Shown here: one piece after another, positions 1 to 39,073 of the stretch
Numbering within the stretch: position 1 is the stretch's first letter
Layout: every line of letters begins with the position of its first letter
Position numbers and translations under genes: made by a program
The notes under the pieces: generated by a model
The model's input: only the letters and a program-made list of their open reading frames with translations
Database searches by the model: none
Told to the model about the DNA's origin: nothing
Origin: Acetobacteraceae bacterium
GTDB lineage: Bacteria > Pseudomonadota > Alphaproteobacteria > Acetobacterales > Acetobacteraceae
Assembly (NCBI GenBank): GCA_031291795.1
Contig: JARLIJ010000387.1
Coordinates: 1-39,073 of the forward strand
Reading direction: 5' to 3'
DNA length: 39,073 bases

Positions 1-373
1 CGACATAGGCGGTGATCATGTCGGCGCCCGACGCATCCAGCGCCTCCGCCTCCGCCAAGATCGCCGGTACCAGCACCGTGCTCGGATGTCCGCGCAGCGC
101 CACGTCGTCATAGTCGAGCGCATGGGCGGCGGTGCCGTTGATCCAGGCAGCCTCCGGCGCCGGGCTCTTGCGGCTGCCGAAGGTCAGCGTGGACGGGCCA
201 TCCCCGGGGGCCAGGACCTCGGTCATGATGCGCACCGAATCTTCGTTGCGGCCAACGATCATCGTGCCGATGCAGTCGATGAAGCCCATGCGGGCGACCC
301 GCACCACCTCATCGGGCAGGCGGTTCGGCGACAGGTCGGCGACGAACTGGCCGAGGGCTTTTGTCAGGGCCAT
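1..373 (-). CDS. MmgE/PrpD family protein, N-terminal part (cut by window edge)
   Basis: The reverse strand reads from an ATG at 373 to the left window edge without a stop, giving about 124 residues. The start MALTKALGQFVADL and the motif INGTAAHALDYDDV are typical of the MmgE/PrpD family, which includes 2-methylcitrate dehydratase and other dehydratases or isomerases. A GGAGGAAGCCGCCA stretch directly before the ATG gives a good ribosome binding site. The gene follows the amidohydrolase at 547-2085 on the same strand after 173 bp with no recognised gene, so it is probably the last visible member of that transport and catabolic operon. The substrate cannot be read from the sequence. The C-terminal part lies outside the window. 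Confidence 0.85.
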   Translation of the reverse strand, partial: MALTKALGQFVADLSPNRLPDEVVRVARMGFIDCIGTMIVGRNEDSVRIMTEVLAPGDGPSTLTFGSRKSPAPEAAWINGTAAHALDYDDVALRGHPSTVLVPAILAEAEALDASGADMITAYV

Positions 374-546
374 TGGCGGCTTCCTCCTTGGACGGGCGCA
401 TGCGAACGGGCGTCATCGTGCCCATCAGGGCGCGTTTTGCTGCGATCCGCAAGTCGGTCCCGCCGGTCCAGGGGATGCGGCATGCTTCCTTTCAGGAAGG
501 GCGACGAGGGAACGACGCCGCGTGCCGCTCCCTCGACCTTGTTGGA

Positions 547-2085
547 TCAGACGCGGGAGCTTGGCTTGTAGAACGGCTCGTGGCGGGCCGGATCCATATA
601 GTCGGCGTAGAACGCCTTCACGTGCGGCAGCAGCGCCTTCGACAAGCCGCGCCGTTCCACCTCGTCATCGGTCAGGGCGTTCGACAGCTCATCGTGCAGC
701 GCCTTCAGCGCGGCATCGCGATCGACCTTGGTGAAGCGGCCGTCGGCGTAGACCACCTCGCCGTCGCAGATCACGCTGCGCACGCCTTCGGTCTTGGCGC
801 GCAGCAGCACCGCGTCCAGCAGCGGCGTCTCGGCATCGAGATACGGGTAGCTGATCTGCTCCCAGTCCATCAGCACCATGTCGGCGGCACGTCCGACCGC
901 AAGCGTGCCGATGGTGTCGCCGAACGCCGTGGTCTTCGCCCCGCCCGAGGTCGCCATGCGGAACACCTGCGCTGCGGTGGGCACGCTGTCGTCCATGCCG
1001 GGCACGCGATGGGCTCGCAGCACCATGCGCATCTCCTGCAGCATGTCGCGATCGTCGTTGATCCCGGCTTCATCGATGCCGATGGCGGTGTTGATGCCCA
1101 TCGCCTCGAACCGATTCAGCGCCGCGACGCCAGACCGCAGGCGGAAATTCGACGAGCAGTTGTGGCACACGCAGGTGCCGGTTTCCGCCGCACGTTCGAT
1201 GTCCTTCTCGTTCAGCCACACGCCGTGGCCCAGCGTCATCTGCGGCCCGAGCAGGCCGAAGCGGTCGATGTATTCCAGCGCGGTGCAGCCACCGCGGCGT
1301 TCGGCGTAGGCCTTCTGGTAAGCGGTCTCCACCAGATGCATGTGCAGCGGCACGCCGTATCTGCTCGACGTGTCGGACAGCCGCTTCAACGCCTCGTCGG
1401 AACACCAGTGCAGATTGGCCGGCGCCAACTGGATCTTTGCGCGGCGGGCGGGCTTGTAGCGCGCGTACTGGTCCTCGAACAGCGCCATGTAGTCGTTGAG
1501 CGACAACTGCATCCGGTCGTACCAGCGCTTCAGCGCCGGCCGCACATCGGACGGCACGCTGGCCAGGAAATCCTCGTCGCGCTGGTAGACCAGCCGGTTC
1601 TGGTCGCGCACCGCGAAGCAGTACGACACCCGCATCCCGATATCCTGGTAGGCGCGGATCACCTCGTCGGCCCCCGCGCTCACCTGCGCCAGATTGCCGG
1701 GGATCCAGCCATGGATGTGCTGCACGGTGGTGATGCCCGAGGCGATCATCTCGAACGCGGAATACAGCGTGTCGAGGTAGAGGTTCAGGTTGCGCGACAC
1801 CATGCGCGTGACGAACCACAGCTCCAGCGGCATGTCGGGGGAACCGAGCTGGAAGGGGGTGAGGCCGACATGGTGGTGGCCGTTGACGAAGCCGGGCAGC
1901 AGGATTTCGCGGCCGGTGCCGATCACCTCCACGTTCGGATACTGCTTCGCCAGGTCGTCGAACGTGCCGATGGCGGTGACGATGCCGTCTTCCTGCAGCA
2001 CCGCGCCGCCCTGGATCTCGTTCCAGCTATGGCGGTCGATGGCATGCGTGATCAGGGAACGGCTGCGGATCAGCGAGGCGGCCAA
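547..2085 (-). CDS. Amidohydrolase, ATZ/TRZ (cytosine deaminase-like) family
   Basis: A 512-residue metal-dependent hydrolase of the amidohydrolase superfamily. The metal ligands are visible in order: the HxH of PGFVNGHHHVG (H70, H72), H250 in LHMHLVET, H287 in TLGHGVW and D338 in AIGIDEAG. E253 of the HLVE motif is the expected proton shuttle. This arrangement is typical of enzymes that deaminate or dechlorinate N-heterocycles (TrzN, AtzB, guanine or S-adenosylhomocysteine deaminases). Translation appears to start at a TTG (2085) with GGGAG 8 nt upstream; no ATG lies nearby in frame. The gene lies 23 bp downstream of an ABC transporter ATPase on the same strand, so the transported compound is probably its substrate. 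The exact substrate is unknown. Confidence 0.88.
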   Translation of the reverse strand: MAASLIRSRSLITHAIDRHSWNEIQGGAVLQEDGIVTAIGTFDDLAKQYPNVEVIGTGREILLPGFVNGHHHVGLTPFQLGSPDMPLELWFVTRMVSRNLNLYLDTLYSAFEMIASGITTVQHIHGWIPGNLAQVSAGADEVIRAYQDIGMRVSYCFAVRDQNRLVYQRDEDFLASVPSDVRPALKRWYDRMQLSLNDYMALFEDQYARYKPARRAKIQLAPANLHWCSDEALKRLSDTSSRYGVPLHMHLVETAYQKAYAERRGGCTALEYIDRFGLLGPQMTLGHGVWLNEKDIERAAETGTCVCHNCSSNFRLRSGVAALNRFEAMGINTAIGIDEAGINDDRDMLQEMRMVLRAHRVPGMDDSVPTAAQVFRMATSGGAKTTAFGDTIGTLAVGRAADMVLMDWEQISYPYLDAETPLLDAVLLRAKTEGVRSVICDGEVVYADGRFTKVDRDAALKALHDELSNALTDDEVERRGLSKALLPHVKAFYADYMDPARHEPFYKPSSRV

Positions 2086-2108
2086 GATGGTTTCTCCCGA
2101 AACTGAGT

Positions 2109-2933
2109 CTACGATGCGACGAGCGCTTCCTGTTCGGCGAAGGCGCGGTCGACTTCATCCTGCAACTGGGCGGTCAGATGCCGGCGCAAGGCTTCGGCCT
2201 CCGGCGAGAACGGATCGCGCGGGCGGGGCAGGTCCACCTTCACGATGGTCTTGATGCGCCCCGGCCGGGCGGTGAACACCACCACCCGGTCGGCCAGCGC
2301 CACGGCTTCGTCGATATGATGCGTGACGAACATGACCGAGGCACCGGACACCCGCCACACGTCGAGCAGGAAGTCCTGCATCTTGGCCCGCGTCTGCACG
2401 TCCAGCGCGGCGAACGGCTCGTCCATCAGCAGCACCTTCGGCTGCATCGCCAAAGCGCGCGCCACGGCCACGCGCTGGCGCATGCCGCCGGATAGCTCAT
2501 CGGGGCGCTTGTCGATCGCCTCGCTCAGCCCGACGCGCTGCAAGGTCTGGCGGGCGATTTCGGCGCGTTCGGCCGGCGGCCTGCCGGCGATCGACAGGCC
2601 GAACGCGACGTTCTGGCCGACCGTCAGCCAGGGGAACAGCGAGGCCTCCTGGAAGATCAGGCTGCGTTCGGGGGACGGTTTCTCGACCGGGTCGCCAAAC
2701 GACCACAGGCCGCCACCGGTCGCGTCCTCCAACCCTGCGATCAGGTAGAGCAAGGTCGACTTGCCGCAGCCCGAGGGGCCCAGCAGGACGACGAACTCAC
2801 CCGGCGCGATGTCCAGGTCGATGCCGCGCAGGGCCTCATGCGCGCGCGGCGTGCCAGGTGCCCAGACCTTCGCCACGTCGCGGCAGACGACGGCGTTGCG
2901 CGATGAGATCGGGCGCATCGGTTCAGAGGCCAC
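2109..2933 (-). CDS. ABC transporter ATP-binding protein, nitrate/sulfonate/taurine type
   Basis: A 274-residue ABC ATPase that energises import through the neighbouring permease. It shows Walker A GPSGCGKST (52-60), Q-loop Q95, signature LSGGMRQR (147-154), Walker B LLMDEP (to E172) and switch H205. The closest known families are SsuB/TauB and similar ATPases of aliphatic sulfonate, nitrate or pyrimidine-precursor importers. Its start overlaps the end of the permease gene by 11 bp, indicating translational coupling. The substrate is not readable from the ATPase. Confidence 0.93.
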   Translation of the reverse strand: MASEPMRPISSRNAVVCRDVAKVWAPGTPRAHEALRGIDLDIAPGEFVVLLGPSGCGKSTLLYLIAGLEDATGGGLWSFGDPVEKPSPERSLIFQEASLFPWLTVGQNVAFGLSIAGRPPAERAEIARQTLQRVGLSEAIDKRPDELSGGMRQRVAVARALAMQPKVLLMDEPFAALDVQTRAKMQDFLLDVWRVSGASVMFVTHHIDEAVALADRVVVFTARPGRIKTIVKVDLPRPRDPFSPEAEALRRHLTAQLQDEVDRAFAEQEALVAS

Positions 2934-3849
2934 GCAGCACCGCCGTGCCTTGCGGCACCCAGTAGAGCAGCTTGCGCTGGGCCAGCCGCATCGCGAAGTC
3001 GAACAAGAAGCCCAGCACGCCGATCAGCGCGATGGTGAAGAACACCAGCGAGGGATTGAAGGTGTTGCGCGCCAGCATGATGACCTGGCCGAGGCCGTAG
3101 CCGACGCCGGTCGCCTCGGCCACCAGGACGACCATCCAGGCGGCGAACAGGTTGAAGCGCAGCACGACGAAAAGCTGCGGCAGGATGGCCGGGACGATCA
3201 CCCGCATGTAGGTCTGCCGCTTCGACGCCCCCATGGTGCGCGCGACGTTGATCAGGTTGCGGTTGACGTTGTCGATCTGGTTGATGGTCGCCAGCACCAT
3301 GTGGAACAGCAGCGCGATCACCACCATGAACACGGCCGGTCCGTTGCCGATGCCGAACAGGAAGATCGCGACCGGCAGCCACGCAATCGGGGAGACCGGG
3401 GCCAACAGCGTGATCGTCGGCAGCGTCAGCCGCCCGAACACCCGGAAGTAACGGATGGCGACTCCGATCGTCACCGCCAGCGTGGAGGCGATCACCAGGC
3501 CGGCGAACACCCGTCCGGTCGTCGCCAGGATCGTATAGAACACCGCAGCCGCGGAACTTGGTACCCCGCCCTGGCCGGCGCCGATCTGCCAGCGGTTGAC
3601 CGTGTTGAAGAACTTCGCCTGGTCGGCGATGTTGCCGATGAAGATATGCGGCGGCGGCAGCAGCTTGGCGTCGGCCCAGCCGACCGCCCACAGCACCTCC
3701 CAGATCCCGGCGAACAGCCCGATCGAGGCCGCCCCCCACAGGATCGTCGGCGCAACCGCGATCACAGCGGCAACCCAGCGCGGCCACGTCAAGGTCTGCC
3801 CGCCCGCGCCGGAACGGCTTGCGCGGGCGGCCTGCGAGATGGCTGACAT
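2923..3849 (-). CDS. ABC transporter permease, SsuC/TauC type
   Basis: A 308-residue inner-membrane permease of the binding-protein-dependent family. About six hydrophobic helices are visible, and the EAA-type ATPase contact loop reads INVARTMGASKRQTYMRVIVP. It lies 1 bp downstream of the solute-binding protein gene and overlaps the ATPase gene by 11 bp, so the three form one importer. The family normally transports sulfonates, nitrate, or thiamine or pyrimidine precursors. Confidence 0.92.
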   Translation of the reverse strand: MSAISQAARASRSGAGGQTLTWPRWVAAVIAVAPTILWGAASIGLFAGIWEVLWAVGWADAKLLPPPHIFIGNIADQAKFFNTVNRWQIGAGQGGVPSSAAAVFYTILATTGRVFAGLVIASTLAVTIGVAIRYFRVFGRLTLPTITLLAPVSPIAWLPVAIFLFGIGNGPAVFMVVIALLFHMVLATINQIDNVNRNLINVARTMGASKRQTYMRVIVPAILPQLFVVLRFNLFAAWMVVLVAEATGVGYGLGQVIMLARNTFNPSLVFFTIALIGVLGFLFDFAMRLAQRKLLYWVPQGTAVLRGL

Positions 3850-3850
3850 C

Positions 3851-4909
3851 TCAGGCGGACTTGTACTTCAGCTGGCTGTAGAGGTCCTGGTTCTCGGCAA
3901 TCACCGCCTCCAGCAGCGTCCAGTCGATGGAATCGCGACCCGGATGGCTCTTGATGTAGCCCATCTCCTTGATGGACTCGACGCGGTCCAGGATGAACTG
4001 GGTCTGGCTGCGCGCATCCACCACCGAAGGCTGCTTCGACATCGCGATCTTCGCGTTCTCCATCGAGGTCTTATAGTACGGCCCGACCAGGATCTGCAGC
4101 GTCTCATCCGGCTTGGTCTCGGCCATCAGCTGGGCCTTCATCATGCCCTTGATCAGCGCCTTCAGGCCGGCCGGGTTCTGCTTGATCAGGTCGTTGCGCA
4201 CCGCCAGCACGCAGTCGGTGTAGCCCTTGCCATAGATGTCGGTGCCGTCCGACAGCTTGACGCTGCCCTTCACGTCGTTGAGCAGGGCGGTGCCGTAGGG
4301 CTCGACGGTGCAGATCATGTCGAGCGCGCCAGCCTTGAATGCCTCCACAGCTTCTGGGGTGTTGCCCATGTAGCGGACGGTGATGTCTTTGAAGTCCACG
4401 CCGTGCTTCTTAAACCAGTCGTATGGCATGACCTCCAGCGTATCCATCTGGAACGTACCGAGGGTCTTGCCCTTCAGCTTGGCGGGGCTGTCCAGGCCGG
4501 GCTGGGCGATCAGCACCAGGCCCTCGATGCCGCCGCCGGCCACGATCGTGACGGGCGCGCCGGCGTCGTGCAGGGCGATGAAGCTGGTGTACGGCATCAG
4601 CCCCGCATCCACCTGGCCGGCGCCCAGAAAGGTCACCATGTCGGCGTTGCTTGGGGTCATCACGAAGTCGATGACCAGCCCGTCACCCTTGGCGGTCTGC
4701 AGCGCGTTGGTCAGGAAGTAGTTCAGGTTGCAGAACCCGGACCCGTGAATCGACTTGATGTGGCTCTCGGCGGCTAGGGCCTTGCCGCTGACGCCGGCGC
4801 CGATCGCGAGGGTCAGCGTGCTCGCCGCGGTCGCGCGGAGAAAGCCCCGCCGGCCGAAATCCATCGAACGCAGGGCCGAGAGCGACGCCATTCCGAACCG
4901 TTCACACAT
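3851..4909 (-). CDS. ABC transporter substrate-binding protein, NMT1/SsuA-like, Tat-exported
   Basis: Periplasmic binding protein of about 352 residues, first gene of the transporter operon. The N-terminus carries a twin-arginine signal (GRRGFLRATAAS, a hydrophobic stretch, then cleavage probably after ALA-AE), which suggests Tat export of a folded protein. The mature part is like NMT1/THI5, SsuA and TauA proteins that bind sulfonates, nitrate or pyrimidine-type compounds. The ATG at 4909 was chosen because GGAG lies 7 nt upstream; a longer in-frame form begins at 4975 but has no such site and would put extra residues before the signal. The ligand is unknown; the downstream amidohydrolase hints at a nitrogenous compound. 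Confidence 0.88.
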   Translation of the reverse strand: MCERFGMASLSALRSMDFGRRGFLRATAASTLTLAIGAGVSGKALAAESHIKSIHGSGFCNLNYFLTNALQTAKGDGLVIDFVMTPSNADMVTFLGAGQVDAGLMPYTSFIALHDAGAPVTIVAGGGIEGLVLIAQPGLDSPAKLKGKTLGTFQMDTLEVMPYDWFKKHGVDFKDITVRYMGNTPEAVEAFKAGALDMICTVEPYGTALLNDVKGSVKLSDGTDIYGKGYTDCVLAVRNDLIKQNPAGLKALIKGMMKAQLMAETKPDETLQILVGPYYKTSMENAKIAMSKQPSVVDARSQTQFILDRVESIKEMGYIKSHPGRDSIDWTLLEAVIAENQDLYSQLKYKSA

Positions 4910-5035
4910 GCCAGATCTCCGAGGGTTGCGCCGGCCTTGCGGCTGGGCGATTGCCCAGGGGAATGCGATTGGCATGCCATTCGATAAATCATGGAAATCG
5001 GCACGAAATCGTGCATGCCGGGAGGCGATGGGAGC

Positions 5036-5064
5036 CTAAAATCAGGTCAGTTCCGACCGGTCAA
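5036..5064 (-). promoter_or_regulatory. Possible sigma-70-type promoter of the ABC/amidohydrolase operon
   Basis: On the minus strand TTGACC (5064-5059) and TTTTAG (5041-5036) are 17 bp apart, a plausible -35/-10 pair about 130 bp before the binding-protein ATG. The -35 overlaps GACCGGTC and flanking GGTCAG/GACC half-sites that could be an operator. The -10 is weak, and the call rests on pattern only. Confidence 0.28.
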
Positions 5065-5133
5065 CACGAACCTGCCTATAGTGTGTTCACTTTCGCCGCC
5101 GCGAGGACCGTTGGCGCAGCCACAGCCGCCCTG

Positions 5134-5715
5134 TCACGGCACCGTGAGCGGGGCCTGTTCGACCGGCGCCGCGGGCGCGGTGCCCGAGGTCAGCCAATCG
5201 CGGAGCACGCGCCGCACCTGGTACTCGAACTCGACGTTCATCGCGTCCATCTCGGCCTTCACCATGTCGTACAGCGTGCCCCGCAGGCTGTCGATGTCGC
5301 CGGTGTGCTGGCGGCTGATGCGTGCCTCGGCAAAGCCGGCCCGCTGGTTGTCGGCGCTGTAGACGTCCAGCCGCACGGCCATCGACCCGTCGATGACGTC
5401 GCCGCGCCGGGTCAGCGACGCATCCTGGATCGAGAACACCGCCCGGCCGGTGGCGCCGAACGCCTGCAGCCGGTCCTCCGCCATGGCCCGCAGCGCATCC
5501 ACCGGATGCACCGGGGCCCGCAAGCTGACATCCGGCGCCATCCCGGAGGGGACGAAGCGCGGCTCGATCGAGACGCTGGCGACGTTCAGCCGGATCGGCG
5601 GCAGGTAGCTGTAGCGCAGCGCGGGGAAGTCCTGGGGCTCCCCGTCGCCGCCGCATGCCGCGAGCAGCAGCGGCAGCAGCAGTGCAGCGCGGCGCGTCAG
5701 GCCTTGGGTGGTCAT
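5134..5715 (-). CDS. Predicted lipoprotein of unknown function
   Basis: A 193-residue protein starting MTTQGLTRRAALLLPLLLAACGG, a lipoprotein signal with the lipobox LAAC-G, so it is probably anchored to a membrane facing the periplasm. The ATG at 5715 has GGAG 10 nt upstream. No catalytic motif was recognised in the rest, which has alternating charged and beta-type sequence and a Pro/Ala-rich tail. It lies 26 bp after hslO on the same strand and may be cotranscribed with it. Confidence 0.75.
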   Translation of the reverse strand: MTTQGLTRRAALLLPLLLAACGGDGEPQDFPALRYSYLPPIRLNVASVSIEPRFVPSGMAPDVSLRAPVHPVDALRAMAEDRLQAFGATGRAVFSIQDASLTRRGDVIDGSMAVRLDVYSADNQRAGFAEARISRQHTGDIDSLRGTLYDMVKAEMDAMNVEFEYQVRRVLRDWLTSGTAPAAPVEQAPLTVP

Positions 5716-5741
5716 TCGGATCTGGCTCCGTTCCGGGTGGG

Positions 5742-6713
5742 TCAATCGTGCCGCGGTTCGGCGGTCGGCTTGCCGTGCACGTCCTGGCGGGGGAAGCGGA
5801 AATCGTAGTTGCAGAACTCGCACGTCATGACGATGTCGCCATCCACGGCCATATGGTCCAGGTCATCGTCGGGGAAGCCCTCCAGGATGCCCGCCAGCCG
5901 CGCCCGCGAGCAGCGGCAGCCATAGGACAGTGCCCGCGCACGGTCTACCGCCACCCCCTCGGTATGGAACAGCCGGTAAAGCAGCCGTTCGGGCGGCAGG
6001 TCGTCGTCGAGCAATTCCGAATCGCTCAGCGTGGCAGCCAGGGCCATGGCGGTCCGCCAGCTTTCCTCCTGCGCCTGGTCATCCAGCGTGGGGTCGATGC
6101 CGCCGGCGCCGGCGATCCGTTCCAGGATCAGCGCGCCGGCCCGCCATCCGGCCGGCGTGTGCTCGCAGGCGAGGTGCACCTGGCAGCGCAACTGTTCGCT
6201 GGTGGCGAAATAATGCAGTGCCAACTCGGCCAGGTTGCCGCCCTCGATCGCAACGATCCCCTGGTGGCGGCTCTCGTCCGGCCCCTGGTCGACGGTGAAG
6301 GCCAGGTAGCCGGCTCCGAGCATCGCTTCGGCGGAGGGGGAGGGGTCGTCGGCGAGCAGGGCGGCGAGCTTGTCGGCATCGGCGCGGGCATAGCCGCGCA
6401 GCGCGCCGGTTTCGGTGCAATCGGCCAGTAGGATCGAGACCGGGCCGTCGCCCTTGGCCTGCAGGCTGAACGAGCCGCGGAACTTCAGCGCGGTCGACAG
6501 CGCCGAGGCGAGCGCCAGCGCCTGCCCGACCAGCCGGGTCGTCACCGGATGGTTGTCATGGCGAGTCAGCAGCGCGTCGGCGAGCGGGCCGAGGCGCACG
6601 AGCCGCCCGCGCACCGGGCGCTGCGGCAGGAAGAACGGCGTGACACCGCGCGGGACCACGAGGTCGGGCACCGGCGGGCGGCCGCCGTCCAGGAAAGCGG
6701 GAGTTTCGGACAT
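5742..6713 (-). CDS. hslO: Hsp33 redox-regulated chaperone
   Basis: A 323-residue Hsp33-family chaperone. Oxidation of its zinc-bound cysteines in the cytoplasm turns on holdase activity that protects unfolding proteins. The zinc cysteines are visible in the canonical CxC...CxxC spacing: C256 and C258 (GCRCSR), then C288 and C291 (TCEFCNYDF). The start MSETPAFLDGG at 6713 fits the family length, although the Shine-Dalgarno sequence is weak; the longer open frame upstream runs through a tandem repeat and is not believed. In many alphaproteobacteria hslO directly follows argD-argF; here those genes lie about 5 kb away on the other strand. Confidence 0.93.
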   Translation of the reverse strand: MSETPAFLDGGRPPVPDLVVPRGVTPFFLPQRPVRGRLVRLGPLADALLTRHDNHPVTTRLVGQALALASALSTALKFRGSFSLQAKGDGPVSILLADCTETGALRGYARADADKLAALLADDPSPSAEAMLGAGYLAFTVDQGPDESRHQGIVAIEGGNLAELALHYFATSEQLRCQVHLACEHTPAGWRAGALILERIAGAGGIDPTLDDQAQEESWRTAMALAATLSDSELLDDDLPPERLLYRLFHTEGVAVDRARALSYGCRCSRARLAGILEGFPDDDLDHMAVDGDIVMTCEFCNYDFRFPRQDVHGKPTAEPRHD

Positions 6714-6806
6714 CGCCGCAAGATAGGCACGCGCGGCGCGTCGGGCTACCGTCCGTAAGTGGACGAAGCCGTGAACCGGCGCGGAGCGGCCCGGCGCAGC
6801 TGCGCG

Positions 6807-6974
6807 GGATGGTCGCAGCAGGGCTGCGTGGGGTGGTCGCAGCAGGGCTGCGTGGGGTGGTCGCGGCAGGGCTGCGCGGGGTGGTGGTAGCGGAGTGCCG
6901 TGGGGTGGTCGCAGCGGAGCGGCGTGGGATGACCGTGGCAGAGCTGCGCGGGATGACCGTGGCGGAGGGAGGCG
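6807..6974. repeat. 24-bp tandem repeat, seven units
   Basis: Seven consecutive 24-bp units fill the gap between hslO and the MFS gene. Units begin at 6807, 6831, 6855, 6879, 6903, 6927 and 6951. The first three are nearly identical, each containing GGGCTGCGYG; the later ones diverge. Because the period is a multiple of three, all frames stay open and would read as an 8-residue repeat (like GVVAAGLR), but no start signal supports translation. The rest of the gap (6714-6806 and 6975-7119) shows no recognised feature. Confidence 0.85.
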
Positions 6975-7119
6975 ATGGCCTGAGCGGCCGATCCGTCCGC
7001 CCTTCCGACCGCCACGCTGACCGGTGCGCGCCGGCAACCTCACCCGGTGGCCACGCGCAGCATCCCCGGCTACCCTCCGCGACCCGGCCGAGGCCGGCGG
7101 GGGAGGAAGCGGAGCCGAC

Positions 7120-8283
7120 GTGCGATCCTGGTGCATTCTCGCCGCCCTGGCGCTTGGGCGGATCGCCTTCGGCTACCAGTTCCAGACCGTGGCGACGCTG
7201 GCACCGGACCTGGTGCCACGCTTCCAGTTGTCCTACGCCGCGTTGGGCACGCTGATCGGCGCCTACATGCTGCTGGGGATCTTCGTCGCCTTGCCCCTGG
7301 GCCTGCTCGGCCGCCGCTTCGGGGACCGGCTCGTGCTGGGCTGCGGCATGGCCTTGATGGTGGGCGGCGCCCTGGTCAGCGCGTTCGGCACCGGACCGGA
7401 CGGCATCGCCGCAGGGCGCACCGCAGCCGGCGTCGGGGCCGTCGCCATGATCGTGCTGCAGGGCAAAGTGATCGCCGACTGGTTCGAGGGCCGGCAGTTC
7501 ATGCTGGCGATCAGCATCTCGGTCTGCTCCTACCCGGTTGGCGTCGGCCTGGCCCAGCTCGTGCTGCCGCCGCTGGCCGACGCCCATGGCTGGCGCGCCG
7601 GCTTCCTGTCGGGCGGCCTGCTCGCCGCAATCGCGATGGTCCTGTTCGTCGGCACCTATCGCACGCCACCCCATGTCCGGCCGGTGCCGCGCCGGTTCGC
7701 GCTGCCGAGCGCGCGCGAGTGCCTGCTGCTGGGGATCGCCGGCCTGTGCTGGACTTTCTACACCTCGGGTTGGGCGGCGTTCGCCTCCTACCTGCCGGCG
7801 ACCATGGCGGCGCGCGGGGAGGGGCTGGCACTGACCGCCCTGGCGATGACCATCGTCACCTGGGGCAACGTGCCGGGGACGCTGTTCGGCGGCGGACTGG
7901 TCGCCCGCGTGGGCGGATTCCGTATCTTCCTGGTGGGAACCGGCGCTCTGGTGATCGGCATGGCCGGATCGGCCGTGCTGGACTGGCCGGTGACCTGGGC
8001 GCTCCTGCTGGGCAGCCTGGGTGCGCTGCATCCCGGCGTGATCATGGCGGTCGGCACGCTGTCCGCGCGGTCGGAGAACCGCGCAGTCGGGATGGCGGTG
8101 TTCTATTCGCTGTACTACCTGGGCGGGACGCTCGGCCCCGCCGCCTGCGGCCGCGTTGCCGATCTCTATGGTGGGCCGGCAGGTGGCCTGCTCGGAGCGG
8201 CTGCGATCTCCGCCCTGGCATTGCCGGCATACCTCCTGCACAGGCGGCTGGCGCACCACGAAACGATGCTGGTCCGCGCCTGA
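7120..8283 (+). CDS. MFS transporter (CynX/NarK-like permease)
   Basis: About 387 residues with roughly 12 hydrophobic segments, an MFS permease in the inner membrane. The loop between helices 2 and 3 reads LGLLGRRFGDR, the MFS motif A. Similar proteins include cyanate/nitrate-type and organic-anion permeases, but the substrate cannot be named. The GTG at 7120 was chosen because GGAG lies 5 nt upstream and helix 1 follows quickly; an in-frame GTG at 7024 would add a low-complexity leader. It is divergent from hslO across the tandem repeat. Confidence 0.85.
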   Translation: MRSWCILAALALGRIAFGYQFQTVATLAPDLVPRFQLSYAALGTLIGAYMLLGIFVALPLGLLGRRFGDRLVLGCGMALMVGGALVSAFGTGPDGIAAGRTAAGVGAVAMIVLQGKVIADWFEGRQFMLAISISVCSYPVGVGLAQLVLPPLADAHGWRAGFLSGGLLAAIAMVLFVGTYRTPPHVRPVPRRFALPSARECLLLGIAGLCWTFYTSGWAAFASYLPATMAARGEGLALTALAMTIVTWGNVPGTLFGGGLVARVGGFRIFLVGTGALVIGMAGSAVLDWPVTWALLLGSLGALHPGVIMAVGTLSARSENRAVGMAVFYSLYYLGGTLGPAACGRVADLYGGPAGGLLGAAAISALALPAYLLHRRLAHHETMLVRA

Positions 8284-8346
8284 GGATTATGACTTACCGA
8301 CCTGGGACTTAACGACTTGGCAGGGTTTTGCCGCGATCCTGCCGGT

Positions 8347-10728
8347 ATGTCCCTCGCCCTGCGCATCGTTTCGGCCATCGCACTGCTTGGCACAGCCCTG
8401 GCGATCCAGTTGGCCGGCGACTGCCTGGTCTCCTGGCATGCCGTCGAACGGGCTGCGTTGACGCGTCGCGCGGCCAATGCCAGCAGCAACATGCTGGACG
8501 CAGCCTCGGCCCTCGCCGCCGAACGCGGCCTGATGAACGGGTTGCTGGCGGCCCCGGCGGCCACGCCGCGTGCGACGCAGGAGGCGATTGCCACCCAGCG
8601 GGCCAAGGCGGACGTGGCGCTGCAGGCGGGAATGGGCGGTCTGGACGGGATCCCGGTCCTCGATCCGGGTGCGCTTGGCGCCGCGGTCGACGCCATGCAT
8701 GCCGCTGCCGCTCGGGTGGACGCCTTGCGACGGGCCGCGGAGCAGGCCGTGCAGGGCACGGCGGTCGCCCCCACCCAGCCGGTCTGGTTCGCGGCGGCAA
8801 CCGGCCAGATTGAGGCGGTGACGCGCATCCGGCGGCTGCTCGATGCCGCGGGCAATGAGGAGAGCGATGTCACGCGGCTGATCGCGGTACGCGATGCCCT
8901 GAGCGACATGGCGGAGTTCACCGGCCGGGAACGTGGCCGGATCAATGGCGTCATCGCCGCCAAGGCCAGGCTGGAACCGGCGGCCCTGCTGGAAATCGGG
9001 GCGTTGCGCGGCCGCGTGGACGCTGCATGGGGGCGTATCCAGGGACGGCTGGACGCGTTGCCGCCGGATGCGGCGGGGCCGGTACGGGCGGCCGGCGTCG
9101 CGACGTTCGAAACCTTCGCCGCCCAGCGCGGGCCGGTGTTCGAGGCTGCGGCCCGCGGGGCCGACTGGCCGATCTCCGCCCCCGGGTGGTTCGCCGCCGC
9201 CACCGCCGCGATCGACGCGGTGCATGTCGCGCAGGTCGCCGCCGGCGAGGCGCTCGACGCGACGACCCACAGTCGCGCACAGGCCGGCTGGCGGCGGTTT
9301 GCGGTTGCGGTCGGCTGGTGGATCGGCGCGCTGTGCGTGGTCGTGCTGACGGCCTGGTACGTCCGGTTCCGGGTGGTCCGCCCGCTCGATCAGGCGATCG
9401 GCTCGCTGCATGCCTTGACGGGAGGAGACCTGGACGTGGTGGTGCCGCCCGCACGCGGGCATGACGAAATCGGCCGGCTGTTGCGGGCAACGCATCGCTT
9501 CCAGGCGACTGCGCGGGCCCACCATGCGCTGGAAGAAAGCCAGGCCGAATTGCAACGCCAGGCCGACGCCGGCCGCGTGCAGGCGGTGCGCGATATCGGC
9601 GCGCTGATCGAGGAGGAGACCGGCCAGGCGGTGGGTGGTGTGGTTGGACTGGCCGAGCGGTTGGCGCAGATTTCGGCTGATGTCAGGCGGGATGCGACGG
9701 CGATTGCGGCGGCGGCACGGGTTTCGGCCGACACCGCAGCCGAGGGGCTGCGGGAGAGCGACGCGGCGGCAACCGCTGCCCATGGCTTGAACGATGCGAT
9801 CCGAGATGTCGCGCAGCAGATGGACCACGCCGCCGCCACCACGCGCGGCGTGGTCAGCCGGACGACCGAGACTCGCGAGAGCTTCGCCGCGCTGTTCGCC
9901 AGCGTGACCGAGGTGCGCGAGGTCGCCCGCCTGATCGGCGACATCGCCGGCCGCACCAATCTTCTGGCGCTCAACGCAACGATCGAGGCCGCCCGTGCGG
10001 GCGAGGCCGGCAAGGGGTTTGCCGTGGTGGCGACGGAGGTGAAGAACCTCGCCAGCCAGACGGCCCAGAGCACCGAACACATTGCCGCGCGCGTCGGTGC
10101 CATCGACACCGCGGCACGCCGGGCGCAACAGGCGCTGGACGGCATCGTCGGTGCGGTCGACGCGCTGGATGCGATCGCCACCCAGGTGGCAGCGGCGGTC
10201 GAGGAACAATCGGCGGCGACCGGCCAGATCGCTGCGGCGGTGGAGGGCGCGTCGGTCGCAGCGCGGCGCACCGCCGAACAGGTGTCCGGGATGGCCGACC
10301 TGGCCACAAGCTGCTCCGACGGCGTGGCTGCGATGCAGGCTATCGGCACGCAGACGGTGCAGCAGATCAGCGGCTTGCAGAACGCCCTGGTGGCGATCCT
10401 CCGATCGCGGGTGGCGGAGCTGAACCGGCGCGACAGCGACCGCGTTCCGGTGGCGTTGCCGGCACGGTTGATCCATGCGGGCGGCACGACAACGGGACTG
10501 TTGCGCGACCTCTCGGCTGGCGGCGCGCGCTTTTCCGGCGCTGCCCTTGCGGCATCGACCGCCCAATTGCAGGCCGCCGGCCTGCCAAACGCAGCCGTGC
10601 GCGTGGTGGGGCGATCCGAGGATGCGTTGCACCTGGCATTCGCGTTCGCCTCGGACGACGAGCGGCACCGCATGGCCGAGGCGGTTGCACGACTGACGGC
10701 GGCCCCGGTCACGGCCCTCGCGGCCTGA
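8347..10728 (+). CDS. Methyl-accepting chemotaxis protein with C-terminal PilZ domain
   Basis: A 793-residue chemoreceptor. A first membrane helix at about 5-24 precedes a long periplasmic helical region (about 30-315) with ERGLMNGLL and [12 protein letters not shown], resembling NIT (nitrate/nitrite-sensing type) domains. A second membrane helix lies at about 318-338, then a HAMP domain ([20 protein letters not shown]), then the signalling domain with the conserved hairpin [20 protein letters not shown] that contacts CheA/CheW. The C-terminus adds a PilZ-type domain: RRDSDR and DLSAGGARF match the RxxxR and D/NxSxxG motifs that bind cyclic di-GMP. The ligand and the flagellar or other target are unknown. 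It ends exactly where recX ends on the other strand. Confidence 0.9.
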
Positions 10729-11358
10729 TCAGCGTCGCAGGGCCAGCACGCGGTCCTCGGCTTCCGCCGGGTCCATCGCAAGGGCCTGCGCGGCAAGCGC
10801 CTGCACAAACCCGGCGCGGGCCAGGATTCCCAACTCCTTGCGGTGGACCGCCTCGTCGGCGGTGTCTGCGGCCCGGAACGGGCCGATACGCCGGCGGCGC
10901 GCCAGGCTCAGGGCTGCTGCCAGTTCGGTGTCCGGATCATCGGGGGCCGCGCTGCGTGCCAGTTCCGTATCGACTCCTTTGGCCGCGAGATGCGCCGCGA
11001 TGGCGCGGCGGGAGCGGCCGGCCCGGGTCAGGCTGCGCGCGCGGCTGGCGGCGAACTCGGCGTCGCTGACCGCGCCGGCCGCGGCGAGGCGGGCGACCAC
11101 GGCGCCCGCAATGGCGCTGGCCGTGGCGGCCAGTTCCGCGACGGTTTCGCGGTCGGCGCCGACTTCTGCGGCGCGCGCCCATCGCTCGATCCGCCGCTGC
11201 AGCACGCGGCGCAAACCGGCCTCGGTCGCCGCATAGCGGGCGAGATGCGCCAGTGCCGCGTCACGCAGGGATGTCTCGTCGGGCGGCGGCCCAACAGGAC
11301 GCGCGCCAACGGAATCGCCGGCGGGGTGATTGATGCGGGAAGCAGGGCGATGCGCCAT
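10729..11358 (-). CDS. recX: RecX family regulatory protein
   Basis: About 209 residues, rich in Arg and Ala helices, with the RecX-type start of the first repeat (LAHLARYAATEAGLRRVLQRR) and later three-helix repeats (VSDAEFAASRARSL; GRSRRAIAAHLAAKGV). RecX binds RecA filaments and limits recombinase activity. The start is uncertain: ATG at 11358 (MAHRPASRIN) is used, with an upstream in-frame alternative at 11442. The gene is convergent with the chemoreceptor gene with no gap and is not next to recA in this window. Confidence 0.82.
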   Translation of the reverse strand: MAHRPASRINHPAGDSVGARPVGPPPDETSLRDAALAHLARYAATEAGLRRVLQRRIERWARAAEVGADRETVAELAATASAIAGAVVARLAAAGAVSDAEFAASRARSLTRAGRSRRAIAAHLAAKGVDTELARSAAPDDPDTELAAALSLARRRRIGPFRAADTADEAVHRKELGILARAGFVQALAAQALAMDPAEAEDRVLALRR

Positions 11359-11481
11359 GTCCGCACGATGCCATCCCGGCAGTACGGCGCAAGGCCGCAT
11401 TGCGCGCCGGGCACAGCGGAATACGCGCTGCTTGTTTGACACCCGGCCAGCCGGCAGCCAATGTCCGCGGCTCCCCAGGAA

Positions 11482-11503
11482 CCGCCCCGAATGATCGGGG
11501 CGG
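11482..11503 (+). promoter_or_regulatory. Hairpin in the argD leader
   Basis: CCGCCCCGA (11482-11490) and TCGGGGCGG (11495-11503) form a perfect 9-bp stem with a 4-nt loop, followed 9 nt later by TTTT. It lies 45 bp before argD in the divergent recX/argD gap, where no gene ends. It could be an attenuator or a regulator site; the role is inferred only from position and shape. Confidence 0.4.
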
Positions 11504-11548
11504 GAGATCCGTTTTGTGGGACGCCACTAACGAGGGTCAGAACCCCCG

Positions 11549-12742
11549 ATGATTTCCGCTCTTCTGCCGAACTACGCGCGTGCCGACCTCGCTTTCGAGC
11601 GGGGCGAAGGTGCCTGGTTGTGGACGGTCGACGGGCGACGATTCCTCGATTTCGGGTCCGGCATCGCCACCGCGTCCCTCGGCCACGGCCATCCGCATCT
11701 CGTCAAGGCCATCGCCGACCAGGCGGCCAAGGTGATGCACACCTCGAACCTGTACCGCATTCCGCAGGCCGAACGGCTGGCCCAGCGGCTGGTAGAGGCG
11801 ACGTTCGCCGACAGCGTGTTCTTCTGCAACTCGGGCGCGGAAGCGAACGAGGGCATGATCAAGATGATGCGCCGCGCAATGTCGGATGCCGGCAAGCCGG
11901 AGCGGTTCCGGCTGATCTGCTTCGAGGGCGCGTTCCACGGCCGCACGCTGGCGACGCTGGCAGCGACCGGAAACGCGAAATATTTGGAAGGCTTCGGCCC
12001 GGTGGTCGAGGGCTTCGATCACGTCCCGTTCAACAACATGAACGCGGTGCGCAACGCGATCGGGTCCGGGACCTGCGGCATCATCGTGGAACCGATCCAG
12101 GGCGAGGGCGGCGTGCGACCGGCCGACCTGCAGTTCCTGCGCGACCTGCGGGCTGTGTGCGACGAGTTCGGCATCATCCTCGGGATGGATGAGGTGCAAT
12201 CCGGCATGGGCCGCACCGGCAAGCTGTTCGCGCATGAATGGGCCGGTATCACCCCGGACGTCATGTCGGCGGCCAAGGGCATCGGCGGCGGCTTCCCGCT
12301 GGGTGCCGTGCTGGCCAAGGAACAGTTCGCCAAGGCGCTCAAGCCCGGCACGCATGGCACCACGTTCGGCGGCAACCCGCTCGCCTGCGCCGCTGGCAAC
12401 GCCGTGCTGGACGTGATCCTCGCGCCCGGCTTCCTGGAAGACGTCCAGCGCAAAGGCCGCAAGCTGCGATCCGAACTGGACGCTGTCGCACGTGAATTCC
12501 CGACCGTGTTCGCAGACGCGCGCGGCATGGGCCTTCTGCTCGGGCTCAAATGCGTGCTGCCGCAGGGGCAGGTGCAAGCGGCCTGCGTCGCCGAGGGGCT
12601 GATGGCAATCACCGCGGGCGACAACGTGCTGCGCCTGGCACCCCCGCTGGTCGTGACCGACAGCGATATCGAGCAAGGCGTGGCGATGCTGCGCCGTGCC
12701 GCCGCGACCTGTGCCGCCGAGGCACGGGCAGGCGCACGATGA
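11549..12742 (+). CDS. argD: Acetylornithine/succinyldiaminopimelate aminotransferase
   Basis: A 397-residue class III PLP aminotransferase. It transfers the amino group to N-acetylglutamate semialdehyde in arginine synthesis. [18 protein letters not shown] (91-108) is the phosphate-binding SGxEANE region. D214-E215 lie in [14 protein letters not shown], and K243 in [15 protein letters not shown] is the PLP lysine. [11 protein letters not shown] also fits the family. Length is normal. Its stop overlaps the argF start (ATGA), so the two are cotranslated. Confidence 0.94.
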
Positions 12743-13707
12743 GCGCGGCACTCCGGCGTCCCCGGAACGACACTGGCCGCGCCTCCGACATGGAGGCCGG
12801 CCCGCGGCACTTCCTTGATCTGCGCGATTTCGATACGGCGACCCTGCGCCAGATGCTGGACGTGGCATCCGGCTTCAAGCGAACGGGGGGCGTGACGTCG
12901 CGCCCACTCGCCGGCAAGACCCTGGCACTGATCTTCGAGAAGCCATCCACCCGCACCCGCGTCTCGTTCGAGGTCGGGATGCGGCAGTTGGGTGGCGACG
13001 TCGTCGTGTTGTCGGGTCGTGATATGCAGACCGGGCGCGGGGAAATTCCCGCCGATACCGCACGTGTGCTGTCGCGCTACGTCGATGCGATCGTGCTGCG
13101 CACCGACAACGTCTCGAAGCTGCATGAGCTGGCGGAGTTCGCCACCGTGCCGGTGATCAACGGCCTGACCGATACGTCGCACCCGTGCCAGCTGATGGCC
13201 GACGTGCTGACGTTCGAGGAGCATCGTGGCCCGATCGCCGGGCAAATCGTGGCTTGGTGCGGCGACGGCAACAACGTTGCGCGCAGCTGGATCGAGGCGG
13301 CGGTGCGTTTCGGCTTCACCCTGCGCCTCGCCACGCCCGACGCGCTGACGCCGCCCAAGGAGCTGCTGGACTGGGCGCGCGCCCAGGGCGGCAAGATCGA
13401 GCTGACCGACGATCCCGAGAAGGCTGTCGCCGGGGCGCGCTGCGTGGTGACCGATACCTGGGTCTCGATGTCGGACGATCCGCAGACCAGCCGGCACAAC
13501 CTGCTGGCGCCGTACCGCGTGACGAGCGAGCTGATGGCAAAGGCCGCATCGGACGCGATCTTCATGCACTGCCTGCCCGTGCATCGCGGCGAGGAGGTCA
13601 CCGCCGAGGTAATCGACGGTCCGCAATCCGTGGTGTTCGATGAGGCCGAGAACCGCCTGCACGCCCAGAAAGGCGTCCTGGCCTGGGCGCTCGGCGCCGC
13701 GCGCTAG
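12739..13707 (+). CDS. argF: Ornithine carbamoyltransferase
   Basis: A 322-residue enzyme forming citrulline from ornithine and carbamoyl phosphate. It shows the carbamoyl-phosphate motif STRTR (70-74), HPCQ (148-151), the ornithine loop near WVSMSDD and HCLP (277-280). The ATG overlapping the argD stop is taken as start; an internal ATG at 12790 would remove a short, poorly conserved leader and is a realistic alternative. Confidence 0.95.
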
Positions 13708-13735
13708 CCGGGACGTCCGCGCCGGCTTATCCGTC

Positions 13736-13775
13736 GCTGACCGCGCGACGGATGAGCTGACCGCGCGACGGATGA
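13736..13775. repeat. Two perfect 20-bp tandem repeats with degenerate copies
   Basis: GCTGACCGCGCGACGGATGA occurs twice head to tail (13736-13755, 13756-13775). Weaker echoes (CACGACGGATG, CCAGGATGAG, CCGCGGATGAC) continue to about 13834. The repeats lie in the 261-bp gap between argF and the response regulator; the remainder of that gap shows no recognised feature. Confidence 0.75.
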
Positions 13776-13968
13776 CTGCCTCCGGATAACCACACGACGG
13801 ATGCCCTCGCCAGGATGAGCCCACCGCGGATGACCACTCCGCAACCGAGGGCACGCCGCGCTGCCGTGACTGCATGTCGGTGCGCATCCGGCACAGCGGG
13901 CCTTAGCGAATTCTCAATCAGCCACTCATACGATCGCCCGCGTGAACGACCGAAATGGGTTCGTGGGC

Positions 13969-14406
13969 ATGCTGAACGAGCCGATCGAGCAAACCATCAT
14001 CATCGCCGAAAATGATTCGATGGTGCGCGGCATCCTGCGTTCGATCCTGGAGCAGCCTGGGCGCGCGCTGCTGCTGGCCGCGGACGGCCATGAGGCGGTG
14101 CATTACGCCGAAACCGTGCAAGCGACCCTGGTCCTGCTGGACATGATGATGCCGCGGATGGGCGGGATCATCGCGTGCCAACAGATCCGGGAGCTGTCGA
14201 ATTACAAAGATGTGCCGGTCGTCATCCTGACCGGATTCGACAGTGAGCGGGCCCGGCGGGATGCCCGTCGTGTCGGGGTGACCTCATTCTTCGTGAAGCC
14301 GTTCACGACCGACAACCTGCGGCGTGGCCTGGCGCCGCTGATCGCCACCGGGCAGGAGGCGATCACCCGTGCCGCGCTGCCGGGCTTAGCGGGCCCACGC
14401 TTCTAG
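13969..14406 (+). CDS. Single-domain response regulator
   Basis: About 145 residues, almost only a CheY-like receiver domain. Acidic residues lie in IIIAENDSMV, the phosphorylated Asp is in LVLLDMMMPRMGG, the conserved Thr in ILTGFDSE, and the Lys in FFVKPFTTD. There is no DNA-binding or enzymatic output domain. The start is uncertain: ATG 13969 places the Asp at residue 58, as is usual, while GTG 13942 adds nine residues. The gene converges on a hybrid histidine kinase, but pairing with it is only a guess. Confidence 0.85.
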   Translation: MLNEPIEQTIIIAENDSMVRGILRSILEQPGRALLLAADGHEAVHYAETVQATLVLLDMMMPRMGGIIACQQIRELSNYKDVPVVILTGFDSERARRDARRVGVTSFFVKPFTTDNLRRGLAPLIATGQEAITRAALPGLAGPRF

Positions 14407-14410
14407 CGGC

Positions 14411-14431
14411 GGCGCAGCCGGCTGTTGCGCC
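14411..14431. terminator. Possible bidirectional terminator hairpin
   Basis: GGCGCA and TGCGCC form a 6-bp stem around a GCCGGCTGT loop, in the 27 bp between the convergent response regulator and histidine kinase genes. No U-tract follows, so the call is weak. Confidence 0.3.
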
Positions 14432-14433
14432 GT

Positions 14434-16908
14434 CTATGGCGCAGCGATCGAAACGTGATTCGGCACGCAGGGCAGGCGTCGGCGCAATACGGTCAGGGAC
14501 GCCTCGGCGACGGCAACCAATGTCGCGGTCGCTTCGGACCGTTCGCCCAGATCATCCGCTTCCAGATGCTGATAGCGCTGCAGCGCTGTGGACAATGCCC
14601 TGAATCCGAGCAATCCCGCGGCCCCGACCGTGTCGTGCACGAGGTCGGCGAGCCCCTCGGCATCACGCTCGTCAGGGTGGCGCAGCAGGGCGATCAGATC
14701 GCAGATCCGACCGGACAGGGTGCGCAGATGGGCCTCCACGTTGTCGGCGCTCATACCTGCCGCCAGTTGGCTCAGCTGGGCTTCGTCGAGCAGCGGCAGG
14801 CCTTCCCGCACGGCCGGACCCGGACGTGGTGCCCCCGTCGCCGCCTGTACCGCCGCGAGGAGTTCGCCGGCATTGTAGGGCTTCGGCATCAGCAGGCTGA
14901 TCTGCGCCTCATCGTAGCCGGCCTGCCGGGTGACGTGCATGTCGGCGGTCAGCAACAGGATCGGCGTGCGGCTGCGCAGGCCGTCCAATCCGCGGATGCG
15001 CCGCGCGGTCTCCAGCCCGTTCATGCGCGGCATGCGCATGTCCGTGACGACGATGTCGAAATCCTCGCTGGCAGCGATGTGCAGAGCCTCGGCTCCGTTC
15101 GCAGCGGTCGTCACCTGGTGGCCGGCAGCGCGCAGGAACGTGGTGGCGACGTCGCGGTTGGTGGCATCGTCCTCGGCCAGCAGGATCCGCAGCCGTTTGC
15201 CGGAGGCCGCCATTGCCGGTGCGGCTTCCGCGGGCGGCACCGTTGCCTCGGTGACGGGGATTTCCAGCCAGAACAGGCTGCCGCCACCCGGGTTGTCCTG
15301 GTACCCGATGACGCCGTTCATACGCCTGACCAGCCCCGCGGCGATCGAAAGCCCGATGCCCCAGCCGCTCACGTTGCGTTCGGTGTCGAGCCGGTCGAAC
15401 GCCCGGAACAGACGGGCGCGCTTGGCTGGCGGAACCCCTGGGCCGGTATCGGCGACCTCGCACCGCAGGCGGATGGCAGTGCCGCTCAGCGTCAGCGTGA
15501 CGCTGCCCCGTTCAGTGTATTTCACTGCGTTCGAGATGAGGTTTCCGAGCACTTGCTTGAGCTGGTTGGGGTCCAGATTGAGGCAGCGGGGCAGGTCGGC
15601 ATCGACCTGACAGGTCAGAACCAGGCCCTGCCGGGCAGCCTCGGGCTGCATCAGGACACGGCATTGCGCCACCAGCAGGTCCGGATTGGTCGGCTCCGGA
15701 TGCGGTGCGCTGAGCAGCAGGTCCGAGTGGGTGAAGTCGATCAACCGATCGATCACCATCCGCAGATGAGTGCCTGCGCTGGTCAGTGCCGCGAGTTGGC
15801 CGGCCTGTTCCGGCTGCAGGCCGGGCATGTCGGAGAGCATTTCGGCGTAGCCCAGCACGCTGGTCAGCGGCGTACGCAGTTCATGGCTGACCGTCGTGAT
15901 GATGCGGGCTTTCTCGGCTTCCGCGTGGTGGACGGCAGCCTCGGCCCGGGCCTGCTCGACAGCGGCACGCCGGAACGCGCGAACCAGCGCGACATCCAAC
16001 GCACCGAGCGCCAGCAGCACCGCAAGCAGTCCGCCGGCCTTGATCCACCATCCCTGGTAGATATCCTGGTCGGCGAGCCCGACGCTGACGACCAGCGGCA
16101 GTTCTCCCACCCGGTGCAGGGCGGTGGTGCGTGCGATCCGGTCGGGATCCACTGTCTCGATGTCCGGTGTGCCGGTGGCGAGGAAGCGGAACAACGGCGC
16201 GCCATGGGGCATCGTGCGGCCGATATCGTCCGGATTGAACGGCAGCCGCATCAGGATGACGCCGTCGGTGCGCATCAACGCGATGCTGCCATGCACGCCG
16301 AGGTCGAGCGAGGTGAACGCCTGCTGCACATAGGCGAGCCGCATGCTGCCGACCACCACGCCGGCGAAGCTGCCGTCCGGGTGGGTGCGCCGGCGTGCCA
16401 GCGGGACCGTCGCCGGCTGGCCGGGGCTGGTCAGGACAGGATGCCCGATGAACAGCTGGTCTTGCGGGTCCCGCCGCACCGCCTGGAAGTAGTCCCGCCC
16501 GGCGAAATTGGCCGGTCGCGGCGTCGGGGCCTGCAGGTCGGCGATGACGTCACCCGCTTCGTTCAGGACGTTCAGGAACCCGAACGGCACGGCGGCGGCG
16601 GTCCGGTCGAACAGGACCATCTGGCGCAGTTCCCCGGTCAGCTGCCACAACCCGGGCAGGTCCAGCCCGTGGGCCACGGCCTGCAGCGACAGGTCGTAGA
16701 GCGTGATGGTGCGCGTGATGTCCTGCGCGACGGCGGTCGCGATGTTCGCGGCCGCCCGATCAGCCCGGCGCGCGTCCTCGCGCCGGTCGGCCAGCAGCAC
16801 CAGCCCGCAGAGTACCGCGATGCCCAGCGTCACGAGCACGCCGATCATCGGCAGCGGATGCGGCCGATGGCGTGGCAGGAGCGGGGACAGGAGGCCGAGC
16901 GGTCGCAT
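14434..16908 (-). CDS. Hybrid sensor histidine kinase with receiver and Hpt domains
   Basis: An 824-residue membrane sensor. A membrane helix at about 21-40 is followed by a periplasmic region (about 45-285) that looks like a double-Cache/PDC sensor (GRDYFQAVRRDPQDQLFIGHPVL), then a second helix (about 289-310). The cytoplasmic part has a dimerisation domain with phospho-His H342 (TVSHELRTPLTS), an ATPase domain with N460, DTGPG (487-491) and GWGIGL, then a receiver with D623, T654 and K676. The C-terminus is a histidine phosphotransfer domain with H758 (LVHDTVGAAGLLGF). The protein can thus carry a His-Asp-His relay within itself and pass phosphate to a separate regulator. The signal and final target are not visible. 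Confidence 0.92.
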   Translation of the reverse strand: MRPLGLLSPLLPRHRPHPLPMIGVLVTLGIAVLCGLVLLADRREDARRADRAAANIATAVAQDITRTITLYDLSLQAVAHGLDLPGLWQLTGELRQMVLFDRTAAAVPFGFLNVLNEAGDVIADLQAPTPRPANFAGRDYFQAVRRDPQDQLFIGHPVLTSPGQPATVPLARRRTHPDGSFAGVVVGSMRLAYVQQAFTSLDLGVHGSIALMRTDGVILMRLPFNPDDIGRTMPHGAPLFRFLATGTPDIETVDPDRIARTTALHRVGELPLVVSVGLADQDIYQGWWIKAGGLLAVLLALGALDVALVRAFRRAAVEQARAEAAVHHAEAEKARIITTVSHELRTPLTSVLGYAEMLSDMPGLQPEQAGQLAALTSAGTHLRMVIDRLIDFTHSDLLLSAPHPEPTNPDLLVAQCRVLMQPEAARQGLVLTCQVDADLPRCLNLDPNQLKQVLGNLISNAVKYTERGSVTLTLSGTAIRLRCEVADTGPGVPPAKRARLFRAFDRLDTERNVSGWGIGLSIAAGLVRRMNGVIGYQDNPGGGSLFWLEIPVTEATVPPAEAAPAMAASGKRLRILLAEDDATNRDVATTFLRAAGHQVTTAANGAEALHIAASEDFDIVVTDMRMPRMNGLETARRIRGLDGLRSRTPILLLTADMHVTRQAGYDEAQISLLMPKPYNAGELLAAVQAATGAPRPGPAVREGLPLLDEAQLSQLAAGMSADNVEAHLRTLSGRICDLIALLRHPDERDAEGLADLVHDTVGAAGLLGFRALSTALQRYQHLEADDLGERSEATATLVAVAEASLTVLRRRLPCVPNHVSIAAP

Positions 16909-17138
16909 GCGCGTGTCCTGATGAGGCGCGCAGGGTAGCGGGAGAATCTGACCAAGTGCTTAAGGCGGCAGGGCGACGACCGCGGGTCCGGTCCGCGCCG
17001 CCATGCCCGATTTCGGCAGCTGGATTGCTGCAAAGTGCTGCCGGGCGGGCCGCCCAGGTGCTTGCGCTTACGCGGAAAATACGTCATTTCTCCCATCGAG
17101 ACACTTAGAACTGACGTCTCAGACATGACTCCAGCCAT

Positions 17139-17396
17139 ATGATCACTGCTGCACAGATCCGCGCCGCCCGTGCCCTGCTGGGAATCGACCAGCGTCGTCT
17201 GGCAGAGCTGTCCGCGCTGTCGCTGCCGACCATCCAGCGCATGGAAGCCAGCGACGGGGTCGTGCGCGGCAATGTCGACTCGCTGATGAAGCTCGTGGGT
17301 GCGCTGCAGGCCGCCGGGATCGAGCTGATTGGGGAGAGGGCGCCGAGCCCTTCCGGTGGACGCGGCGTACGGTTGGTTGCGGACCGGACTGCATGA
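17139..17396 (+). CDS. Small XRE-type helix-turn-helix regulator
   Basis: An 85-residue protein whose first two thirds form a lambda-repressor-like fold: ITAAQIRAARALLGIDQRRLAELSALSLPTIQRMEAS has the typical helix-turn-helix order. No ligand domain follows. Its stop overlaps the hyfB ATG (ATGA at 17393-17396), so it is translated with the Ehr operon and may regulate it. The 230-bp gap upstream (16909-17138) has no other gene and must hold the operon promoter; only short imperfect inverted repeats such as GAGAC/GTCTC (17098-17120) were seen there. Confidence 0.8.
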   Translation: MITAAQIRAARALLGIDQRRLAELSALSLPTIQRMEASDGVVRGNVDSLMKLVGALQAAGIELIGERAPSPSGGRGVRLVADRTA

Positions 17397-19393
17397 TTTC
17401 CCTCGTCGCGCTGTGCGTCCTGGCCCTGTTGGTCCTTGCCCTCCTGGGTGCGGTCACCGCGCTGATGCCGGTCGGCCGGGTTTTGGTCTACGGCGGCAGC
17501 CTCGTGCTGTGCCTGGTGCTCTTGGTCGCCGGCCTCGCCAGCCTCGACACCACCGTCCAGCGCGTCACCCTTCCGCTGGGGCTGCCGTGGATCGGGGCCC
17601 ATTTGCGGCTGGATGCGCTGGCGGCCGGCTTCCTGGTGCTGATCGGGTTGGGAGGCGCCGGAGCGAGCCTGTTCGCCCTCGGCTACGGCCGGCATGAACA
17701 CGCGCCGCAGCGGGTGTTGCCTTTCTATCCTGCCTTCCTCGCCGGCATGGTTCTCGTGGTGCTCGCGGACGATGCGTTCCTGTTCCTGTTCGCCTGGGAA
17801 CTGATGTCACTCGCCTCCTGGGCGCTGGTGATGACCGACCATCAGGCCGAGGGCACCGCACGCGCCGGCTTCGTCTACCTGCTGATGGCAACGTTCAGCG
17901 GGCTGACGCTGTTGTTGGCGTTCGGATTGCTGGCCGGCGCGCAGGGCGGCTACGACTTCGCATCCATGCGCCAGGCGCATCCGACCGGCTTGCTGGCGGC
18001 CCTCGTGTTCGTGCTGGCGACGATCGGGGCCGGGTCCAAGGCGGGCCTCGTGCCGCTGCACGTCTGGCTGCCGCTCGCGCACCCGGCCGCGCCCAGCCAC
18101 GTCTCCGCGCTGATGAGCGGCGTGATGACGAAGGTCGCGGTCTACGGCTTCATCCGCATCGTGTTCGACCTGATGGGCGGGCCGGTGTGGTGGCAGGCCG
18201 TCGTGGTCCTCGCGCTGGGTGGCGTCACCGCCGTGCTGGGCGTGCTGCAGGCGCTGATGGAGCACGACGTGAAGCGCCTGCTGGCCTGCTCCACGATCGA
18301 GAACGTGGGTATCATCTTCATCGGCCTCGGCCTCGCGATGGCGTTCCAGGTGAACGGCTTCATCGCCGGTGCGGCGCTCGCGATGACGGCGGCGCTGTTC
18401 CACGCGTTCAACCACACACTGTTCAAGAGCCTGCTGTTCTTCACCGCCGGATCGGTGCTGAGCGCGACCGGCACGCGCGACCTGGAGCGGCTGGGCGGCC
18501 TCATCCACCGGATGCCGCCCACCGCGGTCGTGGCGCTGGTGGGCTGCATGGCGATCTCCGCACTGCCGCCGCTGAACGGGTTCGCCTCGGAATGGCTGAT
18601 CTTCCAGGCCGTGCTGCTGCGTCCCGACCTGCCGCAATGGGGCCTGAAGTTCATGCTGCCGGTGGATGGTGCGCTGCTCGCGTTGGCCGCGGCCCTGGCG
18701 GCGGCGTGCTTCGTGCGGCTGTTCGGGATCGGCTTCCTCGGCCGGCCGCGCAGCCCGGCAGCCGCCGAGGCGCAGGAGGTCGATCGGTTCTCGATCGCCG
18801 CCATGGCGGTGTTCGCAGCCCTTTGCTTACTGGCAGGACTGTTCCCCGGTGCCGCGATCGATGCCATCGCGCCGATCGTGGACCTGCTGCTCGCAGGCCG
18901 GATGCCGGTGCAGCTTGCCGATCCCTGGCTGACCATCGCACCGATCGCGGCCAGCCGCAGCTCCTACAACGGCCTGCTGGTGGCGACCTTCATCGTCGTG
19001 TCGACGACGATCGCCGCGGTGGGTATCCACCGGCTGGCGTCCAGAGCGGTCCGGCGCGCGCCGATCTGGGATTGCGGCTTCCCGGACGCGCGGCCGATCA
19101 CGCAATACAGTGGCGCCAGCTTTGCCCAGCCGTTGCGCCGCATATTCGGCGCCGTGGTGTTCCGCGCGCACGAGACCGTCGACATGCCCGCGCCGGGGGA
19201 GACCCGTCCCGCCACGATCCGCAAGACCATCCATGATCCGGTCTGGGACGCACTCTACGCGCCGCTCGTCGGGCTGGTCACCTGGGCGGCCGAGGCGATG
19301 AACGTGCTGCAGTTCCTCACCATCCGCCGTTACCTGGCATTTGTGTTTGCGGCCCTGGTGGTCCTGCTGCTGGCGCTCACGCTATGGCAGTGA
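17393..19393 (+). CDS. hyfB: HyfB-like proton-pumping antiporter subunit of an Ehr-type complex
   Basis: A 666-residue, multi-helix membrane protein of the NuoL/MrpA/HyfB antiporter family. The key proton-path residues are present: E136 in FAWELMSLASW, K216 in GAGSKAGLVPLHVWLP, and a histidine in HPAAPSHVSALMSG. The C-terminal third includes WDCGFPDARPITQYSGASFAQPLRRIFG, a feature of HyfB/HycC proteins. It should form the distal ion-pumping part of a membrane arm. It overlaps the XRE gene by 4 bp and hyfC by 10 bp. The hydrogenase gene name is used only for homology; see hyfG. Confidence 0.9.
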   Translation: MISLVALCVLALLVLALLGAVTALMPVGRVLVYGGSLVLCLVLLVAGLASLDTTVQRVTLPLGLPWIGAHLRLDALAAGFLVLIGLGGAGASLFALGYGRHEHAPQRVLPFYPAFLAGMVLVVLADDAFLFLFAWELMSLASWALVMTDHQAEGTARAGFVYLLMATFSGLTLLLAFGLLAGAQGGYDFASMRQAHPTGLLAALVFVLATIGAGSKAGLVPLHVWLPLAHPAAPSHVSALMSGVMTKVAVYGFIRIVFDLMGGPVWWQAVVVLALGGVTAVLGVLQALMEHDVKRLLACSTIENVGIIFIGLGLAMAFQVNGFIAGAALAMTAALFHAFNHTLFKSLLFFTAGSVLSATGTRDLERLGGLIHRMPPTAVVALVGCMAISALPPLNGFASEWLIFQAVLLRPDLPQWGLKFMLPVDGALLALAAALAAACFVRLFGIGFLGRPRSPAAAEAQEVDRFSIAAMAVFAALCLLAGLFPGAAIDAIAPIVDLLLAGRMPVQLADPWLTIAPIAASRSSYNGLLVATFIVVSTTIAAVGIHRLASRAVRRAPIWDCGFPDARPITQYSGASFAQPLRRIFGAVVFRAHETVDMPAPGETRPATIRKTIHDPVWDALYAPLVGLVTWAAEAMNVLQFLTIRRYLAFVFAALVVLLLALTLWQ

Positions 19394-20373
19394 CCGAGGC
19401 GACACTGGCCGAGGCGATGGCAGCGCTCGGTTCGCTCCTGGTCCAGTTCCTGCAAATGGCGCTGGTGCTGGCGCTGTCGCCGCTGCTGACCGGGGTGGTG
19501 CGCAAGGTCAAGGCCAGACTGCAACGGCGGCAGGGCGCCTCCGTGATCCAGCCCTATCGCGACCTGCGCCGCCTGATGGGCAAGGAGGTCGTGCTGGCCG
19601 ACAACGCCTCCTGGTTGTTCCGCGTCGCGCCCTACTTCATCTTCGCGAGCACCTGGGTGGCGGCCACGCTGGTACCGACCTTCGCCACCGGCCTGCTGTT
19701 CTCCTGGTCCGGCGACCTGATCGTGATCACCGCGCTGGTGGGCAGCGCGCGCTTCGTCCAGGCGCTCGCCGGTATGGATATCGGCACCAGCTTCGGCGGC
19801 CTCGGCGCCTCGCGGGAGGTGATGATCGCCTCGCTCGCCGAACCGGCCATGATGATGATCGTATTCTGCGTGGCGCTGATCGCCGGCTGCACGCAATTGT
19901 CCACCATCGCCGGGTTCATGCTGTCGGAGGCCGTTGGCCTGCGCGTGTCGCTGGCCCTGGCACTGGTCGCGCTGATCATCGTGGCCGTTGCGGAAAACAG
20001 CCGCATCCCGGTCGACAACCCCGCCACGCACCTGGAGCTGACCATGGTGCATGAGGCGATGGTGCTGGAATACTCCGGTCGGCATCTGGCGATGATCGAG
20101 CTGGCATCCTCGGTGAAGCTGCTGCTCTACGTCTCGCTGATCGGCTGCATCTTCGTGCCGGTCGGCCTGGTGCACGGTTCTGCCCCCCGCGCTGCCTATG
20201 CCATCGGGATCGTGGCCTGGCTGGCCAAGCTGGCGGTCGGCGGCACGCTGCTGGCCGTGCTGGAAACCTCGGTCGCCAAGATGCGCGTGTTCCGTGTGCC
20301 CAACTTTCTCGGTGCGGCCCTGATGCTGGGACTGCTCGGCGTGCTCCTGCTGTTCGTTTCGCGAGGCATGTGA
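19384..20373 (+). CDS. hyfC: HyfC-like (NuoH-type) membrane subunit
   Basis: A 329-residue membrane protein of the complex I subunit 1 (NuoH/HyfC/HycD) family, which links the membrane arm to the peripheral arm. Characteristic parts are QALAGMDIGTSFGGLGASRE and ENSRIPVDNPATHLELTMVH, whose charged residues line the cavity leading towards the antiporters. It overlaps hyfB by 10 bp and is followed by hyfE after 3 bp. Confidence 0.92.
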   Translation: MAVTEATLAEAMAALGSLLVQFLQMALVLALSPLLTGVVRKVKARLQRRQGASVIQPYRDLRRLMGKEVVLADNASWLFRVAPYFIFASTWVAATLVPTFATGLLFSWSGDLIVITALVGSARFVQALAGMDIGTSFGGLGASREVMIASLAEPAMMMIVFCVALIAGCTQLSTIAGFMLSEAVGLRVSLALALVALIIVAVAENSRIPVDNPATHLELTMVHEAMVLEYSGRHLAMIELASSVKLLLYVSLIGCIFVPVGLVHGSAPRAAYAIGIVAWLAKLAVGGTLLAVLETSVAKMRVFRVPNFLGAALMLGLLGVLLLFVSRGM

Positions 20374-20376
20374 CGC

Positions 20377-21039
20377 ATGCACAGCCTGTCCTTCGACATC
20401 GCGCATATGCTGGCCGGCGGGCTGGTACTGGTGAGTTTCCTGATGCTCTACCAGGATCGGCTGTACGCGCTGCTGAATGTGCTGGCGCTGCACGCCCTAG
20501 TGCTGGCCCTCTCGGTGGCCTGGCAGGCGCATATCCAGGACGCGCCGCATCTCTACATCACTGCCGCCATCGCCCTCGGCTTCAAGGCCATCCTGATCCC
20601 CTGGGCCTTGCGCAAGATGGTCTTCCGCCTGGGCATCCACCGCGAGGTCGAGACCGTGGTCAGCATCGGGCTGACAATGCTGGCGGGCATGGCCCTTGTC
20701 GCGCTGTCGCTGCAGGTGATGCTGCCGGTGACCGCCCAGGCAGACCCAGTCGCGCGCGAGGATATCGCCCTGGCGCTGTCCGTGGTGCTGATCGGGCTGC
20801 TGATGATGGTCACCCGCCGCAACGCCGTCAGCCAGGTGGTCGGCTTCCTGTCGCTGGAGAACGGCATCATCTTCGCCGCCACCGGCGCCCGCGGCATGCC
20901 CCTGGTCGTGGAAATCAGCGTGGCCTTCTCCGTCCTGATCGCCTTCATCGTCGTGGGCATCTTCCTGTTCCGCATCCGCGAACGCTTCGACACCGTCGAT
21001 GACGCCGCCCTGGACCAGTTCCGCGGGGGGCGTTCGTGA
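20377..21039 (+). CDS. hyfE: HyfE-like (NuoK-containing) membrane subunit
   Basis: A 220-residue membrane protein with about six helices. HyfE proteins combine a NuoK-like part with extra helices. The segment VTRRNAVSQVVGFLSLENGIIFAA is the NuoK-like core with its buried Glu. It ends just before a palindromic element that separates it from hyfF. No hyfD gene lies between hyfC and hyfE, unlike the E. coli hyf operon. Confidence 0.88.
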   Translation: MHSLSFDIAHMLAGGLVLVSFLMLYQDRLYALLNVLALHALVLALSVAWQAHIQDAPHLYITAAIALGFKAILIPWALRKMVFRLGIHREVETVVSIGLTMLAGMALVALSLQVMLPVTAQADPVAREDIALALSVVLIGLLMMVTRRNAVSQVVGFLSLENGIIFAATGARGMPLVVEISVAFSVLIAFIVVGIFLFRIRERFDTVDDAALDQFRGGRS

Positions 21040-21050
21040 TGGCGCGCGTT

Positions 21051-21288
21051 CCTGGGGCTTCGCCCCAGACCCCACCCGGGGCGCTGCCCCTGGACCCCGC
21101 CAGGGACACAGTCCCTGGACCCATTCTGTTGGTGTTCTCCGGGGTAGAGGGGCCAACACGGACCTTGGTCGGTCTGGATTGGCCCCTCTACCCCGGAGAA
21201 CACCAATGGATCGGTTCCAAGGGCCGTCGCCCTTGGCGGGGGTCCAGGGGGCAGCGCCCCCTGGTGGGGTTCGGGGCGAAGCCCCGGG
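21051..21288. repeat. Long palindromic (MITE-like) element between hyfE and hyfF
   Basis: Almost the entire 259-bp gap is an inverted repeat. The outer arms begin with GGGGCTTCGCCCC (21054) and end with GGGGCGAAGCCCC (21273-21285). The inner arms, 21129-21155 and 21180-21206, are perfect 27-bp complements around a 24-bp loop. The arms between match with scattered changes (for example GGGGCGCTGCCCC against GGGGGCAGCGCCCCC). No transposase frame is present. The element resembles a non-autonomous or REP/BIME-like repeat that landed within the operon; its right edge supplies GGGGA 8 nt before the hyfF ATG. Confidence 0.85.
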
Positions 21289-21298
21289 GACACACACC

Positions 21299-22738
21299 AT
21301 GACAATCGATCCCGTGGAGCTGGTCCTGCTGGTGCCGTTGGTGGCGGCAGCGCTGCTGGTGGTGGTGCCGTCGTATCGGCTGGGGGCGGCGGGGAACATG
21401 CTGGCCTGCCTGGTCACGCTGGTCTGCGCCCTGATGCTGTTGGGCGATCGGCCGGTGCCTGGGCAGTATTTGCTGGTCGACGACCTGAACGTCGTATTCA
21501 TCGTGCTGAACAGCTTCGTGGGCTTCACCACCAGCACGTTCAGCGCCTCCTACATCGCGCATGAGCTGGAGACCGGGCGCCTGACGCCGCGCCATTTGCG
21601 GTTTTACCACGCGATGTTCCAGCTGATGCTGTTCGGCATGAACCTGGCGCTGGTCGCCAACAACATCGGCCTGATGTGGGTGGCCGTGGAGCTCGCCACG
21701 CTCACCACCGTCGTCATGGTCGGCATCTACCGCACGCATGAGGCGCTGGAAGCCGCCTGGAAGTACTTCATCCTCGGCAGCGTCGGCATCGCGCTCGCGC
21801 TGTTCGGCACCATCCTGGTTTACATCGCCGCACGGCCCGTGGTGGGTGAGGGGATGGATGCGATGGTCTGGACCACCTTGATCGCCCATGCGCGCGACTT
21901 CGATCCGCCGTTGCTGAACATCGCCTTCATCTTCCTGCTGCTGGGCTATGGCACGAAGGTTGGCCTGGCCCCGCTGCATGCCTGGCTGCCCGACGCCCAC
22001 GCCGAGGGCCCCACGCCGATCTCCGCCGTCCTGTCCGGCCTGCTGCTGAACGTGGCGCTGTACGCATTGCTGCGGTTCAAGATGCTGCTGGCGGCCAATC
22101 CCGACGCCATCGCGCCTGGCCCGCTGATGATCGCGCTCGGGCTGCTGTCGGTGATCTTTGCCGGGCTGATGCTGTATCGCCGTCGAGACATCAAGCGGCT
22201 GTTCGCCTATTCCTCGATCGAGCACATGGGCATCATCGTGTTCGCCTTCGGCATGGCCGGGCCGCTCGGGAATTTTGCGGGACTGCTGCAGATGACGATG
22301 CACAGCCTGACCAAGTCGGCGATCTTCTTCACCGTCGGCCATATCGCGCAGGTGAAGGGCACCCAGCGCATCGCGGAGATGGGTGGCCTGACCGAAACCC
22401 ACCCCTTGCTTGGCTGGGGCCTCGTGGCGGGCGTGGCGGCGATCCTCGGCTTGCCGCCGTTCGGCGTGTTCACCAGCGAGTTCCTGGTCGTGACCTCCAC
22501 CTTCGCTCGCGAGCCGGTGCTGGCGGTGCTGCTGGTGATCGGATTGCTGCTGGCGTTCGGCGCGCTGCTGCTGCGCCTGACCGATGTCGCGTTCGGGCCG
22601 GTGCGCGGGCCGATCGGGCCGGTGCATGCGTCGTATATCCCGCTGTTCGCCCATCTGCTGCTGGTGCTGATCGCCGGCATCTGGCTGCCGGGGCCGATGG
22701 TCGCCTGGTTCCAGCACGTCGCGGCCCTCCTCGGATGA
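21299..22738 (+). CDS. hyfF: HyfF-like (NuoN/NuoM-type) antiporter subunit
   Basis: A 479-residue multi-helix antiporter-family subunit. MWVAVELATLTTVVM carries the conserved helix-5 Glu, and GYGTKVGLAPLHAWLPDAHAEGPTPISAVLSG carries the helix-7 Lys and the broken-helix region. The ATG at 21299 (MTIDPVELVLL) has GGGGA 8 nt upstream. An open frame runs back through the palindromic element to 20999 but lacks any membrane or family sequence there, so it is not used. The stop overlaps the hyfG start (ATGA). Confidence 0.92.
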   Translation: MTIDPVELVLLVPLVAAALLVVVPSYRLGAAGNMLACLVTLVCALMLLGDRPVPGQYLLVDDLNVVFIVLNSFVGFTTSTFSASYIAHELETGRLTPRHLRFYHAMFQLMLFGMNLALVANNIGLMWVAVELATLTTVVMVGIYRTHEALEAAWKYFILGSVGIALALFGTILVYIAARPVVGEGMDAMVWTTLIAHARDFDPPLLNIAFIFLLLGYGTKVGLAPLHAWLPDAHAEGPTPISAVLSGLLLNVALYALLRFKMLLAANPDAIAPGPLMIALGLLSVIFAGLMLYRRRDIKRLFAYSSIEHMGIIVFAFGMAGPLGNFAGLLQMTMHSLTKSAIFFTVGHIAQVKGTQRIAEMGGLTETHPLLGWGLVAGVAAILGLPPFGVFTSEFLVVTSTFAREPVLAVLLVIGLLLAFGALLLRLTDVAFGPVRGPIGPVHASYIPLFAHLLLVLIAGIWLPGPMVAWFQHVAALLG

Positions 22739-24225
22739 GCGCGCTGGCCGCCCTGGTGGAAGCCGGCGCCCTGGCCGCCGCGCACCAGCCGTTCCCTTGC
22801 GTGGCGGTGGATGTGGCGACCTGGGAACAGGCGATCGACGGCCTCGTCGCCGGCGAAACCACGTTGCTAAGCGTGTGGGGCGATATCGGGCGCGTGCGGA
22901 TGGCCCTGCTTGGTCCGGACAGCCCGGCCATCGCCGTGCTCAGCCTGGAATGCCCGGATGGACGCTATCCCTCGATCGCCCGTCTGCACCCGCCTGCCAT
23001 CCGGCTGGAACGCGCCCTCCGCGACCTGTTCGGCCTGGAGCCGGCCGGGCTGCCGGACGCACGTCCCTGGCTCGACCACGGCCGCTGGGACGATGGCGCG
23101 CAATCGCCCGCCGCATCCTATCCGTTCCTGCCGGTGGAGGGCGAGGCGCTGCACCAGATCCCGGTCGGCCCCGTCCATGCCGGCATCATCGAGCCGGGCC
23201 ATTTCCGCTTCACCTGCGACGGGGAGACCGTGGTGCGGCTGGAGCAGCGCCTCGGCTACACCCACAAGGGCGTCGACCGCCTGCTGGCCGGCGCGCCGCT
23301 GGCCCAGGCGGTTCGGCTGGCGGCGCGCGTGTCCGGCGACAGCACCGTCGCCTACAGCTGGGGGTTCGCCCGTGCGGTTGAGGCAGCGCTTGGCATCGCG
23401 CCCCCGCCGCGCGCGGTGTGGCTGCGTGCCGTCATGGCGGAACTGGAGCGGCTGGCCAATCACCTCGGCGATGTCGGCGGGGTCTGCAACGACGCCGCGT
23501 TCGCGCTGATGCTGGCGCATTGTGCGGTGCTGCGGGAACGTGTGCTGCGCACTTCCGCCACCTGCTTCGGGCACCGGCTGATGATGGACCGCATCGTGCC
23601 GGGCGGCGTGACGGTGGACCTCGACGGTGCCGGTCTGACGGCCCTGGCGACGATGACGGCGGAGATACGCCGGCGCTTTCCGCCGCTGGTGAAGCTGTAT
23701 GACGATCTGGCATCGCTGCAGGACCGCACCGTTACCACTGGGCGGGTGAGCGCCGCGCTCGTCGCGCAGTTCGGCGCGGGTGGCTATGTGGGCCGGGCGT
23801 CGGGGCGGGATTTCGACGCGCGCCGCGTTCCTGGCTACGCGCCGTACGATGCACTGAGCTTCGAGGTGCCGGTGCTGCAGGAGGGCGACGTCAACGCCCG
23901 CATCTGGATCCGCATCCGCGAGATCGACCAGAGCCTGTCCGTGCTCGACCAGTTGCTGCGCGGCCTGCCGACCGGTCCGGTGCGCGTGCCGGTCGAGGAC
24001 ATCCGAACCGGCCCGACCGAGGCCCTGTCCCTGACGGAAGCGTTCCGCGGCGACCTGCTGGTCTGGGTGCAGCTCGATGCCGGGCGCGTGGCGCGATGCC
24101 ATCTGCGCGACGCGTCCTGGTTCCAGTGGCCGCTGCTCGAAGCCGCGATCGAGGGCAACATCGTCGCGGACTTCCCGATCTGCAACAAAAGCTTCAACTG
24201 CTCGTATTCGGGGCACGATCTGTGA
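22735..24225 (+). CDS. hyfG: HyfG/HycE-like large subunit lacking NiFe-ligand cysteines (Ehr complex)
   Basis: A 496-residue protein joining a short NuoC-like domain (about 1-125) to a NuoD/hydrogenase-large-subunit domain. The family fold is clear: GPVHAGIIEPGHFRFTCDGE, LGYTHKGVDRLL, MAELERLANHLGDVGGVCNDA and GHRLMMDRIVPGG. At the site of the first metal motif (RVCGICGFAHS in E. coli HycE, from memory) it reads RVSGDSTVAYS (198-208), so both cysteines are gone. Near the C-terminus, where hydrogenases have DPCxSC, it reads KSFNCSYSGHDL and stops; the pair cannot be matched. It should therefore not bind a NiFe centre or handle H2. It fits the energy-converting hydrogenase-related (Ehr) group, whose reaction is unknown. 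Confidence 0.88.
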   Translation: MSALAALVEAGALAAAHQPFPCVAVDVATWEQAIDGLVAGETTLLSVWGDIGRVRMALLGPDSPAIAVLSLECPDGRYPSIARLHPPAIRLERALRDLFGLEPAGLPDARPWLDHGRWDDGAQSPAASYPFLPVEGEALHQIPVGPVHAGIIEPGHFRFTCDGETVVRLEQRLGYTHKGVDRLLAGAPLAQAVRLAARVSGDSTVAYSWGFARAVEAALGIAPPPRAVWLRAVMAELERLANHLGDVGGVCNDAAFALMLAHCAVLRERVLRTSATCFGHRLMMDRIVPGGVTVDLDGAGLTALATMTAEIRRRFPPLVKLYDDLASLQDRTVTTGRVSAALVAQFGAGGYVGRASGRDFDARRVPGYAPYDALSFEVPVLQEGDVNARIWIRIREIDQSLSVLDQLLRGLPTGPVRVPVEDIRTGPTEALSLTEAFRGDLLVWVQLDAGRVARCHLRDASWFQWPLLEAAIEGNIVADFPICNKSFNCSYSGHDL

Positions 24226-24249
24226 CGTTTCGTTCGCCACGCGCTTCAT

Positions 24250-24355
24250 CTCCCCCTCCCCTTGAGGGAGGGGGCTGGGGGGAGGGGGCCCATCGGCACC
24301 GGCGGCGGTTGTACGGACCCCTCCCCCCAACCCCCTCCCTCAAGGGGAGGGGGAG
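24250..24355. repeat. GC-rich inverted repeat (REP-like) between hyfG and hyfI
   Basis: Arms of 38-39 bp (24250-24288 and 24318-24355) are complementary with one mismatch and a one-base length difference, around a loop of about 29 bp. Each arm itself contains CTCCCCCTCCCCTTGAGGG. Related sequences occur at 33052 and 35436. It fills most of the 157-bp hyfG-hyfI gap and could form a very stable hairpin in the operon mRNA. Confidence 0.88.
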
Positions 24356-24382
24356 AATCACGATCTGCCCCGGACGTCCCCC

Positions 24383-24886
24383 ATGCTGAATCACCTGCTG
24401 CAAGGCCTGCGTCGCCCGCTGACCGAAAAGCCGCCGCCGGCCGATCCGGAGCTCGCCGCCCTCGCAGCCACACTTGACGCTGCGGCGCAGCGCCGGCTCG
24501 GTCGCAGTCTGTCAATCCGCGCGGTCGATGCCGGATCGTGCAACGGGTGCGAGCTGGAGATCCATGCGCTGAACAATGCGTTCCACGACCTGGACCGGTT
24601 CGGACTGCGCTTCGTCGCCTCGCCGCGCCACGCCGATGTCCTGCTCGTCACCGGCCCGGTGACGAAGAACATGCGGGAGGCCCTGGAGCGCACCTGGCGC
24701 GCGACGCCCGATCCCAAATGGGTGGTGGCAGTCGGCGATTGCGGTGCCGACGGCGGCGTGTTCGCTGGCAGCTATGCCGTCGTGGGCGGTGTCTCGGCCG
24801 TTGTGCCGGTCGACCTGGTAATCCGCGGCTGCCCGCCCACGCCGGTGCAACTGCTGCAGGGATTGCTGTCGCTGCTGGGCGGGTAG
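24383..24886 (+). CDS. hyfI: HyfI-like (NuoB-type) small subunit with intact FeS cysteines
   Basis: A 167-residue NuoB/HycG/HyfI-family protein. The four cysteines for the proximal [4Fe-4S] cluster are present: C53 and C56 (GSCNGCELE), C120 (VGDCGADGG) and C150 (IRGCPPTP). It should pair with HyfG at the junction with the membrane arm and pass electrons to or from whatever site replaced the NiFe centre. It is the last gene of the operon; ferredoxin-like subunits (HyfA, HyfH), HyfD, HyfJ and maturation genes are not present. It converges with the next gene after 33 bp. Confidence 0.92.
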   Translation: MLNHLLQGLRRPLTEKPPPADPELAALAATLDAAAQRRLGRSLSIRAVDAGSCNGCELEIHALNNAFHDLDRFGLRFVASPRHADVLLVTGPVTKNMREALERTWRATPDPKWVVAVGDCGADGGVFAGSYAVVGGVSAVVPVDLVIRGCPPTPVQLLQGLLSLLGG

Positions 24887-24919
24887 GGCCGGGAGCCGTC
24901 AGCCTCCAGGCCAGGCCCC

Positions 24920-26221
24920 TTAAAACGCCAGCAGGTTGTCCCGCAGCTTGACGTGCTCGTAGTGCTTGCGCACGACGCCGCGTTTCTGCAGCGCCGGCAC
25001 GAGCCCGTCGGCGATCTCGGAAATGTAGCGGCGGGTGAACTCCGGATCGGTCACCAGGAAGCCGTCCCCGCCGACCTCCGCCATGATGTCCGCCATCTGG
25101 GCCGCCACTTCATCCGGCGTGCCGACCAGGTCGGCGCCCTGAACCGAGCGGCCGGCGCGGATGATCTCGCGGGGAGTACGGCCGGAATATTGGGCGGCGG
25201 TCGTCTGGTGGCCGTTCGATGTCAGGACCGGCAGTTTCTCGTCCAGGTCGTATTTCGAGAAATCAATGCCGGTCAGGCGGGACATATGCGCCAGGTAGAA
25301 GTCCACATGCGTTTCGGCTTCGTGCACCCGCGCCTGTTGCCGCGCGATGGCCGTGTCGTGGAATTCGTCCACGATCGGCGCGACCAGGAACAGGATCTTG
25401 ATGTGGTCGGGGTTGCGGCCGAACCCCGCGGCCTGCGCGCGAATATCGTCGCGGAATGCCTTCATCGCCGGCACGCTGTTCGCCGAGGAGATGATGGTTT
25501 CCGCCCAGCGTGCCGCGAAGGTGCGGCCGCGGGCAGACCCGCCGGCCTGGCAGATCACCGGATGGCCCTGCGGCGAGCGCGGCGCCGACAGCGGGCCGCG
25601 TGACCGGAAATATTTCCCTTCGTGGTGGACCGGATGGACCTTGGCGGGATCGGCAAAGATCTCCTGCTCCCGGTCGATCACCATTGCGTCGGCGTCCCAG
25701 GAATCCCACAGCTTCTGCACCAGCTCGACATATTCGTCCGCCATGTCGTAGCGCTCGTCGTGCGGGAACTGGCGCTCGTGGCCGAAATTCTGCGCCCCGC
25801 CATCGTTGCTGCCCGTCACCAGGTTCCAGCCGGAGCGCCCGTCGCTGACGTGATCCAGCGTGTTCGTCAGGCGCGCCAGCATGAACGGATTGTACTCAGT
25901 GGTGGACAGGGTTGTGATGATGCCGATGCGTGACGTCGCCTGCATCATGAACGGCGCGAGGACGGAGGGATCGAGCTTGGGTGAATCAACAGCGTAACGC
26001 AGATAGGTCTCGTGCGAGTTCTTGTAAGTGTAGGGGACGTTGCAGGAGTCTTCGATCATGACGTAATCGAAGGCGGCACGCTCCAGTTCTTTCGCCAGAT
26101 GCACCAGCAGGTCGGGCTTGACCCAGTTCTGCGGGTCCGGCCCGCCCCAGGACTGACGCCATCCTTTCGGGCCGTAGCCTTTGGAGATGAACCAGGCGAG
26201 ATGAAAGGGTCGTTTCGTCAT
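24920..26221 (-). CDS. NtaA/SnaA/DszA-family FMN-dependent monooxygenase
   Basis: A 433-residue luciferase-like flavin monooxygenase. The start KRPFHLAWFISKGYGPKGWRQSW, AARTSRIGIITTLSTTEYNPFMLAR-type core, SGWNLVTGSND and VICQAGGSARGRTFAARWAE follow the family of nitrilotriacetate, dibenzothiophene-sulfone and pristinamycin monooxygenases. These use FMNH2 from a separate reductase. No such reductase is adjacent. The ATG at 26221 has GGAG 5 nt upstream. The substrate is unknown. Confidence 0.9.
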   Translation of the reverse strand: MTKRPFHLAWFISKGYGPKGWRQSWGGPDPQNWVKPDLLVHLAKELERAAFDYVMIEDSCNVPYTYKNSHETYLRYAVDSPKLDPSVLAPFMMQATSRIGIITTLSTTEYNPFMLARLTNTLDHVSDGRSGWNLVTGSNDGGAQNFGHERQFPHDERYDMADEYVELVQKLWDSWDADAMVIDREQEIFADPAKVHPVHHEGKYFRSRGPLSAPRSPQGHPVICQAGGSARGRTFAARWAETIISSANSVPAMKAFRDDIRAQAAGFGRNPDHIKILFLVAPIVDEFHDTAIARQQARVHEAETHVDFYLAHMSRLTGIDFSKYDLDEKLPVLTSNGHQTTAAQYSGRTPREIIRAGRSVQGADLVGTPDEVAAQMADIMAEVGGDGFLVTDPEFTRRYISEIADGLVPALQKRGVVRKHYEHVKLRDNLLAF

Positions 26222-26321
26222 CTGCACTCCACTTCGTCGTCTGCCGGGCGTTCCGGAGAAGCGGAACCCGGATCGGAATGGAGTGCGCGGCACGCAAGAA
26301 AGGTGCCATGATGTGGGTCTT

Positions 26322-26657
26322 ATGGGCATGCAGCACGCCGGTCCGATGACCTACGCCGAATTCTGGCTGGTTTACCTGCGGGCTCACCGGCGCCCCGCCA
26401 CCCGCATGCTGCATTTCGCCGGCACCTTACTCGCGCTGGCCTGCCTGGTGGCCGGCGCTGCGGTCGACTGGCGGATCCTGCCGGCGGCGCCGGTGGTCGG
26501 CTACGGCTTCGCCTAGACCGCGCATGCCGCGCTGGAGGGTAACCGCCCGCAGACCTTCGGCCATCCGGTCTGGTCGCTGGCGAGCGATGTCCGCATGCTG
26601 GTCCTGGCCCTCACCGGGCGCCTGCGCGTCCATCTGGACCGCGCCGGCGTGGTGTGA
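26322..26657 (+). pseudogene. Mpo1-like/DUF962 protein, interrupted by a TAG stop
   Basis: The frame reads MTYAEFWLVYLRAHRRPATRMLHFAGT, a membrane helix and VVGYGFA, then TAG (26514-26516). Without a shift it continues [21 protein letters not shown] and [16 protein letters not shown] to TGA at 26657. The family normally has Trp after GFA (GFAW), so one G-to-A change of TGG explains the stop. All conserved His-containing motifs ([23 protein letters not shown]) survive on both sides. Mpo1 homologues are small membrane dioxygenases acting on 2-hydroxy fatty acids in yeast. This is a recent pseudogene, a sequencing error or a readthrough case. The start could also be 26346. Confidence 0.8.
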
Positions 26658-26786
26658 CCGAAAATGCCCGGACCAGTGCCGACCGGATCGGCCTTGCCTC
26701 CCGGACGGCCGGTCCGCCTCCCGCCCCCCGGCTTGCCCTGAGCCGCCGTCCCGCTAGCATCTGCGCCCGACCGATCAGGGAGAGTG

Positions 26787-27731
26787 ATGATCATGTGGGA
26801 ACCCAGCCAGCGCTATCCGGACCCGTCCGTCCAGGTCATCGACCCGGCCTTCAACCAGTATCGCCTGCCATTGGCCTCGGTGGAGAAGCTCGCCGATGGC
26901 TGCCGCTGGTCGGAGGGCCCGGTGTATTTCGGCGACGGCCGCTACGTGCTCTGGAGCGACATCCCCAACGACCGCATCCTGAAATGGGAAGAGGAGACCG
27001 GCGCCGTCAGCGTGTTCCGCAAGACCTCCTGGAACGCCAACGGCAACACCCGCGACCGCCAGGGCCGCCTGGTCACCTGCGAGCATCGCGGCCGGCGGGT
27101 CACCCGGACGGAATATGACGGCACGATCACTGTGCTGATGGACAGCCACCAGGGCCGCCGGCTGAACTCGCCCAACGATCTGGTGGTGAAGTCCGACGGC
27201 TCGATCTGGTTCACCGACCCGGCGTTCGGCATCAGCGGCTATTATGAGGGCGAGAAGGCGCCGTCGGAGCTGCCGGCCGCGGTGTGGCGCATCGACGGCC
27301 AGACCGGCGAGGCCACGATGGTCGCCGACGATATCGAGGGCCCGAACGGCCTGGCGTTCTCGCCGGACGAGAAGATCCTCTACGTCGTTGCTTCGCGCGC
27401 CCAGCCGAACCGGCTGATCCGCGCGTTCGACGTGCTGGACAGCGGGCGGCTGGCCAACAACCGCGTGGTGATCGACGCCGAGACCGGGACGCCGGACGGA
27501 TTCCGCGTCGATATCGACGGCAATCTGTGGTGCGGCTGGGGGATGGGCGATTCGGAGCTGGACGGGGTGCGCGTGTTCAACGCGGCGGGTGTGCCGATCG
27601 GGCACATCCAGTTGCCGGAGCGCTGCGCCAATCTCTGCTTTGGCGGACGGTGGCGGAATCGGCTGTTCATGGCCGCCAGCCACGGGCTGTACGCACTGTA
27701 TGTGAACACCCAAGGAGCGCCGGGCGGCTGA
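26787..27731 (+). CDS. SMP-30/gluconolactonase-family lactonase
   Basis: About 314 residues forming a six-bladed beta-propeller. Metal-site motifs are visible: Glu in CRWSEGPVYFG, Asn in LNSPNDLVVKSDGSIWFTDP, Asn in EGPNGLAFSPDEKILYV, and Asp in TPDGFRVDIDGNLWCG. Family members open sugar or other lactones. No signal peptide is seen. GGGAGA precedes closely spaced starts at 26784, 26787 and 26793; 26793 is equally possible. It converges with the SDR gene. The 129 bp upstream holds nothing recognised. Confidence 0.9.
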   Translation: MIMWEPSQRYPDPSVQVIDPAFNQYRLPLASVEKLADGCRWSEGPVYFGDGRYVLWSDIPNDRILKWEEETGAVSVFRKTSWNANGNTRDRQGRLVTCEHRGRRVTRTEYDGTITVLMDSHQGRRLNSPNDLVVKSDGSIWFTDPAFGISGYYEGEKAPSELPAAVWRIDGQTGEATMVADDIEGPNGLAFSPDEKILYVVASRAQPNRLIRAFDVLDSGRLANNRVVIDAETGTPDGFRVDIDGNLWCGWGMGDSELDGVRVFNAAGVPIGHIQLPERCANLCFGGRWRNRLFMAASHGLYALYVNTQGAPGG

Positions 27732-27782
27732 ACCGGAGCTGAAGGCGGGGGCAGCGGGCGGCCGCTGCCCCTCGCGCCGGCA

Positions 27783-28556
27783 TCAATGGCCGATATAGTC
27801 CATCCGGCCGCCGTCCACAGCCAGCACCTGTGCAGTGATCCAGCCTGAATCGGGGGAGGCAAAAAACGCGACCGCGTTGGCGACGTCCTCCGGATCGCCG
27901 ACCCGCCCCATCATCGCCTGCTCGGCGACCTGGCGGATGCGCGCCTGCCACTCCTCCTCGCTTTGGCCGCGCTGCACCATGTCGGTGCGGATGAAGCCGG
28001 GGGCGACCGCGTTCACCGTAATTCCGTGCGGCCCCAGTTCCAGCGCCGAGCGCAAGGTCAGCACGGCCAGTTCGGCTTTGGTGATGGCGTAAAACGCATT
28101 GCCGGGCATGGCGGTGCCGATCGCCGCGATTGACGTCACGTTGACGATCCGGCCGAACCGCTGCCGCCGCATGCCGCCCATCACGGCGCGGATGGTGTGG
28201 ATCGCGCCGTCGACGTTCACCTGGCGCATGCGGGCCAGCTTCTCGGCGTCGTAGGTCTCGAGCGTCGCCGGGTGGGAGACGCCGGCATTGTTCACCAGGA
28301 TCGAGACCGATCCGAACTCCGAGGCGATGCGGTCGACCATCCCCTCCACCGCCGCGTCATCGGAGACATCCGCCGGTTCGGCGATTGCGCGCCCGCCATG
28401 GGCGCGGATATCCGCCACCAGCGATTCAGCGGCATCCGCGCGAGTTGCGTAGTTGACGCATACCGCGGCTCCTTCGCGGGCCAGCCTCCTGGCGATCGCA
28501 CGGCCGATGCCTCGCCCGCCTCCCGTCACCAACGCAACCTGTTCACGCCAACCCAT
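27783..28556 (-). CDS. SDR-family oxidoreductase (FabG-like)
   Basis: A 257-residue classical short-chain dehydrogenase. It shows TGGGRGIG (11-18) for cofactor binding, NNAG (89-92), catalytic S142, and YAITK (Y156, K160). The residues after the second beta strand (NYATRADAAE) would suit NADP or NAD equally. GGGGGAG lies 9 nt before the ATG. It could act on a sugar, alcohol or 3-oxoacyl group; the neighbouring lactonase hints at sugar or lactone metabolism. Confidence 0.92.
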   Translation of the reverse strand: MGWREQVALVTGGGRGIGRAIARRLAREGAAVCVNYATRADAAESLVADIRAHGGRAIAEPADVSDDAAVEGMVDRIASEFGSVSILVNNAGVSHPATLETYDAEKLARMRQVNVDGAIHTIRAVMGGMRRQRFGRIVNVTSIAAIGTAMPGNAFYAITKAELAVLTLRSALELGPHGITVNAVAPGFIRTDMVQRGQSEEEWQARIRQVAEQAMMGRVGDPEDVANAVAFFASPDSGWITAQVLAVDGGRMDYIGH

Positions 28557-28700
28557 GCCTGCAAGCTCCCCCGGAAAATCAGCACTGACGATACATTAAC
28601 GCCGGTGGCCGTCTGGCATTGGTCAAATCGGGCGGACCCTCAAAGACGTCATCGTAGTGCAGGGTGACCGCATTTTCGCCTCCCGCATTCTTTGGGGAAA

Positions 28701-28904
28701 ATGTCGAAGCCAAAATGCCGGTGGCGATTTCGAACAGGGCCGGCGCTGTTCGCCGGCGGCGCGTATGTCGGCCAGCTCTGGCTGTTCTGGTTTGCTCCGC
28801 TCCTCGCTGCTGCGCTTGCCGGACTGGTGGCGCAGTGGCTCTACGAGCCGGTCCTTGTTACCAAGAACGGGGTCGTCATGGAGGCCGAAACGCGGATTGG
28901 TTGA
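28701..28904 (+). CDS. Small hypothetical membrane protein
   Basis: A 67-residue frame, MSKPKCRWRFRTGPALFAGG..., with a basic N-terminus, one or two hydrophobic segments (about 17-50) and a short polar tail. GGGGA lies unusually close to the ATG. No family is recognised. It is supported only by its membrane-protein-like composition and clean position in a gap. It converges with the small gene at 28915-29097. Confidence 0.4.
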   Translation: MSKPKCRWRFRTGPALFAGGAYVGQLWLFWFAPLLAAALAGLVAQWLYEPVLVTKNGVVMEAETRIG

Positions 28905-28914
28905 GCGGTAGCGC

Positions 28915-29097
28915 TCAACCCAGGCTGCCGGGGTCGTCGCGCCAGACGCTGGGTGGCAGCCGCAGATGGATCTCAGGCGGGCAGGCGGTGTGCGAAGCCG
29001 CCGGCCAGGTTAGATCGGTCAGGCGCTGATGGCGCGCCCGGCAGGCCAGGGCGGAGGTCGCGAGATCCGCACGTTCCTGATCGAGCGTATCAGTCAT
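28915..29097 (-). CDS. Small hypothetical protein
   Basis: A 60-residue frame starting MTDTLDQERADLATSALACRA with GGGG 6 nt before the ATG. It is soluble and has no recognised motif; cysteines at 19 and 39 are noted. It is divergent from the FadB-like gene, and the FNR-like box at 29190 lies in the shared upstream gap, so it could be under the same control. Confidence is limited by size. Confidence 0.4.
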   Translation of the reverse strand: MTDTLDQERADLATSALACRARHQRLTDLTWPAASHTACPPEIHLRLPPSVWRDDPGSLG

Positions 29098-29189
29098 GCG
29101 TATCCCCTGGCTGCCCCAGCGGATCGTCGGTCGGCCGGAGCGTTCGCCAAGCCGGGGCCGGGATCGGTCCTACTCACCAGTGTCGCCGC

Positions 29190-29203
29190 TTGACGCAGGT
29201 CAA
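29190..29203 (+). promoter_or_regulatory. FNR/FixK-type box before the FadB-like gene
   Basis: TTGACGCAGGTCAA is a perfect 5-4-5 inverted repeat of the Crp/Fnr family (FNR, FixK, DNR consensus TTGAT/C-N4-A/GTCAA). Its centre is about 72 bp before the ATG at 29269. A TGn-extended -10-like TACATC at 29227-29232 lies where a promoter activated from -41.5 would have it. This suggests oxygen- or redox-controlled expression. Confidence 0.65.
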
Positions 29204-29226
29204 AGCGCGCCGCAAGCACCCACTGC

Positions 29227-29232
29227 TACATC
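29227..29232 (+). promoter_or_regulatory. Candidate -10 element paired with the FNR-like box
   Basis: TACATC preceded by TGC gives an extended -10 of moderate quality. With a start site near 29238 the FNR-like box would be centred at -41.5, the usual class II position, and the leader would be about 31 nt long. Confidence 0.4.
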
Positions 29233-29268
29233 TCTGTGAAGCTTCGCGGTCCACGATGAGAGGCCACC

Positions 29269-31344
29269 ATGCAAGCTAAACCGGTCCGGCTGGAGCGCGC
29301 CGGCGACATCGCGCTCATCCTCATCGATCATCCGCCGGTCAATGCCCTCTGTGAGGCGGTCTGTACCGGCTTGCTGGGCGCGTTGGGCGACTTCGCCGCC
29401 GATTCGTCGCTGCATGGGGCCGTCATCGCCTGCGAGGGGCGCACCTTCGTGGCGGGCGCCGACATCCGCGACTTCGACACGCCGTCGCGCGCGGAACACC
29501 CGCTGAATGTCGCGCTGCGGGCGCTGGATGCCAGCCGCAAGCCGGTGGTGGCCGCGATCCACGGCACCGCGCTGGGGGGCGGGTTCGAGCTGGCATTGGC
29601 CTGCCATGCCAGGGTGATCGCACCGGACGGACATGTCGGGCTGCCGGAGGTGCGGATCGGGGTGATCCCCGGCGGCGGCGGGACGCAACGCCTGCCGCGG
29701 CTGGTCGGGCCGATGGCCGCGCTCGATATCATCACCACTGGCCGGCACGTCGGCGCCGGCGAGGCCATGGCGCTCGGGCTGGTCGACGAGATGGCCACCG
29801 ATTTGCGCCGCGCGGCGATCGCGCGGGCGAAGCAGTTGGCCGATTCCGGCCAGACCCCGCGGGTCGCCGATCGCGGCATCCCCGCCTTCGACCGCGGCGC
29901 GTGGCAGGCGGCGGTGGCGCAGGCGAAGCGCCGTGCGCGCGGGGCGACCGCGCCGCTCTACGCCATCCAGGCGATCGAGACGGCGCTGACCGAACCGTTG
30001 CCGGAAGGGCTCGCGCGGGAGCATGCGTTGTTCCTGACGCTGCGCAACGGGCCGCAATCCAAAGCGCTGCGGCATCTGTTCCATGCCGAACGGGTCGCGG
30101 CACGCATGCCGGAGGGCACGCATGGCTGGCCGGTCCGCCGGGTCGGCGTGGTTGGCGGCGGCACCATGGGATCCGGCATCGCCATTGCCTTGGCCGATTC
30201 CGGGCTCGACGTGACGCTCGCCGAGATCGATCCCGAGGCCGCCAATGCCGCCTCCGACCGGGTCAGCGCGGTCTACGACCGCCAGTTGCGCGGCGCGCGG
30301 CTGAGCGAGGCGCTGCACCGTGAGCGCACCGGCCGCATCCGCACGGTCCACGAGCTGCATGCGCTGCGCGATGCCGACTTGGTGATCGAGGCCGTGGTCG
30401 AGGACATGGCAACCAAGAAAGCCGTCTTCCGTGCGCTGTCCGGCATCGTGCGGCGGGACGCAGTGCTGGCCAGCAACACCTCCTACCTCGACGTCAACGA
30501 GCTGGCCGATGTGGTGGACGCGCCCGAACGCGTGGTCGGTATGCACTTCTTCAGCCCCGCCCATGTCATGCGGTTGCTGGAGATCGTGAAGACAAGGCGC
30601 ACCTGGCCGGAGGTGCTGGCAACTGCGCAGACGCTGGGCCGCCGGCTGGGCAAGGTCGGCGTGGTTGCGGGGGTGTGCGATGGCTTCATCGGCAACCGCA
30701 TCCTGGCGAAATGGCGGGCCCAGGCGGAATACGCCCTGGAGGACGGCGCGACCGTGGCCGAGGTCGATGCCGCGCTGGAAGCCTACGGCATGGCGATGGG
30801 CATCTTCGCGGTATTCGACCTCGCGGGCCTGGACGTCGACTGGGCCATGCGCAAGCGCCGTGCGGCGCACCAGGACAAACGGGAGCGCGTGGTGCCGGTG
30901 TTCGACCAGATCTGCCAGCTGGGGCGGTTCGGCCAGAAGACCGGCCGCGGCTTCTACCTGTACCAGGATGGCAATCGCGTCGTCGATCCGGAGGTGACGG
31001 CGTTGGTCGAGGCCGCCTCGGCCGCCCGCGGCATCGTCCGCGCGCCCGTCCCACCCGAGGCGATCCAGCAGCGTGTGCATGCGGCGATGGTCAATGAGGC
31101 CGCCCAGGTGCTCGCCGACGGGATTGCCGCGCGGCCGTCGGACATCGACCTGGTGCTGGTGCACGGCTACGGCTACCCCGCCTGGCGCGGCGGTCCGCTG
31201 CATGAGGCGGACACGATCGGCATTCCCGAGATGCTGAAGCGGGTGGAGGCGCTGCACGCGGCCTCGGGCGTCGGCTGGGAACCGGCCGCCCTGTTGCGCG
31301 AGATGGCGACGATGGGCAAGAGTTTCGCCGATCTCAACCGATGA
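29269..31344 (+). CDS. Bifunctional enoyl-CoA hydratase/3-hydroxyacyl-CoA dehydrogenase (FadB/FadJ-like)
   Basis: A 691-residue fused beta-oxidation enzyme. The hydratase half shows AGADI (62-66), the oxyanion region IHGTALGGGFELALACHARV and PEVRIGVIPGGGGTQRLPR. The dehydrogenase half has the NAD-binding GGGTMGSG (286-293), SNTSYLDVN and catalytic H416 in GMHFFSPAHVM, then paired C-terminal helical domains. It hydrates enoyl-CoA and oxidises the 3-hydroxyacyl-CoA. No thiolase is next to it. An FNR-type box precedes it, and a carbonic anhydrase gene follows after 7 bp, so the two are probably cotranscribed. Confidence 0.93.
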   Translation: MQAKPVRLERAGDIALILIDHPPVNALCEAVCTGLLGALGDFAADSSLHGAVIACEGRTFVAGADIRDFDTPSRAEHPLNVALRALDASRKPVVAAIHGTALGGGFELALACHARVIAPDGHVGLPEVRIGVIPGGGGTQRLPRLVGPMAALDIITTGRHVGAGEAMALGLVDEMATDLRRAAIARAKQLADSGQTPRVADRGIPAFDRGAWQAAVAQAKRRARGATAPLYAIQAIETALTEPLPEGLAREHALFLTLRNGPQSKALRHLFHAERVAARMPEGTHGWPVRRVGVVGGGTMGSGIAIALADSGLDVTLAEIDPEAANAASDRVSAVYDRQLRGARLSEALHRERTGRIRTVHELHALRDADLVIEAVVEDMATKKAVFRALSGIVRRDAVLASNTSYLDVNELADVVDAPERVVGMHFFSPAHVMRLLEIVKTRRTWPEVLATAQTLGRRLGKVGVVAGVCDGFIGNRILAKWRAQAEYALEDGATVAEVDAALEAYGMAMGIFAVFDLAGLDVDWAMRKRRAAHQDKRERVVPVFDQICQLGRFGQKTGRGFYLYQDGNRVVDPEVTALVEAASAARGIVRAPVPPEAIQQRVHAAMVNEAAQVLADGIAARPSDIDLVLVHGYGYPAWRGGPLHEADTIGIPEMLKRVEALHAASGVGWEPAALLREMATMGKSFADLNR

Positions 31345-31351
31345 GGTGACC

Positions 31352-31969
31352 ATGGACCGGTTGCTGGCGGGCTACCGGCGCTTTCGCGATGAGCAATGGC
31401 CGGAGCGGCGGCGCCTGTTCGAGGTGCTGGCGGACCGGGGGCAATCGCCGCAGGCCATGGTGGTGGCCTGTGCCGACAGCCGGGTCGATCCCGGTATGAT
31501 CTTCGACACCGGCCCCGGCGAGCTGTTCGTGGTGCGCAACGTGGCCGGCCTGGTGCCGCCCTATGCGCCTGATACCGCCTATCACGGCACCAGCGCCGGG
31601 CTGGAGTTCGCGGTACGCGTGCTGCAGGTGCGCGACCTGATCGTGATGGGCCACGGGTTGTGCGGCGGCGTTAGCGGCCTGCTGCACGGCGTGCCGCCCG
31701 AGGCCTCGGATTTCGTTGGCCCCTGGATCGAGATCGCAGCCCCGGCGCGCGCGGTCGCCCTGGCCTGCGACTGCGAGGACGACCAGCAGCTTTGCGCGGA
31801 GCACGAGGTCATCAAGCTTTCACTCCGCAATCTGCGCAGCTTCCCCTGGATCGCCGAACGCGAGGCCGCCGGGAAGCTGAGGTTGCATGGCGCGCATTTC
31901 GACGTACGCTTCGGCCAGTTGAGCCTGCTGGACAAGGAAGGCACGTTCGAAACGGTCGCCGAGGACTAG
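31352..31969 (+). CDS. Beta-class carbonic anhydrase
   Basis: A 205-residue beta-carbonic anhydrase interconverting CO2 and bicarbonate in the cytoplasm. Zinc ligands are C40, H101 and C104, with the D42-R44 pair in VACADSRVDP and the MGHGLCGG loop. GAGG lies 5 nt before the ATG at 31352. It follows the FadB-like gene after 7 bp and may supply bicarbonate for a carboxylation step, but no carboxylase is in view. Confidence 0.93.
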   Translation: MDRLLAGYRRFRDEQWPERRRLFEVLADRGQSPQAMVVACADSRVDPGMIFDTGPGELFVVRNVAGLVPPYAPDTAYHGTSAGLEFAVRVLQVRDLIVMGHGLCGGVSGLLHGVPPEASDFVGPWIEIAAPARAVALACDCEDDQQLCAEHEVIKLSLRNLRSFPWIAEREAAGKLRLHGAHFDVRFGQLSLLDKEGTFETVAED

Positions 31970-32047
31970 CCAAACTGCCGAGCCGGCGCCGGAATGAGAG
32001 CGGAAAACCCACGACCACAACGGATAACACACAACAGGGAGGCCGCC

Positions 32048-33022
32048 ATGAAGGTCGGCATGTTCATCAATACCCAGTTTCCCGAGGGCGACTCAGTCGC
32101 CGCGCGGGTGCCGGAACTCGTCGAGCAGGTGCGCGTCGCCCGCCAGTCCGGGTTCAAATCACTGCTCTTCCCGCACCACTACCTGACCGCGCCGCTGCAG
32201 ATGCTGCAGATCGTGCCGATGATGGCCTACCTGCTGCGCGAGGCGCAGGGCATGACGATCGGCGGCAACATCCTGCTGCTGCCGTTGCTGAACCCCACCC
32301 ATGTGGCCGAGGAAGCCGCGACGCTGGACGTGCTGAGCGGGGGGAACTACGTCCTCGGCGTCGGCCTGGGCTACCGCGAGGGCGAGTTCGACGCGTTCGG
32401 CGTCTCGCTGAAGGAGCGGTCGGCCCGCTTCACCGAGAGCATCGCCCTGATGCGCCAGCTCTGGACGCAGGAGCGGGTGACCTTCCAGGGCAAGTTCTAT
32501 GCGGTGAAGGACCACGGCATCAGCCTGAAGCCGACGCGCCCCGGCGGGCCGCCGGTCTGGGTCGCCGGCCTGGTGGAGGCCGCGGTGAAGCGTGCCGCCC
32601 GCATCGGCGATGCCTGGCTGATCGCCAACGCCACCACGCTGGGCGCCACCGAACCGCTGATGAAGCTCTACCGCGAGACCCTGGCCGGCCTGGGCAAGCA
32701 GGTGACCGAGTTCCCGATCGCGCGGGAATGCTATGTCGGCGCCAGCCACGCCACGGCAATGGACGAGTGCCGCGCCGCACTGGAATACAAGTACAACTCC
32801 TACGCCGCCTGGGGCATGGAAAGCCCGACTGCGCACATGTCGTTCGAGGAGATGGCGAAAGACCGCTTCATCATCGGCGACAAGGTCTCGGTGAAGGAAG
32901 AGATCGCCCGTTGGACCGAGACCCTCGGCGTCAACCATTTCAGCATGCGGGTGCAATGGCCCGGCCTGGAGCAGGAGAAGGTGCTGGGCTCGATCCGCCG
33001 CCTGGGCGAGATCCTCGGGTGA
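32048..33022 (+). CDS. LLM-class flavin-dependent oxidoreductase
   Basis: A 324-residue luciferase-like flavin enzyme: MKVGMFINTQFPEGDS start, SLLFPHHYLTAPLQ, ATLDVLSGGNYVLGVGLGYREGEFDAFG and GGPPVWVAGLVEAAVKRAARIGDAWL are typical. It should use reduced FMN (or F420 in some relatives). GGGAGG stands 5 nt upstream of the ATG. It has its own gap after the carbonic anhydrase. The substrate is unknown. Confidence 0.9.
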   Translation: MKVGMFINTQFPEGDSVAARVPELVEQVRVARQSGFKSLLFPHHYLTAPLQMLQIVPMMAYLLREAQGMTIGGNILLLPLLNPTHVAEEAATLDVLSGGNYVLGVGLGYREGEFDAFGVSLKERSARFTESIALMRQLWTQERVTFQGKFYAVKDHGISLKPTRPGGPPVWVAGLVEAAVKRAARIGDAWLIANATTLGATEPLMKLYRETLAGLGKQVTEFPIARECYVGASHATAMDECRAALEYKYNSYAAWGMESPTAHMSFEEMAKDRFIIGDKVSVKEEIARWTETLGVNHFSMRVQWPGLEQEKVLGSIRRLGEILG

Positions 33023-33051
33023 CTGAAGGACCTGCCGGCCCGCCCCCACTG

Positions 33052-33090
33052 CCCCCTCTCCCCTCGAGGGAGAGGGCTGGGGTGAGGGGG
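33052..33090. terminator. GC-rich hairpin between convergent genes (REP-like half element)
   Basis: CCCTCTCCC and GGGAGAGGG form a perfect 9-bp stem with a 5-nt loop, followed by CTGGGGTGAGGGGG. It resembles one arm of the element at 24250. Lying between the convergent LLM and PPOX genes, it could act as a terminator, although no U-tract follows. Confidence 0.5.
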
Positions 33091-33125
33091 CCTGCCGTGA
33101 CCCGGCACAGCCGCCCAACCATCCC

Positions 33126-33587
33126 TCAACGGGAGGAGCCGGAGCGTTCACCTCCAACCGCCAGCGCCCCCCAGGACAGCACCCGCGCGATCCGCAGGGC
33201 GATGACCGGCAGCGGCGCCAGGTCCATCGCCCGGTACTGCGGGTAGCGCGCCCGTAGCCGCTCCTGCGCCGCATCGTGCTCCGCGCCGGCAACCAGCACC
33301 TCGGCCGGTCCGCGCAGCATCACCCAGGCGAGGCGCGTCCAGTCCTCATCCCACCGGTCCACCGTCACCGCCACCTGCGGGTTTCCCGCGATATTGCGCA
33401 GCCGCTTGAGCGGCACGTCCTGGCGCTTCGGCTTCTCGTCCACCGTGATGTAGAGCGATCCTCCGTCCACCGCGTAGCACACCGGCACCAGGTGCGGCGC
33501 GCCCCCGGCATCGACCGTGGCAAGGTGCCCGACCCGGCCGGCCTCCAGGAATTGGCGTTGCGCATCGTTCAGCATGCGGGGCAGCAT
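33126..33587 (-). CDS. PPOX-class (pyridoxamine oxidase-like) flavin/F420-binding protein
   Basis: About 153 residues of the split-barrel family: FLEAGRVGHLATVDAGGAPHLVPVCYAVDGGSLYITVDEKPKR, then RLRNIAGNPQVAVTVDRW. This is the sub-group with an F420- or FMN-dependent Rv0121-like pattern. The reaction is unknown. Start choice between 33587 and 33575 is open because neither has a strong ribosome binding site. Confidence 0.82.
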   Translation of the reverse strand: MLPRMLNDAQRQFLEAGRVGHLATVDAGGAPHLVPVCYAVDGGSLYITVDEKPKRQDVPLKRLRNIAGNPQVAVTVDRWDEDWTRLAWVMLRGPAEVLVAGAEHDAAQERLRARYPQYRAMDLAPLPVIALRIARVLSWGALAVGGERSGSSR

Positions 33588-33658
33588 AGCCGCCCGAAAG
33601 CCGGTGTCGAACAAGAGCAACGACCAAGCCGGTGTCAGGACCAGGGAAGGAAACCACC

Positions 33659-34243
33659 ATGGCCGAAAGTGCCACGCTCGCGCGTCCGGCGACGACCGAA
33701 CTGCCGATGACGCCGCCGCAGATCCTCGGGCCGTTCTATCCGTTCATGCACAAGCCGGTGGAAACCGGCGACCTGACCAGCGGCGGCCGCGCGGTGGGGA
33801 CGACGCTGCACCTGTCCGGCCGCGTCGTCACCAAGGCCGGCGTGCCGGTCGCGGGTGCCCGCGTGGAAATCTGGCAGGCCAACGCGCATGGCCGCTACGC
33901 CCATCCGAACGACGACAGCGTGCAGCCGCTCGACAGCAATTTCAACGGGTTCGCCGTGGTGACGACCGGTCTCGACGGCGGCTACGCGTTCCGGACGATC
34001 CGCCCCTCGGCCTACCAGGTTAGCCCCGAACGGTGGCGGCCGGCGCATATCCACTTCAGCGTCACCGGGAAGACGGAACAGCTCGTCACGCAGATGTATT
34101 TCAAGGGCGAGCGCTACAACGAGACCGATTCCTGGCTCAACAGCGCCGCCCGCAAGGAAGCGCTGATCGTCGATCCGCGGCCCAGGGCGGACGAGCCGAA
34201 CGCGTTGGAGGTCACGTTCGACATCGTCCTGATGAAAGGCTGA
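33659..34243 (+). CDS. Intradiol ring-cleavage dioxygenase family (protocatechuate 3,4-dioxygenase-like)
   Basis: A 194-residue protein with ILGPFYPFMHKP, the carboxypeptidase-like strand LSGRVVTKAGVPVAGARVEIWQANAHGRYAHP, and WRPAHIHFSVTGK. The Tyr of GRY, the Tyr of SAYQV and the two His of AHIHF are the expected ferric-iron ligands. Such enzymes cleave catechol-type rings between the hydroxyls. A second (alpha) subunit is not present, so it may be a homo-oligomer or act on another aromatic compound. AAGGA lies 7 nt before the ATG. Confidence 0.88.
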   Translation: MAESATLARPATTELPMTPPQILGPFYPFMHKPVETGDLTSGGRAVGTTLHLSGRVVTKAGVPVAGARVEIWQANAHGRYAHPNDDSVQPLDSNFNGFAVVTTGLDGGYAFRTIRPSAYQVSPERWRPAHIHFSVTGKTEQLVTQMYFKGERYNETDSWLNSAARKEALIVDPRPRADEPNALEVTFDIVLMKG

Positions 34244-34249
34244 GCGCGG

Positions 34250-35422
34250 TCAGCCGGCGAAGGCGCGCGCCACCGCCAGCAGGTCGAGGTCGGTCCCGCG
34301 CGCCCCCACGATCGACAGGCCGACCGGCGCCCCGTCCGCCGTCCTGCCCGGCAGGTTCACCTGCGGCGAGCCAGTCAGGCCGCCCACGCAGGTCAGGCAG
34401 GAGATCCGCTCCCGCATGAACGCCAGCGTGCTGATGGATTGGCCGAGCAGCGGGGCGGGGAAGGGGGTGGTGGGAAGGGCGAGGATGGTGCCGGGCGGCA
34501 GCAGCAGGCGCAGCCGGGCGCGGGCTTCTTCGCGCATCAGGGCGGCGCGGGTGCGTTCGGCGTCGGTGATCTGCGAACCCAGGGTCAGGCCGCGGGCGAC
34601 GGCGAAGGCGAAGCGCGGGTTATAGGCGTCGATCCAGGGCTGGAAGGTGCGCCAGGCCTCGGAGGATTGCAGGCAGCGTTGGGCGCCTTGCCAGACCGAA
34701 AGGCCCTGTGGCGCCAGGGTTTCGTCGCGGCGCGTGCCGATCAGCGCGGCGAGGCGGGTGAGGGCGGGTTGCAGCGCCTCGGCGACCGCCGGATCTGCAA
34801 AGCCGAATGCGTCGGTGGCGACCAGCAGCGTGGTCGGCAGCGTGGCGGGGAGGGCGCCGCCGAACAGCGTCTCCCCAACGCGCGCGAAGGTCGTTGCGTC
34901 GCGGGCGAACCAGCCGACGGTGTCCGAGGACGGCGCCTGGACAGTAATGCCGCTGAAGTCGATCCGGCCATGGGTGGGGCGGATGCCGTATAGCCCGCTG
35001 AAGCTGGCCGGCACGCGCACAGAGCCGCCGGTGTCGGTGCCGAGGGCGAAATCGCATACGCCGCCGGCGACGGCGCTGGCGGAGCCGGACGAGGAACCGC
35101 CCGGCACCCGGTCCGGTGCGGCGGGGTTGCGGGGGGTGCCGAAGAACGGGTTCTCGCCCAGGATGCCGAGGGACACCTCGTCGGTGGCGGTCTTGCCGAT
35201 GACCGAGGCACCGGCGGCCAACATGCGCTCGACCACCCAGGCGTGACGGGTCGGCACGGGATGGGCGCGCTCCCAATCCGGGTTGCCGCCGCCGGTCGGC
35301 CAGCCGGCGATGTCGATCAGGTCCTTGACCGCAAAGGTCTTGCCCGCAAGCGGGCCGCTCGGGGTGCCGGCAAGCTTGCAGCGCGGGCCAGGGACGAAGG
35401 CGTTCAGCGGATTATCGGACAT
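34250..35422 (-). CDS. Amidase signature family hydrolase
   Basis: A 390-residue amidase with the Ser-cisSer-Lys triad: K33 in FAVKDLID, cis-Ser about S110 in GGSSSGSASAVAGG, and nucleophile S134 in GTDTGGSVRVPASF. It hydrolyses an amide or ureide bond. The ATG at 35422 is used because the frame upstream is REP sequence; its ribosome binding site (AAAGG, 10 nt away) is weak. It is downstream of a PotABC-type importer and a RutA-like oxygenase, so it may act on the same pathway. Confidence 0.9.
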   Translation of the reverse strand: MSDNPLNAFVPGPRCKLAGTPSGPLAGKTFAVKDLIDIAGWPTGGGNPDWERAHPVPTRHAWVVERMLAAGASVIGKTATDEVSLGILGENPFFGTPRNPAAPDRVPGGSSSGSASAVAGGVCDFALGTDTGGSVRVPASFSGLYGIRPTHGRIDFSGITVQAPSSDTVGWFARDATTFARVGETLFGGALPATLPTTLLVATDAFGFADPAVAEALQPALTRLAALIGTRRDETLAPQGLSVWQGAQRCLQSSEAWRTFQPWIDAYNPRFAFAVARGLTLGSQITDAERTRAALMREEARARLRLLLPPGTILALPTTPFPAPLLGQSISTLAFMRERISCLTCVGGLTGSPQVNLPGRTADGAPVGLSIVGARGTDLDLLAVARAFAG

Positions 35423-35435
35423 GCAAAAAATACCT

Positions 35436-35503
35436 TTCTCCCCCTCCCCCCTGCCTTGGTCCGCTCTGCGGCCCAAGCCCTGCCCTCAAGGGGAGGGGGA
35501 GAA
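35436..35503. repeat. GC-rich inverted repeat (REP-like) between transporter and amidase
   Basis: Perfect 14-bp arms (35436-35449 and 35490-35503, TTCTCCCCCTCCCC type) flank a loop holding a small CCGC/GCGG hairpin (35461-35471). The right arm with CCCTCAAGGGGAGGGGGAG matches the element at 24250. It may attenuate transcription into the amidase gene. Confidence 0.75.
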
Positions 35504-35515
35504 AAGGCGGGCGCT

Positions 35516-36502
35516 TTACTGCACCAGCGTGCGCGCCGAGGCCACCGCCCAGGATAGCGTCGCCACGTCCCCCGGCCCCACCGGGCTGCGATAGAAATCA
35601 TGGTCCGCCATCAGCGCCGCGGCCTCCACGCCATCGTCCGTGGTGACCGCCACCCGCACCACCGGCCCCTGGTACTCGACCGCCGCCACCCGCCCGGTCA
35701 ACCGAGGCCCGTCGCCATCAGCCCCCAGCGTGCAATGGTCCGCCCGCACCGCGATCATCCCGCTCTGCCAGGGCAGCACATTGTGGCCGCCGATGAAGCG
35801 GGCGATGAACGCGCTCGCCGGTTCCTCGAAAACTGTCCGCGGCGTGCCGGACTGACGGATGTGCCCGTCTTCCATCACCACCATCAGGTCGGCCAGCGCC
35901 AGTGCCTCCTCCTGGCTGTGGGTCACGTGGATGAAGCTGATCCCCAGCTCGCGCTGCAACCGCTTCAGCTCCTCCCGCATCCGCACCCGCAGGAACGGGT
36001 CGAGCGCTGACAGTGGCTCATCCAGCAGCAGCACCCGAGGCCGCGTCACCAGCGCGCGGGCCAGCGCGATGCGCTGCTGCTGGCCGCCCGACAACTGCGC
36101 CGGCAGCCGCAGCGCGTAGTCCGACATATGCACCAGTGCCAGATATTCCCGCGCCTTGGCGTGCCGCTCCTTCTTCGACACGCCGCGCATCTTCATGCTG
36201 AACGCCACGTTGTCGAGGCAGTTCAAATGCGGGAACAGCGCATAGCTCTGGAACATCATCGCCGTGCCGCGCCGCGCCGGCGGCAGGTCGGAGACGTTGA
36301 CGTCGTGGATCAGGATATCGCCCTCGCTGATCGCCTCATGCCCCGCGATCATCCGCAGCGTCGAGGTCTTGCCGCAGCCGGACGGCCCCAGCAGGCAGCA
36401 ATAGCTCGACTGCGGGATGCGCAGCGAGATGCCGTCGACCGCGACCGTGGTCCCGTAGCGCTTCGTCACCTTCACCAGCTCGACGTCGTAGCGGTGGTCC
36501 AT
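35516..36502 (-). CDS. ABC transporter ATP-binding protein, PotA-type
   Basis: A 328-residue ATPase of the spermidine/putrescine-type importer family. Walker A GPSGCGKT (39-46), Q85, signature LSGGQQQR (137-144), Walker B LLLDEP and switch H194 are present; the last 90 residues are the TOBE-like regulatory domain found in PotA/FbpC proteins. AGGAAGG lies 6 nt before the ATG. It is 2 bp from the permease gene upstream. Confidence 0.93.
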   Translation of the reverse strand: MDHRYDVELVKVTKRYGTTVAVDGISLRIPQSSYCCLLGPSGCGKTSTLRMIAGHEAISEGDILIHDVNVSDLPPARRGTAMMFQSYALFPHLNCLDNVAFSMKMRGVSKKERHAKAREYLALVHMSDYALRLPAQLSGGQQQRIALARALVTRPRVLLLDEPLSALDPFLRVRMREELKRLQRELGISFIHVTHSQEEALALADLMVVMEDGHIRQSGTPRTVFEEPASAFIARFIGGHNVLPWQSGMIAVRADHCTLGADGDGPRLTGRVAAVEYQGPVVRVAVTTDDGVEAAALMADHDFYRSPVGPGDVATLSWAVASARTLVQ

Positions 36503-36504
36503 GG

Positions 36505-37359
36505 TCAGCCTTCCTTTGGTGCGGCTAAGCCGCGGCGGCGCTGCATGCGCAGTACCACGACCAGCGTCACGCCGATCGCCAGGAACGACATGGCAGTCGT
36601 GACCGTGCCGATCGCGAACAGCGTGGGCGAGGTGGCGGACGAGATCAGCGCGTAGATCTCCAGCGGCAGCGTGTTGTTCGGCCCGATCGCCAGCGTCGTG
36701 CGGGCGTATTCGTCATAGGACAGCGTGAACGCGCCCATCGCCACGCCGATGATCCCCGGCAGCAGGATCGGCAGCGTCACATGGCGCAGCCGCTGCCAGG
36801 CACTGGCGCCGAGGTCGGTGGCGGCTTCCTCCCAGGCACGGTTGAAGCGGTTGACCACGGCGAACATCGCGAACAGCCCGAACGGCAGCGTCCAGGTCAA
36901 CTGCGCGCCCAGCGCCGAGGTGAACATGCCGGTATCGATCCCCAAAAACTTGAACCCCAGCCCGATCCCGAACCCCACCAGCAGGCTCGGCATCACCAGA
37001 GAGGCGACCGCGAGGTAGAAGATCACCCCAGAACCGGGGAAATTCCGCCGGAATCCCAGGCCGGCCGCGACCGAGAACACCACGGTCAGCAGGCTCACGA
37101 CCGAGGCCAGCATGATCGAGCGCTCGAACGCCACGGGGATATTGGCCATCTGGCCAGCCTGCAGGATGCCCTGGAACCAGGTCAGCGAGACGCCCACCAT
37201 GGGGAAGGTGACGCCGCCATTCGGCCCCTGGAAGGACAGCACGTAGATCACCAGCATCGGGCCGTAGAGGAACAGCAGGAACAGCGCGAACAGCCCGCCC
37301 AGGGCGTAGAAGGTCCAGGGGCGGCTGCCGTCGGTGGCGCGGGGGGCTCCGGCGAGCAT
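36505..37359 (-). CDS. ABC transporter permease, PotC-type
   Basis: A 284-residue inner-membrane permease with about six helices. The ATPase-contact loop is EEAATDLGASAWQRLRHVTLPILLPGI. It starts directly after the stop of the PotB-type permease, without a gap, and pairs with it in a heterodimeric channel. Confidence 0.92.
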   Translation of the reverse strand: MLAGAPRATDGSRPWTFYALGGLFALFLLFLYGPMLVIYVLSFQGPNGGVTFPMVGVSLTWFQGILQAGQMANIPVAFERSIMLASVVSLLTVVFSVAAGLGFRRNFPGSGVIFYLAVASLVMPSLLVGFGIGLGFKFLGIDTGMFTSALGAQLTWTLPFGLFAMFAVVNRFNRAWEEAATDLGASAWQRLRHVTLPILLPGIIGVAMGAFTLSYDEYARTTLAIGPNNTLPLEIYALISSATSPTLFAIGTVTTAMSFLAIGVTLVVVLRMQRRRGLAAPKEG

Positions 37360-38283
37360 CTAGTTCACCAGCTCCTTGCGGACATCGACCACCCGCATCA
37401 TGCAGGCCACCATGATGGCGACGAACACCACCAGCACCATGGCGTTGGCCGAGGCCGGCGGGTACTGCATCGCCTGGATCTCGGTCGACAGCATCGAGAC
37501 GATGGACGCGCTCTGCCCGCCGCTCATCTGCCGGACCACGAAGTAATCGCCCATCACCTGGGTGAACACCAGGATCGAGCCCAGCGCGATGCCGGTCTTG
37601 GACAGCGGGATGACGACATTGACCATGGTCTGCCAGCGGCTGGCGCCAGAATCGCGGGCGGCTTCCATCAGCGCCGGGTCAATCTTGGCGAGCGAGTTGG
37701 CGATCGGCCCGATCATCAGCAGCGTGAACAGATGCACGTAGGTGACGATCACGGCGAAGTCGGAGAACAGCAGAAATTCCAGCGGCTTGGAGGTGATCCC
37801 CAAATCCATCAGGATCTGGTTGAACGCCCCGTTGCGGCCCAGGAAGGGGATCCAGGCAATGGTTCGGATGATGCCGGAGGTCCAGAACGGGATCGCGCAC
37901 AGCAGGAACAGCACGGTCCGCACCATCGCCGTGCGGATGTGGAAGACCAGGAAATACGCAACGTTGAAGCCCAGGAACAGCGTGATCGCCCAGACGATGA
38001 AGGCGAACTTCAGCGAACTGACATAGACCCGCCAGGTCGCCGGCGTGGTCAGCAGGTCGTGGTAGTTGTCCAGCATGAATGCCGGGTAGATGCCGACCCG
38101 GTCGTAGTCGAAGAAGCTGACCACCAGGAACAGGACAGTCGGCAGCGCGAACAGCACGATCAGGATCAGCGCGAGTGGCCCGACTTGGATCCAGGACACC
38201 GCCCAGGACGGCAGGCGCAGGCGCGGCAGCTCACGCGGGGATGCCGCGCCCCGCCGGCCGATCGCCTGCAGCAGCGAGGTCAT
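37360..38283 (-). CDS. ABC transporter permease, PotB-type
   Basis: A 307-residue inner-membrane permease with about six helices and the loop MEAARDSGASRWQTMVNVVIPLSKTGI. It forms the importer with the two genes that follow. The binding protein of the system is not in the window; it may lie beyond the right edge. The preceding RutA-like gene ends 37 bp upstream. Confidence 0.92.
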   Translation of the reverse strand: MTSLLQAIGRRGAASPRELPRLRLPSWAVSWIQVGPLALILIVLFALPTVLFLVVSFFDYDRVGIYPAFMLDNYHDLLTTPATWRVYVSSLKFAFIVWAITLFLGFNVAYFLVFHIRTAMVRTVLFLLCAIPFWTSGIIRTIAWIPFLGRNGAFNQILMDLGITSKPLEFLLFSDFAVIVTYVHLFTLLMIGPIANSLAKIDPALMEAARDSGASRWQTMVNVVIPLSKTGIALGSILVFTQVMGDYFVVRQMSGGQSASIVSMLSTEIQAMQYPPASANAMVLVVFVAIMVACMMRVVDVRKELVN

Positions 38284-38320
38284 CGCCGCCCCAAGGGCCG
38301 CTCCCGGGGCCGCCCGCCGG

Positions 38321-39073
38321 TCAAGCCGCCACCTTCAGCGCGTCGCGGCAGCGCATCAGCGGCATGATGCGGGTGCCGAACTGCTCCATCCCGATGACGA
38401 AGTCGTCGAACGTCATCATCACGCCGCGCACGCCGGGGACGGTGGACAGCTCGTCCAGCATCTTCGCGACGGTGGCATACGACCCGACCAGCACGCCCTG
38501 GTTGGTCGGCAGCTTGTCGGTCCCCAGGATCTTCCGCCGGTTCGGCTGGGAGTAGGGGTCCTTGCTCGGGTCGTCCTCGGCCTGTGCGTCGCGATAGGCC
38601 AGCGCTTCCAGGTCCGTGCCGGCCTTGTAGTGCTCCCACTTGGCGTTCGCCCCCGCGTCGGTCTCGTCGGCGATCACCATGGTCAGGATCAGTGCACCGC
38701 AATCCCGCCCGGTCTGCTTGTTGGCCTCGACCAGGCGTGCGACGGAAGGACCGACCGCAAGCGGCTGATTGTAACCGAAACTGGCGCAGAAATTGTAGTC
38801 GGCGTGCTGCGCCGCATAGCGCGTACCGGCATCGCTCTGGGCGGCGCAGATGATCGGGATCTTGCCGGTCGGCATCGGCAGGCAGCGGCAATCGTCCATC
38901 TGGAAGAAGTCGCCCTTGAAGTCCGACTGCCCGCTCTCCCATAGCTGCTTCATGATGGTCACGTATTCGGCGCAGTAGTCGTAGCGGCGCTTGTAGTGCT
39001 CCGACCCCGGCCAAATGCCCATCTGGGTGTATTCGCGGCGCTGCCAGCCGGAGATGATGTTCACCCCGAACCG
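38321..39073 (-). CDS. rutA: RutA-like pyrimidine monooxygenase (LLM family), C-terminal part
   Basis: The reverse strand is open from the right window edge (RFGVNIISGWQRREYTQMGIW) to a stop at 38321, giving 250 residues of the C-terminal two thirds. FQMDDCRCLPMP, AAQSDAGTRYAAQHADYNFCASFG, MVIADETDAGANAKWEHYKAG and GVLVGSYATVAKMLDEL follow E. coli RutA closely, as recalled. RutA opens uracil or thymine with O2 and FMNH2. No other rut gene is visible; a PotABC importer and an amidase follow instead, so a related heterocycle could be the substrate. The start lies outside the window. Confidence 0.82.
   Translation of the reverse strand, partial: RFGVNIISGWQRREYTQMGIWPGSEHYKRRYDYCAEYVTIMKQLWESGQSDFKGDFFQMDDCRCLPMPTGKIPIICAAQSDAGTRYAAQHADYNFCASFGYNQPLAVGPSVARLVEANKQTGRDCGALILTMVIADETDAGANAKWEHYKAGTDLEALAYRDAQAEDDPSKDPYSQPNRRKILGTDKLPTNQGVLVGSYATVAKMLDELSTVPGVRGVMMTFDDFVIGMEQFGTRIMPLMRCRDALKVAA

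Follow-up and report, generated by a model that had tools for sequence, protein, structure and literature searches.

The window (the whole stretch of 39,073 nt of Acetobacteraceae DNA that was analysed) carries the genes of a six-subunit complex of the Ehr type, orthologous to Hyq of Azorhizobium caulinodans. Our preferred reading, which we hold with slightly more belief than doubt, is that the former NiFe pocket of this complex has turned into a conserved metal-free site of a coupled redox/H+ machine. That the machine is a quinone-linked ion-translocating oxidoreductase has about even chances. The identity as Ehr/Hyq is very highly probable, and the absence of a NiFe site from the large subunit HyfG is next to certain. 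By its residues, the complex is a relative of complex I that belongs to the hydrogenase-4 line, and it retains all cysteines for a single proximal [4Fe-4S] cluster as well as the pump residues.

Table 1. Genes, altered motifs and repeats of the hyq-like cluster in the window
Feature	Position	Strand	Remarks
HyqR-like small helix-turn-helix regulator, 85 aa	17139..17396	+	77% identical to A. caulinodans HyqR
HyfB/HyqB antiporter-like membrane subunit	17393..19393	+	NCBIfam hydrogenase 4 subunit B, 849 bits vs 667 cut-off
HyfC/HyqC NuoH-like membrane subunit	19384..20373	+	Pfam NADHdh E=6.5e-37
HyfE/HyqE membrane subunit	20377..21039	+	NCBIfam hydrogenase 4 membrane subunit, 78.8 bits, below 136 cut-off
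Inserted palindromic repeat, HyfE/HyfF gap	21040..21298		Inverted repeats, nested; the outer arms span 21026-21081 and 21258-21313
HyfF/HyqF antiporter-like membrane subunit, 479 aa from ATG 21299	21299..22738	+	NCBIfam hydrogenase 4 subunit F, 860 bits
HyfG/HyqG (EhrL-like)	22735..24225	+	Large subunit of 496 aa, a NuoC/NuoD-type fusion lacking the NiFe ligands
Former N-terminal NiFe motif RxCGxC, now RVSGDST (residues 198-204)	23326..23346	+	S200/S203 conservation
Former C-terminal NiFe motif DPCxxC, now CNKSFNCSYSGHDL (residues 483-496)	24181..24222	+	Alignment
Palindromic repeat, HyfG/HyfI gap, 157 bases	24226..24382		Arms 24249-24290 and 24315-24356, 95% complementary
HyfI/HyqI (EhrS-like) NuoB-type [4Fe-4S] subunit	24383..24886	+	Pfam Oxidored_q6 E=1.1e-32; C53, C56, C120, C150

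The HyqR-like gene, which gave no Pfam family at E<=0.001, sits before HyfB in most of the complete relatives. The start of HyfF was placed at 21299 and not at 20999 because the longer ORF runs through the inserted repeat; the NCBIfam subunit F match begins at residue 101 of that longer ORF. An Rfam scan of the window returned nothing at the gathering thresholds.

The alignment of HyfG with E. coli HycE shows that all four NiFe ligands are replaced (C241>S200, C244>S203, C531>S490, and C534>G493). The initial annotation, which had proposed the loss of the NiFe-binding cysteines from the sequence, is hereby upheld, and the alignment with HycE and NuoD gave no four cysteines at the ligand positions. 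The ORF itself also confirms the RVSGDST motif, the altered C-terminus, and the cysteines C483 and C489 that had been described. Both cysteines are included in the C-terminal stretch KSFNCSYSGHDL, where C489 aligns with the Pro of DPC, that is, adjoining the former ligand C531 and not at a ligand position.

A scan of species genomes provided 412 confirmed relatives of HyfG, and the conservation counts use the best-scoring 80 of them, which are near relatives, plus HyqG at 56% identity. The ligand replacements are kept in 80/80 of these best 80 of 412, including both S200 and S203, with S490 in 79/80. C251, C483, and C489 are likewise present in all 80. The freezing of the replacements in near relatives is an indication of a conserved site and not of decay.

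The homology of HyfG to the large-subunit family is far above chance (Pfam Complex1_49kDa, E=4.4e-39). Its best solved relative is HycE (7z0s_E, E=1.2e-52), by sequence and also by fold, in agreement with the earlier statement that HyfG is otherwise HycE-like. Five of the six relay residues of HycE, as named in the available part of the FHL paper, are kept (E193>E153, H284>H243, R395>R354, E437>E396, and R478>R438), and the sixth is altered (D529>N488). The predicted HyfG model reached a pLDDT of 77.5 and a pTM of 0.84; residues 129-176 and 473-496, which form the pocket region, fall below a pLDDT of 50, and no pocket geometry is readable. The last residue, L496, aligns with HycE R537, and the next 32 residues of HycE have no counterpart. 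HyfG ends at the presumed end of mature HycE.

An ordinary NiFe hydrogenase 4 with misread or error-lost cysteines has virtually no probability and is ruled out for this sequence, even though genome records label the relatives as subunits of "hydrogenase 4" or "NADH-quinone oxidoreductase" and the 2009 Hyq paper claims a NiFe centre. Group 4 NiFe hydrogenases have four Cys ligands and a C-terminal extension past the DPCxxC region, and HyfG has neither of them. Identical replacements in 80/80 independent records (best 80 of 412), in R. leguminosarum and in A. caulinodans speak against sequencing errors. A relic gene was also rejected for the cluster, with dN/dS values of 0.08-0.29 for the six genes in two same-genus pairs, over the aligned stretches.

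The partner subunits are similarly conserved. In HyfI, the four cysteines C53, C56, C120, and C150 are found in 67/67 window-type loci with an in-locus HyfI (13 of the 80 loci, where it was not found, are excluded), and the claim that all FeS cysteines are retained holds. Their arrangement is the CxxC type of hydrogenases, unlike that of complex I. In the antiporter-like subunits, E136, K216, K247, H341, K345, and E400 of HyfB are present in 64/64 aligned window-type loci, and E131, K220, H227, and E394 of HyfF in 76/76 aligned loci. Because these Lys and Glu residues are invariant in the aligned loci, the ion pumping that had been proposed is probable for this complex. The equivalent of NuoH E157 is retained in HyfC in 69/69 cases, and those of NuoH E216/E218 are A or S/H.

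The naming of the complex as Ehr, that is, group-4-hydrogenase-like with a single FeS cluster and devoid of NiFe ligands, agrees with the composition of the cluster: a large subunit homologous to group 4 without CxxC is encoded together with FeS and Mrp antiporter-like subunits. Ehr complexes are described in the same terms, with a group-4-like large subunit lacking CxxC, a small FeS subunit and antiporter-like subunits, in the accessible parts of PMC6349859, PMC10284858, and PMC10432482. The published Ehr of Geobacter and of anaerobic candidate phyla are discussed with formate dehydrogenase partners, whereas none is conserved beside the window-type cluster.

The same complex was named "endo-hydrogenase" (hyqRBCEFGI) in A. 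caulinodans in papers of 2009-2012 (PMC2650096, PMC2930871, PMC3357923), in which one laboratory connects it with hydrogen uptake. The initial annotation did not link the cluster to this operon, mutants of which are published. The operon, recovered via the published primers, has the same seven genes in the same R-B-C-E-F-G-I order, with tblastn identities to the window of 77% (R), 63% (B), 76% (C), 74% (E), 72% (F), 56% (G), and 69% (I); unlike in A. caulinodans, HyfI of the window is separated by a repeat. HyqG shares the RVSGDST and CNKSFNCSY motifs and the same ligand losses, and its three cysteines C258, C491, and C497, named in 2012, correspond to C251, C483, and C489 of the window. This anatomy was known, since the loss of the CxxC motifs and the conservation of these cysteines were both described in 2012.

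In comparison with E. coli hydrogenase-4 and formate hydrogenlyase (HyfG, HycE; 7z0s), the window complex shares the fold, the N-terminal NuoC-like domain and the relay residues given above, but it has no NiFe ligands, C-terminal extension, HyfA, HyfD, HyfH, or HyfJ. The core is also homologous to that of respiratory complex I (NuoCD, NuoB, NuoH, NuoL/M), for which the source genome has a separate NuoD (contig C411). The positions of E. coli NuoCD H224 and Y273, both of which we take to be quinone ligands, are occupied by I152 and G201 in HyfG, and thus the His/Tyr pair is not kept. The NuoCD-type His is also stated to be a quinone ligand in the accessible part of a paper.

The Hyq/Ehr-type family is common: a HyfG copy of at least 60% identity was found in 23 of 150 genomes sampled from the window's family, and the carriers are, by record titles, mostly aerobic Alphaproteobacteria. 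The order HBCEFGI is found in 44 of the 59 loci with all six subunits. Clustering of the neighborhoods of 80 loci showed no gene cluster in more than 11/80 beyond the regulator and the six subunits, and no NuoI/HyfH, HyfA, NADH or formate module was conserved beside them. A gene for a soluble partner was not identified near the cluster; the search was limited to ORFs of at least 60 aa and to BLAST hits at E<=1e-12, which a ferredoxin of very small size could escape, and many loci end at contig ends.

HypD had no match in 55 of the 80 carriers (best 80 of 412 relatives) or in the source genome, which is 69% complete, and nifH was not found in 42/50 carriers (E<=1e-30). In these counts, a gene missing from a metagenome-assembled genome may reflect a gap. 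Of the 21 carriers without MAG in the record title, HypD was unmatched in 16 and nifH in 16. HypD was also absent from 7 of the 16 window-type genomes of the family that are at least 90% complete and at most 5% contaminated, and in those seven the top match to a NiFe large subunit was only 33.9 bits. Based on these absences, which are new here, a general role as a Hyp-matured hydrogenase or one tied to N2 fixation is unlikely.

The source genome does contain nifH, as do 6 of the 150 family genomes above the cut-off, two of which carry a HyfG of at least 60% identity. Control by NifA is reported for A. caulinodans hyq, and NifA/sigma-54 control and co-selection with N2 fixation are traits attributed to Hyq; that no nifH was found in most carriers speaks against a general link to nitrogen fixation. 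The pattern TGT-N10-ACA was found in 2/32 upstream regions and not within 350 bases upstream in the window, and TGGC-N7-TTGC in 0/32. These promoter scans carry no weight, because the strict patterns also failed on the published A. caulinodans case.

If the preferred reading is correct, single electrons would move through the lone cluster between a small soluble redox partner encoded elsewhere and the pocket. A quinone or similar small molecule would sit in the emptied NiFe pocket and in the channel that leads from it towards HyfC. Pocket protonation (E153, H243, R438, E396, and R354, retained from the relay of hydrogenases) would power the flow of H+ in HyfB and HyfF or be powered by it, and the machine may be reversible. 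The H2 phenotypes of hyq mutants would then reflect redirected electron flow of respiration or nitrogenase, or the loss of HyqR by the deletion. The missing HypD genes and a hyq growth deficit that persists despite 20% H2 (excerpts of the Hyq papers) speak for this explanation; the H2 genetics of the mutants, the complex I quinone ligands that are not kept and the lack of an identified soluble partner speak against it.

The residues exclude a NiFe site, but in vivo H2 uptake and evolution depend on hyq according to the Hyq papers, so the lack of H2 activity that the initial annotation expected cannot be taken for granted. In detail, H2 evolution of A. caulinodans at 20 uM O2 is given as 12 in the wild type, 16 in hup, 175 in hyq, and 540 in the double mutant, and below 1 uM O2 as 7,100, 61,000, 2,600, and 14,000, respectively, with 56,600 in a nifK hup strain. 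Nodules evolve H2 only in the double mutant (27 vs 0.3-0.36). Uptake, that is, H2 recycling, reportedly outlasts the deletion of 20 hup/hyp genes, and R. centenaria, with hyq and without hup/hyp, is said to recycle H2 as well ("data not presented"). Besides HupL- and HupV-like proteins, no full NiFe large subunit was found in the A. caulinodans genome, nor was an [FeFe] hydrogenase, and therefore a different H2 consumer is not obvious. Together with the 80/80 conservation of C251, C483, and C489 (best 80 of 412) and the relay residues of hydrogenase type, these data would suit a hydrogenase without NiFe, in which H2 is oxidised or made at a new site of the pocket, perhaps with another metal on Cys/Ser/Asp/His, and the Hyp-made Fe(CN)2CO unit is unused. 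We consider this unlikely. A cell-free assay was "not at hand" in the 2012 paper, the published deletion takes out hyqR too, and the strains described in the excerpts of the Hyq papers include no single-gene or complemented hyq. Moreover, HydDB places Ehr among the hydrogenase homologues not metabolising H2, and Ehr expression in Nitrospira is reported not to rise with H2. In the next-nearest complexes (type B), most of whose pump residues are intact, A or G replaces C489 in 5/13 and I or L replaces C483 in 4/13. Hydrogenases, to our knowledge, use NiFe, FeFe or FeGP centres. That Hyq/Ehr, with the window complex as a member, represents a fourth type of genuine hydrogenase, which activates H2 without any of the four NiFe cysteines, is even more doubtful; in carriers without HypD its pocket cannot hold the Hyp-made Fe(CN)2CO unit.

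The complex could also be a redox-regulated ion transporter, in which ions are exchanged by the Mrp-like arm while the HyfG/HyfI arm only senses the redox state and gates that exchange, as a single cluster is encoded, no electron-input subunit is conserved nearby and the conservation of the pump arm exceeds that of every known catalytic motif of complex I or hydrogenases. The chances of this are slim: the motifs of the pocket are conserved to the same degree as the pump residues, and a second, diverged copy in the source genome has lost the pump residues and kept the cluster cysteines, which favours an electron-transfer role of the arm alone. It is very improbable that the complex reduces sulfane sulfur (polysulfide) in the manner of Mbs/Mbx, with reacting pocket cysteines. 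The solved relatives do include subunit L of P. furiosus Mbs (6u8y_L, E=1.3e-27), and the conserved cysteines adjoin the old Ni site, but HycE is closer than any other solved relative, most carriers are aerobic by their record titles, and part of the type B complexes have no C483/C489.

One family is thus described in two disagreeing literatures, as Ehr without H2 metabolism and as Hyq with large H2 phenotypes. No mention of Hyq was found in the available literature on Ehr and energy-converting hydrogenases, and no paper was found joining both. Through this link, Ehr gains a genetically tractable model organism and Hyq a sharp prediction, and the contradiction on H2 can be tested.

In the relatives with an unlinked HyfI, an acyl-CoA dehydrogenase gene precedes HyfI in 8/9 loci, which we read as one relocation to housekeeping genes and not as a functional link.

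The seven-gene cluster is listed in the table. HyfG, a protein of 496 aa, matches both the Complex1_49kDa (E=4.4e-39) and the 30 kDa (E=2e-5) domains of Pfam and is thus a fused NuoC/NuoD-type protein. Its closest solved relative by sequence is HycE of the E. coli formate hydrogenlyase (FHL; E=1.2e-52), which is also the best fold match (Foldseek E=8.7e-25; TM-score 0.83, normalised to the query length) to a HyfG model with a pLDDT of 77.5 and a pTM of 0.84. Among 80 relative loci, the full set of six subunits was found in 59, and 44 of these 59 show the order regulator-B-C-E-F-G-I. Beyond the regulator and the six subunits, neighbourhood clustering showed no gene in more than 11/80 loci, so that neither a double-cluster subunit of the HyfH/NuoI type, nor HyfA, nor a formate or NADH module belongs to the conserved locus. 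Two long GC-rich palindromic repeats lie within the operon; the first makes HyfF seem 100 residues longer than it is, and the second separates HyfG from the still adjoining HyfI. In several relatives, including the same-genus G099, HyfI is unlinked from HyfG (HyfI loci L134-L142), mostly directly downstream of an acyl-CoA dehydrogenase gene.

Features of the cluster and related genes in the genome of the window (G000)
Feature	Contig	Position	Strand
Small helix-turn-helix gene	window	17139-17396	+
HyfB	window		+
HyfC	window		+
HyfE	window		+
HyfF	window		+
Palindromic repeat	window	21040-21298	
HyfG	window	22735-24225	+
Palindromic repeat	window	24226-24382	
HyfI	window	24383-24886	+
Second Ehr-like cluster (L088)	G000:C123	7181-13694	-
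Third HyfI-type gene (L143)	G000:C283	824-1237	
Frame with NiFe large-subunit matches	G000:C247	6821-7960	

The initial annotation described HyfG as lacking the NiFe-binding cysteines, and this is confirmed when it is aligned to HycE and to HyfG and NuoCD of E. coli: the ligands C241, C244, C531 and C534 (HycE numbering) are replaced by S200, S203, S490 and G493. One scan of species genomes confirmed 412 relatives. Across the 80 best of these, S200, S203 and G493 are invariant (80/80) and S490 is found in 79/80; the neighbouring D202, K485 and N488 are present in all 80, as are three cysteines, C251, C483 and C489. The C-terminus of HyfG aligns with HycE R537, and the last 32 residues of HycE have no counterpart. 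The FHL structure paper (PMC9474812), in its available text, names six relay residues; HyfG keeps five of them (E153, H243, R354, E396 and R438) and has N488 in place of the sixth, D529. Where complex I has its quinone-site His and Tyr, HyfG has I152 and G201. Judged from sequence, the pocket thus matches neither the NiFe type nor that of complex I, but is a third, conserved kind of site.

The four cluster cysteines of HyfI, which had been noted as retained in the window, are indeed present in 67/67 aligned window-type loci (those with the HyfG relatives closest to the window copy). HyfB keeps E136, K216, K247, H341, K345 and E400 in 64/64 aligned window-type loci, and HyfF keeps E131, K220, H227 and E394 in 76/76 aligned loci. 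HyfC retains the equivalent of NuoH E157 in 69/69 loci; the positions of NuoH E216/E218 are A or S/H.

The operon of the window is Hyq. The hyqRBCEFGI operon of Azorhizobium caulinodans, as described in the available text (PMC2650096), was located in the genome by a published primer (4/6 primers exact at the expected places), and its identity to the window is 77% for R, 63% for B, 76% for C, 74% for E, 72% for F, 56% for G and 69% for I. HyqG reads RVSGDST and CNKSFNCSYAGHDL, and therefore the NiFe centre assigned to it in the 2009 paper (PMC2650096, available text) is not borne out. The accessible parts of the 2012 paper (PMC3357923) report both CxxC motifs as absent from eight genera, give C258, C491 and C497 as the conserved HyqG cysteines (C251, C483 and C489 in the window HyfG) and rate the NiFe site "uncertain, if not unlikely". 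Thus, the central observation of the initial annotation was already printed in 2012 for the same family. No literature joining Ehr and Hyq was found: Hyq is missing from the seven papers found on Ehr or energy-converting hydrogenases, and the papers found that deal with the Hyq system, three in all, come from one laboratory. Copies of ACATCA/TGATGT, detected by eye, precede the regulator gene in A. caulinodans (L150) and in three other loci (L031, L037 and L053) and could be a candidate operator of hyqR; the A. caulinodans copy, upstream of hyqR, is the near-palindrome GATGTTTAAAACATC.

The alignments show the anatomy of the HyfG complex and its conservation, and there is about an even chance that it functions as a quinone-linked ion-translocating oxidoreductase. 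One [4Fe-4S] cluster would link a soluble partner, encoded elsewhere, to a small molecule in the emptied pocket, possibly a quinone or similar; the complex would be reversible, with a hydrogenase-type proton relay as the coupling element. Ehr complexes are classed as non-hydrogenases in the portions of the literature consulted (PMC6349859, PMC10284858, PMC10432482), and HydDB places Ehr among homologues not metabolising H2; the H2 phenotypes published for Hyq conflict with this.

The main evidence against a quinone-linked oxidoreductase is the H2 genetics of hyq, cited here from the available text of each paper. Diazotrophic growth of the hyq deletion strain is about one fifth slower, and 20% H2 does not restore it (PMC2650096). 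H2 release (pmol per 10^9 cells per min) at 20 uM O2 was 12 in the wild type, 16 in hup, 175 in hyq and 540 in the double mutant; at <1 uM O2 the respective values were 7,100, 61,000, 2,600 and 14,000, with 56,600 in a nifK hup strain (PMC3357923). In nodules, only the double mutant released H2, and H2 recycling is said to survive a 20-gene hup/hyp deletion (PMC2930871). In the A. caulinodans genome, full NiFe large subunits are found at two neighbouring places only, read as HupL and HupV; further matches are one 27.9-bit fragment and HyqG itself (27.2 bits). [FeFe] hydrogenase was found in none of the 15 genomes searched, A. caulinodans included (Thermotoga maritima control positive). With neither another full NiFe large subunit nor an [FeFe] hydrogenase found, the Hyq genetic signal is hard to explain away. 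These phenotypes, in a genome offering no ready alternative H2 consumer, speak for a genuine non-NiFe hydrogenase; however, the deletion strain also loses hyqR, and a cell-free Hyq assay was not at hand according to the accessible text of the 2012 paper (PMC3357923). Such a hydrogenase is considered unlikely. A redox-gated ion transporter is rather improbable.

HypD is required for the Fe(CN)2CO unit. It was not found in 55/80 carriers of window-type HyfG (37/50 and 18/30, the latter set leaving out G221). In the 50 genomes of the window's family whose HyfG matches are strongest, HypD has a match in 17 (over the cut-off in 16) and no match in 33. No HypD match was found in 10/23 family genomes with a HyfG at least 60% identical, or in 7/16 of those that are also >=90% complete with contamination of <=5%; in these seven, no match to the NiFe large subunit exceeds 33.9 bits. 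The nifH gene was not found in 42/50 HyfG carriers (E<=1e-30), which runs against the 2010 statement, in the available text, that non-diazotrophs are generally without hyq (PMC2930871). G000 itself has nifH, and HypD was not found in this assembly, which is 69% complete. One frame of G000 with two separate NiFe large-subunit family matches (54.5 and 29.5 bits) is probably a real NiFe hydrogenase.

G000 also contains a diverged second Ehr-like cluster, examined together with 11 further loci of the same kind (L105-L115; n=12, HyfB alignable in 10). In HyfB, K216, K247, K345 and E400 are kept in 0/10 and E136 in 2/10. All four HyfI cysteines are present in 10/12; one locus lost three and one has no HyfI match. 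The HyfG pocket of the G000 copy reads G200, A203, T490 and G493. The dN/dS of 0.09-0.56 (comparable genes, two same-genus pairs), versus 0.08-0.29 for the window type, indicates purifying selection and genes that are not decaying freely. A complex that lacks the metal site and the pump residues, yet retains the cluster cysteines, is unexpected. In a 37-sequence tree with several weak inner forks, the second copies, together with several sequences from small genomes of the acetic-acid type, fall inside the branch of type B, the next-nearest Ehr type, which adjoins the window type. The third HyfI-type gene of G000, on a 3.4 kb contig, is 48% identical with four cysteines, so that G000 may encode another related complex. 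In some type B loci (L094, L095, L098, L100 and L101), HyfB adjoins a divergent gene pair that looks like a TRAP transporter, a label given by reading and not by database match.
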